The translations under genes were made by a program, and so were the position numbers. The notes beneath the pieces were generated by a model. It saw only the letters and a list, made by a program, of their open reading frames with translations. It had not been told where the DNA came from and made no database searches. Positions 1 through 64,000 of a DNA stretch of 64,000 bases are shown in pieces. Location of the stretch: positions 1 through 64,000 of the forward strand of contig PHAB01000008.1 of assembly GCA_002840275.1 (NCBI GenBank), given 5' to 3'. The stretch is from Firmicutes bacterium HGW-Firmicutes-14. Lineage in GTDB: Bacteria > Bacillota > Thermincolia > Thermincolales > UBA2595. Each line of letters opens with the position of its first letter. The first letter of the stretch is position 1.

Positions 1-1
1 A

Positions 2-127
2 GAGGCACCTGTACCGGCGCCTGCTGAAGAGGCACCTGTACCGGCGCCTGCTGAAGAGGCACCTGTACCGGCGCCTGCTGAAGAGGCACCTGTACCGGCA
101 CCGCCTGCTGAAGAGGCACCTGCCCCG
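2..127 (+). repeat. 27-bp tandem repeat coding for EAPVPAPAE
   Basis: Three exact 27-bp units start at 1, 28 and 55. A 30-bp variant starts at 82 (one extra Pro codon) and a decaying unit at 112. In frame they code for a Pro/Ala/Glu linker in the hydrolase. The array is cut by the window edge, so the copy number is unknown. Near-perfect DNA identity suggests recent slippage expansion. Confidence 0.9.
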
Positions 128-1249
128 GTGAAGCGAGAAGCTTCCCGGCCCGTGGTTTCAATTGGACAGCAGACAGGTTGGAATGCGGCCCCGGGGTATG
201 TAGTTAAACCAGGGGATACCTTGGATAAAATCAGTGAGGAAACAGGTATACCCGCAGAAAGAATAAGAAGTGTGAACGATTTAAAAGTTGACAATAACAC
301 TGTTGCAGTTCCCGCGCCAAGGACCGGGCATAAAAGCGGAAAAACCACCGGAAGCACCGGAAATATCGAAAGCATCGGAAACAATCAGGAATCTCCAATG
401 CCCCAGGTTATGTATAAGATTAGAAAAGGGGAGTCCTTGTGGTTGATTGGCCGCAACCTGGGTATTCCATATCAGGAGATTATGGAGGCTAACGGCTTGA
501 AGGACCACCTTATCTACCCCGGACAGGAACTGATAATTCCGGGACTCGAGATAGTTAACGGTATGATCAGTTACCGGATTAAAGAGGGGGATACCCTGTA
601 TTTTATTGGGCAGGCCCTTGGGGTAGATTTTAAAGACATCATGTCCCTTAACGGAATAACCGATATATGGATTTACCCGGACCAGGAATTGCTGATTCCC
701 GATAACAACAGCGCCACCCTTTATGAAGTACAGGAAGGGGAAAACCTGGCAGACGTGGCCGGCAGATTTGATATAAGTGCCGACGTGATTCAGGGCCACG
801 GGGTTTCAGACGATGAGTTATATGTCGGCCAGGTACTTGTCATTCCGAAAAGCCCTGTTGTCAGCAGGGCAAACCGGGCAACCGCCGTTATGGCTACCGG
901 AAGTGAACTTGAAATACTGGCCAGGACCATATATGCTGAAGCCCGGGGAGAGGTTTATGAAGGCCAGGTGGCGGTCGGTGCTGTAATTATGAACCGGCTT
1001 AAAAAATCAGGCTTCCCGAAAACCATCAAAGACATTGTCTACCAGCCCGGAGCGTTTACTGCGGTTGACGATGGGCAGATTAACCTCAATCCCGGCAGGG
1101 AGGCTTTTAGGGCAGCCAAAGAAGCCATGGATGGCAGTGATCCTTCATTTGGTGCTCTCTATTACTGGAATCCGAATAAGGCTACCAGTAAGTGGGTATG
1201 GACCAGGCCGATCATAAGGCAGATAGGGAACCATGTGTTTGCGAGATAG
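2..1249 (+). CDS. LysM / SleB-type cell-wall hydrolase, 5' end outside the window
   Basis: A peptidoglycan-binding and peptidoglycan-cleaving enzyme, probably a spore-cortex or cell-wall hydrolase. The open frame runs to the left edge, so the true start is upstream. The GTG at 128 is only the first in-window start-like codon and lies inside a Pro/Ala/Glu linker. Counted from that GTG, four LysM modules follow at about residues 23-64, 95-140, 147-190 and 197-240 (each has a YxVxxGDTL-like start and an LxIP end). A C-terminal SleB/CwlJ-type Hydrolase_2 domain spans about 255-373, with the motif ARTIYAEARGE, where the second Glu is the usual catalytic residue, and a YYWNP segment. The linker is made of 9-residue EAPVPAPAE repeats. 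A strong hairpin terminator follows. The family is certain; the substrate (cortex or vegetative wall) is inferred. Confidence 0.9.
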   Translation, partial: EAPVPAPAEEAPVPAPAEEAPVPAPAEEAPVPAPPAEEAPAPVKREASRPVVSIGQQTGWNAAPGYVVKPGDTLDKISEETGIPAERIRSVNDLKVDNNTVAVPAPRTGHKSGKTTGSTGNIESIGNNQESPMPQVMYKIRKGESLWLIGRNLGIPYQEIMEANGLKDHLIYPGQELIIPGLEIVNGMISYRIKEGDTLYFIGQALGVDFKDIMSLNGITDIWIYPDQELLIPDNNSATLYEVQEGENLADVAGRFDISADVIQGHGVSDDELYVGQVLVIPKSPVVSRANRATAVMATGSELEILARTIYAEARGEVYEGQVAVGAVIMNRLKKSGFPKTIKDIVYQPGAFTAVDDGQINLNPGREAFRAAKEAMDGSDPSFGALYYWNPNKATSKWVWTRPIIRQIGNHVFAR

Positions 1250-1305
1250 TCCGGAAGATTCCGGGAAGAGGTGTCCAATTAATAAGCTACAATGAAAGAA
1301 AAAAG

Positions 1306-1364
1306 AAAAGGCGAACGGTGCCGATTATGCCTGTCCCTGTGTGACAGCGGCACCGTTCGCTTTT
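1306..1364 (+). terminator. Rho-independent terminator after the hydrolase gene
   Basis: A perfect 13-bp stem, GCGAACGGTGCCG at 1311-1323 paired with 1348-1360, is flanked by A and T tracts (1306-1309 and 1361-1364) across a 24-nt loop. The A/T flanks make it potentially bidirectional. Confidence 0.75.
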
Positions 1365-1440
1365 CCATTTGATTTCGGAATCTGCAGGAAACTTTTGAAT
1401 AAAGGAATCCAATCAAACACAAAGAATTATTACTTATCCG

Positions 1441-1553
1441 CTAACCGCCGCTAAGACTCCTCTCTCGTCAGGTGGGAAATAAGCGGCGCTAAGCTCCTGG
1501 ATAACGATTTCTAAGCGCCAGATGGAGTTTGGACTCCACCTGACGCTAAGAAT
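1441..1553. repeat. Nested inverted-repeat element upstream of pgeF
   Basis: This stretch holds four CTAAG motifs (near 1451, 1489, 1511 and 1546) and several overlapping inverted repeats. GGCGC/GCGCC flank about 1484-1518. A 13-bp hairpin with a TTGG loop lies at about 1516-1545, with two mismatches. The right arm of that hairpin (CCACCTGACG) is also complementary to CGTCAGGTGG at 1467-1476, so two folds compete. It looks like a dispersed palindromic element or a leader RNA. I do not recognise a named family. Confidence 0.5.
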
Positions 1554-1590
1554 TCTGTTGATTATTATAAAAACGGCGGGGGTCTGGCTT

Positions 1591-2421
1591 TTGAAAAAAG
1601 GTTTTAATCCGACTAATTATGGGAATACCTGCATTTTTGAAGCATCTTTATTTAAAAATGCCGGCGGGGTAATCCACGGGTTTACCACCCGGACAGGCGG
1701 GGTGAGTGCTAAACCTTATGATTCGCTCAACCTGGCGTTCCATGTGGGTGACAGCCCGGAAGCAGTTATTGAGAACCGCAAAAGGGTATGTCATATACTC
1801 GGGGCTGAGATCGACAACATGGTCACAGCCAAACAGGTGCACGGTACCAATGTTGCTGTGATAGAGGAAGGGCATTTCGGGTTAGGGGCGTATTCATATG
1901 ATACATCTGTCCCGGATACGGATGGGTTGGTTACAGACAGGCCCGGACTTCTTCTGGCCACATTTTACGCGGACTGTGTACCGGTTTTTATTTATGACCC
2001 TGTTAAAAAAGTGGCCGCAACCGTCCATGCGGGCTGGAAAGGGACACTGGCCCGTATCGGGGCAGCGGCCCTGAACAAGATGGCCGCAGTTTTTGGCTGT
2101 GATCCCTCTGACTGCCTGGTGGGAATCGGTCCTTCTATAGGTCCATGCTGTTATGAGGTCGATGCCGCTGTTATCGGCCTGTTCCGGCGCGAATTTCCCG
2201 GATTGGATATCCTTAACAATACCGGGGAGGATAAAGCAAGGCTCAACTTGTGGGAGGCAAACCGGAACATTATGGCAGAGGCAGGTATTAGGCCGGATAA
2301 TGTCGAATTAGCAGAGATATGTACCTGCTGTCATCAGAACCTGTTTTTTTCGTACCGGGGTGGCCAGGGACAAACAGGAAGGATGGGAGCCTTCATTATG
2401 TTAACAGAGGTTCCCGCATAA
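1591..2421 (+). CDS. pgeF: Peptidoglycan editing factor / multicopper-oxidase-fold purine nucleosidase family (YlmD/YfiH)
   Basis: A member of the PgeF/YlmD/YfiH (Cu-oxidase_4) family. Members are reported to act on purine nucleosides and, in E. coli, to prevent mis-incorporation during murein synthesis. Family metal or active-site motifs are visible: QVHG, ADCVP and HAGWKG, then GIGPSIGPCCYEV and a C-terminal CTCCHQNLFFSYR. The length of about 276 aa fits the family. The frame is open back to an ATG at 1522, but that start sits inside the upstream hairpin element and would add a non-family peptide. TTG at 1591, preceded by a GGCGGGGG ribosome site, is preferred. In many Firmicutes this gene abuts yggS-sepF; here it is about 11 kb away and precedes a phoPR-type pair. 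Confidence 0.88.
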   Translation: MKKGFNPTNYGNTCIFEASLFKNAGGVIHGFTTRTGGVSAKPYDSLNLAFHVGDSPEAVIENRKRVCHILGAEIDNMVTAKQVHGTNVAVIEEGHFGLGAYSYDTSVPDTDGLVTDRPGLLLATFYADCVPVFIYDPVKKVAATVHAGWKGTLARIGAAALNKMAAVFGCDPSDCLVGIGPSIGPCCYEVDAAVIGLFRREFPGLDILNNTGEDKARLNLWEANRNIMAEAGIRPDNVELAEICTCCHQNLFFSYRGGQGQTGRMGAFIMLTEVPA

Positions 2422-2438
2422 AAAGGGGAGAATAATCT

Positions 2439-3149
2439 ATGAGCAGGCCCTTGATCCTTGTTGTAGATGATGAAAGCCATATTGTGGAACTGGTAAGGTT
2501 CAACCTGGAAAAGGGCGGTTACAGGGTGATTGAGGCCAATGACGGCATCTCTGCCTGTAACCTGGCCAAACAGGAAAAACCGGACCTCATCATCCTGGAT
2601 GTTATGCTTCCCGGAATGGATGGATTAGAGGTTTGCCGGATGATTCAGAAAGATGCTGAGACCAGTGATATCCCAATTATCATGCTGACCGCGAGAAGTG
2701 AAGAGATAGATAAAATACTCGGGCTGGAAATCGGGGCTGATGACTATATCACGAAACCCTTCAGCCCCCGGGAATTGCTGGCCAGGGTTAAGGCCAGGCT
2801 GCGCCGGGCCGCTGGGAAGCAGGTGAATGGTGAAGGAGGGGAAGGCCCACTGAAGGTGGGAGGCTTGGTTATTGATACAGGCCGGTTTGAAGTGTTCATG
2901 GAGGGGACAAGACTGGAGCTTACTCCCAAAGAATTCGAATTGTTAAAAATACTTGCCAGGAGCAGGGGCAGGGTGCTGTCAAGGGAGTTCCTGCTGGAAA
3001 ATATCTGGGGATATGAATATATCGGGGATTCCAGGACTGTGGATGTCCACATCAGACACCTGAGACAAAAGGTAGAAGATGACCCTGCGAATCCAAAATA
3101 TATTGAAACAGTTCGTGGAATAGGCTACAGGTTTAAGGAGAATAGTTAA
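2439..3149 (+). CDS. phoP: OmpR/PhoB-family response regulator (PhoP-like)
   Basis: A DNA-binding response regulator of 236 aa. The receiver domain (1-120) has the acidic pair DD at 10-11, the phospho-acceptor Asp54 in ILDVMLPGMDG and the KP motif at about 103. The C-terminal winged helix (about 135-232) contains LTPKEFELL and DVHIRHLRQKVEDDP, typical of PhoB/PhoP/WalR proteins. A GGGGAG ribosome site lies 8 nt before the ATG. The stop overlaps the next gene's ATG (TAATG), so the pair is translationally coupled. Assignment to phosphate control is inferred from the PhoR-like partner and from pstB-phoU with a Pho box 8 kb downstream. ResD- or WalR-like roles cannot be ruled out from sequence alone. 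Confidence 0.85.
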   Translation: MSRPLILVVDDESHIVELVRFNLEKGGYRVIEANDGISACNLAKQEKPDLIILDVMLPGMDGLEVCRMIQKDAETSDIPIIMLTARSEEIDKILGLEIGADDYITKPFSPRELLARVKARLRRAAGKQVNGEGGEGPLKVGGLVIDTGRFEVFMEGTRLELTPKEFELLKILARSRGRVLSREFLLENIWGYEYIGDSRTVDVHIRHLRQKVEDDPANPKYIETVRGIGYRFKENS

Positions 3150-4924
3150 TGTTCAGAAGTATTAAATGGCGCCTTACGGCAATATTTTTTTCAGTCACTG
3201 CCATAGTCCTTTTTATCCTTGGTTTTTACCTGATGGCAGCAATGGAACAATATTCTTATAACAACACCCGGGATAAGCTGAATTCTTATGCCCGGCTGAT
3301 GGCCCGCAATTTATCGGGGTATGCAGACCCGGGCAGTAACAAAGGAATTTACGAGGAATACGCCCGCAAGGCAGGGAATGAGATTAATGCCAGGGTTACT
3401 ATAGTCGGCGCTGACGGCGAAGTTCTTGGTGACTCTTTCCTGGACAATGACAGTATGGTCAACCATGCTGACCGGCCGGAGATAAAACAGGCATTGTCCG
3501 GCAAAACCGGGGAAGCTGAAAGGTTCAGTTCAAGCATTGGTGAAAAAATGGTCTATTTTGCTGTGCCGGTGGAGGACCAGAACCGGGTAGCCGGTGTGGT
3601 CAGAGTTGCCATTCCCTGGAGTGAAGTCGAAGCCGGCCAGAGCCACATAAGGTGGACTATCGGTGCGGCCATTTTTATGGCCCTTATTCTTACAGTCCTG
3701 GTGGCATCCTCTTTTACGTCATCCATTGTCATACCCCTGCAGGAAATGACCCGGGTTGCCGAGCAAATGGCAGAGGGTAAACTTGAGACGAACTTCAATA
3801 CCGGGGCCAAGAACGAGATAGGCACTTTAAGCCGTGCCCTGAATTATATGTCAGAACGGCTTCGTGATACCTTTAGCCAAATTACCGAGGAACGGAATAA
3901 GGTCAAAGCCATCCTGACCAGCATGAATGACGGGGTTGTGGCAATTGACCGGAATGGGTGTATCCTGCTTATTAACCCGGCTGTGGAGCGGATGTTTGAT
4001 ATTAAATATGAAAACAGCCTGGGTAAGAGTATGATTGAGGTGGTTCGCAATTTTGACCTGGAGAGGCTTCTCCGGGAAGCTTTAACTTCCACAGCAAGCA
4101 TTACGAGGGAACTACAGATGCTTGCTCCTGACCTTAGAACCTTTAGGGTCAGCACAGCCCCCCTGACCAATGAATCAGGTGTTGTCGGTGTTGTGGCGGT
4201 ACTGAGGGATATAACGGCCTTCCGGGAAGTTGAAAGGATGAAAACTGATTTTGTAGCCAATGTTTCCCATGAACTGAGAACCCCACTGACATCCATTAAG
4301 GGCTTTGTTGAAACACTTTTGGATGGTGCAATGGAAGACCCGGTCACAGCCAGGCATTTCCTGGGGATTATCAATGACGAATCTGACAGGTTAAACAGGC
4401 TGATTATTGACCTGTTAAGCCTTTCCAGGATTGAGGCAAAACAGCAGGAGGTTCACCTGGTGGCCCTTGACATGAAGTCGGTTATCAACAATACGCTCTC
4501 GGTTCTTTCTCCTCAGGCTAATGAAAAGAAGCTGTCGCTTGACGTGGATATCATAAAGCCGCTGCCGGTCATCCGGGCCGATAAGGATATGATTGGTCAA
4601 CTATTAATAAATCTTGTTGACAATGCCGTAAAATATACCCCTGAAGGCGGTGGAATTGGCATTCGTGCCGAGGCTTGGAACAGTGGGGTAAAAGTTACTG
4701 TCTCAGATACAGGTATAGGTATTCCCAGGGAAAGCATGCCGCGCCTGTTTGAGCGTTTTTACCGGGTGGATAAAGCCAGGTCGCGGGAGATGGGGGGGAC
4801 CGGACTGGGGCTTGCTATTGTAAAACATATCCTGGAGGTCCATGGGGGGACTATTAAAGTTAAGAGCAGGCTGGGGATGGGCAGTACTTTTACCTTTTAT
4901 CTCCCCGCCGAGCCAGGGAAGTAG
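3149..4924 (+). CDS. phoR: PhoR-type sensor histidine kinase
   Basis: A membrane sensor kinase of 591 aa. TM1 spans about 8-28, then an extracytoplasmic sensor region (about 30-168), TM2 (about 171-193), HAMP (about 195-247), a PAS domain (about 255-360), HisKA with the phospho-acceptor His374 in VSHELRTPLTSIKG, and HATPase_c with N box NLVDNAVKYTP, G1 DTGIGIP and G2 GGTGLGLAI. This layout matches the PhoR/ResE/WalK class. It follows the regulator with a 1-nt overlap. The opposing chemoreceptor gene ends only 2 nt downstream, leaving no room for a terminator between the two. Confidence 0.87.
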   Translation: MFRSIKWRLTAIFFSVTAIVLFILGFYLMAAMEQYSYNNTRDKLNSYARLMARNLSGYADPGSNKGIYEEYARKAGNEINARVTIVGADGEVLGDSFLDNDSMVNHADRPEIKQALSGKTGEAERFSSSIGEKMVYFAVPVEDQNRVAGVVRVAIPWSEVEAGQSHIRWTIGAAIFMALILTVLVASSFTSSIVIPLQEMTRVAEQMAEGKLETNFNTGAKNEIGTLSRALNYMSERLRDTFSQITEERNKVKAILTSMNDGVVAIDRNGCILLINPAVERMFDIKYENSLGKSMIEVVRNFDLERLLREALTSTASITRELQMLAPDLRTFRVSTAPLTNESGVVGVVAVLRDITAFREVERMKTDFVANVSHELRTPLTSIKGFVETLLDGAMEDPVTARHFLGIINDESDRLNRLIIDLLSLSRIEAKQQEVHLVALDMKSVINNTLSVLSPQANEKKLSLDVDIIKPLPVIRADKDMIGQLLINLVDNAVKYTPEGGGIGIRAEAWNSGVKVTVSDTGIGIPRESMPRLFERFYRVDKARSREMGGTGLGLAIVKHILEVHGGTIKVKSRLGMGSTFTFYLPAEPGK

Positions 4925-4926
4925 AA

Positions 4927-6747
4927 TCATGTCTTGAACTTGCTGATGGATTCTTCCAGCGCCCTGGCCAGTTGTTCCAGGTTCCTGGAGGAATCGGCTA
5001 TTTCAGTGGAAGTAGTAACCATTTCCTGGGTCGATGCCGAAACCGTTTCTGACAATTGGGCAGTCGCTTCCACGCTGGCGGCAATCTTTGTCACCACAAG
5101 ATGGGCCTGGTCACTTCCGGCAGCCATTTCTTCGGCTGATGCGGAATTTTCTTCCGCTATGGCGGCCAGGTTTTCGACTGCGGATACAACCTCTTCACTG
5201 TTATTTGCAATATGTTCGGCTGAAGCGGAAATATTTTGCATAAAATCGTTTGCGCTGTTGATATGCTCTATAATTTCCCTAAGGGCCCGGTCGGCGTTTT
5301 TACTGAGTTCAGTTCCCTGTTCCACTTCTTTTATACCCTCTTCCATGGCGGTCACTGAATTTAGCGTACCCTTCTGAATAACCTTGACCAGGTCCGCAAT
5401 TTCTCTCGCCGCTTTACCGGAACGTTCGGCAAGTTTCCTGACCTCATCGGCTACCACGGCAAATCCTTTGCCGGACTCGCCCGCCCTGGCGGCCTCAATG
5501 GCCGCGTTTAGAGCCAGAAGGTTGGTCTGGTCGGCAATTTCGTCAATGACCATTATTATTTCACCAATAGTTTCAGAACTGGAGGAAAGTTCTTTCAGTT
5601 TACCGGCGGTTTCAAAGACCCGTGCCTTAATACGGTCCATACCCTGCATGGTTTCAGCCACAGTAGTCATACCCATCCCGGCGACTTCGCTGGTTTGGGA
5701 TGCAGCTGCCGATATTTTCTCCGAATCCCCGGCAAGATCCCGGATGGAACCGGCCATGTCATTGATGAGGGAAGAAGTACGGTTAATATTGGCAGATTGC
5801 TCCTGAGCGCCTGAAGCAATTTGCGCGACGGCCATATTCAGTTGTTCAATTGTCCGGGAAGTCTCAGTAACATCTTCAGACTGGTCGGTGTTTTTCCGGG
5901 CCAGTTCTTCGATGGTGGATGCCACCCTGTTGGTAAAGGATGTTGTCTGGGTTGCATGTTCTGACAACCGGTGACTTGACCGGATTATTTGCTCTCCTGC
6001 TGTTTTGACTTCGGCAATCAGGTTCCTGATATTGCTGAGCATGGTATTAACCGATTCTGCCAATAATCCTGTCTCATCAGAGGATTTGACCCTGATTTCC
6101 CCAGTGAAGTCACCTTCGGCAATGCTATTCATCTTGACTGCCAGGGCTTTTATGGGCTTTGTCAGGCTGGCGCTGAAAACCACAGCTGAAATTATTCCGG
6201 CAATGGTAAGCAGAACGGCCAGTCCCAGGATAAAGTTGCGGGATTTGTCAATCTCCAGCTGGGCCATTCCCTTGGAGATACCCATGCGCAGCAGGCCCCA
6301 GTGTTCCAGGTCAACCGTTACAGGCATTGCTATGTGATACACTATTTCACCGTCTTCCCGGGCAGGCCTGTACTCGGGCTCAGTTATTTTCATAAACCCC
6401 TGGGAAATGTCATCATCAGCCTCTTTGCCTTTCTGTCCGGGGTCACTGTGGACGAAGATCTCGCCGTTTTTGTCCATTAGCATTACATATTTTACATCTT
6501 TGTTGGACTTCAAAACTGCCAGGAATCCCTCCTCCAGGGTATAGTATTTCTCATTTTGCACATTGTTAACAGCTACTCCGTATAAAGCAGAGCCAAGGCT
6601 CATACCCTTTTTCAGGATTTCCTTTCTGATCATATCGGTTTCCCTGCTTATAGTGACCAATGCAAAGACCGCGCTGGTGATACCCACCAGGACAACCGCA
6701 AACAGGGCTATTTTAAGCCGCAAGCTCATTTTTACCTTTTTAGCCAT
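4927..6747 (-). CDS. Methyl-accepting chemotaxis protein with extracytoplasmic Cache-like sensor
   Basis: A transmembrane chemoreceptor of 606 aa. TM1 spans about 10-30, followed by an extracytoplasmic domain (about 31-170) containing a Cache-like segment ([17 protein letters not shown]), TM2 (about 173-193), HAMP (about 195-247) and a long coiled signalling domain. The conserved hairpin tip [24 protein letters not shown] is present, split here only by domain context. It would pass ligand signals to CheA/CheW; no che genes are in the window. The ribosome site AGGTGA precedes the ATG. The adjacent lipoprotein with rhodanese domains is on the same strand 23 nt upstream, so the two may be co-transcribed. 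The ligand is unknown. Confidence 0.9.
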
Positions 6748-6770
6748 TCTGAATTCACCTGCCTTCTAAT

Positions 6771-7820
6771 TTAGGGATTGTTACCGCTTTTGGTTGGGAA
6801 ATCATGAGCTTTTGTAAAAGGTATAGTAGCCAGGACTTTCTCGTCGGATGTCCACCCCGTCATACCGAATTTCATGGCATAGGCATCATAACCCAGTTGG
6901 TTAAGGAACATGGCAGCATAGCTGGCAGTATGGCCTGTATAACAAATCACCACAATCTTTTTGCCGGCCGGGAGCTTTTTAAGGTTCTCTTCTTTGGCCA
7001 GCTGTCCATAGGGGATATTTACCGCACCTGGAAGATGGCCTTTGGCATAATCTTCAGCTTTCCTGACACTTAGCAGAAAATAATCCGGATTTTGGCCCAT
7101 AACCGCTTCTTCATATACTTCCTGGGCAGATATTGTGGGAGCCCGGTCTGAAGTAAGGTAATTTTCTGTTTGAGCAATGATTATGTCTTCAGTTTTTTCT
7201 CCACCCGATGCAAAGGCCGGCAGTTCATTGGTGGGCTCTGATTGATTTATCGTCACTTCAACGGGATAATCAGGCGCTTTGGTGAACGGTTTTGTGGCCA
7301 GGACATTTTCGTCAGAAGTCCAGCCCATCATACCGAATTTCATGGAATAGGCCTCATATCCAAGCTGGTTAAGGAACATAGCTGCCTGGCTGGCTGTATG
7401 CCCGGTATAGCAGATAACCACTATCTTCTTGCCCTTATCCAGTTTGTCCAGGTTTTCCTTTTTAAAAATTTGTCCAAAAGGTATATTAATCGCCCCGGGA
7501 ATATGCCCTTTGGCGTAATCCTCAGGTTTGCGGACACTCAGCAGGATATAGCCGGGGTCTTGTCCGGTTACAACAGTGTCATATACTTCCTGGGCCGAAA
7601 TGGTTGGAGCCTTTCCGGAACTCAGGTAATCGTTTGTGACCCCGATAATTTGTACTGCTTCGGAATCTCCGGATGTTTGATTTTGTGCCTGTTCCTTGTC
7701 CGTGCCCAGCTCTGATGCTATAGTTTTCTGGTTAAAATCTTCGCCGCTGCACCCGGAAATAGCCAGGGCAAAGAGCAACACAGCCCATGCCAGCACGTAT
7801 TTGGCTATCTTTCTTCTCAT
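6771..7820 (-). CDS. Lipoprotein with two rhodanese domains
   Basis: An exported, lipid-anchored protein of 349 aa. The signal peptide ends in the lipobox AISGC with the lipidated Cys at about 24. Two rhodanese-like domains follow (about 75-165 and 228-330), and they are close copies of each other. Each has YILLSVRKPEDYAKGH- or YFLLSVRKAEDYAKGH-type text and a complete active loop CYTGHTAS with the catalytic Cys, so both domains may be active in sulfur transfer outside the membrane. The sequence suggests an internal duplication. A GGGGGAG ribosome site precedes the ATG. Sulfide, polysulfide or thiosulfate handling is plausible but not shown by the sequence. Confidence 0.88.
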   Translation of the reverse strand: MRRKIAKYVLAWAVLLFALAISGCSGEDFNQKTIASELGTDKEQAQNQTSGDSEAVQIIGVTNDYLSSGKAPTISAQEVYDTVVTGQDPGYILLSVRKPEDYAKGHIPGAINIPFGQIFKKENLDKLDKGKKIVVICYTGHTASQAAMFLNQLGYEAYSMKFGMMGWTSDENVLATKPFTKAPDYPVEVTINQSEPTNELPAFASGGEKTEDIIIAQTENYLTSDRAPTISAQEVYEEAVMGQNPDYFLLSVRKAEDYAKGHLPGAVNIPYGQLAKEENLKKLPAGKKIVVICYTGHTASYAAMFLNQLGYDAYAMKFGMTGWTSDEKVLATIPFTKAHDFPTKSGNNP

Positions 7821-7984
7821 TAGGACTCCCCCTATTCTGATTTGAGAATAGTAATTGTTAATTATTGGGTACTATTCGATGTTAAGTGATAAATTCCTTT
7901 AATAATAAGCAAAGTAAGAATAATCAGATAAACAATTTGTAGTATTAATGCAATTAGTAGAATGTTATAATAGTTAATGTCAAT

Positions 7985-8012
7985 AAAAAAAACCACATCA
8001 TTAATGATGCGG
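7985..8012 (-). terminator. Rho-independent terminator of the double-HTH gene
   Basis: Read on the minus strand, a stem formed by CCGCATCAT and ATGATGTGG around a TA loop (8012-7993; one G-T pair) is followed by eight T residues. It lies 16 nt after the stop of the regulator gene. Confidence 0.8.
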
Positions 8013-8027
8013 TGTCTGTAAGGCTTA

Positions 8028-8627
8028 TTAATGGAAAGCCGGATTTTTTATCATATTAACGAAATTAAGGATGAGCTTTAACTGGTCCTCATCAAGAGTA
8101 CAGATGGATCCGATGGTTGCCTGGACTTTTGGGTCCTGAAGCATGTCCCTCAGGGCAGGACTTATACCGGCCATAATCCCGTCAACTTCCTGCTGGTCCA
8201 TTATAAGGTAACAAACGGATACTTTGAGGGCATCAGCCAATTTATTTACCGTCTTCAGAGAGGCGTTCACCTTTCCAAGTTCCAGCTGAGCTATCAGCCC
8301 GGGTGAAACCCCTGCTTTACCGGCCAGTTCTTTCTGAGATAAGTTCTTTAACTTGCGTATATACTGAAGTTTTTTGGGCAAACTGGTAGTCTTTTGGCTG
8401 TTGACCAGTGTGCTGACAGGGACTTTAAAAAAGCCGGCCAGGTCTTTTATTGTTTCAACTGACGGACATACAGTACCTCGTTCAATTTCACTCAGGTACG
8501 TAAAAGACAGGCCACTGATTTTACCCATCTCTTTTAGGGTAAGCCCCCGTTCTTCCCTTAAAGCCCGAAGCTTATTCCCCAGACTTATTTCTTCATTGCA
8601 GCCCTCTTCTTTTTTCTTCCCCCTCAT
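8028..8627 (-). CDS. XRE-family regulator with two HTH domains
   Basis: A cytoplasmic DNA-binding protein of 199 aa with two consecutive HTH_3 (XRE/Cro) domains. The first spans about 17-73 (LRALREERGLTLKEMGKISG then SFTYLSEIERG) and the second about 84-140 (LQYIRKLKNLSQKELAGKAG then SPGLIAQLELGK). The C-terminal 55 residues resemble no domain I recognise and may dimerise. The gene has its own sigma-A-type promoter and a terminator, so it is a single-gene unit. No clear ribosome site precedes the ATG, so the exact start is less certain. Targets are unknown. Confidence 0.82.
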   Translation of the reverse strand: MRGKKKEEGCNEEISLGNKLRALREERGLTLKEMGKISGLSFTYLSEIERGTVCPSVETIKDLAGFFKVPVSTLVNSQKTTSLPKKLQYIRKLKNLSQKELAGKAGVSPGLIAQLELGKVNASLKTVNKLADALKVSVCYLIMDQQEVDGIMAGISPALRDMLQDPKVQATIGSICTLDEDQLKLILNFVNMIKNPAFH

Positions 8628-8673
8628 TATAACATATCACATCATTTCTAAGTATATATGAAATATTAATAAG

Positions 8674-8702
8674 ATTATAACCTTAATAGCCGGTTATTTC
8701 AA
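8674..8702 (-). promoter_or_regulatory. Sigma-A promoter of the double-HTH gene
   Basis: On the minus strand TTGAAA (8702-8697), a 17-nt spacer and a perfect TATAAT (8679-8674) give a strong vegetative promoter about 47 nt before the start codon. Confidence 0.75.
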
Positions 8703-8728
8703 GAGTGAAACCGCCTTAAAACAGCTTC

Positions 8729-9832
8729 TTACCGTGTTTTTATTACTTCATCTTTCAATACCCAGGGTTTCAGGATTAAAGACACGGTACTTAATAAATT
8801 GAAGCGCGAGTTAAAAATCCGGTTTCCCAAGCCGCCTGACAGGGCGGAAACCAGGGTATCAAGACCCTGATTATCCAAATTTTCCAGGAATCTGCGCATG
8901 ACCAGGGATTTTCTGTAACTTTTTCTTATCTTGGCAGTCAGCCCCAGGTAATCACCCATTCCCAACAAATCGCGGGCAGCATAGATGCCTGACAAAATAG
9001 CGGTAAATTGGCCGAAACCAAGGAATGGCATCACCGCACACAGGCAGTTTCCCGTAAAAAAGGTGTTTCCGATTCTGGGCGTGGTGGCAGAACCTATAAT
9101 ATAGCCCTGGACATCAAAGGTATCGGTTACCCGGAGACCGCCGGAGAATTCTTCCTCCAGCCGTGCCTCAAACCGGGACCACAGGACGGCCGGGTTTGTG
9201 CTGAGGGTATCGGGATATTCCGGGTAGGCTATTACCCCATTAGCTTCTTCCCGGGAAAATGGGATAAGGTAACAGTAACCCCTGGGTGCTATCCTGTAAT
9301 CCAGCCAGGCATAAACGGTTTGAGGGTCAAAATTCCCGGTAAAGGTCGCACCTTTCAGCCTGACGGTCAGGTCTTCTTCATAATTTCTCAGCCGGACAGC
9401 ATATGCCGCGTCACCCGTAGCCATTATCACGTGGCTGAATTCCTGTATAAGGTCTTCATAGCTTTCTCTGGAATTAAAAACGATTTTACCACTGTACCGG
9501 CCGGCCAACTGGGATTCAAAGGACTGGGTATGGCGGCCGCGTATTGTAACAAAACCCAGGTTTCCTTCAATGACGGCCCGCCGGTTTTCGGAAATAAGGA
9601 TAAGCCTTCTGATATTCGAACTGGGCTGGAGAAAAATCCCGTGATTCCCAGAGAGGTAAGCTAATGAATCCATAACAGGCCGGTTCAGTATATCAAGAAG
9701 GATTTCGGCATTTATAAACCTGTCTCCGGGCCGGCTGCGGTTTTCAAACACAACCGGTGTAATACCGTTTTGGGCCAGGGTAATGGCACAGGACAGACCT
9801 GAAAGGCCGGCCCCCATAATTGCTATTTCCAT
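8729..9832 (-). CDS. FAD-dependent oxidoreductase, geranylgeranyl-reductase-like
   Basis: A flavoprotein of 367 aa. The N-terminal dinucleotide fold has GAGLSGLSCAITLA at 7-20, ending with an acidic residue in VVFEN. A second FAD-contact region, NTFFTGNCLCAVMPFLGFG, lies at about 257-275. The overall layout recalls the NAD(P)/FAD monooxygenase and geranylgeranyl-reductase group. Substrate and partner are not apparent. It is transcribed divergently from the phosphoesterase gene. The ribosome site GAGGTG precedes the ATG. Confidence 0.75.
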   Translation of the reverse strand: MEIAIMGAGLSGLSCAITLAQNGITPVVFENRSRPGDRFINAEILLDILNRPVMDSLAYLSGNHGIFLQPSSNIRRLILISENRRAVIEGNLGFVTIRGRHTQSFESQLAGRYSGKIVFNSRESYEDLIQEFSHVIMATGDAAYAVRLRNYEEDLTVRLKGATFTGNFDPQTVYAWLDYRIAPRGYCYLIPFSREEANGVIAYPEYPDTLSTNPAVLWSRFEARLEEEFSGGLRVTDTFDVQGYIIGSATTPRIGNTFFTGNCLCAVMPFLGFGQFTAILSGIYAARDLLGMGDYLGLTAKIRKSYRKSLVMRRFLENLDNQGLDTLVSALSGGLGNRIFNSRFNLLSTVSLILKPWVLKDEVIKTR

Positions 9833-9942
9833 AGTATATCACCTCATTATCTAGTATCTCTTATACAGAGCTTTTTTAAAAAAGGGGAATCTTACCCGGC
9901 AGCGAATTAATATGGTAACATAAAACGGGAGGTAAAGATATT

Positions 9943-10659
9943 ATGAAGATAGCGGTTATTTCGGATATTCATGGCAATTTGGCGGCTTTGCAGGCTGTAC
10001 TGGCCGATATAGAACACAAAGGCCCGGATTACGTCTGTTGTGCGGGAGACCTGGTGGGTTACGGCCCTTTCCCCAATGAGGTCATCAATGTTATAAGAGA
10101 AAATAAGATACCCAGTGTGCTGGGGAACTATGATGATGCCATCGGCAACCGCCGTATTGTCTGCGGCTGTGATTATAAAGATGATGAATCGGCCGCAATT
10201 GGAAGTGCATCCATTCAATGGACATCTGAGCAAATTACAGAAGAGAACAGGGCATTCTTGAAAGACCTGCCATTCGGGATTGATTTGGGGACGGAAAACT
10301 GTGGTGTTCGCGTAGTACACGGCAGCCCCCGGAGGCTAAATGAATACCTGCACCAGGAACTGGAGGAGAAGGTTCTGAATGAATTGCTGGTAGAGTGTAC
10401 CGCAGGGGTGATTGTATGCGGACATACCCATGTTCCGTATTTTAAGCATATCGGCGGGAAACTCCTGGTTAACGCCGGAAGTGTCGGGAAACCCAGGCAC
10501 GGAGACCCCAGGGCTTCTTACTCCGTTGTTGAGATAAATGGAACCGCCCGGGCCAAAATATATTATGTTGAATATGATGTTGAATCCACCGCCGGGGCTA
10601 TAATTGAAAAAGGCCTGCCTGAAGTTCTGGCTCAGAAGATAAGGACAGGCAGGGACTAA
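9943..10659 (+). CDS. Calcineurin-like metallophosphoesterase (YfcE/MJ0936 type)
   Basis: A soluble phosphoesterase of 238 aa. All metal-ligand motifs of the family are visible in order: ISDIHGNLAAL (about 6-16), GDLVGYGP (about 36-43), LGNYDDA (about 61-67, the usual GNHD site with Tyr in place of His), VHGSP and GHTHVP (about 163-168). Family members hydrolyse phosphodiesters; the physiological substrate here is unknown. A GGGAGG ribosome site precedes the ATG. It stands directly before the Pho-box promoter of pstB. Confidence 0.85.
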   Translation: MKIAVISDIHGNLAALQAVLADIEHKGPDYVCCAGDLVGYGPFPNEVINVIRENKIPSVLGNYDDAIGNRRIVCGCDYKDDESAAIGSASIQWTSEQITEENRAFLKDLPFGIDLGTENCGVRVVHGSPRRLNEYLHQELEEKVLNELLVECTAGVIVCGHTHVPYFKHIGGKLLVNAGSVGKPRHGDPRASYSVVEINGTARAKIYYVEYDVESTAGAIIEKGLPEVLAQKIRTGRD

Positions 10660-10665
10660 CTGCAT

Positions 10666-10704
10666 TTAACAAAAAATTAACAAAGGAATAACAGTAAACT
10701 AACG
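10666..10704 (+). promoter_or_regulatory. Pho box: four PhoP-type half-sites at 11-bp spacing
   Basis: Four direct hexamers start at 10666, 10677, 10688 and 10699: TTAACA, TTAACA, ATAACA, CTAACG. Each is separated by exactly 5 nt. This is the arrangement known for PhoP dimers in Bacillus-type Pho regulons. A -10-like TATAGT lies at 10714-10719 and the array covers the -35 region, as expected for an activator-dependent promoter. It drives pstB. Confidence 0.8.
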
Positions 10705-10769
10705 ATTTTATGTTATAGTAAAATCGGTTTTTGACTGACCCTGTTAAAAATAGGAGGAAAAAGCGGAGT

Positions 10770-11525
10770 ATGCCTACTAAAATTATGGTAAATAACCTGG
10801 ACCTGTATTACGGCGATTTTCAGGCCCTGAAAAATGTCAACATGGATATCCAGGCATACAGGGTTACGGCGCTGATTGGGCCTTCGGGCTGCGGCAAATC
10901 CACTTTTCTGCGTACTTTGAACAGGATGAATGACCTTATTGACAGTGTTCGAATTGAGGGTGAAGTCAGCCTTGACGGGGAGAATGTCCTGAAGCCTGAA
11001 ATTGATGTAGTCAATTTAAGGAAAAGGGTCGGTATGGTTTTCCAGCGGCCGAACCCCTTTCCAATGTCTGTTTATGACAATGTAGCCTATGGGCCGAGGA
11101 TCCACGGTAACAAAGATAAAAAGAAACTTGATTATACTGTGGAAAAAAGCTTAAAAGCCGCTGCTTTGTGGGATGAGGTCTATGACAGGTTAAAGGAGCC
11201 TGCCCTGGGACTTTCCGGAGGCCAGCAGCAGAGACTCTGTATCGCCAGGCTTCTGGCAGTTGAGCCGGAAGTGCTGCTGATGGATGAACCCACCTCCGCC
11301 CTGGACCCTATATCTACCCTGAAAATTGAAGAATTAATGGCTGAACTTAAGGAAAAGTACACCATTATCATCGTTACCCATAACATGCAGCAGGCGGCCA
11401 GGGTCTCTGATTATACTGCATTTTTCCTGACCGGTGACATGGTGGAATTTGACAACACGGAAACCATTTTTACCAATCCTTCAGATAAAAGAACAGAAGA
11501 TTATATTACGGGACGTTTTGGTTAA
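10770..11525 (+). CDS. pstB: Phosphate ABC transporter ATP-binding protein
   Basis: The ATPase of the high-affinity phosphate importer, 251 aa. Walker A is GPSGCGKST, the Q loop [15 protein letters not shown] is PstB-specific, the signature is LSGGQQQRL, Walker B is [13 protein letters not shown], and the H-loop is VTHNM. The start chosen is ATG 10770 downstream of AGGAGG at 10752-10757; the frame is open further up to 10731 but that part lacks family similarity. The permease and binding-protein genes pstS, pstC and pstA are absent on either side, so the operon is split in this genome. Confidence 0.95.
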
Positions 11526-11532
11526 AAAACTG

Positions 11533-11561
11533 TTGGCACACAGCAAAGTTTGCGGTAAAAT
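11533..11561 (+). promoter_or_regulatory. Sigma-A-like promoter before phoU
   Basis: TTGGCA at 11533-11538, a 17-nt spacer and TAAAAT at 11556-11561 lie between pstB and phoU. PhoU may therefore be made even when the Pho-box promoter is off. Confidence 0.6.
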
Positions 11562-11596
11562 AGTTTGTAACAAAATCGTGGAAGGAGTCGGTTGAT

Positions 11597-12259
11597 GTGC
11601 TCTCTACCCGTCATACATTTGACCGGGCCCTGGAAGAACTCCAACAGGAAATCTTAAGAATGGGCAGCCTGGTGGAGCAGGCAATATATAATGCCGTCCA
11701 TTCCCTGGCAACCCAGGATGTCAACCTGGCCGAACAGGTTATCAAGGGTGACCGTTTAATCGACCAGATGGAACTGGATATCGAGGACAAGTGCCTCAAA
11801 TTGATAGCCACACAGCAGCCGATTGCCATAGACCTGAGAAAGATAAGCACCGGGTTTAAGATTATTACTGATCTGGAGAGAATGGCAGACCATTCGGTAG
11901 ACATAGCCAGGATTACCAGACGCCTGGCAGGACAGCCACTGATAAAGCCCCTGGTAGACATCCCCAGAATGGCTGCTTTGGCCCAGCAGATGGTCAAAGA
12001 TGGCCTGGATGCTTATGTTAAGGGGGATGTTGAACTGGCCAGAACCCTTAATGCCAAAGATGATGAGGTGGACCACATCTATTCCCAGATTTTCCGGGAA
12101 CTCCTGACCTATATGATGGAAGACCCCAGGACAATTACCCAGGCCACCTACCTGCTTTTTGTGGGGAGATATATCGAAAGAATTGCGGACCATGCCACAA
12201 ATATCGCCGAACGGGTTATATACCTGGTTACAGGGGAACGACCTGACCTGAATGATTAA
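11597..12259 (+). CDS. phoU: Phosphate signalling complex protein PhoU
   Basis: A cytoplasmic protein of 220 aa with two three-helix PhoU domains (about 18-105 and 120-208). Each carries the metal-contact motif family: DLERMADHSVDIAR in the first and RYIERIADHATNIAE in the second. PhoU links the Pst transporter to the PhoR-type kinase and keeps the regulon off when phosphate is plentiful. The start is GTG 11597 after GAAGGAG at 11581-11587. It follows pstB with its own promoter and a terminator behind it. Confidence 0.93.
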   Translation: MLSTRHTFDRALEELQQEILRMGSLVEQAIYNAVHSLATQDVNLAEQVIKGDRLIDQMELDIEDKCLKLIATQQPIAIDLRKISTGFKIITDLERMADHSVDIARITRRLAGQPLIKPLVDIPRMAALAQQMVKDGLDAYVKGDVELARTLNAKDDEVDHIYSQIFRELLTYMMEDPRTITQATYLLFVGRYIERIADHATNIAERVIYLVTGERPDLND

Positions 12260-12264
12260 TCAGG

Positions 12265-12311
12265 AGGAGTCTCATAAGCGTAAAATGAGGCTCCTTTCTC
12301 TTTGGTTTTTT
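12265..12311 (+). terminator. Terminator after phoU
   Basis: An 11-bp stem, AGGAGTCTCAT (12265-12275) with ATGAGGCTCCT (12285-12295), has one G-T pair and is followed by a T-rich tract ending in TTTTTT. The rest of the gap to 12555 shows no gene or recognised RNA. Confidence 0.75.
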
Positions 12312-12555
12312 AGCAGAAGTGTCGCGCTAAAGGGTACCCTTCTTATTGTGTAAACCTCACAAGTGACAAGGTTAATTTCGTCTGAATCGGTGCATGTAGA
12401 CGTGAATAAATATGCCATCTTTTTATTGCGGCATCTTCTCAATAGGCCTATAGCCAAGAGTTATCTTCCTTATTTTCGGCTTATGCAGGAGATAGCATTC
12501 CAAATGTAGAATAATATTCCTGTTAGGCCTCAATCCGGGGGAAGGGCGATTAATA

Positions 12556-13542
12556 ATGCAGACATCCAGGCATGAGACGGAGCTGAAGGTAAGAGTTAAG
12601 AGAAAACCCACCGGGGTTTTGCGAAAACTTATCCTCCTGATTATAATTATATATATCGGTCTCGCCGCTTACAGGTTTATACATGACCTGGTTATTACCC
12701 GGCTGGCTGAGGTAGAAAAGATACAGCGCGGGGTGATCCAGACCACCATTCCTGCTGAGGCAATTTTAATAAGGAATGAAAGAGCGCTGAACGCGCCGGG
12801 GAGCGGCCGGTTGAAGGTTATTGTACCGGAGGGTGAGCGGGTTAGGGTCGGGCAGGTTGTGGCCCAGGTTGTATCCCCTTCTATTGAGAGCAGTACGGGC
12901 GAGATACTATTAAATATATCGGCTCCCATGGCCGGTGTGGTAAGCTACCGCCTTGACGGGCTGGAGGAAATATATACTCCCGGGAATGTCCATGAGCTGG
13001 ATTTGGAAAAGGTGATATCCTTCCCATCCGATACCCGGCAGATTTTGGCCGGAAGCCGGGTAGAAGGGGGCGAACCGGTAGCCAGGATTGTCAACAACCT
13101 GGACCCGCTTTACATATTTGGGGAGGTCTCAGGCGACATCGGAACCGGGATTAAGGAAAATGATTCCCTCTCGATTTCATTCAATAATGATGATAAAGAT
13201 TTATATCGTGCCACCCTGGTTAAAAAGAATTTGCGGGAAAAGAGCGGCAGGATACTGTTAAGTATCCCTTATTATGAAAAAGAGCTGGTGACGGCGCGCA
13301 GGACGAAGTTTTGGATTGTGACAGACCGTCATGAGGGTTACTATGTACCTGCCCAAGCAATCGTCAAAAAGGATGGCACCGATGGTATATATACAGTGTA
13401 TAAAGAGCAGGTCAAATGGAAACAAGTAGAAATAATAGCCAGAATTGGAGAAAATGTTGCTGTTTCAGGTGTTACTCCGGACATAAAAGTTATCCTCAAT
13501 CCCGAATATGTAAAAGAGGGATTTCCCCTCAGGAATCCATAA
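12556..13542 (+). CDS. HlyD-family membrane-fusion-like protein of the division cluster
   Basis: A membrane-anchored protein of 328 aa. A basic N terminus is followed by one TM segment (about 26-44), then a biotinyl-lipoyl-like beta domain (LNAPGSGRLKVIVPEGERVRVGQ split over about 78-102, and SAPMAGVVSYRLDG). A C-terminal HlyD-like part (about 190-320) includes YYVPAQAIVK. It resembles periplasmic adaptor proteins, although a Gram-positive has no outer membrane. The gene directly precedes yggS-sepF, a neighbourhood I recall from related Firmicutes, which hints at a role in envelope or division. No partner exporter is adjacent. Confidence 0.72.
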   Translation: MQTSRHETELKVRVKRKPTGVLRKLILLIIIIYIGLAAYRFIHDLVITRLAEVEKIQRGVIQTTIPAEAILIRNERALNAPGSGRLKVIVPEGERVRVGQVVAQVVSPSIESSTGEILLNISAPMAGVVSYRLDGLEEIYTPGNVHELDLEKVISFPSDTRQILAGSRVEGGEPVARIVNNLDPLYIFGEVSGDIGTGIKENDSLSISFNNDDKDLYRATLVKKNLREKSGRILLSIPYYEKELVTARRTKFWIVTDRHEGYYVPAQAIVKKDGTDGIYTVYKEQVKWKQVEIIARIGENVAVSGVTPDIKVILNPEYVKEGFPLRNP

Positions 13543-13560
13543 CAAGGTGGTGAGGCGCGG

Positions 13561-14247
13561 TTGGGTTATATTGCCGACAACATCAGGGAGGTCCTGGAAG
13601 AGGTCGGGAAAGCCGCTGCCAGGGCAAACAGGGACCCGTCTGAAATCGAAATAGTGGCTGTCACCAAGACAGTGCCTGTGGAGAAGATAGAAGAAGCGGT
13701 GGATTCCGGGCTGACAATCCTCGGAGAGAACAGGGTCCAGGAACTGATTGACAAGTATTCCCTCCTTGATGGCGTGAAATGGCATCTTATTGGCCATCTT
13801 CAGAAAAACAAGGTGAAATACATAACTGATAAAGTATCCCTGATTCATTCCCTGGACAGTGTGGCCCTGGCTGAACAGATCAGCGGCAGGCTTGATCTCC
13901 TGAAACAGGAAATGGCCGTCCTGGTACAGGTAAATGTCGCCGGTGAAGACACCAAATTCGGCATCGGACCTGAAGAAACCGCGGATTTTATAGACCATGT
14001 CCGGCAGATACCCGGTGTCAGGGTTAAAGGCCTTATGACAATTGCTCCGTATGTTAGCAATCCGGAGGAGGTTCGCCCTGTATTCCGCAGGTTGAGGACA
14101 TTGGCGGAAGAAGTGAAAACAATAGGGTTCCCCGGGGTTGAGATGCAGCATCTTTCCATGGGGATGTCCAATGATTATACAGTTGCTGTTGAAGAAGGAG
14201 CAACACTGATCAGACTTGGAACAGTTATTTTTGGACAAAGAAATTAA
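13561..14247 (+). CDS. yggS: PLP homeostasis protein YggS/PLPBP
   Basis: A single-domain PLP-binding protein of 228 aa (YggS/YlmE/PROSC). It binds pyridoxal phosphate without known catalysis and buffers the cofactor. The PLP lysine lies in VAVTKTVP (about 31-38). Also visible are LGENRVQEL, WHLIGHLQKNK, GLMTIAPY and the C-terminal LSMGMSNDYTVAVEEGATL followed by RLGTVIFG. The start is TTG 13561, with a ribosome site AAGGTGGTGAGG just upstream. It begins the division block and lies 36 nt before sepF. Confidence 0.92.
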   Translation: MGYIADNIREVLEEVGKAAARANRDPSEIEIVAVTKTVPVEKIEEAVDSGLTILGENRVQELIDKYSLLDGVKWHLIGHLQKNKVKYITDKVSLIHSLDSVALAEQISGRLDLLKQEMAVLVQVNVAGEDTKFGIGPEETADFIDHVRQIPGVRVKGLMTIAPYVSNPEEVRPVFRRLRTLAEEVKTIGFPGVEMQHLSMGMSNDYTVAVEEGATLIRLGTVIFGQRN

Positions 14248-14283
14248 GAAGGCGGATATCATACTGTAAAGGAGGAAAGTCTT

Positions 14284-14724
14284 GTGAGCAGGATCATGGA
14301 TAAGGTTCTCGGGTTTATGGGTTTCGAGGAAGAAGAAGTGGAAATCCTCGATGATGATGAGGAAATGGTTGTAAACGAAGAAGATACCGGAAGGAAAAAG
14401 AAGGGCGGCAATATTTTCAGCCTCCATGCCCAGAAGAATATCAGGGTTATAGTCAGTGAACCCAAGGTCTTTGAAGACTGCCAGAGCATAGCTGACAATC
14501 TCAAGAATAGGAGACCTGTAATTGTCAACCTGGAAGAGGCGGATAAAGACCTGGCCAAACGGGTTGTGGACTTTATCAGCGGCACGACTTATGCCTTGAA
14601 TGGCAGTACCCAGAAGGTGGGAAGCGGAATTTTTCTTTTTGTTCCCAATAATATGGATATTGCCAGTGAGCTGAAAAGCTCCGAAAAAGAGAAAGAAAAG
14701 AGCCTTTTTGCCTGGGTTCGGTAA
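14284..14724 (+). CDS. sepF: Cell division protein SepF
   Basis: A Z-ring anchoring protein of 146 aa that binds FtsZ and the membrane. The N terminus (MSRIMDKVLGFMGF) is a membrane-targeting amphipathic helix. A highly acidic linker follows (about 15-40), then the SepF/DUF552 core (about 55-135) with PKVFEDCQSIADNLKNR, VIVNLEEADKDLAKRVVDF and SGTTYALNG. AAGGAGG precedes the start. The position between yggS and proC/yggT is conserved in Firmicutes. Confidence 0.93.
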   Translation: MSRIMDKVLGFMGFEEEEVEILDDDEEMVVNEEDTGRKKKGGNIFSLHAQKNIRVIVSEPKVFEDCQSIADNLKNRRPVIVNLEEADKDLAKRVVDFISGTTYALNGSTQKVGSGIFLFVPNNMDIASELKSSEKEKEKSLFAWVR

Positions 14725-14739
14725 CTGGGAGGCCTTATA

Positions 14740-15567
14740 ATGCCCTTTATTAATAAAAAGATTGGATTTATCGGTGCGGGAGCCATGGCTGAAGCGCTAA
14801 TCAGAAGTATGCTGCAGGGCGGATTAATTACCCCGCCTTCCGGTGTTTGGGCATCTGACATTGATGTGGACCGGGGCAGGTACTTAAGTGACAAGTATGG
14901 AATAATTTTTGTGGAAAACAATAAAGATTTGATAGAAATAGTTGATGCCGTTATATATGCTGTCAAACCTTTTATGATGGAACAGGTAGTTTCAGAGGTT
15001 TCACCCCATGTGAGGGAGGGACAGCTTCATATATCAATTGCAGCAGGAATACCCCTCCGTACCCTGGAACAGAACCTCCCGTCCGGCACACCGGTAATCA
15101 GGGTCATGCCCAACACTCCCTGTCTTATAGGAGAGGGGGCCTCGGCTTATGCCCTGGGAGCGGCTGCCGGGGAGGAAGATGAAGAACTGGTGAAAGAAAT
15201 TCTTAAATGTGCCGGAACAGCAGTTAAGGTTGCGGAAAACCTGATGAACGCGGTGACGGGACTGAGCGGAAGCGGACCGGCATATGTTTTTCTCATCCTG
15301 GAAGCTCTTATAGACGGGGCTGTTAAAGCGGGCCTGCCCAGAGATGTGGCGTCGGTCCTGGCATCCCAGACCCTGGCCGGGTCGGCCAGATTAGTGCAGG
15401 AATCAGGGGAACATCCGGCCCGCCTCAAAGACATGGTTACCACACCCGGCGGGACCACCATTGCCGGGCTTCATGTCCTCGAACAGGGGAAACTGAGGGC
15501 AGTCCTGATTGATGCTGTTATGGCCGCGGCGCGGCGGGCGGAGGAGCTTGGTTCCGGCAAAAAATAA
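14740..15567 (+). CDS. proC: Pyrroline-5-carboxylate reductase
   Basis: Catalyses the last step of proline synthesis, NAD(P)H reduction of pyrroline-5-carboxylate. Length 275 aa. The Rossmann start is GFIGAGAMAEALI (8-20). The family motifs RVMPNTPCLIGEG (about 120-132) and SGSGPAYVFLILEALIDGAV (about 172-191) are present, and the substrate region is TPGGTTIAGLHVLE near the C terminus. It lies 15 nt after sepF and 17 nt before yggT, so it belongs to the division transcript; proC is often inserted at this place in Clostridia. Confidence 0.95.
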   Translation: MPFINKKIGFIGAGAMAEALIRSMLQGGLITPPSGVWASDIDVDRGRYLSDKYGIIFVENNKDLIEIVDAVIYAVKPFMMEQVVSEVSPHVREGQLHISIAAGIPLRTLEQNLPSGTPVIRVMPNTPCLIGEGASAYALGAAAGEEDEELVKEILKCAGTAVKVAENLMNAVTGLSGSGPAYVFLILEALIDGAVKAGLPRDVASVLASQTLAGSARLVQESGEHPARLKDMVTTPGGTTIAGLHVLEQGKLRAVLIDAVMAAARRAEELGSGKK

Positions 15568-15584
15568 AACAGGGAGGTTCTTTT

Positions 15585-15860
15585 TTGAATATCATTGATA
15601 TTGTTGACATTATCTTTAAAGCTATTTGGTGGCTTATTTTGGCACGAATCATCTTGTCATTTCTTCCTATGTTCATGAACATTGACCCATATAATCCGGT
15701 AGTCCGGTTTATCAATGAAACCACCGAACCTTTAATGGCCCCGTTCCGGCGGCTGATACCCCCTGTTGGGGGACTGGATTTGTCGCCCATAGTCCTTTTT
15801 TTAGTGCTGCAGATCCTTCATTCAGTAGTCAGGCAGGTACTTATATCATTACTGTATTAA
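15585..15860 (+). CDS. yggT: YggT-family membrane protein (YlmG)
   Basis: A small integral membrane protein of 91 aa with two TM segments (about 9-28 and 68-88). The family motif is present: ILARIILSFLP, then NPVVRFINETTEPLMAPFRR and a Pro/Gly-rich turn. YlmG/YggT proteins are linked to cell division and osmotic or photosystem functions in different lineages; the molecular role is not settled. The start is TTG 15585 with AGGGAGG just upstream. It sits in its usual place between sepF/proC and ylmH. Confidence 0.88.
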   Translation: MNIIDIVDIIFKAIWWLILARIILSFLPMFMNIDPYNPVVRFINETTEPLMAPFRRLIPPVGGLDLSPIVLFLVLQILHSVVRQVLISLLY

Positions 15861-15893
15861 TATGAAATGATTATTACGGGGAGTTGAATCTGT

Positions 15894-16679
15894 TTGGACA
15901 GGAAGGAAATTCTGGAAAGGGCGGGCAGCCCCGAAGATAAAATATTGGCTGCCAGGTTACTGGATAAACTTCATTCTCTTAATGAGGCCCATGGCCCGGT
16001 AGTTGCGGATTTCTATGACCCGTACCAGCAAAACGTACTTTCCTCGGTACTTGACAAAGTGCCGGGAATTTCTTTTTTATGGACGGGAGGATATGAAGAT
16101 TCAGAAAGAAAAAGACTGGTGATCTGGCCCGAACATATGGATACCGGGGAAAGGGATGACCAAATACAGGTTTTGGCCGTCAGCGGCAACCTGAAATTTA
16201 AAAAACTGACCCACCGCGATTACCTGGGGGCAATTTTAAGCATGGGGATTAAGAGGGAAAAGATAGGGGATATAATAGAGGTGCCTGATGGCTGCCAGGT
16301 AATTGCCGACAGGTTAATCTCAGGATATATTACCGAAAACCTAAAGAAGGTTAACCGCCTGGGTGTAAAGGTAAGGGAAATACCGCTTAAAGAACTGAGA
16401 CCTCCGGTGAAGAATGTAAAGGAGATAACGGCCACAGTCCCGTCTCTGAGGCTGGATGCGGTAGCAGCGGCCGGATACGGTATTTCGAGAAATAAGATAT
16501 TGGGTGAGATTACAGCTGAAAAGGTTAAGGTTAACTGGTCAGTGGTTTCTGACGGCTCATTTCAGGTCAAAGAAGGGGACATCATATCAACCAGGGGACG
16601 AGGCCGGGTCAGGCTGGAAACAGTCAGGGGGCTGACCAAAAAGGGCAGGGTATCGGTCAGGCTAACCCGCTACCGTTGA
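15894..16679 (+). CDS. ylmH: S4-domain RNA-binding protein YlmH
   Basis: A 261-aa protein with an N-terminal YlmH domain (about 15-175) and a C-terminal S4 RNA-binding domain (about 183-250) starting SLRLDAVAAAGYGISRNK. In Bacillus, YlmH has been implicated in rescue of stalled 50S-peptidyl-tRNA complexes; the segment order here is the same. The window also carries rqcH (61-63 kb), the other arm of that rescue pathway, although the two genes are far apart. The start is TTG 15894 behind a GGGGA ribosome site. Confidence 0.88.
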   Translation: MDRKEILERAGSPEDKILAARLLDKLHSLNEAHGPVVADFYDPYQQNVLSSVLDKVPGISFLWTGGYEDSERKRLVIWPEHMDTGERDDQIQVLAVSGNLKFKKLTHRDYLGAILSMGIKREKIGDIIEVPDGCQVIADRLISGYITENLKKVNRLGVKVREIPLKELRPPVKNVKEITATVPSLRLDAVAAAGYGISRNKILGEITAEKVKVNWSVVSDGSFQVKEGDIISTRGRGRVRLETVRGLTKKGRVSVRLTRYR

Positions 16680-16704
16680 AAAATCTAACTTTTTTATAAT
16701 AACC

Positions 16705-16734
16705 GCAGGATTTCTGGCCGTTTTAGTCGAAATA
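16705..16734 (+). promoter_or_regulatory. Sigma-H-like promoter before divIVA
   Basis: GCAGGATTT (16705-16713) and GTCGAAATA (16726-16734) resemble the sigma-H elements (AGGAwWW and RnnGAAT). The two boxes start 21 nt apart. The same pair at the same distance occurs at 20720-20749. It suggests early-sporulation or transition-state control of divIVA. No sigma-A promoter of good spacing is seen here. Confidence 0.5.
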
Positions 16735-16779
16735 CTTCTTAATTCCGGGATTAACCGGGCTATTAGGAGGTGCTTTGAC

Positions 16780-17292
16780 TTGGCATTAACCCCCCTTGAA
16801 ATGCGCAACAAAGAGTTTCGTAAGTCTTTTCGGGGATATGATGAGGAAGAAGTAGATGAATTCCTAGACCAGGTCATAAAGGATTATGAAAGTGTTTATA
16901 AAGAAAGCATTGAACTAAAGGAGGCTCTGGCGGCCAAGGATTCAAACATTGACCAGTACCGGGACCTGGAGGATACCCTGAAGAAGACACTGGTAATTGC
17001 CCAGCAGACCGCTGATGATATGAAACAGGGAGCGGCCAGGGAAGCAGTTGTCATTGTTGAGGAAGCCCGGCTTAAGGCTGAGCAGATTGTTGCAGCTGCT
17101 GAAGAAAGGGCCAGGGCAATACTGAGAGAGTATGAAGATATCCGTAAGCAGGCCCAGGTATTCAAGACAAAACTGCGTTCTTTCCTCAGGAGCCAGTTGG
17201 ACCTGGTTCAGGAAGAAGATGATATCCTGATTTCTGATGACCTGTACCTTGAAGCAGCCGTTGCCGGGCCGGAAAATGAAGGAGGAAAATGA
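16780..17292 (+). CDS. divIVA: Cell division / polarity protein DivIVA
   Basis: A coiled-coil protein of 170 aa that senses negative membrane curvature and recruits division-site and polar proteins. The N-terminal lipid-binding domain is intact: LTPLEMRNKEFRKSFRGYDE then EEVDEFLDQVIKDYE. A long coiled coil follows (about 30-150) and a short acidic tail. The start is TTG 16780 after AGGAGGTG. It follows ylmH by 100 nt and precedes yggU with no gap. A sigma-H-like motif lies upstream. Confidence 0.94.
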   Translation: MALTPLEMRNKEFRKSFRGYDEEEVDEFLDQVIKDYESVYKESIELKEALAAKDSNIDQYRDLEDTLKKTLVIAQQTADDMKQGAAREAVVIVEEARLKAEQIVAAAEERARAILREYEDIRKQAQVFKTKLRSFLRSQLDLVQEEDDILISDDLYLEAAVAGPENEGGK

Positions 17293-17574
17293 TTGCATAT
17301 AAGTGAACAGGAGGACAGTACTGTTATTAAAATCAGGGTACAGCCCAGGGCATCGAGGAATAAAATTGCCGGTGTAATGGGAGATGCCCTCAAAGTAACC
17401 CTTACGGCTCCGCCTGTTGATGGGGCTGCAAATGCGGCTTGTATCGCATTTTTTTCTTCTCTTTTCGGGGTACCCAAAAACCGGGTGGAAATCCTAAGCG
17501 GGCATACCGGACGGACAAAAATGATTAAACTGTACGGGCTGACAGCTGCTGAAGTGCGAGAAAAGTTGACTTGA
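17293..17574 (+). CDS. yggU: DUF167 / YggU-family protein
   Basis: A small protein of 93 aa in the YggU (DUF167) family, whose function is unknown. The family text is clear: IKIRVQPRASRNKIAGV (about 12-28), LKVTLTAPPVDGAANAACI (about 33-51) and VEILSGHTGRTKMIKLYG. The start is TTG 17293 immediately after the divIVA stop, with GGAGGAAA overlapping the end of divIVA. The ileS promoter -35 box lies inside its last codons. Confidence 0.9.
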   Translation: MHISEQEDSTVIKIRVQPRASRNKIAGVMGDALKVTLTAPPVDGAANAACIAFFSSLFGVPKNRVEILSGHTGRTKMIKLYGLTAAEVREKLT

Positions 17575-17594
17575 GGCCGGCTTTTGGATATAAT
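17566..17594 (+). promoter_or_regulatory. Sigma-A promoter of the ileS T-box leader
   Basis: TTGACT (17566-17571), a 17-nt spacer and a perfect TATAAT (17589-17594) match a strong vegetative promoter. The -35 box overlaps the 3' end of yggU. Confidence 0.85.
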
Positions 17595-17600
17595 ATTACA

Positions 17601-17886
17601 ATAGAAATTTCTAACGAAAATCTTTTGAATAACTGTGAAGGGGAAAGTATGCGCCGGAGAAGCCTTAGCGAGCCCGGGACGGTGTAAGCCGGGTGCGGAA
17701 ACGGCACTGAAAATCACCCTGGAGTTGTGCAGCAGAAAACCAGTAAGCTGCACCGGTGGCAGCCGTTATCTTTGGCCTATTAAGAGCCGGCAGCAGAGTG
17801 TTATTATTCTGATTGGTGCTGTTTTGCCGGAATTTAGGGTGGTACCGCGGGAAAAGACTCCCGTCCCTATGGGATGGGAGTCTTTA
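17601..17886 (+). promoter_or_regulatory. T-box riboswitch, isoleucine specifier
   Basis: A tRNA-sensing leader of ileS. Stem I elements are present: GGGGAAAGTA near 17640-17649 and the distal loop GGTGTAAGCC near 17681. The specifier loop GAAAATCACC carries ATC (Ile) at 17713-17715 followed by A. The T-box proper, AGGGTGGTACCGCGG, is at 17836-17850. The terminator is AGACTCCCGTCCC with GGGATGGGAGTCT (17855-17885) and a short T run. Uncharged tRNA-Ile would stabilise the antiterminator and turn ileS on. Confidence 0.95.
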
Positions 17887-17920
17887 ATTATTTGCCTGAA
17901 ATTGAGGAGGAATAATTGGG

Positions 17921-20701
17921 ATGGATTACAGTAAGACATTGAACCTTCCCCAGACTGATTTCCCTATGAGAGGGAATCTCCCTGAGAGGGAGCCTGAAAT
18001 TTTAAAGTTTTGGGAAGAGGTGAATATTTATAAGAAGGTCCAGGAAAAAAACCACGGTAAACCGAAGTTTATCCTTCATGACGGGCCTCCATATGCAAAT
18101 GGTGACATACATCTGGGCCATACCCTGAACAAGGTATTGAAGGACATTATTGTCAAGTTCAAATCCATGGACGGTTATGATGCCCCCTATGTGCCCGGGT
18201 GGGATACCCATGGCCTGCCTATAGAACAGCAGGCTATCAAGGCCCTGGGTATAAACCGCCACGAAGCGGGAGTCCTGAAATTTCGTAATCACTGCAAGGA
18301 ATATGCCCTTAAATATGTGAATATCCAGAGAGAGCAGTTCAGGAGACTGGGTGTCAGGGGAGACTGGGATAACCCGTACCTTACCCTCCAGCCGCACTTC
18401 GAAGCCCAACAGATAGAAGTATTCGGTGAGATGGCCAAGCGGGGGTATATATATAAGGGGCTGAAACCGGTATACTGGTGCGCCACCTGTGAAACGGCGC
18501 TGGCTGAGGCCGAAGTGGAATATGGGGACAAGAAATCAGCCTCTATTTTTGTCAAGTTCAGGGTAAGTGACGGTAAAGGGATTATACCGGAGGAAAACAC
18601 CTATGTGGTCATTTGGACCACCACTCCCTGGACACTGCCGGCCAATGTGGCCATTTGTCTCCACCCGGATTTTGAATATGCACTGGTAGAATCCAACGGT
18701 GAAAACCTGGTTGTCGCGACTGAACTTCTTGAAGCCTTTGCCGGGGAAGTAGGGCTTGCTTCTTATGAAATTAAACAGACATTTAAAGGTTCGGACATGG
18801 AAGGTATATTGTGCCAGCATCCCTTTATGGACCGGCAGTCAATGCTTATCCTGGGTGAACACGTAACCCTTGAGCAGGGTACCGGGTGTGTCCATACAGC
18901 ACCGGGACACGGTGTTGAAGACTTCGAAGTGGGTAAGAAATATGACCTGCCGGTGGTTTCGCCATTGGACAACAGGGGTATTTTCACTGCCGAGGGCGGA
19001 TTTGTCGAGGGACAGACTACTGATGAGGCCAATAAGAGTGTTGTCCTGAAGCTTGACGAACTGGGAGCACTGATAAAAATGTCCTGGCTCAGGCACCAGT
19101 ATCCCCACTGCTGGCGCTGTAAAGACCCCATCCTGTTCAGGGCGACGGAGCAATGGTTTGCCTCTATTGACGGGTTTAGAAAACTGGCCCTGGAAGAGAT
19201 TGACCGGGTGCAGTGGATTCCTGCATGGGGCCGTGACCGGATATATAACATGATTGCCGACAGGGGGGACTGGTGTGTATCCAGGCAGAGAACCTGGGGT
19301 GTGCCTATCCCGATATTCTATTGTGAAAACTGTGGTAAAGAACTGATAACAGATAAGACCATTAACCATATCAAGGAACTGTTTAAGGAACACGGATCAG
19401 ATGTCTGGTTTGCGCGGGAGGCCCGGGAACTGGTGCCACCGGGAACGGTTTGTCCCGCCTGTGGGAACAACAGCTTCCGTAAGGAAACTGATATTATGGA
19501 TGTATGGTTTGATTCCGGGACCAGCCACTGGGGGGTTCTGAACCAACCCCAGTTCTGGCCGGATCTGACCTGGCCTGCTGATCTTTACCTGGAAGGCAGT
19601 GACCAGCACAGGGGATGGTTCAACTCATCCCTTTGCACTTCGGTTGCCACTACCGGGAAAGCGCCATACAAGATTGTCCTGACCCATGGCTTCCTGATAG
19701 ATGAACAGGGCCGGAAGATGTCCAAATCCCTGGGTAATGTCACAGACCCGCTGGATGTTATTAAACAGATGGGTGCTGATATTCTCAGGCTTTGGGTTTC
19801 TTCGGCTGACTATAAGGCTGATGTGGCGGCCTCTCCGGGAATTTTAAAACAGATGTCGGAATCTTACCGGAAGATTAGGAATACTGCCAGGTACCTGCTG
19901 GGCAATCTTTATGACTTTGACCCGGCCAGGGACAAAGTCCCTTATAAGGAAATGGGCGAACTGGACAGATGGGCCTTGCTGAAACTGGAAAAGCTCGTCA
20001 AAAGGGTTCTGGAGGCTTACAGGAATTATGAGTTCCATATGGTGTACCATGCTGTCCACAACTTCTGTGCTGTTGATATGAGCGCTTTTTACCTGGATAT
20101 CATTAAGGACAGGGTTTATACATCTGTGCCGTCTTCACCGGCCAGACGGGCTGCCCAGACGGTGATGTATGAGATTGTGCTCAGCCTGGTCAGGCTGCTG
20201 ACCCCCATACTGGCTTTTACCTCGGAAGAAATATGGCGGTATGTGCCTGCGGTTGACGGTGCTCCCGGGAGTGTGCAGCTCCTGGATATGCCGGAGGCAG
20301 ACGGAAAATATCTGGATAATGACCTTGAGGTCAAATGGGACCGGATAATCAGGGTCCGGGATGAGATTGCCAAGGCCCTTGAGGCGGCCCGCAGGAATAA
20401 AGTGATCGGTCATTCCCTTGATGCTCATGTGACTGTATATGCAGATGCGAATCTTTTTGAATTCCTGGCCCCCATGAAAGACGATCTGGCTGCTGTTCTT
20501 ATAGTTTCCAGGGCAGAACTGGCCCGCCTGGAGAGGGCGCCGGAGGGAGCCTTTGTTTCTGAAGAAGTGCCTGGACTTAAGGTGAGCATTTTCCAGGCCG
20601 GGGGCGGAAAATGTGAACGGTGCTGGACCTACAGCGAGGAAGTGGGAAGAGACGGTGAGCACATCTGTGCCAGATGCCGGGAGGTAGTTGCCCTGCTGTA
20701 G
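17921..20701 (+). CDS. ileS: Isoleucyl-tRNA synthetase
   Basis: A class I aminoacyl-tRNA synthetase of 926 aa that charges tRNA-Ile and edits valine. The HIGH region is [16 protein letters not shown] (about 56-71), the KMSKS loop is [10 protein letters not shown] (about 597-606), and the editing (CP1) region with [10 protein letters not shown] lies in the middle third. The C-terminal zinc site has [12 protein letters not shown] and CARCREVV, giving four Cys ligands. Length and order match the bacterial type. It is controlled by the T-box upstream. GAGGAGG precedes the ATG. Confidence 0.97.
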
Positions 20702-20719
20702 ATTACCGTGTTATTTTTG

Positions 20720-20749
20720 GCAGGAATCTTTTATTGTTTTGTCGAAAAG
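20720..20749 (+). promoter_or_regulatory. Sigma-H-like promoter before the small Cys-rich gene
   Basis: GCAGGAATC (20720-20728) and GTCGAAAAG (20741-20749) have the same sequence pattern and the same 21-nt offset as the motif before divIVA. It lies 67 nt upstream of the small gene. Confidence 0.5.
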
Positions 20750-20815
20750 GTATAAATAAGCAGTTTTAAAGAATAATTATTAGGGATAAGAATAAAAGAT
20801 TTAAGGAGGGATATC

Positions 20816-21013
20816 ATGTCTGAATTTAAATGTGCCAATTGTGAGATGTGTGGTCGTGAAGTGGCCGCGGAACTGACATGTTCCATTATTCTGAGTGATG
20901 AAAACAAGCAGGAAAAGGCCTGCTGGTGTGTTTGCAAAGACTGTATGGATAATTTCAATGAAAATATCAGGGATTATTACAAGGCAATTATTAATGATAA
21001 GGTAAAGAAGTAG
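20816..21013 (+). CDS. Small Cys-rich protein, function unknown
   Basis: A 65-aa protein I do not recognise. It has eight Cys, arranged as CANCEMC near the N terminus (6, 9 and 12), one at 22, and CWCVCKDC in the middle (39-46). The pattern suggests a zinc-binding fold or a redox-active peptide. The C terminus is helical and basic. A strong AAGGAGG ribosome site and a sigma-H-like promoter support expression, perhaps in the transition to sporulation. It is convergent with a spore-protein-like gene. Confidence 0.7.
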   Translation: MSEFKCANCEMCGREVAAELTCSIILSDENKQEKACWCVCKDCMDNFNENIRDYYKAIINDKVKK

Positions 21014-21080
21014 CCCGGCTTTAATGATTTGTGATAAAACTTCTTTCACGATTAAACACTAAAAAAATCAGTTTCAGAAG

Positions 21081-21112
21081 CGGGTTGAATAATCTATGGT
21101 TATTCAACCCGT
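21081..21112. terminator. Hairpin between the convergent small genes
   Basis: CGGGTTGAATAA (21081-21092) pairs perfectly with TTATTCAACCCG (21100-21111). It contains the stop codon of the SASP-like gene on the minus strand and could end transcription from both sides, although the T tracts are short. Confidence 0.55.
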
Positions 21113-21345
21113 TTTCCGCGCTTTCGCTTAAGGCGCATTTCCTGGTATTCTGTCAGGTTGTTCAGGTTTTTTTCCTTCATTTTTCTGGTCATATGGCCGC
21201 CTATCTGCCCGCTTTCTGCCGCAGTGAGCCTGGCCCAGCCTATTTGTTTCACTTTTTCCCAAAGTCCGAGTTCCTTGGCTGCCTCAATCTTAAATTTATC
21301 TATGGGAGTCAGGGGTTTCTTCCTTTTTTTCTTTTTGGGGACCAC
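21100..21345 (-). CDS. Divergent alpha/beta-type small acid-soluble spore protein
   Basis: An 81-aa basic protein. The core (about 16-55) matches the SASP pattern: DKFKIEAAKELGL, then LTAAESGQIGGHMTRKM, equivalent to the two conserved blocks of alpha/beta SASPs, which coat and protect spore DNA. It differs in having Lys-rich N and C termini and a longer inter-block segment (WEKVKQIGWAR). SASPs of this minor class are common in Peptococcaceae. The start is GTG 21345 with an AGAGGTG ribosome site. A GPR-type cleavage site is not obvious. Confidence 0.75.
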   Translation of the reverse strand: MVPKKKKRKKPLTPIDKFKIEAAKELGLWEKVKQIGWARLTAAESGQIGGHMTRKMKEKNLNNLTEYQEMRLKRKRGKRVE

Positions 21346-21403
21346 GGTTTTTCACCTCTTGTGGAAAGTATGGCCCAATAACCATAATTTATTACCTTAA
21401 ATG

Positions 21404-21432
21404 CTGACTTTTCTTCCCGGATGTTATATTAT
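21404..21432 (+). promoter_or_regulatory. Putative sigma-A promoter of the CBS-PAS gene
   Basis: CTGACT (21404-21409), a 17-nt spacer and TATTAT (21427-21432) lie about 50 nt before the start codon. Confidence 0.5.
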
Positions 21433-21482
21433 ATCTAATGAGGAGTTTGTGATAATTTTAATTTGAATACCTGGAGGATATT

Positions 21483-22169
21483 ATGATAGTATTAGTGAGA
21501 GATGTTATGTCAAGGGGAGTGCTGAAACTAAGAAAGAACCAGACTATTAAAGAGGTCAACCAGCTCTTTCTGGACAGGGTTATCGATGGTGCGCCGGTGG
21601 TGGACGATAACGGAAAAGTCATCGGGGTCTTTACCAAGACCCACCTCATGCGGGCTATGGGTAAACCCCTGGATACGCCGATAGAGCGGCTGATGAATAA
21701 GAATGTCATATCCATCGGCGAAACCATGCCTATTGAAGAGGCCATGAATATTCCGGTCGGGAGGCTGCCCGTAGTAGACAGGGACGGTAAGATGGTGGGT
21801 TGGCTGACAAGGACCGACCTGGCTTCAGCTTACCTTGAACACTATAAAACAGCCATTGAAGGCTTGGCCGGGGTGGTTGACTCTGTTGCTCACGGTATTA
21901 TATCGATAAATTCGGATTTGGAAATAACTGTGTTTAACAAGACGGCAGAGAAATTGTGGGGTATTGAGGCTCAGAAAATCATCGGGCTGCCCGTAAATGA
22001 GGTATTCCCCGTGATGAAAATGGAGACGGTACTTGAAACCGGTGAACCGGTAAGCTTTAAGCTCCAGGTAGAAGGGGAACTGTTTAATATCGAAATGACC
22101 CCTGTAAAATCCGGAGGGGATATCAGGGGAGTCGTAGCAGAATTTTATCCGATAGCTAACCTCTGTTGA
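21483..22169 (+). CDS. Stand-alone CBS-pair plus PAS sensor protein
   Basis: A soluble protein of 228 aa. Two CBS motifs (about 5-58 and 67-118, with DVMSRGVLKL, GAPVVDDNGKVIGVFTK and GRLPVVDRDGKMVGWLTR) form one Bateman module. A PAS domain follows (about 122-225, with SVAHGIISINSDLEITVFNK). CBS pairs bind adenine nucleotides, and PAS binds small ligands or cofactors. This order is seen at the N terminus of sigma-54 activators, but no AAA+ or HTH domain follows before the stop, so it is either a free sensor or the remnant of a longer regulator. The next gene starts 26 nt later on the same strand. Confidence 0.78.
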   Translation: MIVLVRDVMSRGVLKLRKNQTIKEVNQLFLDRVIDGAPVVDDNGKVIGVFTKTHLMRAMGKPLDTPIERLMNKNVISIGETMPIEEAMNIPVGRLPVVDRDGKMVGWLTRTDLASAYLEHYKTAIEGLAGVVDSVAHGIISINSDLEITVFNKTAEKLWGIEAQKIIGLPVNEVFPVMKMETVLETGEPVSFKLQVEGELFNIEMTPVKSGGDIRGVVAEFYPIANLC

Positions 22170-22194
22170 TAAACCGTAAAGGTGTGTATTTAAA

Positions 22195-23391
22195 ATGATG
22201 CGGCAGGTGCTTCGCGAAGCTGATCGGATTCAGCCGGAACTGGTTGAAATAAGGAGACAGATTCATAAGAATCCCGAATTGGGTTTTGAAGAATGGGAAA
22301 CAGCCCAGCTTATACATAAAAAGATATCCAGACAAGGACTCCTGATAACCGGTGGAATTGCCAGGACAGGCATCGCGGCGCTTTTGCAGGTTAAGGGCGC
22401 GAATAAGACCGTGGCTCTCAGGGCAGATATGGACGCCCTTCCCATCGAGGAACAGGCGGATGTCCCGTACAAATCAGCTAAAAAAGGGGTTATGCATGCC
22501 TGTGGACATGATGCCCATGTGGCCATGCTTATAGGGGCTCAGAAAATCCTGTGTTCCATAAAACCGGCTCTGAAGGTAAATGTAAAATTTATTTTTCAAC
22601 CCTGTGAGGAACAGCTTAACGGTGGCGCCCAGACAATGATAAAGGAGGGGGTCATGGAAAACCCCAGGGTGGATGCTATCTTTGGATTCCATGTTAACCC
22701 CTATATGCCTTCAGGTTTTGTGGGAATCAAGGAAGGTATAGTGATGGCGGCAGCCGACCGTTTCCGGGTTGAGATTAAGGGCAGGGGAGGACATGCAGCG
22801 GCTCCCCACCAGGCAACAGACCCCATCATTGTTGCTTCCCACGTGGTCCAGGCTCTGCAGAATATAGTGAGCAGGCAGGTTGACCCTGCAGAACCGGTAG
22901 TGGTTTCTGTCTGTTCAATTCAGGGGGGCAATTCGTTTAACATAATCCCTGCCCTGGTTGTACTGGCCGGAACTGTACGGACCATTGACCCCAATATCCA
23001 GCAGCAGATGCCTGAACGCATAAAGGAAATTGTCAGGGGCGTTACATCAGCTTTTGGCGCCGGACATACCGTTGATTACCGCTGGGGGTGCCCGGCGTTG
23101 GTCAATAACAGGGAGATGACTGAAATTGTCAGGTCGGCCGGAGCCGGTATCGTGGGGAGTCACCGGGTACTTGTTGTTACAACCCCTTCGATGGGGGCCG
23201 AAGACTTTGCGTTTTTTACCGGACTGGTCCCGGGTGCCTATTTCTTTTTGGGAGTAAAGTCTAACGGCAGTGAAACATATCCCTGGCATAACCCTATGTT
23301 TGATATAGACGAATCAGCGCTCTCAACAGGTGCGGCCCTTTTAGCGGGTTGTGTCCTGTGTGCGCAGGAGAAATTGGAGGAGACAGGATGA
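22195..23391 (+). CDS. M20-family amidohydrolase / metallopeptidase
   Basis: A zinc/manganese hydrolase of 398 aa of the hippurate hydrolase / N-acyl-amino-acid hydrolase group. Metal-site motifs are seen: ALRADMDALPIEEQ (about 83-96), HACGHDAHVAML (about 101-112) and FQPCEE (about 141-146), and the dimerisation domain contains GRGGHAAAPHQATDP. The substrate cannot be assigned: N-acyl amino acids, indole-acetyl-amino acids and N-acetyl-diaminopimelate are all used by relatives. Its stop overlaps the start of the ThiF-like gene (ATGA), implying coupled translation. Confidence 0.85.
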   Translation: MMRQVLREADRIQPELVEIRRQIHKNPELGFEEWETAQLIHKKISRQGLLITGGIARTGIAALLQVKGANKTVALRADMDALPIEEQADVPYKSAKKGVMHACGHDAHVAMLIGAQKILCSIKPALKVNVKFIFQPCEEQLNGGAQTMIKEGVMENPRVDAIFGFHVNPYMPSGFVGIKEGIVMAAADRFRVEIKGRGGHAAAPHQATDPIIVASHVVQALQNIVSRQVDPAEPVVVSVCSIQGGNSFNIIPALVVLAGTVRTIDPNIQQQMPERIKEIVRGVTSAFGAGHTVDYRWGCPALVNNREMTEIVRSAGAGIVGSHRVLVVTTPSMGAEDFAFFTGLVPGAYFFLGVKSNGSETYPWHNPMFDIDESALSTGAALLAGCVLCAQEKLEETG

Positions 23392-24143
23392 GTTTGAACG
23401 ACAGGGAAAAAAAACGATATACCCGCCACCTGATTCTGGACGAGATAGGAGAAGAGGGCCAGCTTAGGCTGAAGAACGGTAAGGTTGTTGTTGTGGGCAC
23501 CGGCGGGCTGGGTTCGCCGGTCCTTTATTACCTGGCTGCCGCCGGGGTAGGATGCCTTGGGCTGGTTGATAATGATTCCGTTGATTTAAGCAACCTGCAG
23601 CGGCAGATACTGCACCGGACGGGTGACCTGTCCAGGCCAAAGGCAGTATCTGCCTATGAGAAACTCAATGACCTAAACCCGGAAATCAATATCAAGCCGC
23701 TGATTGAGCGGGTTACTGCAGATAATGCTGATGAAATCATCTCAGGGTATGATATAGTGGTTGATGCCACAGACAATTTCCCATCCAGGTTCATCCTGAA
23801 TAAGGCTTGTATCAGGGCAGGCAAACCTTTTATCCATGGAGGGATTTTGGGTTTTTTCGGGCAGGTTACCACTATTATGCCGGGACAGGGGCCTTGTTTG
23901 CAGTGTCTTTTCCGGGAGCCCCCGACACCGGGAGCGGTGCCTTCTCCTCCCGGCGTTGTTGGAGCTGTGGCCGGTACCATAGGGACTATCCAGGCAGTTG
24001 AAGCTGTCAAGATTATCCTGGGCGCCGGGGATATTCTATCCGGAAGGTTGCTGATGTATGACTCCCTGGAGCTTTCTTTCCGTGAAATAACGGTCAAAAA
24101 AGACCCCGGGTGCCCGGTTTGCGGTTCAGGAGAAGACAGGTAA
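23388..24143 (+). CDS. ThiF/MoeB/HesA-family adenylyltransferase
   Basis: An E1-like enzyme of 251 aa that adenylates the C terminus of a ubiquitin-fold sulfur carrier (ThiS or MoaD). The ATP fold VVVGTGGLGSPVLYYLA (about 36-52) and the Arg contact in SNLQRQILH (about 72-80) are present. The Asp and Cys regions are DATDNF and PCLQCLFREPP, and the C-terminal GCPVCGSG adds a CxxC zinc half-site. The start is ATG 23388 overlapping the previous stop; an upstream extension in the same frame lies inside the M20 gene. No thiamine or molybdopterin genes are adjacent, so the partner is uncertain. Confidence 0.85.
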   Translation: MSLNDREKKRYTRHLILDEIGEEGQLRLKNGKVVVVGTGGLGSPVLYYLAAAGVGCLGLVDNDSVDLSNLQRQILHRTGDLSRPKAVSAYEKLNDLNPEINIKPLIERVTADNADEIISGYDIVVDATDNFPSRFILNKACIRAGKPFIHGGILGFFGQVTTIMPGQGPCLQCLFREPPTPGAVPSPPGVVGAVAGTIGTIQAVEAVKIILGAGDILSGRLLMYDSLELSFREITVKKDPGCPVCGSGEDR

Positions 24144-24146
24144 TAA

Positions 24147-24180
24147 TGGAAGACCGGAAATTAGCAATTCCGGTCTTCCA
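24147..24180. terminator. Perfect 13-bp hairpin between convergent genes
   Basis: TGGAAGACCGGAA (24147-24159) pairs with TTCCGGTCTTCCA (24168-24180) around an 8-nt loop. It lies just after the ThiF-like gene and overlaps the 3' end of the small minus-strand gene, so it can end either transcript. T tracts are weak. Confidence 0.6.
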
Positions 24181-24379
24181 TATCGTCAGGGTTATCATTG
24201 GTCACGATTGTGTCACCGTCACCGGCTTCTTCTGTTATCCGATCATCAGGGTTGTCCAGGACAGTATAATTATTTTTTTGATCGTGACTGTTATTAATAA
24301 TCCTGCTGTGCTGGGTCCTGGGAACTTTGGTCTCTTTTTTTTTGTTTGTTTGAAATTCCGGTTTGTGGCTGGTAAGCAT
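24161..24379 (-). CDS. Small hydrophilic protein, function unknown
   Basis: A 72-aa open frame on the minus strand. Its support is a good ribosome site (GGGAGG, 7 nt before ATG 24379), its place between two same-region genes, and a hairpin at its end. The N-terminal half is Lys/Thr/Gln-rich. The C-terminal half is acidic with repeated Asp-Asn-Pro-Asp-Asp text (DNPDD occurs twice, about 42-46 and 62-66). No signal peptide, membrane segment or known domain is seen. It may be a spore or stress peptide; the function is open. Confidence 0.5.
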   Translation of the reverse strand: MLTSHKPEFQTNKKKETKVPRTQHSRIINNSHDQKNNYTVLDNPDDRITEEAGDGDTIVTNDNPDDMEDRNC

Positions 24380-24440
24380 GACGATTCCTCCCTGGTTTTT
24401 TAAATTTGTGGATTAACAGTACCCTCATAAAACATTATTT

Positions 24441-25112
24441 TTAAACAGCAATTTTACTGATAATTGTTACACAATCACCGTCTTCTATGACGGCGGCATT
24501 GGCTTCATCTGTATCCACATGCATTTCTGTGATGAAGTATTCGTCAACCCTTATAAGGACTTCGTTGAAAATAAGGTCGCGTTCCCCGTCGACCAGTACC
24601 TGTACCCGGTCTCCGTCTTTAAGGTCAAGTTCTTCGGCATCTTTGGGATTCATATGAATATGGGTGGCAGCAAGGATAACACCCTCCTTAAGATTAAGCG
24701 CCCCAAAGGGTCCTACCAATACTGTTCCGGGTGTCCCTTCCAGTTCTCCGGAATCCCTGACCGGAGGTTCAATTCCCAGGTGGTATCCGTCAGTTCCGGA
24801 GATTTCCACCTGGGTCTTGTCCCTGACCGGGCCGAGGATCCGAACACCTTCTATTACTCCCTCCGGGCCGACCACCGTCAGGGTCTCCCTGGCTGCAAAC
24901 TGGCCGGGCTGGGCCAGGTCTTTGTACTTGGAAAGCGTGTATCCCGGCCCGTAGAGAAGTTCCAGGTCCGCCTGGGAAATATGAATATGGCGCCCGGAGA
25001 TTCTAACCCGTATCTCATTATTAGGAGGTAAAATTTCTTTCATGAAGGGTAAAGCTTCTTCGATGGATACAGGCCTGTTGCCGTGAGGCCGGTCACAATT
25101 GCCGTCTATCAC
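24441..25112 (-). CDS. pduL: Phosphate acyltransferase of the PduL family
   Basis: Converts acyl-CoA plus phosphate to acyl-phosphate plus CoA. PduL replaces Pta in acetogens and related anaerobes. Metal-binding His motifs are visible: GRHIHIS, THIHMNP and EMHVDTDEANAA. The family blocks DLAQPGQFAARETL, RILGPVRDKTQVEIS and GTVLVGPFGALN are also present. The frame is open to ATG 25187, but that codon has no ribosome site. GTG 25112 follows an AAAGGGGG site and gives 223 aa, close to the usual length. No microcompartment shell genes are nearby, so a housekeeping acetate/ATP role is likely. Confidence 0.88.
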   Translation of the reverse strand: MIDGNCDRPHGNRPVSIEEALPFMKEILPPNNEIRVRISGRHIHISQADLELLYGPGYTLSKYKDLAQPGQFAARETLTVVGPEGVIEGVRILGPVRDKTQVEISGTDGYHLGIEPPVRDSGELEGTPGTVLVGPFGALNLKEGVILAATHIHMNPKDAEELDLKDGDRVQVLVDGERDLIFNEVLIRVDEYFITEMHVDTDEANAAVIEDGDCVTIISKIAV

Positions 25113-25229
25113 AAAACAGATGCCCCCTTTCCCCGGCCGCCAAAAAAAAATTGCCGGAAACATTTTATTAAGTTCTATTCTGCCCATTATCGGAATATAT
25201 ATTTAAGTTAACCTTAATGTCAGTGAAAA

Positions 25230-25258
25230 TTGAAAAGTGCTTCTGCTGCTGATATAAT
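25230..25258 (+). promoter_or_regulatory. Sigma-A promoter of the ACT-DUF711 operon
   Basis: TTGAAA (25230-25235), a 17-nt spacer and a perfect TATAAT (25253-25258) lie about 50 nt before the start. Confidence 0.75.
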
Positions 25259-25309
25259 GTTATTGTTATTTGAAACTATTTTTGAATTTTGGATAAGGAG
25301 TTGGAAACA

Positions 25310-25618
25310 GTGTCCGGACATCAGATATCAAACGGTAATATATCAGGAAGCCGGGTTATCATTACTGTTCTCGGACAGGATAAAGTGGGAATTATCGCCG
25401 GAGTATCCACCGTGCTGGCGGAAAACAACGTTAACATCCTTGATATCAGCCAGACCATCCTGAAAGACATATTCACCATGGTAATGGTCTGTGATATCGA
25501 AAAATGCCAAGAGGACTTTGGTACCCTGAAAGAAAAGCTGGAAGCCAAAGGGCGTGAACTGGGCATGCAGATACAGATACAGCATGAAGACGTTTTTCAG
25601 TTTATGCACAGGATTTAG
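25310..25618 (+). CDS. ACT-domain protein (UPF0237)
   Basis: A small regulator-like protein of 102 aa with one ACT domain (about 13-90): VIITVLGQDKVGIIAGVSTV, then NNVNILDISQTILKDIFTMVM. ACT domains bind amino acids and often control a partner enzyme. The start is GTG 25310, 9 nt after AAGGAG; the frame opens earlier at 25289, but that codon has no ribosome site. It is followed after 27 nt by the DUF711 gene. This two-gene pair is conserved in Firmicutes, which suggests a common but unknown job. Confidence 0.88.
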   Translation: MSGHQISNGNISGSRVIITVLGQDKVGIIAGVSTVLAENNVNILDISQTILKDIFTMVMVCDIEKCQEDFGTLKEKLEAKGRELGMQIQIQHEDVFQFMHRI

Positions 25619-25645
25619 GGTTTAAGATATTAGGAGGGAAAGACT

Positions 25646-27004
25646 TTGCTCAGTGTTCAGGAAGTGATGGAGACTATCCGCATGGTCCAGCAGGAGAACC
25701 TGGATATCAGGACAATTACCATGGGCATAAGCCTGAGGGATTGTGCTCACAGTGACTTTAAAATTACGGGACAAAAAATATATGACAAGATTACCGGGCT
25801 GGCCGGCAACCTTGTCAGGACAGGGGAAGAAATAGAGCGTGAATACGGAATACCTATAGTGAATAAAAGGATTTCCGTGACACCGGTTTCCATTGTTGCA
25901 GAAAGTTGCGATACAGACGATTACACCGTCTTTGCCGGTGTTTTAGAGAAAGCCGCCGCCGAGGTGGGAGTCAATTTCATTGGTGGGTTTTCGGCTCTGG
26001 TACACAAAGGTTTTACCCGGGGAGATGAAAGACTGATAAGTTCCATCCCTGAAGCCCTGGCTGTCACAGAGAGGGTCTGTTCATCTGTCAATGTTGCCAC
26101 AACTAAGGCCGGAATCAACATGGATGCGGTTTACCGGATGGGTACAATCATCAAAAAGGCAGCCGAATTGACCGCCGGAAAGGACGGCCTGGCATGTGCG
26201 AAACTGGTTGTGTTTGCCAATGTCCCTGAGGACAACCCTTTTATGGCCGGGGCCTTCCACGGAGTGGGTGAACCGGAGTGTGTTATAAATGTGGGCGTCA
26301 GCGGGCCCGGGGTGGTTAAGAATGCTGTGCAGAAAGCCAGGGGAGCAGACTTCGGGACCCTTTCAGAAATAATAAAGAGAACGGCTTTCAAGATTACTCG
26401 CATGGGTGAACTTGTGGGCAGGGCAGCATCGACGAAATTGGGGATCCCCTTCGGGATAGTTGACCTGTCCCTGGCCCCTACGCCGGCCATTGGAGACAGT
26501 GTGGCTGATATACTGGAAAACATGGGCCTGGAACGCTGTGGAACCCATGGGACGACTGCGGCTCTGGCCCTGCTAAATGACGCTGTGAAAAAAGGAGGGG
26601 CGATGGCTTCATCCTATGTGGGGGGACTCAGCGGGGCATTTATCCCGGTCAGTGAAGATGCCGGTATGATCAGGGCTGTTGAAGACGGCGCCCTGTCCCT
26701 GGAGAAACTGGAAGCCATGACCTGTGTGTGTTCAGTGGGCCTGGACATGATAGCTGTACCGGGTGATACCTCTGCAGAGACAATTTCAGCCATAATTGCC
26801 GACGAAGCGGCAATCGGAGTCATAAACCAAAAAACCACAGCAGTAAGAATTATTCCCGCACCCGGTAAGAAAGAGGGGGATTACGTGGAATTTGGCGGTC
26901 TCCTCGGACGTGCGCCGGTTATGCCTGTGAACAGGCACAGCGCTGCGGAATTTGTGCGCCGGGGAGGAAGAATCCCCGCACCCATCCAAAGCCTGAGGAA
27001 TTAA
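25646..27004 (+). CDS. DUF711 / PFL-family protein (UPF0210)
   Basis: A 452-aa protein of the DUF711 (UPF0210) family, which has a fold related to pyruvate formate-lyase. The function is not established. Conserved text includes [51 protein letters not shown] and [18 protein letters not shown]. It lacks a visible glycyl-radical loop. The start is TTG 25646 after AGGAGGG. It is co-transcribed with the ACT gene, which may sense a ligand for it. A 28-nt palindrome follows the stop. Confidence 0.88.
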
Positions 27005-27026
27005 GGACAATAGATTTAAGCCAGAG

Positions 27027-27054
27027 CCCCTTCAGGCAACGTTGCCTGAAGGGG
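27027..27054. repeat. Perfect 28-nt palindrome with GGCAACGTTGCC core
   Basis: CCCCTTCAGGCAA and TTGCCTGAAGGGG flank a CG centre, a 13-bp stem. It stands 23 nt after DUF711 and may end that transcript, although there is no T tract. A related palindrome with a GGCAACATTGCC core is at 61053-61088. Confidence 0.7.
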
Positions 27055-27094
27055 CATCAGACTGTGATTTAACTTCTAAGGAGGGGTTTAGCCG

Positions 27095-28129
27095 TTGATT
27101 CATCCTATCGTGAAACTGGTATTTACCCTCATCGGCCTGGTCATTTTCTATTATCTCTTCCCACACCTGTTACCGTTCCTTGTTGCCCTGGTCCTGGCTG
27201 TCCTGTTTGAACCGGTTGTCCACAAGCTGCATCTGGTCATCAAGGGCAAAAGAGGAATAGCGGTAACGATCAATTTTGTTGCTTTCGTAGTTGTTGCCGG
27301 TATATTGACTTTTCTCGGGTCAACAAAGATTATTAATGAACTTATGGGCTTAAGCCAGCAGCTGCCTGATTTCGCCGTAAAAGTGGGGCAGGGTATTGAA
27401 GACCTTATCCTGAGGACCCAGATTGTTTTTGAAGACATGCCTGCCGAAACCATAAAGAGCCTGGAGGAAACTATCAGGGAAGCTGTCGATATGAGCAGCA
27501 AGATCAGTGCAGGCGCTGCGGCCCTTATAGGGACAGCAAGCGCCATCCCGGAAATGTTTGTCATAATCATCGTCACCCTGGTCAGTTTTTACCTGTTCAG
27601 CTTGCAGCTTCCCGATCTTAGAACCAGATTCCTGAATTTGTTCAGCGAACGGGCCCGGGAAAAAATAATAATTATTCTTATGGACGTTAATAAAGCCATC
27701 ATCGGATTTGTGCGCGCCCAGCTTATAATCAGTCTGCTTACATATTTCTTTATTGTGGCAGGGCTCCTGTTCCTGGACATAAGGTATGCCCTGGCTATTG
27801 CTCTGCTGATAATCCTGGTGGATGTGCTGCCAATCCTGGGCACAGGCTTTATAATGCTGCCGTGGGCGGGGTTCCTGTTCCTCATGGGAGAGCGTTTTAC
27901 AGCTATGGGGATAGTGGTCCTCTATGTACTTATAATTGTTTTCAGGCGGATACTGGAGCCCAAAATCCTCGGTGAAAATATCGGGTTGAGTCCATTGACA
28001 ACTGTCATCAGTATGTATGTGGGTTTTCAGGTTTTAGGGGTAATGGGGATATTCCTTGGCCCTGCTGTCTGTATCATATTCAAGGCAATGCGCAAGGCGG
28101 GGCTGTTCCAGCAGAAGCTGGATTTCTGA
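27095..28129 (+). CDS. ytvI: AI-2E-transporter-family membrane protein, YtvI-like
   Basis: An integral membrane protein of 344 aa of the AI-2E transporter / UPF0118 family, with about seven to eight TM segments (for example 7-40, 55-78, 150-172, 208-232, 236-262, 266-290 and 300-335). YtvI is described as a sporulation integral membrane protein in Bacillus. Conserved family text near the C terminus is VDVLPILGTGFIMLPWA and EPKILGENIGLSPLTTVISM. The transport substrate is unknown. The start is TTG 27095 after AAGGAGGGG. A large palindromic element follows the gene. Confidence 0.8.
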   Translation: MIHPIVKLVFTLIGLVIFYYLFPHLLPFLVALVLAVLFEPVVHKLHLVIKGKRGIAVTINFVAFVVVAGILTFLGSTKIINELMGLSQQLPDFAVKVGQGIEDLILRTQIVFEDMPAETIKSLEETIREAVDMSSKISAGAAALIGTASAIPEMFVIIIVTLVSFYLFSLQLPDLRTRFLNLFSERAREKIIIILMDVNKAIIGFVRAQLIISLLTYFFIVAGLLFLDIRYALAIALLIILVDVLPILGTGFIMLPWAGFLFLMGERFTAMGIVVLYVLIIVFRRILEPKILGENIGLSPLTTVISMYVGFQVLGVMGIFLGPAVCIIFKAMRKAGLFQQKLDF

Positions 28130-28173
28130 GCACCGTAAGTAAATGGAGACATGCTTAAGCTATGATAATTTGA

Positions 28174-28291
28174 GGGAGGGGCAGATATATTCCTCCAGGG
28201 CGGCTACGATTCAGCCAGTTACCCAATCGCGCTATCGCGCGCTTGGACTGGCGGACATCAGACCGCCTTCCGGAATACATCTGCCCCTCCC
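28174..28291 (+). repeat. Palindromic element A (118 bp) with conserved core
   Basis: The outer arms GGGAGGGGCAGATATATTCC (28174-28193) and GGAATACATCTGCCCCTCCC (28272-28291) pair with one mismatch. Inside are an internal loop (CTACGATTCAG on one side, GGACATCAGAC on the other), a helix GCCAGT with ACTGGC, and a terminal stem CCAATCGCGC with GCGCGCTTGG. A 63-nt core is shared with element B at 37297-37416 on the opposite strand, 54 of 63 positions by my count. It lies between convergent genes (ytvI-like and a glycosyltransferase). Confidence 0.85.
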
Positions 28292-28378
28292 TAAGTTTCA
28301 TTTTTAAAGAAGAGTGCCCCAATTACTTACAGGACCTCAGTTAATCTGCAGTCCCTTAATTAACTTGCAGCCCCTGGT

Positions 28379-29533
28379 TTATTTCAGGTCTGGAAGCAGT
28401 TCTCTGTACAAATCGCACAGCTCCCGGCCTGCCCTTTCCCAGTTAAAATATTCCTCACACCGTTTTCTGCCGGCTTTACCCATCGATTCAGCCAAATCCC
28501 GGTCTTCCAGAAGCCTTAAAACGGCATCTCGGAAAGCCCCGGGGTTTTTTTCATCCCCGACCAGGAATCCATCGATCCCGTCAGTTATGATTTCGGGAAT
28601 TCCTCCCCTGGCTGATGCAACTACCGGTATACCTGAGGCCATTGCTTCTACATTGACCAGGCCAAAGGGTTCATCCCACTGGGAAGGGCAGACAAAGACG
28701 TCAGCCATGGCGAAACAGACGGGGAGCAGGTCTTGTTTCACATAATTGGTGAAGCGGATGTTTCCCGCGATCGGCCCGGCCAATTGATGAAGGCTGTTGA
28801 TGTAGGCTGAGGGCACAGTATTGCCGAACCAGCTGCTGCCCACGACCACAAGACAGCATTCAGGGTATTGCCTGACTACCTGTTCCATAGCCCGAATCAG
28901 GACATCCGCACCTTTTTTGGGGATTACCCTTCCGGTAAACAGGACTACTTTATGTTTTTCGGGAATCCTCAGTTTTTTCTTCAGGGCAGATACCCGGCTG
29001 ATTACGGCAGGTTCCCACCGTGGTTTGAACCTGGCCGGCTCAGTTCCCAGGTGAATATACCTTATCCTGCCGGATACCCGGGGAAACATTTCTCCCAGTT
29101 TCCGGCGCATGAAGTCACTGTATACCAGTATGAGGTCACACATCTCAAAGATTTTGCAGGTATAGTTATGCCTGATCAATTTCTCATCAAAGTGTATCAT
29201 TGAATGAAGGCTGCAGATATATTTACTCCGCGGCATCATTGCCTTGGTCCTGGGGATGAAAAGCGGGCGGTTTTCGACCTGGATGATGGGGCAGTTTTTC
29301 TCAATTATCCGGGTCCTGACGGTTTTGAAATAATCATTGCCCTTGAGACATCGGTGATAATGCAGGCTGCCAATTATTTCTTCCGGCGCCAGGGCACGGT
29401 GGGCAGGCCCATAAACATGGATGGCAAACTCCCTTGATGTGACCTGGGCCATTTTATCTATGACGGTTTCAACAGAACCGCCGATTATCGGGGGAACGGG
29501 GAGAAGTCCGGGTGATACAACAGCTATGGACAA
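28379..29533 (-). CDS. Family 4 glycosyltransferase (GT-B fold)
   Basis: A cytoplasmic or membrane-associated retaining glycosyltransferase of 384 aa. The N-terminal acceptor domain starts MSIAVVSPGLLPVPPIIGGS with the glycine-rich GGSVETV loop. The C-terminal nucleotide-sugar domain has VLFTGRVIPKKGADVLI (about 195-211), VCPSQWDEPFGLVNVEAMASG (about 290-310; EPFGLVNVEAM is the E-x7-E motif) and GIPVVASARGG. The start is TTG 29533, 8 nt after AAGGAGG. It opens a group of three minus-strand surface-glycan genes with small gaps (18 and 3 nt), so they form an operon. Confidence 0.88.
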   Translation of the reverse strand: MSIAVVSPGLLPVPPIIGGSVETVIDKMAQVTSREFAIHVYGPAHRALAPEEIIGSLHYHRCLKGNDYFKTVRTRIIEKNCPIIQVENRPLFIPRTKAMMPRSKYICSLHSMIHFDEKLIRHNYTCKIFEMCDLILVYSDFMRRKLGEMFPRVSGRIRYIHLGTEPARFKPRWEPAVISRVSALKKKLRIPEKHKVVLFTGRVIPKKGADVLIRAMEQVVRQYPECCLVVVGSSWFGNTVPSAYINSLHQLAGPIAGNIRFTNYVKQDLLPVCFAMADVFVCPSQWDEPFGLVNVEAMASGIPVVASARGGIPEIITDGIDGFLVGDEKNPGAFRDAVLRLLEDRDLAESMGKAGRKRCEEYFNWERAGRELCDLYRELLPDLK

Positions 29534-29551
29534 TGGGCATTCCTCCTTTTT

Positions 29552-30646
29552 TTATTTCTTCACCAGTTCTTTTAATGACCTGTACCTTGATTCCCAGGTG
29601 TTTACCCGTGCCACACTCAGCTGAAACCGGCATCTCCGGTCTTTTTCATCTTCCGGTTCAGTGAGAAGTAACCGGACTTTTTCAAGGAACAGGTTTTTGT
29701 CAGAAGCTCTCTCAACCAACCTGCCGAACTTGATAACCTCCGGAATAGGGGTTGAGACTATAGGTTTTCCGGAAGCCAGGTATTCATAAAGCTTTATGGG
29801 ACTAGAGTTTAGAGCTGTCTCCGAATTTTTAAAGGGAATTATGCAGACATCAAATTCCTGCAGGTAATTTGGTAAGGTGTTATAAGGTCTGCGGCCCAGC
29901 CAGTGGATATTTGACAAATTAGGAATGTTTACCGAACGGTGTTTTGGCCCGACAAGTACTATTGACCAGCCGGGTTCCTCCCGGGCCAGGTGGCTGACCA
30001 GGTCCAGGTCAACCCATTCGTAGATTGCCCCAATAAAACCGATGCGGGGCCTGCCAAGCCGCTTAATGTCATCCGGGGCGGTTAGGCCTTGTTCAAAGGA
30101 ACGGCTGAAATGCTCGAAATCACATGCGTTCGGAATCAGGAAACAGTTTGAGTTTTCCCTGCTTTTCGATGCATAGAGAGGTTCAGAAACAACAAGTACA
30201 ATATCAGCCTTCCGGGCTAATGTACGGTCAGCTGTGGTTGTATATTCAGGAGTCCAGCTGAAGGAACTATAGTCATCCAGACAGTCATATACCACCAGTC
30301 TTTCACCAAGGTTCCCACACATGTAGCCGGCTTCGGGCAGGTTAATCCATAACAGCGGGTTCTCAAGGCCAAACCGCTTGATAAATTCCCGAATAAGCCC
30401 GGTGAAATGCTCCCTGACCCTGGAAACTGTCATGGTTCTCAATCTGGGTGGCGCAAACACTATAAGGTTGGGGTTAACAGTCTTAACGAATTTTTCAAAA
30501 ATAATATTTGACGGAGGTATTTCACTGACCACGGACGGAGGATTAATGTAACCCACCCTGAAGTTTTCCGAAAACAGTGTCGTTAGCTGCTGGGGCCTCT
30601 GAAACAGGAAGTCCCACCGGGTGGAAGAAAAGCAAATGATATTCAT
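29552..30646 (-). CDS. TuaH-like glycosyltransferase
   Basis: A GT-B glycosyltransferase of 364 aa. The N terminus has the text WDFLFQRPQQLTTLF, typical of TuaH-type proteins (teichuronic-acid locus of Bacillus). The C-terminal part has IGFIGAIYEWVDLDLV (about 197-212), HWLGRRPYNTLPNYLQEFDV and IPFKNSETALNSSPIKLYEY then LASGKPIVST. Its N-terminal text and its LYEYLASGK block closely match the plus-strand gene at 31647-33236, so the two are probably paralogues. GGAGGTG precedes the ATG. Confidence 0.85.
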   Translation of the reverse strand: MNIICFSSTRWDFLFQRPQQLTTLFSENFRVGYINPPSVVSEIPPSNIIFEKFVKTVNPNLIVFAPPRLRTMTVSRVREHFTGLIREFIKRFGLENPLLWINLPEAGYMCGNLGERLVVYDCLDDYSSFSWTPEYTTTADRTLARKADIVLVVSEPLYASKSRENSNCFLIPNACDFEHFSRSFEQGLTAPDDIKRLGRPRIGFIGAIYEWVDLDLVSHLAREEPGWSIVLVGPKHRSVNIPNLSNIHWLGRRPYNTLPNYLQEFDVCIIPFKNSETALNSSPIKLYEYLASGKPIVSTPIPEVIKFGRLVERASDKNLFLEKVRLLLTEPEDEKDRRCRFQLSVARVNTWESRYRSLKELVKK

Positions 30647-30649
30647 GCA

Positions 30650-31423
30650 TTAAGTACACCTCCACGAAAGTTTGTGTCTCAGGCGGCTCCCTTTTTTATG
30701 TTTAGCGCCTATACTGCATACCAGGTAACCTTCAAAGAGGTTTTTTTCCTCAAAAGACAGGCTGTCATAGAACTCCCTGACCAAATCAGCCAGAAGGCCT
30801 GTTTTGTCTATCACGGCAAGGTGTACAATACTCTCCGGAAACCCGGTGGAATATTCCCCTAACATTGACAACCCTGCTTCTGTAAACTGCTTATTTAGTG
30901 AAACAACAGGATATTCTTCTCCCCACTGCCAGGAATTATTTTTTTCTGAGAACCATTTATAAAGCCTGTAAAAAAGGCACCTGGCATTGGGAGTAAAAAC
31001 AATTACCCTGCCCGATGGTTTACATACCCTTTTCATTTCAGCCAGTATTTTTACCTGTTCATTAAATGGGAAGTGTTCCAGTACTCCTGAATTGAATACC
31101 AGGTCATAACTGCCATTATTAGAACTGAGCGCCCGGACATCTTCACAAAAATAAGATGCCGGGACTTTATTACGTTTAAACATCTCTTTCATTTTTTCCA
31201 CCGCCACGGGACTGTAATCTACCAGGGCAGGCGAAGCTCCGCGTATAGCAAGTTGAAGGGAGGTGGTCCCGGTACCTGCTCCTGCTTCAAGAACCCTCAG
31301 CCCCCGGACTGATCCTCCCATGATTTCGATTATAGAATCGACCACACATTGAAAATAAATATTCTCATCGAAGGATTCTTCCCGGCTCCAAATCTTATCC
31401 CAGTGTTCCCCGTCAGGTTCCAT
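30650..31423 (-). CDS. Class I SAM-dependent methyltransferase
   Basis: A 257-aa methyltransferase. Motif I is VLEAGAGTGTTSLQLA (about 44-59), motif II includes PALVDYSP, and FNSGVLEHFPF (about 109-119) is the motif IV region typical of Methyltransf_11/25 enzymes. The acceptor is unknown; the context implies a sugar or glycan precursor. Only 3 nt separate its stop from the TuaH-like start, so the two are translated together. It is divergent from the fusion glycosyltransferase gene at 31647. Confidence 0.85.
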   Translation of the reverse strand: MEPDGEHWDKIWSREESFDENIYFQCVVDSIIEIMGGSVRGLRVLEAGAGTGTTSLQLAIRGASPALVDYSPVAVEKMKEMFKRNKVPASYFCEDVRALSSNNGSYDLVFNSGVLEHFPFNEQVKILAEMKRVCKPSGRVIVFTPNARCLFYRLYKWFSEKNNSWQWGEEYPVVSLNKQFTEAGLSMLGEYSTGFPESIVHLAVIDKTGLLADLVREFYDSLSFEEKNLFEGYLVCSIGAKHKKGSRLRHKLSWRCT

Positions 31424-31646
31424 GGTTATTGCTCCTTTGTTTTTTCGATTTTATTGAAAAAGGGCTAAGGTCATTATTTTGACTCTTCATAACATAATAT
31501 GGCCCATGGCACTTTAAGGTTCGCGCATCGTTTACATAATATGACTAAGGTATTCTTTTTAAGAATGACATTTAGTAGACATATTTAATATATTGTTAAT
31601 GTGATGCTTTTTCTGAATCCTCAGCTGGAAGCAAAGGAGTGCGGGC

Positions 31647-33236
31647 ATGGCGATAATAATTTACCCTCCGACTATTGACTGGGATTACATGAGACAGAGG
31701 CCGCAAAACCTTATGCTGGAGTTTGCAAAAAACGGTCACCGGGTTTTTTACTGTAACATGACCCAATCCTCCGAGTCATCTATTGAACAAATAAGTGATA
31801 ATTTATACCTGGTTCATAATGTGGACATTTTTTTAAAGGAACATATCCCTATAATAAAGTCATCCGGGATACCTGTTATAGTCTGGTGCTCATGGGCAAT
31901 GATTTCAAACACTTTACCGGAATTTATGCCTGATGTCACGGTATATGACTGTCTTGATGAATTCACTGAATGGCTCCCTCATGAACCGGGTATGGTTCGT
32001 TCAGCCGGCATAGTTTTTTGCAGCTCTGATTACCTGTTGGGACGCTTGACTTCCACCTATCCGGAGAAAAAGGTATCTCTTTTAAACAATGCCTGTGAAT
32101 TTGCAAGGTTTGGCAGTTTTAACGGGGCAGTGAGACCGGATGACCTGCCGGAATATGCTGGAGCAACCATCGGTTATATCGGTGCATGGGCCTGGTGGAT
32201 TGACGATGAGCTGGTGAAAAAAATCTGTGCAAGGTTCCCGCAAAACCGTTTGGTTGTTATAGGTCCTAACCTTGGGGCGCGGTTACCCCGCGAGCATCCA
32301 AATTTTCAATACCTGGGAATGAAAAAATACGAGCAATTGGTAAATTATCTCAAATTTATTGATGTCTGTATAATCCCCTTTAAGATTAACAAGACAACGA
32401 TTGCCACCAATCCGATTAAAGCCTATGAATACCTGGCGGCCGGAAAAAACATTGTCTCCACGGCAATTCCGGAACTGGTGAAAATGCAGCCTCTGGTCAG
32501 GATTGGTTATGACCATGAACAATTTATTTTGCAGGTTGAGGAAAGCCTGAAAAACGTTGATGAGGGCTTCAGGGAAAAAAGGGATTTTTCCAGGGCCAAT
32601 TCGTGGGAAGCCAGGTACCGGTCGGTGGAAAAGGTCTTGGAAACAGAAATTCCGGGGTTCAAAGAAGATTCAGCCCATTCCTCTCTGCAAAAAATTATAC
32701 CGTCTCATGACAGTAACTTTTTGTGTATCTATCCGATTGCCGATGCTGTTATAAAAAGCAGTCATCCGGAAGCAAATTTTGACTTGAGCCCGGTTTTCAT
32801 AGGCAGGTCAGGGAGAGGCATAAACCGTTACCTGCTGAAGTTTGACGTTACCGACATAGCCAGGGAAATAGAAAGAGCTGTTTTTGCCATTTTTGTGGAA
32901 AGGTGCAGTGAAGTTCAAAGCGTAAAATGTTTAGAAGTCCTAAAAATTCTTGGTAAATGGGACGAAGGCCTGGTTTCCTGGAAAACGAGGCCTCCGGCGG
33001 AGAAAATTCCCATCCGGGAGTTTTATTGTCAGGGAGGGGCAGGATGGGTGGAATGGGATGCAACCTGCCTGTTAAAAGAATGGATCGAATGCCCTGAAAC
33101 CAACTTTGGGATGATGATAAAGGCCGTAATAAAGGAGAAGCCTTTCATTGTCAAAGGATTAAACCGGCATTACGGTAAGTATTACAGCCCGAAAATGAAG
33201 ATATTCTTAAAAAATATGACTTTTACCAAAAATTAA
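31647..33236 (+). CDS. Glycosyltransferase fused to a DNRLRE-like C-terminal domain
   Basis: A 529-aa two-part protein. Residues about 1-335 form a GT-B glycosyltransferase (WDYMRQRPQNLMLEFAK at 11-27, IGYIGAWAWW, CIIPFKINKTTIATNPIKAY then EYLAAGKNIVST) similar to the TuaH-like gene on the other strand. Residues about 350-529 look like a DNRLRE/CBM96-type beta-sandwich: ADAVIKSSHPEANFDLSPVF, NRYLLKFDVTDI, VLKILGKWDEGLVSWKTRPP and WVEWDATCLLKEWI. DNRLRE domains are normally found on secreted wall proteins, so a fusion to a cytoplasmic enzyme is unexpected; no signal peptide is seen. The ribosome site is AAAGGAG. Confidence 0.78.
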   Translation: MAIIIYPPTIDWDYMRQRPQNLMLEFAKNGHRVFYCNMTQSSESSIEQISDNLYLVHNVDIFLKEHIPIIKSSGIPVIVWCSWAMISNTLPEFMPDVTVYDCLDEFTEWLPHEPGMVRSAGIVFCSSDYLLGRLTSTYPEKKVSLLNNACEFARFGSFNGAVRPDDLPEYAGATIGYIGAWAWWIDDELVKKICARFPQNRLVVIGPNLGARLPREHPNFQYLGMKKYEQLVNYLKFIDVCIIPFKINKTTIATNPIKAYEYLAAGKNIVSTAIPELVKMQPLVRIGYDHEQFILQVEESLKNVDEGFREKRDFSRANSWEARYRSVEKVLETEIPGFKEDSAHSSLQKIIPSHDSNFLCIYPIADAVIKSSHPEANFDLSPVFIGRSGRGINRYLLKFDVTDIAREIERAVFAIFVERCSEVQSVKCLEVLKILGKWDEGLVSWKTRPPAEKIPIREFYCQGGAGWVEWDATCLLKEWIECPETNFGMMIKAVIKEKPFIVKGLNRHYGKYYSPKMKIFLKNMTFTKN

Positions 33237-33252
33237 AGGAGTGCATGAAAAA

Positions 33253-33984
33253 TTGGAATCCATATTTGAAAGAGATGCATCAGTTACCGGTTTTTTTCTA
33301 AAAGACGGTTATAAATCCAGGGAAAAACCGGATTATTTTATAGATGAGACCGGCAGTATCGATTGGCAGCCCAGGGTATATACCCTTGCCGGCTACCTGG
33401 GGGAACGGTGTGATTGCAGTTATATAATAGACATAGGCTGCGGAAGGGCCAGAAAGCTTATCAATATGTATCCTGATTATCAGGTTGTCGGAATTGATTT
33501 CGGTGAAAATATAAGGTACTGTGAGGAAAGCTATCCCCATGGTTCATGGATTGAATTCGATTTTGAACAACCGCAACTGCTGGAGGTTGCTGATGATATA
33601 GTTAAGAATGCAATTATTGTCTGTGCAGACGTTGTAGAACACCTGGTAAACCCAAGTCACCTGTTTTGCAACCTCCGGAAGATGATGGACCTGGCCCCTG
33701 TCTGCCTCCTTTCAACTCCTGAACGGGATCTTGTCCGGGGTCCCGGCAACCTGGGACCTCCCGGTAATACCTCACACGTAAGAGAATGGAATATCGAAGA
33801 ATTCACAAAACTGCTGCGGTTCTATGATTTTAATCTTGGGTATATAGGGCTGACTGCCAGCAACAATCAGGGCTGGCAGATGGAAACGATTCTGGCTGTA
33901 ATCGGAAGTAATAAAAACGATAATATGAATTCGTGCCGGTGCGACCTGGATGAATTGAAACCGGAAATACTGAAAAGGATTTAG
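33253..33984 (+). CDS. Class I SAM-dependent methyltransferase
   Basis: A methyltransferase of about 243 aa. The SAM site is YIIDIGCGRARKLINM followed by VVGIDFGENI (about 57-85), and CADVVEHLVNP (about 122-132) is the motif IV region. The TTG at 33253, 11 nt after AAAGGAG, is the likeliest start; the upstream GTG at 33241 overlaps that ribosome site. It follows the fusion glycosyltransferase gene by 16 nt and is probably in its operon. Acceptor unknown, presumably a sugar. Confidence 0.8.
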   Translation: MESIFERDASVTGFFLKDGYKSREKPDYFIDETGSIDWQPRVYTLAGYLGERCDCSYIIDIGCGRARKLINMYPDYQVVGIDFGENIRYCEESYPHGSWIEFDFEQPQLLEVADDIVKNAIIVCADVVEHLVNPSHLFCNLRKMMDLAPVCLLSTPERDLVRGPGNLGPPGNTSHVREWNIEEFTKLLRFYDFNLGYIGLTASNNQGWQMETILAVIGSNKNDNMNSCRCDLDELKPEILKRI

Positions 33985-33988
33985 AAGA

Positions 33989-34702
33989 CTAATAAACCGG
34001 ATTTTTATCCCACTCCCATGTATTAACCCCGTCAGCATCAGCCTGGATGCAGGTATCGGCCCCGCTGCCGAAAGAGATTCCCACATGCCCGGTATGTTTT
34101 GCATATGATGCCAGTATTGTCCCGGGGACTCCTGCGCTGACCAGGGCCAGCCGGTATTTGTACTTATCCATTTCACTCATTGCTTTCTCAAAACTTTTCC
34201 AGTTGGGGCAGTCTACGGTCCCGGCAATGCCGGTCCACCCGTACCTTCTTTCCAGGACTTCCTTCAGTTTCCCGGCCTTGGCGCCTATCAGAAGTACTTT
34301 TGTATCTTTAAAGTATTCATAGAATCTGGGGTCTTTACTTATATAGAAATTGTCAAAGGCATAAAAAAACCGGGAAGGTTTAATATCATAATATTGTATC
34401 ACCATATCAGAAAGCGGCTTTAGGTTCCAATGCTCTGTCTGGCAGAAGACTCCCAGGAAATCTGCCTGGTGAAGCGCCCAGACCAGCTGCTCCTGCAGCT
34501 TTTTGTCAGGCAGTTTTGAATCAGGCAGGTGGTCATTTGCCCAGCGGCAGAGTTTATTGACGAATTTCATTGACAGAATCTCCTCATGGGCCGCCACTAT
34601 TATCTGGGCATCCCCAAGACGTACCGAAGAATGGGGCTGGCCTGATTCAACCACTTCTTTCCAGGCTTCCAGGACATCCCCGGTTTTGATATTTTCAGTC
34701 AT
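33989..34702 (-). CDS. GT-D-fold (DUF1792-like) glycosyltransferase
   Basis: A 237-aa protein resembling the GT-D class first described in streptococcal adhesin glycosylation (DUF1792). The N-terminal SSVRLGDAQI (about 25-34) matches the family SxxRxGDxE site, with Gln replacing the usual acidic residue. The C-terminal VSAGVPGTILASYAKHTG then HVGISFGSG fits the rest of the fold. The Asp/Glu-to-Gln change at the motif end may affect metal binding. It is convergent with the methyltransferase gene, 4 nt apart. GAGGTG precedes the ATG. Confidence 0.65.
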   Translation of the reverse strand: MTENIKTGDVLEAWKEVVESGQPHSSVRLGDAQIIVAAHEEILSMKFVNKLCRWANDHLPDSKLPDKKLQEQLVWALHQADFLGVFCQTEHWNLKPLSDMVIQYYDIKPSRFFYAFDNFYISKDPRFYEYFKDTKVLLIGAKAGKLKEVLERRYGWTGIAGTVDCPNWKSFEKAMSEMDKYKYRLALVSAGVPGTILASYAKHTGHVGISFGSGADTCIQADADGVNTWEWDKNPVY

Positions 34703-34716
34703 ATTATCACCTCATT

Positions 34717-34745
34717 AAGGAATTACCGGCAGCCGGTAATTCCTT
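34717..34745. repeat. 29-bp palindrome in the divergent promoter region
   Basis: AAGGAATTACCGGC (34717-34730) and GCCGGTAATTCCTT (34732-34745) flank a single A. It stands 15 nt upstream of the GT-D start codon, so it may be an operator or a hairpin in the 5' leader. Confidence 0.65.
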
Positions 34746-34849
34746 TATATGTATTATTTTATGTGAAAAAGCCCGTTAAAGTGCAATAACAGGTTTTGAT
34801 GATGTTAAGGAGGGGAGAGCCGCTTAAAGTCGAATAATAAAAGGGAACG

Positions 34850-34888
34850 CCGATAATGACGGGATTAACCCGATAATGACAGGATTAA
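34850..34888 (+). repeat. Two 19-bp direct repeats upstream of the PIG-V-like gene
   Basis: CCGATAATGACGGGATTAA (34850-34868) and CCGATAATGACAGGATTAA (34870-34888) are separated by one base, a 20-bp period with one mismatch. They precede the ribosome site of the membrane mannosyltransferase gene. They may be a regulatory site or a recent duplication. Confidence 0.7.
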
Positions 34889-34906
34889 TGGAAGGGAGGG
34901 GATGAC

Positions 34907-36052
34907 ATGAACCGCAGGCTGTTATTTTGGGCGGTATTAACCAGGCTGCTGGTTTTCATTGTAATATATCTGACCTTTTATAGTTATTTCCCCGGCAGGC
35001 CGCCTGCCCCCGCGGATTATGAATTCACTCAGGGGCCGCTGGACTGGAGTCCCTTGAACCCTCTTCTTCTTTATGATGGGGGACAATATACCAGAATTGC
35101 TGAACACGGGTATGTGGAAGAACTGACAGTCTGGTTTCCCTTTTATCCTCTGCTCATCAGGCTTCTGGGGCTGTTGACAGGAAACTTCGGGCTGGCGGCA
35201 GCCGTTATTGCCAATATTTCTTTTTTTGCTGCCCTTGAGCTGCTGTACAGGCTTGCCCGGCTGGATTATGGGGAACGCGTTTCCTTTATAGCGGCCGTTA
35301 CCATAATGGTTATCCCGGCGGGTGTGTTTTTTAATGTCGCTTATTCAGAGAGCCTATTTTTGGCTTTAATCCTCGGGTCCTTTTATGCGGCCCGGACCGA
35401 GAGATGGTGGACGGCCGGTATCCTCGGAGGTTTTGCTGCCCTGACCAGGAACCTGGGCATCCTGGTTTTCCCTGCCCTGCTGATGGAGTACTATTGGTTG
35501 AATAAAAAATCACGCGGTATTTTCGCCCTGAAATATGGATTCAGGAAAAAACTTCCGGCCATGGCCGGAATATATATGGTCCCTTTTTTGTTTTGCCTTT
35601 ATCCCGGTTACCTGGCCTCAAGGTTTGGTGACCCCCTGGCCTTCATCCATGGGCAGTCGGGCCACTTCAGAGCCTTCCGGTTCCCCGGGTGGGGGATTGG
35701 TGCGGACCTGGTCAGCATGGTCCAAAACCCTCTGGATTCATTTAATTTTATTATTTTGCTGAACCTCTTGGCTTTAATCCTGGGTGTGTTGGCTCTGATT
35801 TGCATAAAGCGCCCTTCCTACCGCCTTTATTCCCTGACCTATCTGTTTTTTATCACGGCAATGCCGCTGGTAAAGGGGAATATGCCCCACTCCACCGGAC
35901 TTTTCAGATTTATCCTGGGGCTGTTTCCGCTATACCTGTTCCTGGGCCGGACGATTTCCTCCCGCAAAGGAAGATATATTTCTGCGGGGATCAGCCTGTT
36001 TATACTCCTCATGATGGCCAGTCTCCTGGCAAGAAAGATATATATTGCTTAA
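34907..36052 (+). CDS. PIG-V-like integral membrane glycosyltransferase
   Basis: A polytopic membrane protein of 381 aa (GT-C fold) with about nine TM helices. The first extracytoplasmic loop carries YDGGQYTRIAEHGY (about 56-69), the acidic catalytic site of the PIG-V / mannosyltransferase group, and WFPFYPLLIRLLG follows. SESLFLALILGSFYAARTER (about 150-169) and a C-terminal GNMPHSTGLFRFILGLFPL region are also typical. These enzymes use polyprenyl-phosphate sugars outside the membrane. It closes the glycan region and is likely to modify a lipid-linked or exported glycan. The ribosome site is GGAGGGG. Confidence 0.8.
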   Translation: MNRRLLFWAVLTRLLVFIVIYLTFYSYFPGRPPAPADYEFTQGPLDWSPLNPLLLYDGGQYTRIAEHGYVEELTVWFPFYPLLIRLLGLLTGNFGLAAAVIANISFFAALELLYRLARLDYGERVSFIAAVTIMVIPAGVFFNVAYSESLFLALILGSFYAARTERWWTAGILGGFAALTRNLGILVFPALLMEYYWLNKKSRGIFALKYGFRKKLPAMAGIYMVPFLFCLYPGYLASRFGDPLAFIHGQSGHFRAFRFPGWGIGADLVSMVQNPLDSFNFIILLNLLALILGVLALICIKRPSYRLYSLTYLFFITAMPLVKGNMPHSTGLFRFILGLFPLYLFLGRTISSRKGRYISAGISLFILLMMASLLARKIYIA

Positions 36053-36190
36053 AGGGATCTGGAAATGCCTGATTTTTGTGGAGAAAAGACCATTAATTAC
36101 TAGTCAGATAGTTCTAAAAGTTAGAAGGTTACGGGGATGTCATGTCGAATGGTAATGTAAGTTAGTAATATACTTTTCGGAGGGGGAAAA

Positions 36191-36865
36191 ATGGCAAAAC
36201 TTAAGATTCTGGTCGCCGACAGTCATGAAGTGGTTCGCTTGGGTATCATCTTCATCCTCAAGCGTTCCGAGAATTTCGAAGTTGTGGATGAAGCAACTAC
36301 CTGTTCCGAAGTCCTGAAAAAAACCAATATCTATAATCCTGACGTAATAATCATGGATTCCCGGCTCAATGACGGGAGTGCCATTACCGCGTGCCGGACC
36401 CTTAAGGAGAAACACCCTGAAACCCGGATTATCGTGTTGATCTCTCCTGCAGATGAGGACAGCATATTCGAAGCTATTTCCGCGGGTGCGGAAGGCCTGC
36501 TTCCCAAGCAGATTAAGAGTGAAGAACTTACCAGGGCGATTAGGATGGTTTGTGAAGGTAAATCCATGCTGGACCCGTCCATTACCTCTAAGGTTATTGA
36601 CAGGGTTAAAAACAACTTTTCAAACCCTGAACGAAAGGATATCCTTCTTAACCCTCAGGAAAGAAGAATCCTGGCCCTTATTGCAGAGGGGAAAACAAAT
36701 AAGGAAATTGCCCAGGTCCTGATGCTCAGCAACAATACCATTAAAAACTATGTCAGCGGCATTTTAAGCAAGCTCAACTTTAACAACAGGGCTGAGGCTG
36801 CCGCTTATGCCGTCAGGAATAACCTGATGAAACAGCCGCGGGCGGTTAATGACGGGCGGAACTAG
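36191..36865 (+). CDS. Orphan NarL/LuxR-type response regulator
   Basis: A 224-aa DNA-binding regulator. The receiver domain (1-120) has Asp56 in VIIMDSRLND and Lys in LLPKQ. The N-terminal acidic pair, however, reads VADSHE, so one of the two Mg-binding acids is a Ser. The LuxR-type HTH (about 150-210) has LNPQERRILALIAEGKTNKE and LSNNTIKNYVSGILSKL. No histidine kinase is adjacent. It stands upstream of the cytochrome cluster, separated by the palindromic elements, and could regulate it. The ribosome site is GGAGGGGG. Confidence 0.88.
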   Translation: MAKLKILVADSHEVVRLGIIFILKRSENFEVVDEATTCSEVLKKTNIYNPDVIIMDSRLNDGSAITACRTLKEKHPETRIIVLISPADEDSIFEAISAGAEGLLPKQIKSEELTRAIRMVCEGKSMLDPSITSKVIDRVKNNFSNPERKDILLNPQERRILALIAEGKTNKEIAQVLMLSNNTIKNYVSGILSKLNFNNRAEAAAYAVRNNLMKQPRAVNDGRN

Positions 36866-36880
36866 AAAGTATATATAAAG

Positions 36881-37170
36881 ATGGAGATGTATTCCCACGG
36901 CGGGCAACGTCTCATTTGGTTATCCAAACAAAAACTGATGTTATCAGTCACCGAAAACCAGATTACGTGTCTGTTGCAGTATGCCTTGCCGGATGAAAAA
37001 CTATCGTCCCGGCGCTGCGACATCCCTGTCGCGCGCCGGGGCTTCGGACATCCTTGTCCTCCGCTGCTCTGTTTTTCATCCGTCTGCGGCAACTGCAAAG
37101 ACGACACTTCATCAGTGGTTTTCTTGTAACTGATAACATCAGTTTTAAGTTTTTGGATAATCATCTCCAT
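36881..37170. repeat. Element C: 290-bp multi-hairpin fold-back
   Basis: Nested inverted repeats span the whole stretch. ATGGAGATG (36881-36889) pairs with CATCTCCAT (37162-37170). AACTGATGTTATCAGT (36933-36948) pairs perfectly with 37129-37144. GGATGAAAAAC (36991-37001) pairs with 37071-37081. The centre holds CCCGGCGC with GCGCCGGG (37008-37015 and 37033-37040) enclosing GCGACATCCCTGTCGC, then a second small hairpin GGACATCCTTGTCC (37046-37059). Open frames on both strands here follow the palindrome and are not believed. Confidence 0.85.
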
Positions 37171-37296
37171 TGCTATTTTACATACATTTAACGTCCTTTA
37201 TATTCAGCTACCTTGGCTGAGCAGAGGGGATAGTTCTTCATTTAAAGGGAGTGCCCGGTTCATTTATAAGCTTTTTATTTTTTGTTATATAAGCCA

Positions 37297-37416
37297 AGTA
37301 GAGGCGGGTATATTCCTTCATTACGAGTCTGACGTCCGCTTGTCCAATCGCGCGAACGCGCGATTGGGTAACAAGCTGAGTCGTAGCCGTCATGAAGGGA
37401 TATACCCGCCTCTACT
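37297..37416 (-). repeat. Palindromic element B (120 bp), core shared with element A
   Basis: The 25-bp outer arms are at 37297-37321 and 37392-37416 with one mismatch; the left arm begins AGTAGAGGCGGGTATATTCC. Read on the minus strand, the interior carries the same core as element A: GGCTACGACTCAGC, then GTTACCCAATCGCGC, GCGCGATTGGAC and GCGGACGTCAGAC. Where element A has GCCAGT with ACTGGC, B has GCTTGT with ACAAGC, a compensated change. Confidence 0.85.
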
Positions 37417-37422
37417 GATTTA

Positions 37423-37451
37423 TTGACTAAAAGAAACAATGCCTCTAAATG
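37423..37451 (+). promoter_or_regulatory. Possible sigma-A promoter upstream of the cytochrome cluster
   Basis: TTGACT (37423-37428), a 17-nt spacer and TAAATG (37446-37451). The -10 box is poor. The leader would then be about 270 nt. Confidence 0.35.
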
Positions 37452-37479
37452 ATCTGGGTACTTTCTTATATTATTTGAA

Positions 37480-37562
37480 TAACTGACCCCCACAGTACTA
37501 AAGTACATGTCAGTTAATACCGCTGTAAAGATACATTCGGGCTGAATTTAAGGCCCTTTTTT
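37480..37562 (+). promoter_or_regulatory. Stem-loop and weak terminator in the cytochrome leader
   Basis: TAACTGAC (37480-37487) pairs with GTCAGTTA (37509-37516), enclosing the palindrome GTACTAAAGTAC. A short GGGC/GCCC hairpin at 37539-37556 is followed by six T residues. This could be an attenuator or simply the end of a short transcript; I do not recognise a riboswitch class. The stretch 37563-37721 shows only a short CCCAGGCCTGGG palindrome before the ribosome site. Confidence 0.35.
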
Positions 37563-37724
37563 ACTGTGTTATTTCAGGAATTCTGGCAGATGTGTGACCG
37601 GTTGACATGTGATACCATTGTGAATGACCGGGAACGCTCCATAGGCTTCAGGGGTTAATACACTACATAGACTCACTTCATTAACCCAACTAAACACTCG
37701 CAGCCCAGGCCTGGGAGGACCGTG

Positions 37725-38954
37725 ATGAAAATAAAAAAGATGTTACCTGACAATAGGAAAATACTTAAATTCACAATAATAGGTTCAGGAATTCTGATTT
37801 TGTTGCTGCTTTCGGTAATAGGCATGACCTATGCAACTTCTGCACCGAAATTTTGTTCAACCTGTCATATAATGAAACCTGAGCATGCCACATGGGAAGC
37901 ATCTTCCCACAGCCAGATTAATTGTGTGACATGCCATGTTGACCCGGGGCTGACAAATGCCCTTAAACACAAAGTTGTTGCTGCCAAAGAATTATACCTG
38001 TACATCACCAAGGGTTATGAACTGCCTGTTCAGATGACCGAAAAGCTGCCGGACAGCAGGTGCCTGCAGTGCCATTCGGTGAAGAGAAAAGTATCCCCTT
38101 CATACCCGGGGTTATATATACCCCATGAACTGCATTATGACAAGAAAGTTGCGTGTGTTAAGTGCCATCAGGGGGTTGCCCACGGAAAAATCGCCTCCAG
38201 CGGGATGACCATGGGGGGGAATTTCAATGAGTGGGATAAGGAACGGGGAGCCGGGGTAATGGTCCCCAAAAACATGGTTCCCGGTATGGACCTGTGTATG
38301 GACTGTCACGGCAGGCGGGGAGTTACCATCGCATGTGAGGCTTGCCACAGTGGCAGCATGAAACCTGATTCCCACAGGGACAAGACCTTTAAGGCCCAAC
38401 ATGGCAGCCTGGCGAAAAAAGATATCAAATCATGTGATGTCTGTCATTCATTTATAAAGGCTCCCGGAGTTACCGCCCAGAATATGCCGGATGAAGACCC
38501 GGTAACCAGGTACCTGAACAGCATATCATCCGGACCCGGGGGAGATTCCGGTTATGCCGAATACGCCCAGACAAATGAATACTGTGTTGACTGTCACCAA
38601 AAGAGGCCTATAACCCATGATGATAACTGGCCCTTTAATCATGGCAAAGAGGCAGACAAAGACAACCAGAGGTGTTTGGTCTGCCATGCCCCCAGGGGGG
38701 ACGTAAAAGGGACGACAAAAACGGGGGCATGTGCATCGTGCCACCCGAGTATCCATAAATATCCCTGGCGAAAGTCTCACCCGATAACAATTCCGCCAAA
38801 ATACGCAAGATTGGAACCCAGGTGTTTTAGCTGCCATGTAAAGGATGTCTGTACCAGCTGTCATGGCACGAGAGAAAAAAACCTGGAACCCCTTCCCCGG
38901 GCAAAAGTAACTATCGAAACAGAAAAACCGGGTTCAGACACAGCAGTTCGATGA
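37725..38954 (+). CDS. Dodecaheme c-type cytochrome with NapC/NrfH-like membrane anchor
   Basis: A membrane-anchored multiheme cytochrome of 409 aa. One N-terminal TM helix (about 15-37) is followed by 12 CxxCH haem motifs. The first, CSTCHIM, has the CxxCHxM form of NrfH/NapC quinol dehydrogenases, in which the Met or a nearby residue is the distal ligand. The second is CVTCH shortly after, as in that family. The other ten motifs (CLQCH, CVKCH, CMDCH, CEACH, CDVCH, CVDCH, CLVCH, CASCH, CFSCH, CTSCH) continue to the C terminus. It probably takes electrons from menaquinol outside the membrane and passes them on. The ATG at 37725 follows GGGAGG; a GTG just before it is less likely. Confidence 0.92.
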   Translation: MKIKKMLPDNRKILKFTIIGSGILILLLLSVIGMTYATSAPKFCSTCHIMKPEHATWEASSHSQINCVTCHVDPGLTNALKHKVVAAKELYLYITKGYELPVQMTEKLPDSRCLQCHSVKRKVSPSYPGLYIPHELHYDKKVACVKCHQGVAHGKIASSGMTMGGNFNEWDKERGAGVMVPKNMVPGMDLCMDCHGRRGVTIACEACHSGSMKPDSHRDKTFKAQHGSLAKKDIKSCDVCHSFIKAPGVTAQNMPDEDPVTRYLNSISSGPGGDSGYAEYAQTNEYCVDCHQKRPITHDDNWPFNHGKEADKDNQRCLVCHAPRGDVKGTTKTGACASCHPSIHKYPWRKSHPITIPPKYARLEPRCFSCHVKDVCTSCHGTREKNLEPLPRAKVTIETEKPGSDTAVR

Positions 38955-38991
38955 AGCAGAAAACACTAATTACCATGAAGGAGGAAGATTT

Positions 38992-39657
38992 ATGAGTACC
39001 CTTGCACCGGATGCGCGTAAGATTCAGGCGAATTCAGGTGAAAAGACATTTACCCTGCTCCAGGCAGTCGCTGTCATCCTGGTATCAGCGACAGTATTTG
39101 TAGCATCAGGTTTCCTGGTGGGTAAAACGTTTTTCTGGAAGACAATCGAAGATACCCGCATAGAGCAGCAGCTGGCTTATTTTAAGGCCAAGGCTGAAGC
39201 TGAACCAAAGGTGCCGGAGAACAGGGTTAACCTGGGATACACATATTTCCTCAAAGGGGAGTACAAGCAGGCCCTGCAGCACTTTAAGGTTGCCATCAGC
39301 ATAGACCCCAAATATGCGGACGCATATTACAATATAGGCCTGGTCTACAATGAACAAAATAGCTACGATGAGGCCCTTGAGGCCTTTTCCAAAGCGGCCA
39401 AACTGGCTCCGCGCGACTACAAGCACTATATGATGATGGGAGTAATCTACAATAAACAGGGGAATTACCAGTCAGCTATTTCAGCGCTGAACAGGGCCAA
39501 TACTGAAAAACCGGGTTCAGCGGATGTAATCTACCAGATTGGCATTGCCGCTGAAAAAACCGGAGACAAAGAAGGGGCCAGGGAGCTGTACCAGACCGCC
39601 CTGAATTATGACCCCAAATTCGAAGAGGCCAAAGAGGCCCTGGCCCGGCTTAAATAA
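38992..39657 (+). CDS. Membrane-anchored TPR protein
   Basis: A 221-aa protein with one TM helix (about 22-46) and about four TPR repeats in the exported part (about 75-215). These include NRVNLGYTYFLKGEYKQALQ, ADAYYNIGLVYNEQNSYDEA, KHYMMMGVIYNKQGNYQSAI and DVIYQIGIAAEKTGDKEGAR. TPR domains assemble protein complexes; here the likely partners are the two cytochromes on either side. The ribosome site is GGAGG. It lies 37 nt after the dodecaheme gene and belongs to the same transcript. Confidence 0.88.
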   Translation: MSTLAPDARKIQANSGEKTFTLLQAVAVILVSATVFVASGFLVGKTFFWKTIEDTRIEQQLAYFKAKAEAEPKVPENRVNLGYTYFLKGEYKQALQHFKVAISIDPKYADAYYNIGLVYNEQNSYDEALEAFSKAAKLAPRDYKHYMMMGVIYNKQGNYQSAISALNRANTEKPGSADVIYQIGIAAEKTGDKEGARELYQTALNYDPKFEEAKEALARLK

Positions 39658-39717
39658 TAAATTTAAGTGAGGTGAATACTGGCTGCCTGCAGCCGTGGTG
39701 CGGCAGCCGGAATTAAT

Positions 39718-40725
39718 ATGGCTGAAGTTGTTCAGAAAGGAACAATCACAATCAAGAGAAAATATGTATACTGGATTGTCCAGCTGTTGTTTGTCATTGC
39801 TTTAATGGGATTCCTCTACAGCTACCTGACCAATAAAAATATTTTTGACGGGATTGAGAAATTTGCCACCACACCGGCAGAGCCCAGATTTGTCCAATTC
39901 ATTTACGGCAAGTTCGGCGGGGGCGAATTTGACAAGCCGATGGCTGTTACAGTGGCTGATGAAAGGATATATATATCTGACACCAATAACAAGAGGGTGC
40001 AGATCTTCGATTATCAAGGAAACCCTATTAAGACTTTCGGCAAACTTGGGACCAAGCCCGGGGAGTTCCAATTCCCCTATGGATTGGCCGGAGACAGTAA
40101 AGGAAGCATTTATGTGGCTGACCTCTATAATGGGACTGTGTCCAAATTTGATAAAGACGGCAAGTTTCAGGGGCTGTTTGCGGAAAATAAGCCGGAAGAA
40201 AAAATATTTGAAGGTCCGGCCGGTATGGCCATAAGAGATGACCGGCTTTATGTCACCGATGTAAAACAGCATAAAGTCAAAATCTTTGATTTAAATGGAA
40301 AACTTGTTAAGGAAATAGGAAAACCGGGAAGGGAGCAGGGTGAATTCAACGCTCCCAACGCGGTCACAGTAACCGGTGATGGCAGCATCTATGTTACGGA
40401 TACAGGCAACCAGAGGATACAGGTATTCGATAAAGACGGCAAATTTGTTGAGATAATCAACGGTTCCCAGGACGGCAAAGGCCAATCCATGTTTGTCAAC
40501 CCCCGCGGCCTCGGTGTGGACGATAAAGGCAATGTCTTTATCATCAGCAACCTGACCCATACTCTCTTCGGTTTTGATAAGGACAACAAGAAATTATTCA
40601 ACATCGGCGGGTACGGTGAAGGGGAAAAACAGTTTTCCCTGCCTAACGGCCTGTTCCTTGATGATGCCGGGCGGATATATGTGACTGATACCATGAACCA
40701 GAGAGTGGCCGTATTCCAGTCATAG
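39718..40725 (+). CDS. Membrane-anchored NHL-repeat beta-propeller
   Basis: A 335-aa protein with one N-terminal TM helix (about 16-36) and a six-bladed NHL-type propeller (about 55-333). The repeat text reads like FDKPMAVTVADERIYISDTN, FQFPYGLAGDSKGSIYVADL and FNAPNAVTVTGDGSIYVTDT (first-strand Phe, turn, Val/Ala-Asp). Such propellers act as binding scaffolds. It lies between the TPR and hexaheme genes. No good ribosome site precedes ATG 39718. A GAGGTG lies 44 nt upstream, followed by a hairpin (GGCTGCC at 39681-39687 with GGCAGCC at 39702-39708), and an in-frame CTG at 39679 is another possible start. Confidence 0.86.
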   Translation: MAEVVQKGTITIKRKYVYWIVQLLFVIALMGFLYSYLTNKNIFDGIEKFATTPAEPRFVQFIYGKFGGGEFDKPMAVTVADERIYISDTNNKRVQIFDYQGNPIKTFGKLGTKPGEFQFPYGLAGDSKGSIYVADLYNGTVSKFDKDGKFQGLFAENKPEEKIFEGPAGMAIRDDRLYVTDVKQHKVKIFDLNGKLVKEIGKPGREQGEFNAPNAVTVTGDGSIYVTDTGNQRIQVFDKDGKFVEIINGSQDGKGQSMFVNPRGLGVDDKGNVFIISNLTHTLFGFDKDNKKLFNIGGYGEGEKQFSLPNGLFLDDAGRIYVTDTMNQRVAVFQS

Positions 40726-40885
40726 TAATTTCCCGGTCACGTGGAATCCTGCTCCGCAGCTATGTTGTTAAGAGGGATATCCCCTTAGCAATCACCCAAC
40801 TCGGCTTGGGAAAGGAGGTGAGACAGTGAAAAGCATGGTGACATATTCAAAAGAAATGACCACAGGTATTAAAGGAGGAAACAAA

Positions 40886-42358
40886 GTGAAGAAGTTCAGC
40901 TTAAGTTTGGCGTTAGCTATGGCCTTAATGCTGACAATCGGGGTAAGTGTGGCTTTGGCTGCACCTGGAGATTATCCCCCCGGAACTCAGACCACATCTG
41001 ATAAGTACACTACTACCCTGGATTCTACCATGGGTGATACAGACAGTACTTCATGGGGTCTCACCAATGGCCTTGGAAACGCTAACAAAACAGGTGAAGG
41101 TACAGACGTCAATGACGGTTCTACACTGGATGACGTAATCAAGAACGTACCTGGACAGAGGACCCACGGCGAGTATGAGAATGATACCAACTCCTGTGCT
41201 TCCTGCCACCAAACTCACACCGCTTCCGGGAAAAAACTGTTATTCAAAAACGGTGTTTACAACACTTGTACAGCCTGCCATGACGGTACATTAGGATTCT
41301 ATAACGTATTCGAGGCTTCCAATGCCGGTACCTTTGGCGGCGACCCTGCTAACGGCGCTTCGGTTCATATGGCTACCGGTTCCATGACTGTTGCTGCCGC
41401 CCCCGGTGGTGACAGGGACAGCACAGATACTAACTCCTGGGGTGCAGACTTCACCTGTGCAAGCTGCCACGCTCCGCATGGTTCTTACAGTGACAGGCTG
41501 CTTCATTACAACCCGAACAACATTGGCGCTACCGCTCCGACTGACGCTTCCGGTAACCCCACCGGCGGCAAGAAGATTATGAACGCTACCGTAACCAAAG
41601 GCGCTGACGGCCACTATACCGCTGCGGATGCCGATGGCAACGCAGTTTCCGGTCCGTGGCTCTACGGCTACACCTATGGCAAGCCCAAGGTATACTGGAG
41701 CCAGATTCGCGTCAAAGACCCTGCTACCGGAACCTTTACTCACAAGTATTTTGACGATCCGACCCAGTCCTGGAACGATGTTCTTCATGTTAACTACCGC
41801 GGCGGTTATTTCACAGATGATGAAGGTGTACTGGCAGGTATTGCAGATGCCGACATCCAGATTGATGTTGCTCCCGCAACGGTTGTCAAGATGAGCCAGA
41901 GTGATCTTAACATTCCGGCAGCCCAGGCCCTCGGACTGCCTGTAACCCAGATTGACGGTTATGAAAAAGGTATAAGCGCTTTCTGCGCAGCCTGCCATAC
42001 TGACTACAACTCCAACAGCGCTCAGACCGAAACCGGTACCTTCAGCAAGGCGTTCCGCCACAAGATCGTACAGGGTCTCAAGACCGGTATGGTTGGCGAA
42101 CCCGATGCTTATGGCAATCAGAATGCTACCATGATATGTCTGTCCTGCCATTTTGCTCACGGTACTGATAACTCTCTGATGAAGGATGCCCGTGACGTTC
42201 AGGGCGCTTCAACAGACGTTAATGCATCCTCTGCACTCAAGCGTTACACCAATATGGCTGTATGCTGGAAGTGCCACGTTGATTCTAAGGCTACACAGCT
42301 GAAGAACAATGATGCTATCTGGGATAAGAAGGACGCTGGAACCGCTCCGATCTATTAA
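40886..42358 (+). CDS. Exported hexaheme c-type cytochrome
   Basis: A secreted cytochrome of about 490 aa. The signal peptide is residues 1-25 (KKFSLSLALAMALMLTIGVS, then VALA before APGD). Six CxxCH motifs follow: CASCH, CTACH, CASCH, CAACH, CLSCH and CWKCH. They are spread unevenly, with the third and fourth separated by about 180 residues rich in Gly, Thr and Asp, so the protein has a large non-haem part. No membrane anchor or LPxTG is seen at the C terminus, so it may sit in the wall or S-layer or be free. Two in-frame GTG starts (40826 and 40886) each have a strong AAAGGAGG site; 40886 gives a clean signal peptide. A strong terminator follows. Confidence 0.9.
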   Translation: MKKFSLSLALAMALMLTIGVSVALAAPGDYPPGTQTTSDKYTTTLDSTMGDTDSTSWGLTNGLGNANKTGEGTDVNDGSTLDDVIKNVPGQRTHGEYENDTNSCASCHQTHTASGKKLLFKNGVYNTCTACHDGTLGFYNVFEASNAGTFGGDPANGASVHMATGSMTVAAAPGGDRDSTDTNSWGADFTCASCHAPHGSYSDRLLHYNPNNIGATAPTDASGNPTGGKKIMNATVTKGADGHYTAADADGNAVSGPWLYGYTYGKPKVYWSQIRVKDPATGTFTHKYFDDPTQSWNDVLHVNYRGGYFTDDEGVLAGIADADIQIDVAPATVVKMSQSDLNIPAAQALGLPVTQIDGYEKGISAFCAACHTDYNSNSAQTETGTFSKAFRHKIVQGLKTGMVGEPDAYGNQNATMICLSCHFAHGTDNSLMKDARDVQGASTDVNASSALKRYTNMAVCWKCHVDSKATQLKNNDAIWDKKDAGTAPIY

Positions 42359-42401
42359 TACGAATATGGATTCGACCCAAGGGATATGATGTTAATTTTA
42401 A

Positions 42402-42430
42402 GGGAGCTTTTCAGCTCCCGTTTTTTTTTT
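42402..42430 (+). terminator. Terminator of the cytochrome cluster
   Basis: GGGAGCT (42402-42408) and AGCTCCC (42413-42419) form a 7-bp stem with a TTTC loop, followed by G and ten T residues. A strong intrinsic terminator. Confidence 0.92.
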
Positions 42431-42556
42431 GATTAAACTGCGGGAATTCGCCGTAATAATTAATGTTTTGCAGGATTTTTCTAAAATTTGTCCAAAGGTT
42501 TTTATTTGACGGATTGTGGGCAAATTATTACTGACTTTGCGGGGGTGATTAAACTG

Positions 42557-42859
42557 GTGGACAATAACCGCCAGGACGAAAAAAAATACCTGGCAAAGAA
42601 GATTGAAGAACTGGCTGTGGCTATGGAAAAGATGAAGCTTGCCGAATATGTGGAGCTTCTAAACCGGCCGGGCAGGATGTTTTACATTAACTTTTTTGCG
42701 GGGGTCGCCAGGGGGCTGGGCATGGCAGTGGGTTTCACCATCCTTGGCGCACTGGTTGTTTATACCCTGCAGAGGCTGCAGGTTCTTAACCTGCCTGTCA
42801 TCGGGGAGTTCATAGCCGATATTGTCAAAATCGTACAAAACAATCTGAGGATACAATAA
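42557..42859 (+). CDS. DUF5665-like small membrane protein
   Basis: A small protein of 100 aa. A charged helical N terminus (about 5-40: KKYLAKKIEELAVAMEKMKL) is followed by PGRMFYINFFAGVARGLGMA then VGFTILGALVVYTL, the Gly-rich TM segment typical of DUF5665, and an amphipathic tail. Function unknown. The start chosen is GTG 42557, 9 nt after GGGGGTG; the frame is open to 42488 but that part has no ribosome site. The nitroreductase gene follows after 16 nt. Confidence 0.72.
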   Translation: MDNNRQDEKKYLAKKIEELAVAMEKMKLAEYVELLNRPGRMFYINFFAGVARGLGMAVGFTILGALVVYTLQRLQVLNLPVIGEFIADIVKIVQNNLRIQ

Positions 42860-42875
42860 AAAGGAGAGGGGAATT

Positions 42876-43400
42876 ATGACCAAGGATGTTATCACTGCTA
42901 TTCTGGAGCGGCGAAGTGTCAGGAAGTTCAAGGCAGACCCTGTTCCCAGGGCGACGGTCGGCAGATTAATTGATGCGGCCAGATGGGCCCCCAGTGCGGG
43001 TAATGTTCAACCATGGCAATTTTATGTGGTTTATAATGAACAAAAAAAGGCTGAAATTGCTTCAGCTGCCTTTAACCAGAGCTTTGTAAAAGAAGCGCCG
43101 GTGGTTGTGGTTATCTGCACCCAGCCCGATATGTCTGCCGCCCGTTATAGGGAGAGGGGCCGTAACCTTTATGCTATCCAGGATGCTGCCGCAGCCACAC
43201 AGAATATCCTGCTGGCAGCTGAAGGTTATGGGCTGTCATCCTGCTGGGTCGGCGCTTTTAATGAGATACCGGTGATGGAGGCCTTAGAATTACCCAAGGG
43301 AACTATTCCGGCAGCCATTATTCCCATTGGCTTTGGGGAGAATGAAGAAGGGCCGCCTGCCCGGCGCCCGGTAGAAGAGATTGTCCATGTAATCGAATAA
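42876..43400 (+). CDS. Nitroreductase-family FMN oxidoreductase
   Basis: A 174-aa flavoprotein of the nitroreductase family. FMN contacts are seen in ERRSVRKFKADPV (about 10-22), WAPSAGNVQPWQFYV (about 42-56), AAAATQNILLAAEGYGLSSC then WVGAF (about 104-128), and GFGE near the C terminus. Members reduce nitro compounds, quinones or enones with NAD(P)H; the natural substrate is not evident. AGGAGAGGGG precedes the ATG. Confidence 0.9.
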   Translation: MTKDVITAILERRSVRKFKADPVPRATVGRLIDAARWAPSAGNVQPWQFYVVYNEQKKAEIASAAFNQSFVKEAPVVVVICTQPDMSAARYRERGRNLYAIQDAAAATQNILLAAEGYGLSSCWVGAFNEIPVMEALELPKGTIPAAIIPIGFGENEEGPPARRPVEEIVHVIE

Positions 43401-43456
43401 TGACATAATGAACCACCATGATATTCTTTAAATTGTACTACAGGAGGCGCTATCAT

Positions 43457-44155
43457 ATGGAAAGGGAACTACAGGAGAAATTGAGGCAGCGGTTACAGCA
43501 GGAAAAGAGGGAAATCCAGAAGAGGCTGACCCACATGGAGGAAGGGGCCATGGAGGCCCCGGTACAGGATTCAATAAGTGAACTGTCTATGTATGACAAC
43601 CATCCGGCCGATCTGGGAAGCGAGACATTTGAGCGAAGCAAGGACCTGGCCCTGAGGGATTCAGCAGAAAACGAACTGCGGAAAACAGAAGATGCCCTGG
43701 ACAGGATGGAAAAAGGCATCTACGGAATATGTGACACATGTGGCAGGGATATCCCTGCCGAAAGGCTGGAAGCTGTGCCGTCGACCACCATGTGCAGGGA
43801 TTGCCGGGAAACCCGGGAACAGTTACCTGACCGCCATCCCCGGCCTATAGAAGAAGATGTTATCTCTCCTCCCTTTGGGGGATTTATGCATGACGATTCA
43901 GAATTAGAACTGGGTGATGCGGAGGATGAAACCGGATTTGACGGTGAGGATACCTGGCAGTCAGTGGCCAGGTGGGGGACATCAGAAACACCCCAGGATA
44001 TAAGTGTACATGGAATAACTGATTGGGACCACATGTATGTGGATGCCGATGAAAACATTGGCACTGTTGAGAGGGTTGAACAGATACCATATGAAAGAAA
44101 CCCTGACGGGATGATTTACCAGGACTTTGACGGTGAAGACGACGAAACGGTATAG
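43457..44155 (+). CDS. TraR/DksA-type zinc-finger protein (YteA-like)
   Basis: A 232-aa protein similar to Bacillus YteA. An N-terminal coiled helix (about 1-40, Gln/Arg/Glu-rich) and LYD-type text (SMYDNHPADLGSETFERSK) lead to a C4 zinc finger (about 90-125) with CDTCGRDI and MCRDC. The C-terminal 100 residues are very acidic and end in DGEDDETV. YteA-type proteins are linked to sporulation in Firmicutes and may bind RNA polymerase through the secondary channel like DksA; this last point is inference. The start is ATG 43457 after AGGAGG; an in-frame ATG at 43418 has no ribosome site. Confidence 0.85.
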   Translation: MERELQEKLRQRLQQEKREIQKRLTHMEEGAMEAPVQDSISELSMYDNHPADLGSETFERSKDLALRDSAENELRKTEDALDRMEKGIYGICDTCGRDIPAERLEAVPSTTMCRDCRETREQLPDRHPRPIEEDVISPPFGGFMHDDSELELGDAEDETGFDGEDTWQSVARWGTSETPQDISVHGITDWDHMYVDADENIGTVERVEQIPYERNPDGMIYQDFDGEDDETV

Positions 44156-44167
44156 CTGTCCTCTGAC

Positions 44168-44197
44168 TTGAAACCCTGATAAAAGGTGTGATAAAAT
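44168..44197 (+). promoter_or_regulatory. Putative sigma-A promoter of lspA
   Basis: TTGAAA (44168-44173), an 18-nt spacer and TAAAAT (44192-44197) lie about 35 nt before the lspA start. Confidence 0.5.
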
Positions 44198-44232
44198 TAA
44201 GCAGCAGATACGTGTGAAACGGAGGCGGCTTG

Positions 44233-44712
44233 TTGTTGAAATTTATCCTTCTGGCCCTGGGCCTTTTGGCTGTTGACCAGGGGTCAAAGTGGCTGGTGCA
44301 AAACAGAATGTCCCCGGGAGAATCAATAGCGGTTATTGATCCTGTGTTTTACCTGACATATGTAAGGAATCCGGGAGCGGCTTTTGGTATGCTGCCTTAT
44401 ATGACTGTTTTTTTTGTTATCATAGCGGTTGTGGTTATAGTCGGCATAATTGTATTTGCCAGACAGATCGCCAGGGGGAGGTTCCTGCTAAAGACAGGAC
44501 TTGCCCTTCAGGTTGGCGGGGCGATGGGAAACCTGACAGACCGCCTGAGGTTTGGCCATGTCATCGATTTTTTTGATTTCCGGGTTTGGCCTGTCTTCAA
44601 TATGGCTGATATTGGAATAGTCCTAGGAGTGGGAATACTGTTTATCGAACTGTTGAAAAGTGACAGCGACTTCTCACAGGATGCCCCGGCCGGCGGGAAG
44701 GAAAAACCATGA
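44233..44712 (+). CDS. lspA: Lipoprotein signal peptidase II
   Basis: An integral membrane aspartyl protease of 159 aa that cleaves signal peptides of lipid-modified prolipoproteins. Four TM helices are visible (about 2-18, 57-80, 89-107 and 122-145). Conserved text includes DQGSKWLV, YVRNPGAAFGML, and the two catalytic-Asp regions NLTDRLRFGHVIDFFDF and VFNMADIGI. Three TTG codons in a row (44230, 44233, 44236) could start it; 44233 has the best distance (7 nt) from GGAGG. It overlaps the RluD-like gene by 4 nt. Confidence 0.94.
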   Translation: MLKFILLALGLLAVDQGSKWLVQNRMSPGESIAVIDPVFYLTYVRNPGAAFGMLPYMTVFFVIIAVVVIVGIIVFARQIARGRFLLKTGLALQVGGAMGNLTDRLRFGHVIDFFDFRVWPVFNMADIGIVLGVGILFIELLKSDSDFSQDAPAGGKEKP

Positions 44713-45647
44713 ATGGGGTTACCACTGCTGTAGAACATATCGTTGAGGGAGACCGGGCCGGAATCCGGCTCGATGTGGTTCTAAGCAGCCTGAACCCGGA
44801 ATTGACCCGTTCCAGGTTACAAAAACTTATCGGTACAGGAGAGATTCTTGTCAATGGGGAGCAGTCTAAAGCCAACTACCGGGTGAAGGAAGGAGACCAT
44901 ATAACCCTCAGAATCCCCGAACCGGAAGCCCTCGAAATTAAGGGTGAGGAAATTCCCCTGGACATAATATTTGAGGACAGGGATATCCTGGTGGTTAATA
45001 AACCCCAGGGGATGGTGGTTCACCCTGCGGCAGGGAATTATTCCGGCACTCTGGTCAATGCCCTGGTTGAGCATTGTGAAGACTTGTCGGGAATTAACGG
45101 TGTCATCAGGCCCGGGATAGTGCACAGGATTGATAAAGATACTTCAGGGCTTCTGGTAGTGGCCAAAAATGACAGGGCCCACCTGGGATTGGCAAATCAG
45201 ATAAAGGACCACAGGGTCAACCGGAGGTATTTGGCTTTAGTTCATGGAAATATTCAGGAACCCAGGGGTATAATAGAAGCCCCCATTGGCCGGGACCCCA
45301 AAGACCGGAAGAAGATGGCTGTGGTTACCCGCAATTCCAAACCGGCCCTGACAAGATACCGGGTCATGGAGAGGTTCGGTGATTATACCCTTATTGAATG
45401 TGAACTTGAAACGGGCCGGACCCACCAGATCAGGGTGCATTTGGCATTCCTGGGGCATCCTGTAGCCGGGGACCCGGTTTATGGACCAAAGAAGAATCCC
45501 CTGAATCTGAAAGGGCAGGCCCTGCACGCTTACCAACTGGAATTTGAACACCCGGTTACAGGCGAATTTATGGAATTCAGGGCTGACCTGCCGCCTGGAT
45601 TGGCGAAGATTATTGATCAAATGAGGGGGAAAGACCGGCAGCCATAA
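44709..45647 (+). CDS. RluD-family pseudouridine synthase (YlyB)
   Basis: A 312-aa pseudouridine synthase. The N-terminal S4 domain (about 19-75) has RLDVVLSSLNPELTRSRLQK and ILVNGE. The catalytic domain has IVHRIDKDTSGLLVVAKND (about 137-155) with the catalytic Asp in HRIDKDTSG, GRTHQIRVHLAFLGHP and GDPVYG. The target uridines (23S rRNA in RluD) cannot be read from the sequence. The gene order lspA-ylyB-(...)-pyrR is the usual Firmicutes order, interrupted here by the ablAB unit. Confidence 0.92.
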   Translation: MNGVTTAVEHIVEGDRAGIRLDVVLSSLNPELTRSRLQKLIGTGEILVNGEQSKANYRVKEGDHITLRIPEPEALEIKGEEIPLDIIFEDRDILVVNKPQGMVVHPAAGNYSGTLVNALVEHCEDLSGINGVIRPGIVHRIDKDTSGLLVVAKNDRAHLGLANQIKDHRVNRRYLALVHGNIQEPRGIIEAPIGRDPKDRKKMAVVTRNSKPALTRYRVMERFGDYTLIECELETGRTHQIRVHLAFLGHPVAGDPVYGPKKNPLNLKGQALHAYQLEFEHPVTGEFMEFRADLPPGLAKIIDQMRGKDRQP

Positions 45648-45697
45648 AAACAAGTGAAAGCACGTCGATGCGGCAAACCTGCGGCTGTTACAGCGAT

Positions 45698-45726
45698 TTG
45701 ACATTCCGGCGGTTCTATGGTAAAAT
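45698..45726 (+). promoter_or_regulatory. Strong sigma-A promoter of the ablA leader RNA
   Basis: A perfect TTGACA (45698-45703), a 17-nt spacer and TAAAAT (45721-45726). The predicted start is near 45733, some 370 nt before the ablA start codon. Confidence 0.85.
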
Positions 45727-45732
45727 ATAGAT

Positions 45733-46058
45733 GTTAAAATTCAGGGTGAAGTAAATTCAGGCAGTAGGTCATGGTTCGAGCGGTTTTACGCCGAGGGGTT
45801 CCTCCTGAAGTGGATTGCCGTAAGGGTTATATTGGACTGGTGGACACGGTATTGATATGGGTTCAACATATCCAGCCAAAATCTGAATGGAAAAACCCGT
45901 TTAAGGGAACTGGGGCTTTCCTTTAGTTCTGTCCCCCAGAATGGACAGGGCTGAGGATAAATCGACAGCCGGTTTAGGGCGAGTCTTTAGTGGCGAAACC
46001 CGGGCACTCTAACTCTCTTTCGACACAATCGAAAGAGAATTAGAAGGTCCGGTTTTTT
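45733..46058 (+). ncRNA. Unassigned structured leader RNA upstream of ablAB
   Basis: A long non-coding stretch between a strong promoter and a terminator. Helices visible by eye are TTCAGG with CCTGAA (45756-45761 and 45804-45809), ATTCAG with CTGAAT (45739-45744 and 45883-45888), GATATG with CATATC (45854-45859 and 45867-45872), GGGAACT with AGTTCT (45905-45911 and 45925-45930) and CTGTCC with GGACAG (45929-45934 and 45943-45948). I could not match the lysine, c-di-AMP, cobalamin, guanidine, 6S, RNase P or tmRNA consensus. It may be a riboswitch for ablAB or an independent RNA. Confidence 0.6.
46000..46058 (+). terminator. Terminator at the end of the ablA leader RNA
   Basis: A 15-bp stem with one mismatch (46009-46023 with 46029-46043, loop CACAA) is extended by CCGG with CCGG (46000-46003 and 46049-46052) and followed by six T residues at 46053-46058. 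It stands 43 nt before the ablA start, the position expected for premature-termination control. Confidence 0.75.
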
Positions 46059-46101
46059 ATTTCCATAGGAGAAGAAAGAGAGGAATTGGAGGAGGAATGC
46101 A

Positions 46102-47376
46102 ATGTTAGGCAACTATAAGAATTTTAAACTATGGAAAGATGTAAAACCTGACCAGTGGAATGATTGGAAATGGCAGATGGCAAACCGTATCACAACGGTT
46201 GAGGACCTGAAGTCGGTGGTAAATCTTACAGAGAAGGAAAAGACTGGAATCAGTGAATGTCTGAAGTCCCTTAGAATGGCTGTCACACCTTATTACGCAA
46301 GCCTTATTGATGCTGAAAATCCTGATTGTCCTATCAGAAAACAGGCTGTTCCCACTGCTTTTGAATTGAAAACTGCCTCATATGACATGGAAGACCCCCT
46401 GAGTGAGGAAAAAGATTCCCCTGTGCCGGGAATTACCCATAGATATCCAGACAGAGTTCTTTTCCTGATAACAGACCAATGCTCCATGTATTGCAGGCAC
46501 TGCACCAGGAGACGGATGGCGGGAAATACCGACAGGACACTTCCCAAGAAATACATAGACAGAGCGATGAATTACATTAAGAATAATTCCAGGGTGCGTG
46601 ATGTCCTTATTTCCGGAGGGGACAGCCTCTGTGTTCCGGACGAAACATTAGAATATATACTGGGCAGCCTCAGGCGCATCAAGCATATAGAAATCGTCAG
46701 AATGGGGTCCAGGACGCCGGTTGTACTGCCTCAGCGGATAACAGAAGATCTGTGCAGGATTATTAAAAAATACCATCCCCTTTGGATCAATACTCATTTC
46801 AACCATCCCAGGGAAATTACCGATGAAGCAAAAAATGCATGTTCCAGGCTGTGTGACGCCGGGGTGCCCCTGGGCAACCAGACAGTATTGCTGAAGGGGG
46901 TTAATGACTGCCCCAACATCATGAAAAAACTATTCCAAAAACTGCTGAAGATAAGGGTTAGGCCCTATTACCTTTACCAGTGTGACATGGCCCGCGGCAT
47001 AGAACACTTTCGTACTCCCGTTTCAAAAGGAATCGAAATAATGGAACTGCTCAGGGGTCACACCTCAGGCCTGGCAGTGCCCACTTACGTAATCGACGCA
47101 CCGGGGGGCGGCGGGAAAATTCCTGTGGGGCCGCAATATCTTCTGTCCCAGACGACAAACAAGGTTATCCTGCGTAATTATGAAGGAGTTATCTGTGCTT
47201 ACCGCGAACCTGATGACCAGGTCTCAGGATGCAACGAATGCGGTGAATGCGGGAAAGGGAACATCAAGTCAAAAGACGGCCTTGCCCGGTTGATAAATGA
47301 AGAGAAAGTCAGTCTTGTCCCCAGGGATAATGCCCGGGTGAAACGGCGTGAAGGTTATGGTGAGACAGTATCATGA
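46102..47376 (+). CDS. ablA: Lysine 2,3-aminomutase (KamA family)
   Basis: A radical-SAM, PLP-dependent enzyme of 424 aa that converts L-lysine to beta-lysine. The 4Fe-4S site is CSMYCRHCTRR (about 130-140), where the Cys-x3-Cys-x2-Cys order is exact. The following GGDSLCVPDETLEYIL, NTHFNHPREIT and YYLYQCDMARGIEHF are family text. The PLP Lys region is near PGGGGKIPVGP (about 333-343). The C-terminal Zn ligands are in CNECGECGKG. It is followed by an acetyltransferase gene with an ATGA overlap, so the pair matches ablA-ablB, which makes the osmolyte N-epsilon-acetyl-beta-lysine. AATTGGAGGAGG precedes the ATG. Confidence 0.92.
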   Translation: MLGNYKNFKLWKDVKPDQWNDWKWQMANRITTVEDLKSVVNLTEKEKTGISECLKSLRMAVTPYYASLIDAENPDCPIRKQAVPTAFELKTASYDMEDPLSEEKDSPVPGITHRYPDRVLFLITDQCSMYCRHCTRRRMAGNTDRTLPKKYIDRAMNYIKNNSRVRDVLISGGDSLCVPDETLEYILGSLRRIKHIEIVRMGSRTPVVLPQRITEDLCRIIKKYHPLWINTHFNHPREITDEAKNACSRLCDAGVPLGNQTVLLKGVNDCPNIMKKLFQKLLKIRVRPYYLYQCDMARGIEHFRTPVSKGIEIMELLRGHTSGLAVPTYVIDAPGGGGKIPVGPQYLLSQTTNKVILRNYEGVICAYREPDDQVSGCNECGECGKGNIKSKDGLARLINEEKVSLVPRDNARVKRREGYGETVS

Positions 47377-48290
47377 TGGAAGGAATCAGTAAACCGGTTG
47401 ATTATGGGGAAATCATTGAATGTTCTTCACCGGATTTTAGGGCCGAAATTCTCGCCGACCGGCGAAATGAGCGGATCAGGGTCCTTAATTACCTGGCCGG
47501 GGACATGTCTTCCCTGGCTGCTTACCTGGACAGGACTGCAATACAGAATCATGCGGGGAAGGTGATAATTTATGCCTTCCAGTCAGACTGGGCTGAACTG
47601 CTGGGTATGGGTTTCAGGCTTGAAGGCGTTCTCGGGGCTTATTACCGGGGTGAACCGGCCTTTTGTATGAGCCGGTTTTTGGACCCCGGCAGGGCTGTCA
47701 GCACCTGTTTTGTTGATGAGGACCATATCCTCAGAGATATTTACAAAAAGGCCCCAAAAAGATCCGGCCTTAATACCCCTTCCCCCAACCATGAGAGCCG
47801 GTATAACCTCCGGTTGCTGAGGGAAGAAGATGCCGGTTCAGTTGCAAAAATATTTACCCGGGTTTTTAAGACTTATCCCAGTCCGGTTGAAGATATAGAT
47901 TACATTAAAAGCCTTGTTTCTGACAATGATTATATCATGATGGTAGCTGAAAAAGGAGATGAGATTGCCGGAATAATTTCTGCCGAGATCGATGCCAACC
48001 ATCTTGCCGCTGAGATTACCGACTGCTTAACTTTACCGGAACACAGGGGACAGGGGATAATGGGGCTTCTTATCGATAATATTGAAAAGGAATTGGCAGG
48101 AAGAGACCTGGGCACCTTTTACAGCCTTGCCCGGGCCGGTATACCTGCCATTAATGCGGTCTTCCGTAACAGGGGTTACTTGTACAGGGGCAGGCTGGTC
48201 AATAACTGCAATATCGGCGGAAGGTTTGAAAATATGAATATGTGGGAAAAGCCGGTATCCTTTGAGGGGGAAAAAAACAGGAGCAGCTGA
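47373..48290 (+). CDS. ablB: Beta-lysine N6-acetyltransferase (AblB)
   Basis: A GNAT-type acetyltransferase of 305 aa that completes N-epsilon-acetyl-beta-lysine synthesis. The C-terminal half (about 148-285) carries the fold: YNLRLLREEDAGSVAKIFTR, AGIISAEIDANHLAAEITDC and the acetyl-CoA loop LPEHRGQGIMGLLID. The N-terminal half (about 1-140) matches the AblB family, with LGMGFRLEGVLGAYYRGEPA. It is coupled to ablA (ATGATG overlap) and is followed at once by a terminator, so the transcript is only these two genes plus the leader RNA. Confidence 0.9.
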   Translation: MMEGISKPVDYGEIIECSSPDFRAEILADRRNERIRVLNYLAGDMSSLAAYLDRTAIQNHAGKVIIYAFQSDWAELLGMGFRLEGVLGAYYRGEPAFCMSRFLDPGRAVSTCFVDEDHILRDIYKKAPKRSGLNTPSPNHESRYNLRLLREEDAGSVAKIFTRVFKTYPSPVEDIDYIKSLVSDNDYIMMVAEKGDEIAGIISAEIDANHLAAEITDCLTLPEHRGQGIMGLLIDNIEKELAGRDLGTFYSLARAGIPAINAVFRNRGYLYRGRLVNNCNIGGRFENMNMWEKPVSFEGEKNRSS

Positions 48291-48307
48291 GTCAGGCTGC
48301 TCCTTTT
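48280..48307 (+). terminator. Terminator of ablAB
   Basis: GGAGCAGC (48280-48287) and GCTGCTCC (48296-48303) with an 8-nt loop, then TTTT. It overlaps the ablB stop codon. The stretch from 48308 to the pyr promoter holds only two small hairpins (GTAGAG with CTCTAC near 48312-48336, GATTGAA with TTCAATC near 48371-48391). Confidence 0.85.
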
Positions 48308-48460
48308 CGGGTAGAGACGTTGGGGCTTTCTCTACGAAATACAATACAAAACAAAGGGTAAGCAAAAAAGATTGAAGGGTAAATTCAATCATAAACACCT
48401 TTCATTTACTGATACGCGCAGCGGCTAATTTTTGAGGGGGTGGCAAAAAAATAATTTAGA

Positions 48461-48489
48461 TTGACTTTCCCATACCTGTCTGGTAAACT
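48461..48489 (+). promoter_or_regulatory. Sigma-A promoter of the pyr operon
   Basis: TTGACT (48461-48466), a 17-nt spacer and TAAACT (48484-48489), upstream of the first PyrR attenuator. Confidence 0.75.
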
Positions 48490-48505
48490 GAATAAAAATA
48501 CGTCC

Positions 48506-48596
48506 TTTAAATTAGTCCGAGAGGCTAGTAAGGAAAATATAGTTTTACATTTTTAGGTAAACTATGCCTGCTTGCGCCTCTGTGAGCAGGCTTTTC
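48506..48596 (+). promoter_or_regulatory. PyrR-dependent attenuator 1 (before pyrR)
   Basis: The PyrR-binding loop reads AGTCCGAGAGGCTAG (about 48523-48537), matching the ARUCCnGnGAGGYU consensus. An antiterminator ATAGTTTTAC with GTAAACTAT (about 48539-48565) overlaps the terminator GCCTGCT with AGCAGGC (48566-48572 and 48585-48591) plus TTTT. UMP-bound PyrR would stabilise the binding loop and favour termination. Confidence 0.85.
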
Positions 48597-48623
48597 TAAT
48601 GTATATGGTTAGGTGGTGGATAA

Positions 48624-49171
<548 letters not shown>

Positions 49172-49172
<1 letters not shown>

Positions 49173-49270
49173 CCCTTTAAATTGGTCCTGTGAGGCCGAT
49201 AAGGGCAGGTAGGCAGGTTATGCATTTACCTCCTTATTGGCACTATGGCGCCGGTAAGGAGTTTTTAATT
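49172..49270 (+). promoter_or_regulatory. PyrR-dependent attenuator 2 (between pyrR and pyrB)
   Basis: The binding loop TTGGTCCTGTGAGGCCG (about 49184-49200), within the stem CCCTTT/AAGGG, matches the PyrR consensus. The terminator CTCCTTA (49230-49236) with TAAGGAG (49255-49261) and inner GGC/GCC pairs ends in TTTTT. No uracil permease gene lies in between, so only two attenuators serve the operon. Confidence 0.85.
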
Positions 49271-49309
49271 ACCTGGAAGGAGATTCCTTGATATAAAGGA
49301 GGGACAGTG

Positions 49310-50251
49310 ATGGGGCTGAAACACAAAGACCTCTTGGGTATCCAAGACCTTTCGTCGGAGGAGATCCGGCTTATTCTGGAGACTGCTGAACCAATGAAAG
49401 ATATTATCAGGAGGCAGATCAAAAAAGTTCCTACATTGCGAGGGAAGGCAGTAATAAACCTCTTTTATGAACCCAGCACCAGGACCAGGACTTCATTTGA
49501 GCTGGCAGGCAAGTATATGAGTGCTGACACCATCAATATCAGTACATCTACCAGCAGTGTAGTTAAAGGAGAGTCCCTCAGGGACACTGCCAAGACCCTG
49601 GAAGTGATGGGTGCTGATATAGTGATTATCAGGCACTCTGCGGCCGGGGCGCCTCATATTTTAAGCAAGTATATTTCGGCATCGGTAATCAATGCCGGTG
49701 ACGGCTTCCATGAACACCCCACCCAGGCTCTCCTGGACATGTTCACCATTAAGGAGAAAAAGGGGCGGATAGATGGGCTAAAGGTTGCTGTCGTGGGAGA
49801 CATCCTGCATAGCCGGGTGGCCCGGTCCAATATCTGGGGATTCACTAAGATGGGTGCTGAGGTAAGGGTTATCGGACCATCTACCCTGTTACCGCCTGGT
49901 ATCGAGAAACTGGGTGTGACACCATACACCTCCATCGAAGAAGGATTATCCGGTGTGGATGTTATTATGGTCCTGCGCATCCAGCTGGAGAGACAGCAGA
50001 AAGGACTGTTCCCGACCATCAGGGAATATGCCAGGCTGTTCGGCGTAACCCCGGAAAGAGCCGGACTTGCCCGGCCTGATGCCCTGATCATGCACCCCGG
50101 CCCGATGAACAGGGGAGTTGAGATATCCCCTGAGGTGGCTGACAGCATGCAGTCGGTAATTAATGAACAGGTGACCAACGGAGTAGCCGTCAGGATGGCG
50201 CTTCTGTATCTTTTGGCAGGAGGAGGCAGCCCGCATGAAATTATTGATTAA
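49310..50251 (+). CDS. pyrB: Aspartate carbamoyltransferase, catalytic chain
   Basis: Makes carbamoyl-aspartate from carbamoyl phosphate and aspartate; about 313 aa. The carbamoyl-phosphate loop [15 protein letters not shown] (about 52-66), the 80s-type loop [13 protein letters not shown] and HPTQALLDM (about 137-145) are all intact. ATG 49310 lies 6 nt after AAGGAGGG; the adjacent GTG 49307 is less likely. No pyrI regulatory chain is seen, as usual in Firmicutes. It overlaps pyrC by 17 nt. Confidence 0.96.
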
Positions 50252-51569
50252 GGGAGGCAGGGTTGTAGACCCGGCCGCCGGGATTAACGGGGAAAACGAC
50301 ATACTGGTGGAAGACGGGAAGATTTCTGCAGTGGGAAATAACCTCAGTGTCAGTGGAACAGCCGGGGGAGCGGAAACAATTGATGCTGCCGGTAAACTGG
50401 TCCTGCCAGGGCTCATTGATATGCATGTCCACCTGAGAGAGCCTGGATTTGAGGCGAAAGAAACCATAGCAACCGGTACCAGGGCTGCGGCCATGGGAGG
50501 CTTTACCGGTGTGGCGTGTATGCCCAATACAAACCCTGTCATTGACAGCCGGGCGCTGGTCGAATTTATAAATTCCAGGGCGGCTTCTGAGGGACTGGTT
50601 AATGTTTACCCCATAGGAGCTGTCACCAAGGGTTCCAAAGGTGAAGAACTGGCGGAAATCGGGGATATGAAACTGGCCGGTGCTGTCGGCATCTCAGATG
50701 ACGGACACCCGGTGATGAATGCTCAGCTGATGAGACTGGCTATGGAATATGCAGGGATGTTCGGCCTGCCGGTTATTTCCCACTGTGAGGATCTTAACCT
50801 GGTAGCAGACGGGGTAATGCACGAAGGATACCAGTCTACGGTATATGGATTAAAGGGTATTACCCGGGCTGCAGAAGAGACTATGGTGGCCAGGGATATA
50901 ATTCTGGCTGAACTGACAGGGGCAAGGCTTCATATAGCCCATATAAGCACGGCCGGGTCTGTGGACCTGGTCAGGATGGCCAAAAAGAGGGGGTTAAACA
51001 TCACCGCCGAGGCAACCCCTCACCACTTCAGTCTTACTGATGAAGCTGTGGGGAATTATGATACCGCAACCAAGGTAAACCCGCCCCTGAGAGGGGAGGA
51101 GGATGTGGAGGCTGTCCGGGAAGGCCTGCGCGACGGGACGATAGATGTAATTGCCACTGACCATGCCCCCCACGCTGTTGAGGAAAAGGATGTGGAATTC
51201 AATTATGCCCCGTTCGGGATAGTAGGCCTGGAAACTGCGGTGGGGTTGTCCTTCAGGGAATTGGTCGAACCGGGAATACTAACGGTGGAAGACCTGGTGA
51301 TGAAGATGAGTGTTAACCCTGCCAGGATTCTTGGCCTGGTCAAAGGCACCCTGAAACCGGGGGCTGATGCGGATATTACAATAATAGACCCGGATCTGAA
51401 AGAGAAAGTGGATATTAGCAGGTTTGAGACCAAGGGAAAGAATTCGCCCTTTGGCGGCTGGGAGCTTAAAGGCCTGCCGGTGGCGACAATTGTCGGTGGA
51501 AGAGTAGTAATGAGGGACCGGCGGCTGTGGCAGGAAAATGATAAAATACGAAATACTTCGGGGGGATAG
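50235..51569 (+). CDS. pyrC: Dihydroorotase
   Basis: A zinc amidohydrolase of 444 aa (class I dihydroorotase) that cyclises carbamoyl-aspartate. Metal motifs: [10 protein letters not shown] (about 60-69), the DDG region ISDDGHPV (about 154-161), [19 protein letters not shown] and the catalytic [10 protein letters not shown] (about 309-318). The start ATG 50235 lies inside the end of pyrB, with AGGAGGAGG before it. It is co-transcribed with carA (2-nt gap). Confidence 0.95.
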
Positions 51570-51571
51570 GC

Positions 51572-52654
51572 ATGCAAGCGGTATTGATTCTTGAAGATGG
51601 AACGGTATTTGAAGGACGCGGATTCGGAGCGGAAACCGAGAATTTCGGGGAAGTGGTTTTTAATACCAGTATGACGGGTTACCAGGAGATCCTTACTGAC
51701 CCGTCTTATTTTGGGCAGATAGTAACAATGACATATCCCCTAATTGGCAACTATGGCATCAACAGTGATGATTTTGAATCGAGGCAGCCCTTTGTGCTCG
51801 GGTTTGTTGTCCGGGAATTCTGTGACTACCCCAGCAACTGGAGGTCTGAAAAGACTGTTGAGCAGTACCTGAAGGAAAACGGTATTCCCGGGATCAGCGG
51901 GATTGACACCCGCGCCCTGACCAGAAGGCTTCGCAATTACGGAACAATGGGCGGGGTTATAGTGACCGGTGAAAATATCAGTATCAGTGACCTGCGGATG
52001 AGGCTGAACGGGCATCCGGACCTGGGGCGGCATGACCACGTCCTCAAGGTAACCATTGAGGAGAACTTTACCCTGTCCAATGACGGGTTCAGGATAGTCC
52101 TGATGGATTTCGGAGCCAAGACCAATATTGCCGATTCTCTTCATAACCTTGGATGTGAGGTCATAGTGGTGCCCGCCACGGCGACTGCCGGAGAAATCCT
52201 GGCCCTGGACCCGGACGGGATAATGCTCTCCAACGGACCGGGAGACCCGGCTGATGCCGAGTATGCCATTGATACTGTGAAGGCGCTGATAGGCAGAAGA
52301 CCGGTGTTCGGTATCTGCCTGGGCCACCAGATACTTGGCCTGGCCCTGGGAGGTTCGACATATAAACTTAAATTTGGTCACCGGGGAGCTAACCACCCGG
52401 TGAAGGATCTGGCCTCAGGAAAAGTCCATATAACATCCCAGAACCACGGGTATGCAGTGGATGCCGGGTCCATCCCCGGCGGGGATGTTATTGTTTCCCA
52501 TATCAACCTCAATGACAACACTGTCGAAGGCCTCAGACACCTGTCACTACCGGTGTTCTCTGTCCAGTATCACCCGGAAGCATGTCCCGGGCCATGGGAT
52601 TCCAGCTACCTGTTTGACCGGTTCATGGATCTTATTAAGCAGGAGAGGGGGTAG
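51572..52654 (+). CDS. carA: Carbamoyl-phosphate synthase small subunit
   Basis: The glutaminase subunit, 360 aa. The N-terminal CPSase_sm domain (about 1-130) has [20 protein letters not shown]. The C-terminal class I amidotransferase domain has the nucleophile Cys in [16 protein letters not shown] (about 248-263) and the His-Glu pair in [11 protein letters not shown] (about 331-341). GGGGGG precedes the ATG. It channels ammonia to CarB, 4 nt downstream. Its place inside the pyr operon implies control by pyrimidines rather than arginine. Confidence 0.96.
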
Positions 52655-52658
52655 GCCA

Positions 52659-55600
52659 ATGCCTATTAAACAGGATATAAAGAAAGTAATGGTTATCGGA
52701 TCAGGACCTATTATCATAGGCCAGGCGGCGGAGTTTGATTACGCCGGGACCCAGGCCTGCCAGGCCCTGAGGGAAGAAGGAATCGAAGTTGTGCTGGTTA
52801 ACAGCAATCCGGCTACCATCATGACTGATGCCAATATTGCTGACAGGGTATATATAGAGCCCCTGACACCGGAGTTTGTGGCCAAGATTATCAGGAAGGA
52901 AAAACCGGATGGCCTTCTGCCAACCCTTGGCGGGCAGATCGGCCTGAATATAGCTGTGGCCCTGGCCGAAAAGGGTGTCCTTGATGAAGAAGGGGTTTCC
53001 CTTTTGGGGACCCCCCTGGAAACAATAAAAAAAGCGGAAGACCGGGAAATGTTTAAGGCCATGATGCAGGAAATCGGAGAACCCATACCTGACAGCGCCA
53101 TTGTGGATAACGTGGAAGATGCGGTTGCATTTGCCGGGGAAGTCGGGTATCCGGTAATTGTCAGGCCGGCATATACCCTGGGCGGCACCGGCGGCGGGAT
53201 CGCCCATGATGTGGAAGAACTTAGGGCTACTGCCGTCAAGGGCCTTAAACTCTCCATGATAGGTCAGTGCCTGATTGAACAGAGTGTGGCCGGATGGAAG
53301 GAGATAGAATACGAAGTAATAAGAGACGGTAATGACAATTGTATTACTATCTGTAATATGGAGAATATCGACCCGGTAGGTATACACACCGGGGACAGCA
53401 TAGTGGTTGCTCCCTCCCAGACCCTGGCGGACAAAGAATACCAGCTGCTCCGGTCCGCTTCCCTGAAGATAATCAGAGCCCTTGGTATTGAAGGTGGGTG
53501 TAATGTCCAGCTGGCCCTTAATCCATATAGTTTTGATTACGTGGTCATCGAGGTCAACCCCAGGGTATCGCGTTCCAGCGCCCTGGCTTCCAAGGCGACC
53601 GGGTTCCCTATAGCCAAAGTGGCTTCCAAGATCGCCATCGGCCTGACCCTGGATGAGATCCGCAATGCCGTGACAGGCAAGACATATGCCGCTTTTGAAC
53701 CTGCATTGGATTATGTAGTGGTAAAGCTTCCCCGCTGGCCCTTTGATAAATTTGCCCTGGCCGACAGGGGCCTGGGGACCCAGATGAAGGCAACCGGGGA
53801 AGTAATGGCCATTGACCGGAACTTCGAAGCAGCCCTGATGAAGGCTGTTCGTTCACTGGAAATAGGTCTGTATGGTTTGTGCCTGAAAGGCACAGAAAAC
53901 CTGACTGAAGCTGAGCTGCATGAGAAGCTGATGAAGGCCGATGATGAACGGTTATTTATATTGGCTGAATACCTGCGCAGGGGGACCGGGATCCAGGCCC
54001 TTCATGAAAAAACAATGATAGACCTCTGGTTCCTGGAGAAGATTAAGAACATCATTGATTTTGAAAAAGAACTGGCAGAGGGAGTTAAAGAAAAGGGAAT
54101 AGGGTTCCTTTCCAAAGAAGTGATGACCCGGGCCAAGAAGATGAACATTCCAGATATATATATAGCCCAGCTGACCGGCCTGGATGAAAAGGAAGTCAGG
54201 GAAATAACCAAGGGTTATGGCCTGATACCTGTATATAAGATGGTTGACACATGTGCCGCTGAGTTTGAGGCAGTGACCCCCTATTATTATTCCTCTTACG
54301 AACAGGAAAACGAGGCGGTACCGACCGGCAGGCGGAAGGCGGTTGTGCTGGGTTCCGGACCCATCCGGATCGGACAGGGGATCGAGTTTGACTACTGTTC
54401 AGTCCATTCTGTCTGGTCCCTCCGGGAAGAGGGTATCGAAACAATTATCATAAACAATAACCCCGAGACAGTGAGTACGGATTTTGACACTTCTGACAGG
54501 CTGTATTTTGAACCCCTCATACCGGAAGATGTCCTAAACATTATTGAGCTGGAAAGGCCTGAAGGAGTGGTAGTCCAGTTCGGCGGACAGACTGCTATCA
54601 ACCTTGCTGAACCCCTGGCAGAGGCTGGTGTGAATATTCTCGGTACAGGGGTAAAATATATAGACATGGCTGAAGACAGGGATAAGTTTGACCATCTTCT
54701 GCTTCAACTGGGTATCCCCAAACCACCCGGCAGGACTGCCACCTCGGTGGAAGGGGCGGCCCTGATAGCTGATGAAATCGGGTTCCCGGTTCTTGTCCGC
54801 CCGTCATATGTTCTGGGCGGCAGGGCCATGGAAATCGTATATAACCAGAATGAACTAATGGAATATATGACAACTGCCGTAAATGTTTCCCCAAAACACC
54901 CCGTACTGGTGGATAAATACCTCATTGGCAAGGAAATTGAGGTAGATGCCATTTCTGACGGAGAGGATGTCCTGATTCCGGGCATTATGGAACACATAGA
55001 GAGGGCTGGGGTACATTCCGGGGACAGTATAGCCGTATACCCGTCCAGGAGCCTTGATGACAGGCAGACAGAAGAACTGGTTGACTATACGACCAGGCTG
55101 GCTAAAGCCCTTAATGTCAAAGGACTCATAAATATTCAGTATGTCCTCCATGAGGGCAGCCTTTATGTCCTGGAGGTTAACCCCAGGTCGAGCCGCACAG
55201 TCCCTTATCTCAGCAAGATAACCGGGGTACCGATGGTCAACCTGGCTACCAAGATGATCCTGGGTAAGACCCTGAAAGAACTGGGCTACAAGGGAGGCCT
55301 GTACCCGGCTCCGGATTATATCGCCGTGAAGGCGCCGGTATTCTCCTTTGCCAAACTGCTGCAGGTAGATACTTCCCTGGGACCGGAAATGAAATCAACA
55401 GGTGAAGTCATGGGGGTTGATGCCGATTTTTCCATGGCCATGTATAAAGCCCTGGTAGCAGCCGGGCTAGATATCCCCAGGGAGGGAACCATCCTGACTA
55501 CAATAGCAGATAAGGATAAAGAAGAAGTAATCCCCATTTTGAAGGGATTTGTCGATTTGGGCTTCAAGCTTGTGGCTACATGCGGGACCGCTAAGGCCCT

Positions 55601-55898
55601 CCGGGAAGCAGGGCTGCCTGTAGAAAAGGTCAACAAGATCCGGGAAGGCTCCCCCCACATTATTGATATCATCAGGGCGGGCAAGATCGACCTGGTTATA
55701 AATACACTAACCAGGGGTAAAATGCCTGAGCGGGATGGTTTCCGTATCAGGCGTACCGCTGTGGAACATGCTATACCCTGTCTCACTTCCCTGGATACCA
55801 CAGAGGTTATATTGAGAGTCCTCAAATGTCTTGAACAGGGAAAGGATTTTGCCATGGTACCCCTTCAGGAGTACCTGAACAGCGAGGTGAAAAGGTAA
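52659..55898 (+). CDS. carB: Carbamoyl-phosphate synthase large subunit
   Basis: The synthetase subunit, 1079 aa. It has two homologous halves, each with a pre-ATP-grasp domain and an ATP-grasp domain: [20 protein letters not shown] then GTQ near 10-32, and [20 protein letters not shown] near 562-581. An MGS-like allosteric domain closes the protein (about 940-1060, [15 protein letters not shown]). Length is standard. The frame is open to 52452 through the end of carA, but ATG 52659 after GGAGAGGGGG is the family start. Two nt separate it from pyrK. Confidence 0.97.
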
Positions 55899-55900
55899 TT

Positions 55901-56719
55901 ATGCCATATTCAGGGTTAGCTGAAGTAGTGAAAAATCAAAAGGTTGGACCCGAGCATTTTCTTATGGAGGTTTTTTCACCGGAACTGGTTAGAGAGGCGA
56001 AGCCCGGCCAGTTTGCCCATGTGCGCTGTACAAATCAAATGGACCCCCTGTTAAGAAGGCCTATCAGTTTACATGAAATCAACCATAAAAAAGGCAGTGT
56101 AAGCCTCCTGTACCAGGTTGTCGGCAGAGGTACCAGGCTCCTGTCCGGTATGCAGGCGGGTGGGGAGATCGACATCATGGGGCCCCTGGGAAACGGGTTT
56201 AATATCCCTGAAGGTGCCCGAAAGGTGCTTATTGTCGGTGGGGGTATTGGAGCAGCGCCTCTTTTTCCCCTTATTATTGAACTGGAGGAACGCCACATAG
56301 AGCAGACGGTATTACTGGGGGCGAGGACGACAGATGATATAATCGGTTATGGACATCTGGCTGCCCTGGGTATCAGGACTGAGGTGGCAACAGATGACGG
56401 GAGTATGGGTTATAAGGGATTTGTGACGGAACTGGCGGAAAAACACGTGAAAGACCCGGCCGGACCTGATTACTTTTTCGCGTGCGGCCCTAACCCAATG
56501 CTCAGGGAGCTTATTAAGCTCACCCGCGTATCCGGTTTGCAGGGGCAGGTTTCCCTGGAAGAATACATGGGCTGCGGGGTTGGGGCATGCCTGGCCTGTG
56601 TCTGTAAGACAACTGCCGGGGGCGTCAATGACCCTGAAGATAAAAATGAATTCGAATATAAGAAGGTATGTACCGAAGGGCCGGTTTTTGATGCAGGTGA
56701 GGTGATTTTAGATGACTGA
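55901..56719 (+). CDS. pyrK: Dihydroorotate dehydrogenase B, electron-transfer subunit
   Basis: An iron-sulfur flavoprotein of 272 aa that couples PyrD to NAD+. The FAD site is [11 protein letters not shown] (about 50-60), the NAD-binding region [17 protein letters not shown] (about 109-125), and the 2Fe-2S Cys are in [17 protein letters not shown] (about 223-239), with the fourth Cys in KVCTEGPVF (about 256-264). It overlaps pyrD by 8 nt, so the two subunits are made together. Confidence 0.95.
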
Positions 56720-57656
56720 TATGGGAGTTAACCCGGCTGGCAAGGGTTTTAACCTGGCTGTGAACCTGGGTGGACTGAAAATGAAGAACCCTGTGACCAC
56801 TGCCTCCGGAACCTTTGGTTTTGGCCCCGAATATGCCCCTTACATAGACTTGAACAGGCTGGGGGCGATTACTGTCAAGGGTACCACCCTTGAACCGCGC
56901 AGGGGTAACCCCACACCTCGCATTGCTGAGACTCCGGCGGGTATGCTTAACTGTATCGGCCTGCAGAATCCAGGGGTCAGCCATTTCATTGAAAAAGACC
57001 TGCCTTACCTACGGGAGTACGATGTCCCGGTTATCGTAAATATTGCGGGCAGTTCCCTTGAAGAGTATGAGAAACTGGCCGGCAGGCTTTCTCAGGCAGC
57101 CGGGGTTTCAGCCCTGGAAGTAAATATCTCCTGTCCCAATGTGAAACAGGGTGGGATGGTGTTTGGCACCAGTTGTGCCATGGCTTCTGATGTTATTAAG
57201 GCTGTCAGGCGCAGTACAGGGCTGCCGGTTATTGCCAAGCTTTCGCCAAATGTCACCGATATCGTGGAAATTGCCAAGGGGGTTGCCGATGCTGGGGCTG
57301 ATGCCATTGCCCTGATCAACACATTATTGGGAATGAAGATTGATATACAATCCAGGAAACCGGTTCTGGGCAACATAATGGGCGGGCTGTCCGGTCCTGC
57401 CATCCGCCCGGTAGCTGTGCGCATGGTCTGGCAGGCAGCCAGGGCCGTTAAACTGCCCATTCTCGGCATGGGGGGAATCATGACTGCCGATGATGCCCTG
57501 GAGTTCATCCTGGCCGGGGCCACTGCCGTGGCAATCGGTACAGCCAATTTTGTCAACCCGGGAGCCACCATGGATATCCTGGAAGGAATAGGACAATACA
57601 TGAAGAAATACCATGTAAGAGATATAAATGACCTGGTCGGGGCGGCCTGGAAATAG
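56712..57656 (+). CDS. pyrD: Dihydroorotate dehydrogenase B, catalytic subunit
   Basis: An FMN enzyme of 314 aa (class 1B) that oxidises dihydroorotate. The active-site loop has [15 protein letters not shown] (about 139-153) with the base Cys, [10 protein letters not shown] (about 29-38), [10 protein letters not shown] (about 176-185) and the FMN phosphate site [19 protein letters not shown] (about 254-272). The class 1B type, with PyrK present, uses NAD+ rather than quinone. Confidence 0.96.
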
Positions 57657-57692
57657 GGCAGGGACCGGATCAGGGAAAGGGTGTGAATAATT

Positions 57693-58424
57693 ATGCTACC
57701 GGCCAGGGAACGGCTCATAATTGCCCTTGATGTGGATACCTTAAAGGAAGCTGAAATTCTGGTTTCCCGTCTTCAGGACCATGTCGGGGTCTTTAAAGTA
57801 GGTATGCAGCTTTTTAACAGTGAAGGCCCTGAAGTAGTCCGGCGGATTCACCGGCTGGGCGGCAAGGTCTTTCTTGATCTCAAACTTCACGACATACCCA
57901 ATACTGTGGGCCAGGCAGCCGCTGTCCTGACCAGGCACAGGGTATTTATGTACAATGTACATATCGCCGGCGGAGCGGAAATGATGAAAAAGGCTGTTGA
58001 GAAAACTGTAAAAGAGGCAGGGGAGGCAGGCCTTCCCCGCCCACTGGTTATCGGGGTGACGGTGCTTACCAGTATCAACCGGGAGATATTGAATAATGAA
58101 ATCGGAATCAAAACCGGTGTCGAAGAACAGGTGGTAAAATGGGCCAAACTGGCCAGGGAAAGCGGTCTCAACGGTGTGGTGGCCTCACCCATGGAAATAG
58201 GCGCCATCAGGGAAGCCTGCGGCCGGGACTTTGTCATAGTCACCCCCGGGGTAAGGCCGGCCTGGGCCGCGGTCAATGACCAGAAAAGGGTCATGACTCC
58301 AAGGGAGGCCGTTGAGGCAGGAGCCAGTTACCTGGTGGTAGGCAGGCCGATTACAGGTGCCGCCGACCCTGTGGATGCAGCCAGGAGGATAGTGGATGAA
58401 ATGGAGGAGGGTATGAAATGTTAA
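57693..58424 (+). CDS. pyrF: Orotidine 5'-phosphate decarboxylase
   Basis: The last enzyme of UMP synthesis, 243 aa, TIM-barrel. The catalytic charged network is [15 protein letters not shown] (about 58-72), with the Asp-Lys-Asp pattern complete. [14 protein letters not shown] (about 7-20), [17 protein letters not shown] and [11 protein letters not shown] (about 215-225) match the family. It overlaps pyrE by 7 nt. Confidence 0.95.
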
Positions 58425-58993
58425 CCAGAGAAGAAGCTGTAGAAATCTTCACCAAATCAGGAGCCCTTTTAACCGGGCACTTTCGGCTGACATCGGGCCG
58501 GCACAGCGGGCAATATATGCAGTGTGCCCAGGTACTGCAGTATCCTGAGTCTGCCGCAAAGCTGTGTGAACACCTGGCAGGCAAGTTTGCCGGAACAGAT
58601 ATTGATACAGTGATAGGACCTGCCCTGGGTGGGATTATCGTTTCCTACGAGGTTGGCAGGGCCCTGGGGGTCAGGACCCTGTTCACCGAAAGGGAACAAG
58701 GGGTAATGTCTTTAAGAAGGGGATTTGTTATCGACCCCGGTGAAAAAATCCTGGTTGTTGAAGATGTTGTGACCACCGGCGGATCTGTAAAAGAAGTAAT
58801 AGATGTGGTCCGGGAAAAAGGCGGCGAGGTAATCGGAGTGGGTGTCCTGGTTGACAGGAGCAATGGTAAAGCAGATTTTGGAGTAAGGACTGAATCAGTC
58901 CTGAAACTTGAAATAGAGTCCTTTGACCCCGAAGAATGCCCCCTGTGCAAACAGGGAATCCCTGTGGTCAAACCGGGCAGCAGGCAGGTGTAA
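58418..58993 (+). CDS. pyrE: Orotate phosphoribosyltransferase
   Basis: Joins orotate to PRPP; 191 aa. The PRPP loop is [20 protein letters not shown] (about 111-130), with [20 protein letters not shown] at the N terminus, [16 protein letters not shown] (about 67-82) and the catalytic loop [15 protein letters not shown]. The C-terminal CPLCKQGIP extension with a Cys-x2-Cys pair is seen in the clostridial type. It ends the pyr operon; no clear terminator follows within 100 nt. Confidence 0.95.
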
Positions 58994-59162
58994 AAATCCC
59001 GGGGCTGTAATTAGGACAAAGCGGAGTACTGCCAAATTCATACTGAACCTGATAAAAATGACACTTAAAGGGAGCGCCTCCAGGTAGTTTACTTGCGGGA
59101 CGTTCTCTGTTCATTTACCGGGGCTTATTAATTTTCAAAAAAAACAAGAATTGTAGCGTAGC

Positions 59163-59191
59163 ATGTCAAAAAAAGGAGGAATTACTATAAT
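59163..59191 (+). promoter_or_regulatory. Possible promoter before the second chemoreceptor gene
   Basis: ATGTCA (59163-59168), a 17-nt spacer and a perfect TATAAT (59186-59191). The -35 box is weak. An AAGGAGG within the spacer is probably not a ribosome site. The gap 58994-59252 otherwise holds nothing I can name. Confidence 0.45.
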
Positions 59192-59252
59192 TTTGTCAAA
59201 TACATCAATTATTCTTTTTTGACACAAACCAGGAAAGGAGTATATAACAAAT

Positions 59253-61049
59253 ATGGATGACTTCGGAAACAAACCTATTCCAAGAACCAAATGGATTAAT
59301 TATGCGGTCGATAAAGTATCACAAATTGCGAAAGAAGCAGGCAAGCTGATTGAAAAGCACGGTTCTGCGCAAGAAGCGTATAATGAACTTCATCTGCTCC
59401 TTGACAAGGAAGTCAATGACAACATTTCTTACAATATCGTGGTAGACAAACATTGTGTCGCCCTGGTACACCAAAACAAAATGAGGGAAGGGGTCGTGTT
59501 TGACGACCCAGTTGGTAAAAAGGCTGCTGCCGCAAAGGAGCTGACGGTCCAGTGGTATCCGCGTAATACCGGTGAAGTACTCATAGATGTATCAGCTCCA
59601 ATCTGTGTTAAGGGAGAACACTTTGGAGCAATAAGAATGGCAGTTGTTCCCCAGAGCAAAAAAACTATCCCCCTTTTTCTTGGGCTGATAGTTGCCAGCG
59701 GTTTACTTCCTCTTGTTATCCAATACATCGTGGATAAGCATGTTACTCTCTTTTCTCTGGGACTTTGGTTAGTACTTGCTGCATTTACAATCTGGGTCTA
59801 TAAAGAATACTTCATTGAACCGGTTAAAGAATTGGAAAAACTGGCCGGCTCCCTGGTCACGGCAGACCTGTCCCGGATGGCCAAGGCAAAAAAGAATGAT
59901 GAGATGGGTCAGATAATATATAAGTTCAACAGTGTTGTAGTCTTTCTCAGGCTCAGCATTGGAGCAACCAAAAAAGAAAGTGATACCCTGATGGATTCCA
60001 CATTAAAAATTGCTAAAGGCATCAAAGAAAATAATTCTGCAGTTGAAAAGGTAGTCAATACTATCCGCCATATCATGAATGATACCGACATCGAAACCCA
60101 TACAATGGACAGTGTCTCCAGTAATGTCAGGAAAATGGAAGACGGGCTTACCCTGGTCAACTCTGTTATTGAACATGTTTCCAGCGCTGCTGCCAATCAG
60201 GCAGGTTCTGTCAGCAATGCGGTTTCGGTTACTGAAACAATGGTGGACCAGATAAATATTGTTTCCGGGTTGTCTTCAGAAGCCTATCAAGTTTCCAGTG
60301 AAGGTACAGGTAATCTTCTCAAGGTCAATGATGCCATGGATCACATCAAACACGTAATCAACAGTTCCGGGGAAGTTGTTAAAGAGTTAGGACATAAAGG
60401 TGAAGAAATAGGACAGATTATTCAGGTCATAGATGAAATTGCCGAACAAACAAACCTGCTGGCCTTAAATGCCGCTATTGAAGCGGCTCGCGCCGGAGAA
60501 CACGGCAAGGGCTTTGCTGTGGTTGCCGATGAAGTACGAAAGCTTGCCGAACGCAGTTCAAAAGCCACCAAAGAGATAGGAAACCTGATTCAAAGTATTC
60601 AGCAGGAAACAAATAATGCAGTAAAAGCAATGGAAGAAGGTACAAAGGAAGTGGAAAACGGTGTACAGGTTGTGAAAAGCGCCGGAGATTCTTTCAGTAA
60701 AATCACCAAATCTGTTGAAGAAATTAATAATAAAATGGCTGCACTATCGTCAGGATCACTTCAGATGAAGGATGTTTTCAATGAAATTCAAAACAATGCC
60801 CGGGAAAATACCCAGGTTGCCTCTGAAGGTTTTGATTCAATAAACAGGATGACCACATCTGTAAAAGAAGTTTCTGCTTTGATTAAGGATTTGGTATCAG
60901 TCAGCCAGGAAACCTGCGCTGCAACAACAGATATCAGTTTGTCTACAAAACAGATAGATGAAGCAACCGCACACATATCAGAAAGTGTTGACAATCAGGT
61001 GGAATTGGCCAGACAGATTCAAAACAGAGTTACGAACTTTAAATTCTAA
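59253..61049 (+). CDS. Chemoreceptor with intracellular N-terminal sensor and two TM helices
   Basis: A chemotaxis transducer of 598 aa with an uncommon layout. There is no N-terminal signal or TM. Residues 1-128 form a soluble sensor-like region ([20 protein letters not shown] then [15 protein letters not shown]). Two adjacent TM helices follow (about 132-152 and 160-178), then HAMP-like text (about 185-240) and a long coiled signalling domain. The conserved tip is [20 protein letters not shown] then RAGEHGKGF. The sensor would be cytoplasmic and the receptor would be anchored by a helical pair. The ligand could be an intracellular metabolite. GGAAAGGAG precedes the ATG. Its codon and base use look ATG-richer than the pyr genes next to it. 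Confidence 0.9.
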
Positions 61050-61052
61050 ACC

Positions 61053-61088
61053 AGTGCCCCATGCGGCAACATTGCCGCATGAGGCACT
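61053..61088. terminator. 36-nt palindrome with GGCAACATTGCC core between convergent genes
   Basis: Two 17-nt arms (61053-61069 and 61072-61088) pair with one mismatch around CA. It lies between the chemoreceptor and rqcH stops and can terminate both. It resembles the palindrome at 27027-27054: same GGCAAC-R-TTGCC-type centre, different but compensated flanks, and both are followed by ATCAG. Confidence 0.75.
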
Positions 61089-61089
61089 A

Positions 61090-62850
61090 TCAGTCTTTAT
61101 CCGGATTATATGGCTTGACGAATACTGTCTGCTGGTTATCATACAGGACCATCCCCGGTTTGGCGCCCCGGGGTTTACGCACGTGCTTCCGCAGGGTATA
61201 ATCAACAGGCACCTTTGAGGATTCGCGGGCCCCTGAATAAAAAGCGGCAATCCGGGCTGCCCTCTGTAGCACCACATCCGGCACTTCCCGGCCCTCCGGA
61301 TTCCTGATTACCACGTGGGCGCCGGGGATATCTTTGGCATGGAGCCACAGGTCGCCCGGGCGGGCAACCTTCATGGTCAGGTAATCGTTCTGCCGGTTAT
61401 TACGGCCTGCGATTATTTCAAAACCCAATTCCGGTTCTGCTGCAAAAAGTTCCGGTCGTGGGATTTCCTTCTGCTTCCCGGGTTTTTTAGTCCTTTCAGA
61501 CGGAGGTTTAATATAGCCTTCCTTAATTAGTTCTGCCCCTATCTCAGCCAGGTTTTCTATGCTTTCAGCTTGTTCTATGGAGGTACTTACAGATTCCAGA
61601 TAGCTTAGCTCCTCTTGTGCGGCAGTAAGATGAATTTCTGCAGAGGATATGCTTTTTCGGCCTTTCCCATATTTTTTAAAATATGCCTGGGCGTTTTCCG
61701 CGGGAGATAATTGCGGGTCAAGGGGGACCACAACTGTTCTGCCCTCCGGGTCATAATAATTGACAAGCTCGCATGATTCTGCGCCTTTGGGTATCTGAAA
61801 AATGTTAGCAGTGACCAGTTCCCCGTATATTTTATATGTTAGGACATCTTTGGCCTGTTCCAGGGTTTTTTTGTGAATACCGATTTTCTTCCGGCATTTT
61901 TTTATTTCATTCCGCACAACCTTCATCAACACCGAAGCCGAACGCTTTAACTGTTCCTGTTTTTCCCTAAGGGAAAAGAACTCGTCAAGGACTTGGCTCA
62001 TGGAACCCTTTGAACACCTGGAACCTGACAACCGGGTTATTTCAAAAGCTGAAAAATTCGTGGGAACAACCCCTTTGTAGCACAGGGTTGGCCGGAAATC
62101 CCCTGAAAGGACAGAATCCATAACCTCCCGGAAGACTCTCCAGAGAATGGTTAATTCTAATTCCCCGGCGCTCTGGTTGGTTATGCCGGCATGAAATCCT
62201 GCTCTAAAGATTATTTCGCTACAGGTCTGTGGACTTAAGCCCTCAAAGCTTTCCAGAAGGAGATGTTCCAAGGGCACATCTTTATCGGGCCTCCACATAT
62301 ATGAACGGAATTCTTCTTCTGTTACCGCCAGCGGATTCAGCTTACCTGATTCGGGCGGCGGGACATACCTCCTGCCCGGCAAAACTTCCCTGTGCCTGCT
62401 GGTTGCATAAGAAAACCGGTTAATACCGTCAAGGATAGTATCAGAATCAGGGTCTGCCAGGATTATGTTACTATGCTTCCCCATGATTTCACAGATAAGT
62501 TGCTTTTCGGAAAGTATGCCGATTTCGTTAACCGATTCTATCCGGAATTTCAAGACCCTCTCCAGTCCGGTCTGTTCCAGGCCGGTTATCCTGCCACCCT
62601 CCAGGTGTTTTCTCATGACCATACAGAAGGGGGGAGGTATCATGGGGTTCTGCCTGGCGGAATTTGTGAGGTGGATCCGGGCGTCCCGGGCATCGGCTGA
62701 TAACAGCAGGCGATATTTGGTTTTTTCGTTATGGATTACCAGGACAACTTCTTTGGCCAGGGGTTGATAGACTTTTTCAATCCGACCCCCGGCAATTTTG
62801 TCCTCAAGCTCATGTTTTACTGCTGACATAACAAGACCGTCAAAAGCCAT
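61090..62850 (-). CDS. rqcH: Ribosome-associated quality control protein RqcH (NFACT family)
   Basis: A 586-aa NFACT-N/HhH/coiled-coil/NFACT-R protein, formerly called fibronectin-binding protein FbpA/YloA. It binds split 50S subunits carrying peptidyl-tRNA and adds Ala tails. The N-terminal text MAFDGLVMSAVKHELEDKIA then GGRIEKVYQP (1-30), LLLSADARDARIHLT and RHREVLPGRRYVPPP are family markers. The C-terminal NFACT-R has DLWLHAKDIPGAHVVIRNPE (about 517-536) with the His and Asp thought to act in tRNA binding. It is convergent with the chemoreceptor gene. YlmH, which works in the same rescue pathway in Bacillus, is at 15.9 kb. Confidence 0.92.
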   Translation of the reverse strand: MAFDGLVMSAVKHELEDKIAGGRIEKVYQPLAKEVVLVIHNEKTKYRLLLSADARDARIHLTNSARQNPMIPPPFCMVMRKHLEGGRITGLEQTGLERVLKFRIESVNEIGILSEKQLICEIMGKHSNIILADPDSDTILDGINRFSYATSRHREVLPGRRYVPPPESGKLNPLAVTEEEFRSYMWRPDKDVPLEHLLLESFEGLSPQTCSEIIFRAGFHAGITNQSAGELELTILWRVFREVMDSVLSGDFRPTLCYKGVVPTNFSAFEITRLSGSRCSKGSMSQVLDEFFSLREKQEQLKRSASVLMKVVRNEIKKCRKKIGIHKKTLEQAKDVLTYKIYGELVTANIFQIPKGAESCELVNYYDPEGRTVVVPLDPQLSPAENAQAYFKKYGKGRKSISSAEIHLTAAQEELSYLESVSTSIEQAESIENLAEIGAELIKEGYIKPPSERTKKPGKQKEIPRPELFAAEPELGFEIIAGRNNRQNDYLTMKVARPGDLWLHAKDIPGAHVVIRNPEGREVPDVVLQRAARIAAFYSGARESSKVPVDYTLRKHVRKPRGAKPGMVLYDNQQTVFVKPYNPDKD

Positions 62851-62984
62851 TTATATAATTCTCCTGTCCTTTATACTACGCATAGATAGTATAACACTTT
62901 ATTTTAAAGGCGGTCAATTTGCCGGGGGCAGGTTTACCTATCGTTATATACGGGCATATATATTGTATACATACACCTTGAGTG

Positions 62985-63013
62985 TTGCAAATAAACAGGA
63001 GTTGTTATAAGAT
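62985..63013 (+). promoter_or_regulatory. Promoter of the dapF leader
   Basis: TTGCAA (62985-62990), a 17-nt spacer and TAAGAT (63008-63013), upstream of the small hairpin/terminator leader. Confidence 0.55.
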
Positions 63014-63052
63014 TAATAATTAGAAAAAAACGTAGGTCCGTAACATACACGG

Positions 63053-63076
63053 ATGCGGTGACGGCCGCATTTTTTC
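63053..63076 (+). terminator. Terminator-like hairpin in the dapF leader
   Basis: ATGCGG (63053-63058) and CCGCAT (63065-63070) form the stem, followed by T residues to 63075. A smaller CCGT/ACGG hairpin lies just before it (about 63038-63052). As it lies between the promoter and dapF, it may act as an attenuator; no riboswitch class is recognised. Confidence 0.65.
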
Positions 63077-63083
63077 CTGTAGT

Positions 63084-63974
63084 TTGGCGACTGATGTCAA
63101 GGGGGTGGAAGAGCTGGATTTTGTCAAGATGCAGGGCCTGGGCAATGATTTTATACTAATTGACTGTATACAAGAAAATACCTCCGGAGATTACGGTGAG
63201 TTATCCAGGAGGCTCTGTGACCGCCACTTTGGTGTGGGTGCCGACGGGCTGGTCCTTATCCTGCCGTCTCAGACTGCGGATATCAGGATGCGTATTTTTA
63301 ACCCTGACGGAAGTGAACCGGAAATGTGCGGAAATGCCATCAGGTGTTTTGCCCGTTACGTTTATGAGAATAACATCATCAATAAAACGGTTATTCGGGT
63401 CGAAACCCTGGCCGGATTGATAGTCCCCGAACTGGTGATGGATGGCGGGCGGGTTGTTTCAGTAAGGGTGGATATGGGTGAACCCCGCCTGGACAGAAGT
63501 CTCATCCCGATGGAAGGCCCATCCGGCAGAGTCATAAATGAAAGCCTTTCTGTGGCTGGAGAAGACTTTGGCGTGACCTGTGTTTCTATGGGTAATCCCC
63601 ACTGTATCACTTTTGTGCAGGATGTGGAAGGCTATCCTCTTACCCGGATAGGTCCCAAAATAGAAAATCATCCTGTATTCCCCCGGAAAACCAATGTTGA
63701 GTTTGTCCAGATTTTAAGCCGTAATGAAGTAAGAATGAGGGTCTGGGAACGGGGAGCCGGGGAAACCCTGGCCTGCGGTACGGGAGCATGTGCCACCGGA
63801 GTGGCCTGTGTCCTTAATAACCTTACCGGCAGGAAGGTTACTGTCCATCTGTCAGGCGGAGACCTGATCATAGAATGGACCGGCGATAACCATGTATATA
63901 TGACAGGCCCGGCGGAATATGTGTTCAGCGGCCGGTGGGCCGGTGAAATTGATCATAAGGAGGTTATAAAGTAA
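63084..63974 (+). CDS. dapF: Diaminopimelate epimerase
   Basis: Converts LL- to meso-diaminopimelate for lysine and murein; about 286-296 aa. Both catalytic Cys sites are present: [20 protein letters not shown] (about 82-101) and [18 protein letters not shown] (about 228-245). [13 protein letters not shown] starts the fold at about residue 15. The start is uncertain. TTG 63084 opens the frame but has no ribosome site, and GTG 63105 overlaps the AAGGGGG site. A CTG at 63114 lies 5 nt after AAGGGGGTGG and gives the usual N terminus; it would be a rare start codon. Confidence 0.93.
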
Positions 63975-63975
63975 A

Positions 63976-64000
63976 GTGGAAGAAGCAAAGAGAATCCGAC
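63976..64000 (+). CDS. dapL: Start of the next gene, probably LL-diaminopimelate aminotransferase
   Basis: Eight codons are visible from GTG 63976, reading MEEAKRIR, 11 nt after a strong AAGGAGG at 63958-63964. This N terminus is typical of DapL (LL-DAP aminotransferase) in Peptococcaceae, whose genes often follow dapF. DapL makes LL-DAP, the substrate of DapF. The window ends here, so the call rests on only eight residues and on context. Confidence 0.5.

Follow-up and report, generated by a model that had tools for sequence, protein, structure and literature searches.

Two large palindromes in one stretch of 64,000 nucleotides (the window) raise the question of whether they belong to one family, and of what has kept their arms complementary while the arm sequences changed. 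An earlier note on the window had described them as two elements of about 120 bp, A and B, with a common covarying core, and had suggested a folded RNA or single-stranded DNA under selection, for example a structured RNA family or a REP/IS200-like hairpin substrate. Both hairpins were found, A at 28174-28291 and B at 37297-37416. When the two cores were compared side by side, they differed at 9 positions in 62-63 nt, as had been counted before, and both the compensated swap of GCCAGT/ACTGGC in A for GCTTGT/ACAAGC in B and the replacement of a T-C mismatch in A by a T-A pair in B were present. The length of about 120 bp fits the hairpins, but each hairpin is only the centre of a larger unit. 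The features of the window are as follows.

About 28131-28334 (204 bp), folded strand minus: whole unit of element A (end-like repeat, spacer, hairpin, spacer, end-like repeat)
28131-28148, no strand assigned: degenerate terminal repeat of A, CACCGTAAGTAAATGGAG
28317-28334, no strand assigned: degenerate terminal repeat of A, CCCCAATTACTTACAGGA, with a weak match to a terminator on the minus strand
28174-28291, minus: hairpin of A, about 118 nt
28202-28215, minus: conserved core side 1 of A, plus-strand letters GGCTACGATTCAGC
28223-28246, minus: apical cassette of A in its short version, CCAATCGCGC..TTGG, an exchangeable module
28251-28263, minus: conserved core side 2 of A, plus-strand letters GCGGACATCAGAC
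36884-37170, no strand assigned: putative, diverged relic of a third copy upstream of B (uncertain)
37297-37416, plus (the folded strand): hairpin of B, terminal repeats heavily degraded
37327-37339, plus: conserved core side of B, GTCTGACGTCCGC
37375-37388, plus: conserved core side of B, GCTGAGTCGTAGCC

The unit of element A was delimited by matching both flanks to the family end-repeat consensus TCCCATAAGTAAATGGGGC, and its core side 1 corresponds to columns 31-42 of alignment A2, which are mostly invariant across 42 representatives. The putative relic shows GGCGGGCAACGTCTCA.., resembling L026, followed by GATAATCATCTCCATT (direct reading, with a weak pattern match), and it contains the internal inverted repeats AACTGATGTTATCAGT / AACTGATAACATCAGTT and gives rise to a doubtful ORF at 36862-37170; the covariance model found no match there at E<=1.

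Folding strand of the hairpins

The predicted fold energies are -78.6 kcal/mol for A and -76.0 kcal/mol for B, with z-scores against dinucleotide shuffles of -10.7 and -11.4, and 0 of 200 shuffles fold equally well. The earlier note had read A on the plus strand and B on the minus strand, whereas in both cases the complement folds better (114-nt core of A, minus -72.8 vs plus -67.2 kcal/mol; B, plus -76.3 vs minus -71.1 kcal/mol), and the same complement was the more stable strand in all 22 copies compared. On it, the arms carry 223 G-T against 98 A-C oppositions in an alignment that scored the two alike. Copies with more G-T than A-C outnumber the opposite kind by 74 to 18 (p=3e-9), and in the 42 diverged representatives, with one falsely paired column pair set aside, the figures are 74 vs 25 (p=9e-7), both p-values being inflated by kinship among the copies. 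Outside the hairpin, at distances of more than about 29 bases from the core, G-T and A-C are about equal, and this region serves as an internal control. The fold is conserved on one specific strand, and strand-biased cytosine deamination could mimic part of the G-T excess.

Tolerance of wobble on a single strand also agrees with another reading, in which the copies represent a family of structured RNAs that are transcribed, either as a small RNA or as an element at the 3' end of mRNAs, although wobble pairs appear rarer here than would be expected of RNA stems.

Copy number and distribution

With A as the query, 33 blastn matches were obtained in the genome that carries the window, and a covariance model derived from 22 of the copies located at least 48 distinct sites there after strand duplicates were merged. 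Elements A and B are both real, but merely two of these. The copies are dispersed, mostly single, among host genes. The search of relatives proposed in the earlier note also yielded copies in all 10 sampled genomes of the order, so that neither did the two elements stand alone nor did the arms of further copies diverge uncompensated. Among 399 Bacillota genomes, these 10 (nine family genomes and one from a sister family) were the positive ones, the nine family genomes having 13 to 86 matches each with both strands counted and most having dozens, while no match occurred in the 389 Bacillota genomes outside the order. A core-pattern scan of 85,000 species genomes matched only Thermincola MAGs and Bacillota/Firmicutes MAGs, several of which are assemblies already included among the family genomes, and the viral contig, phage and plasmid collections gave zero matches. 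Since every sampled positive belongs to one lineage, the repeat family is confined to that lineage, and since it is present in all genera of the lineage, it is old.

The statement that no named family has this core holds for Rfam 15, in which nothing reached the gathering score and a permissive search returned chance-level matches far below the gathering scores. Nothing relevant to Thermincola palindromes appeared in the literature titles and abstracts listed. The sole Rfam match in the window is a T-box leader at 17626-17871 on the plus strand (RF00230, 122 bits).

Anatomy of the unit and its subfamilies

Most copies with two readable ends form a unit of about 202-235 bp, typically about 205 bp, with the hairpin (about 120-170 nt across the family) at its centre. 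The ends of the unit are inverted repeats, the left with the consensus TCCCATAAGTAAATGGGGCAGC (also given as GTGTCCCATAAGTAAATGGGGC) and the right its mirror; they are degenerate in many copies and hairpin-prone, and in recent G003 copies each forms a small hairpin with a T-rich tail. The outer stem has about 28 pairs and is often interrupted by a GGA/GGA internal loop; a 3-bp block TCC/GGA occurs too as GGA/GGA and GGA/TCC. Inward of it follow the core with fixed unpaired nucleotides, a 6-bp helix, a 3-nt bulge that reads NTA on the folded strand, and a variable apex. Some copies have a short apical hairpin and others a long one, and the long form (about 167 nt) has three. In the predicted fold, the three apical hairpins of the long form together with the stem look like a four-way junction. 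A GC-rich second subfamily has other arms and other flanks (TTGTTGACAAAT) and the same core layout, with its core helix swapped to TGTC/GACG in place of TGAY/RTCG.

The P4/P5 module of the long form, CATGGCAGCTCTTAGCGCTTTAGCGCTTAGAG.TGGCGGTACCCTTGGGGTA, is nearly constant in several genera, compensated in G002 and G008, and better conserved between genera than the surrounding arms (L305, L307, L295, L071, L067, L225, L350-L359). Such constancy, like the conserved bulges, would suit the transcribed RNA family, with the four-way-junction long form as the functional RNA and the short forms as reduced versions. Conservation is also higher in the central hairpin than in the terminal repeats; a plain MITE would not usually show this, and it suggests that the hairpin itself has a role.

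Several copies depart from the usual arrangement. L155, L174 and L264 have end repeats without the central hairpin, like solo remnants, and L297 (G002:C75:189500-191500) consists of three tandem copies, each with a terminator-like spacer GCCGCCTGCTTGCGGCTTTTTT. A second high-copy repeat, ATTGTACCGATTTTCCGCACTGCCGCCTATGAGTCTAAGCTGC.., with about 20 or more copies in G007, was seen in genus g5 at L215 (query 1441-1619), and the element at L272 is flanked by inverted sequence related to it.

Covariation and its origin

In a MAFFT alignment made without structure information, 38 of 49 pairs vary on both sides, against 19 ± 2.2 in shuffles (0 of 500 as high), and 91% of the alignment cells pair, a value that falls to 31-43% when the partners are slid by 1-3 columns. 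In the 42 representatives, which share less than 85% identity and whose alignment was fitted to the model and so leans toward the model structure, nearly every stem pair occurs as two, three or four Watson-Crick types and intermediates are few, and mean column identity is 0.86 in the unpaired core, 0.74 in paired columns and 0.72 in the outer arms. The conserved bulges persist even where subfamilies differ in their arms and apices. The proposal of selection on a folded single strand is supported by three kinds of observation: wobble is tolerated on one strand, bulges are conserved, and compensation extends over subfamilies and genera. The working form may be RNA or single-stranded DNA.

The covariation itself is overwhelming, but part of it reflects wholesale exchange of cassettes rather than base-by-base compensation. 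Orthologous sites were compared in three species of one genus, the flanks being mostly 82-97% identical, and in some pairs of sites the outer arms are the same but the apical helix and loop have been exchanged together as one block, with pairing kept (L212 vs L270, L221 vs L268, L276 vs L277). The replacing blocks are of a type common in other copies, and the replacement is cassette exchange between paralogues. Because apical cassettes are swapped with pairing intact, conversion provides part of the covariation, and because of this exchange, to which template switching may add, covariation counts overstate the number of independent compensations.

This origin bears on the reading of the repeats as plain MITEs of a DDE transposon, whose fold is functionless and whose covariation is a mutational by-product of palindromes through template switching and conversion. 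Full Watson-Crick swaps with few intermediates, the apex exchanged as one cassette at orthologous sites, and the variants of the TCC/GGA block are all consistent with it, and template switching is reported to create, repair and maintain compensated hairpins (PMC8794818). However, template switching would erase bulges, yet the unpaired core columns exceed the paired ones in conservation, and the excess of G-T over A-C is limited to the hairpin, even if deamination could contribute to it. We consider a functionless fold improbable, and regard the conserved bulges and the strand preference as better evidence of selection than the covariation counts.

Genomic context

Copies are enriched between convergent genes: 21 of 45 copies of the own genome lie in convergent gaps, which make up 53 of its 357 intergenic gaps (p=3e-8), and divergent gaps are depleted, with 4 of the 45, genes in these counts being mechanically called long ORFs. 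Element A has an AI-2E-family transporter gene on one side and, convergent with it, a glycosyltransferase gene on the other. Element B, which has a response-regulator gene and a multihaem-cytochrome gene as neighbours, was scored as divergent because a doubtful small ORF intervenes. The folded strand shows no bias relative to local GC skew (23 vs 22), used as a proxy for the replication strand in draft contigs, and falls 22 to 23 relative to the main gene direction. In tandem gaps, 14 copies are sense and 6 antisense in the own genome, compared with 17 to 26 in the family-wide set.

The position at gene 3' ends is compatible with the transcribed RNA family, but its orientation to the neighbouring genes is inconsistent, as the tandem-gap counts show, a promoter search at element A gave no convincing candidate, and tens of exchangeable copies per genome fit mobile repeats better. 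We therefore judge the RNA reading unlikely, though it is the rival to be taken most seriously.

The same enrichment and depletion would be expected of bidirectional terminators or chromosome-architecture sites kept by the host (REP/BIME-like), with cruciforms or mRNA hairpins stopping transcription or binding a DNA protein between convergent genes. The ends indeed look like terminators, with a hairpin and then a T-rich tract (GGCTGTCCCATAAGTAACTGGGGCAGCC-TTTCTTTTT is an example), and many sites are common to two or three species. A terminator, however, needs no conserved bulges, strand preference or four-way apex, and several sites are degraded or lost in G008, so that such a host function is rather doubtful as the main explanation. 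A scan of element A for a G+C-rich stem directly before a T-run gave one weak match, which is at chance level.

Mobility and candidate movers

G005 has three copies of a 160-178 bp unit that are 99-100% identical and whose left flanks are unrelated, and in G003 many near-identical left ends occur at separate places; copying is therefore recent in some lineages. Most sites in genus g5 are common to two or three species and half-deleted relics occur in G008, so mobility there is old, and the copies have persisted long at orthologous sites. At L264 in G008 a single terminal hairpin stands where the other species have end-hairpin-end, which can equally be read as an insertion or as the deletion product of recombination between the ends, and at L263 the element is absent and no footprint could be read. 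The comparison with G008 gave no cleanly empty site that would reveal a target duplication, and 22 two-ended copies read by eye had no obvious flanking direct repeat. A search for the end pattern in the nine family genomes revealed no recognisable transposase-bearing unit in the end-centred stretches that were read, where some of the left and right ends had been assigned to each other. Hidden transposases between close pairs of copies were rejected, since the translations look like ordinary host genes (LysM/M23-type peptidase, PAS histidine kinase and others, with Rho and transketolase alongside).

As a further explanation, the repeats could be REPIN or IS200/IS605-type elements mobilised by a Y1 (RAYT) transposase, or they could be ends of an IS1182-family element, since the bulged hairpin recalls Y1 substrates and an IS1182-like transposase gene stands beside two G005 copies. 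The Y1 link suggested in the earlier note has to be given up: Y1 (PF01797) genes are present in 6 of the 9 family genomes and none adjoins a copy, and no Y1 match was found in the copy-rich genomes G001, G003 and G008. Nor was there a lagging-strand bias (the 23 vs 22 above), which would have indicated transposition of single-stranded DNA. The IS1182-like fragments directly adjoin two identical copies (L125, L126), in one of which a deletion fuses the hairpin with the transposase gene. L126 had suggested IS1182 as the carrier, which was rejected, as the IS1182-like gene of G001 (L146) has no hairpin and, at the cut-off used, most repeat-bearing genomes, the own genome among them, lack the gene. 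An IS1182-family element, IS1272, inserts into hairpins (PMC4923244), which explains the two adjacencies. Taken as a whole, a Y1 or IS1182 origin is very improbable.

Comparison with known systems

REP and REPIN sequences are dispersed extragenic inverted repeats that form hairpins in ssDNA or mRNA, with distinct subfamilies in one genome (PMC3116915, Bertels and Rainey 2011). The present repeats are likewise extragenic, pair into hairpins and form distinct subfamilies within one genome, but they are larger, with a multi-branched apex, terminal inverted repeats of their own and no RAYT linkage. With MITEs they have in common a short non-coding unit, inverted ends (the terminal inverted repeats are present) and near-identical recent copies, and they differ in the better conserved centre and in that no autonomous partner or target duplication was found. 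IS1182/IS1272, of which IS1272 inserts into hairpins, is linked to the repeats by the G005 adjacency, and its transposase is missing from most genomes that have the repeats.

The attC sites are imperfect palindromes of 60-140 nt in which structure counts over sequence, with extrahelical bases, a variable apex and a preferred folded strand. The present repeats resemble them in the imperfect palindrome, in structure kept over sequence, in the extrahelical bases, in the variable apex and in the preferred strand, but the copies are dispersed between host genes and not in cassette arrays, and no R-box motif was seen by eye. ERIC is an imperfect palindrome of about 127 bp, intergenic and in many copies, whose mover is unknown and whose size variants arise through internal insertion. 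As an intergenic, many-copy imperfect palindrome with size variants, the present family is ERIC-like by description; it comes from an unrelated lineage, its conserved bulges are strand-specific and its apical cassettes can be exchanged. For REP/RAYT, IS200/IS605, attC and any Rfam family, a defining feature of each was looked for in the repeats and was not found. We describe a new, unnamed, ERIC/REPIN-like and order-specific palindromic repeat family with a strand-specific structured core.

Our preferred reading, held with slightly better than even confidence, is that A and B belong to a palindromic element of the ERIC/REPIN/MITE kind, which is lineage-specific, non-autonomous and present in many copies, and whose folded strand is under selection. 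The copies would have been spread by a trans factor recognising the folded strand or the terminal repeats; insertions away from gene 3' ends may have been removed by selection or avoided through targeting; and the complementarity of the arms would be upheld jointly by selection on the fold, by gene conversion and by repair of the palindrome through template switching. A more speculative possibility, to which we give roughly one chance in five, is an order-specific structured nucleic acid with the four-way-junction core, multiplied via its folded single strand (RNA or DNA) by a novel recombinase or reverse-transcription route, with apical modules exchanged between copies.

Large palindromes are unstable in bacteria, and here dozens of them stay folded in a strand-specific manner across a whole order while arms and apices change freely. 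The family offers a natural data set in which the effects of selection on the fold can be separated from those of template-switch repair and gene conversion, a distinction that matters for the reading of covariation in all RNA-family discovery. In the Thermincola-type bacteria, which are metal- and CO-metabolising anaerobes, the repeats point to a factor that handles folded single strands.
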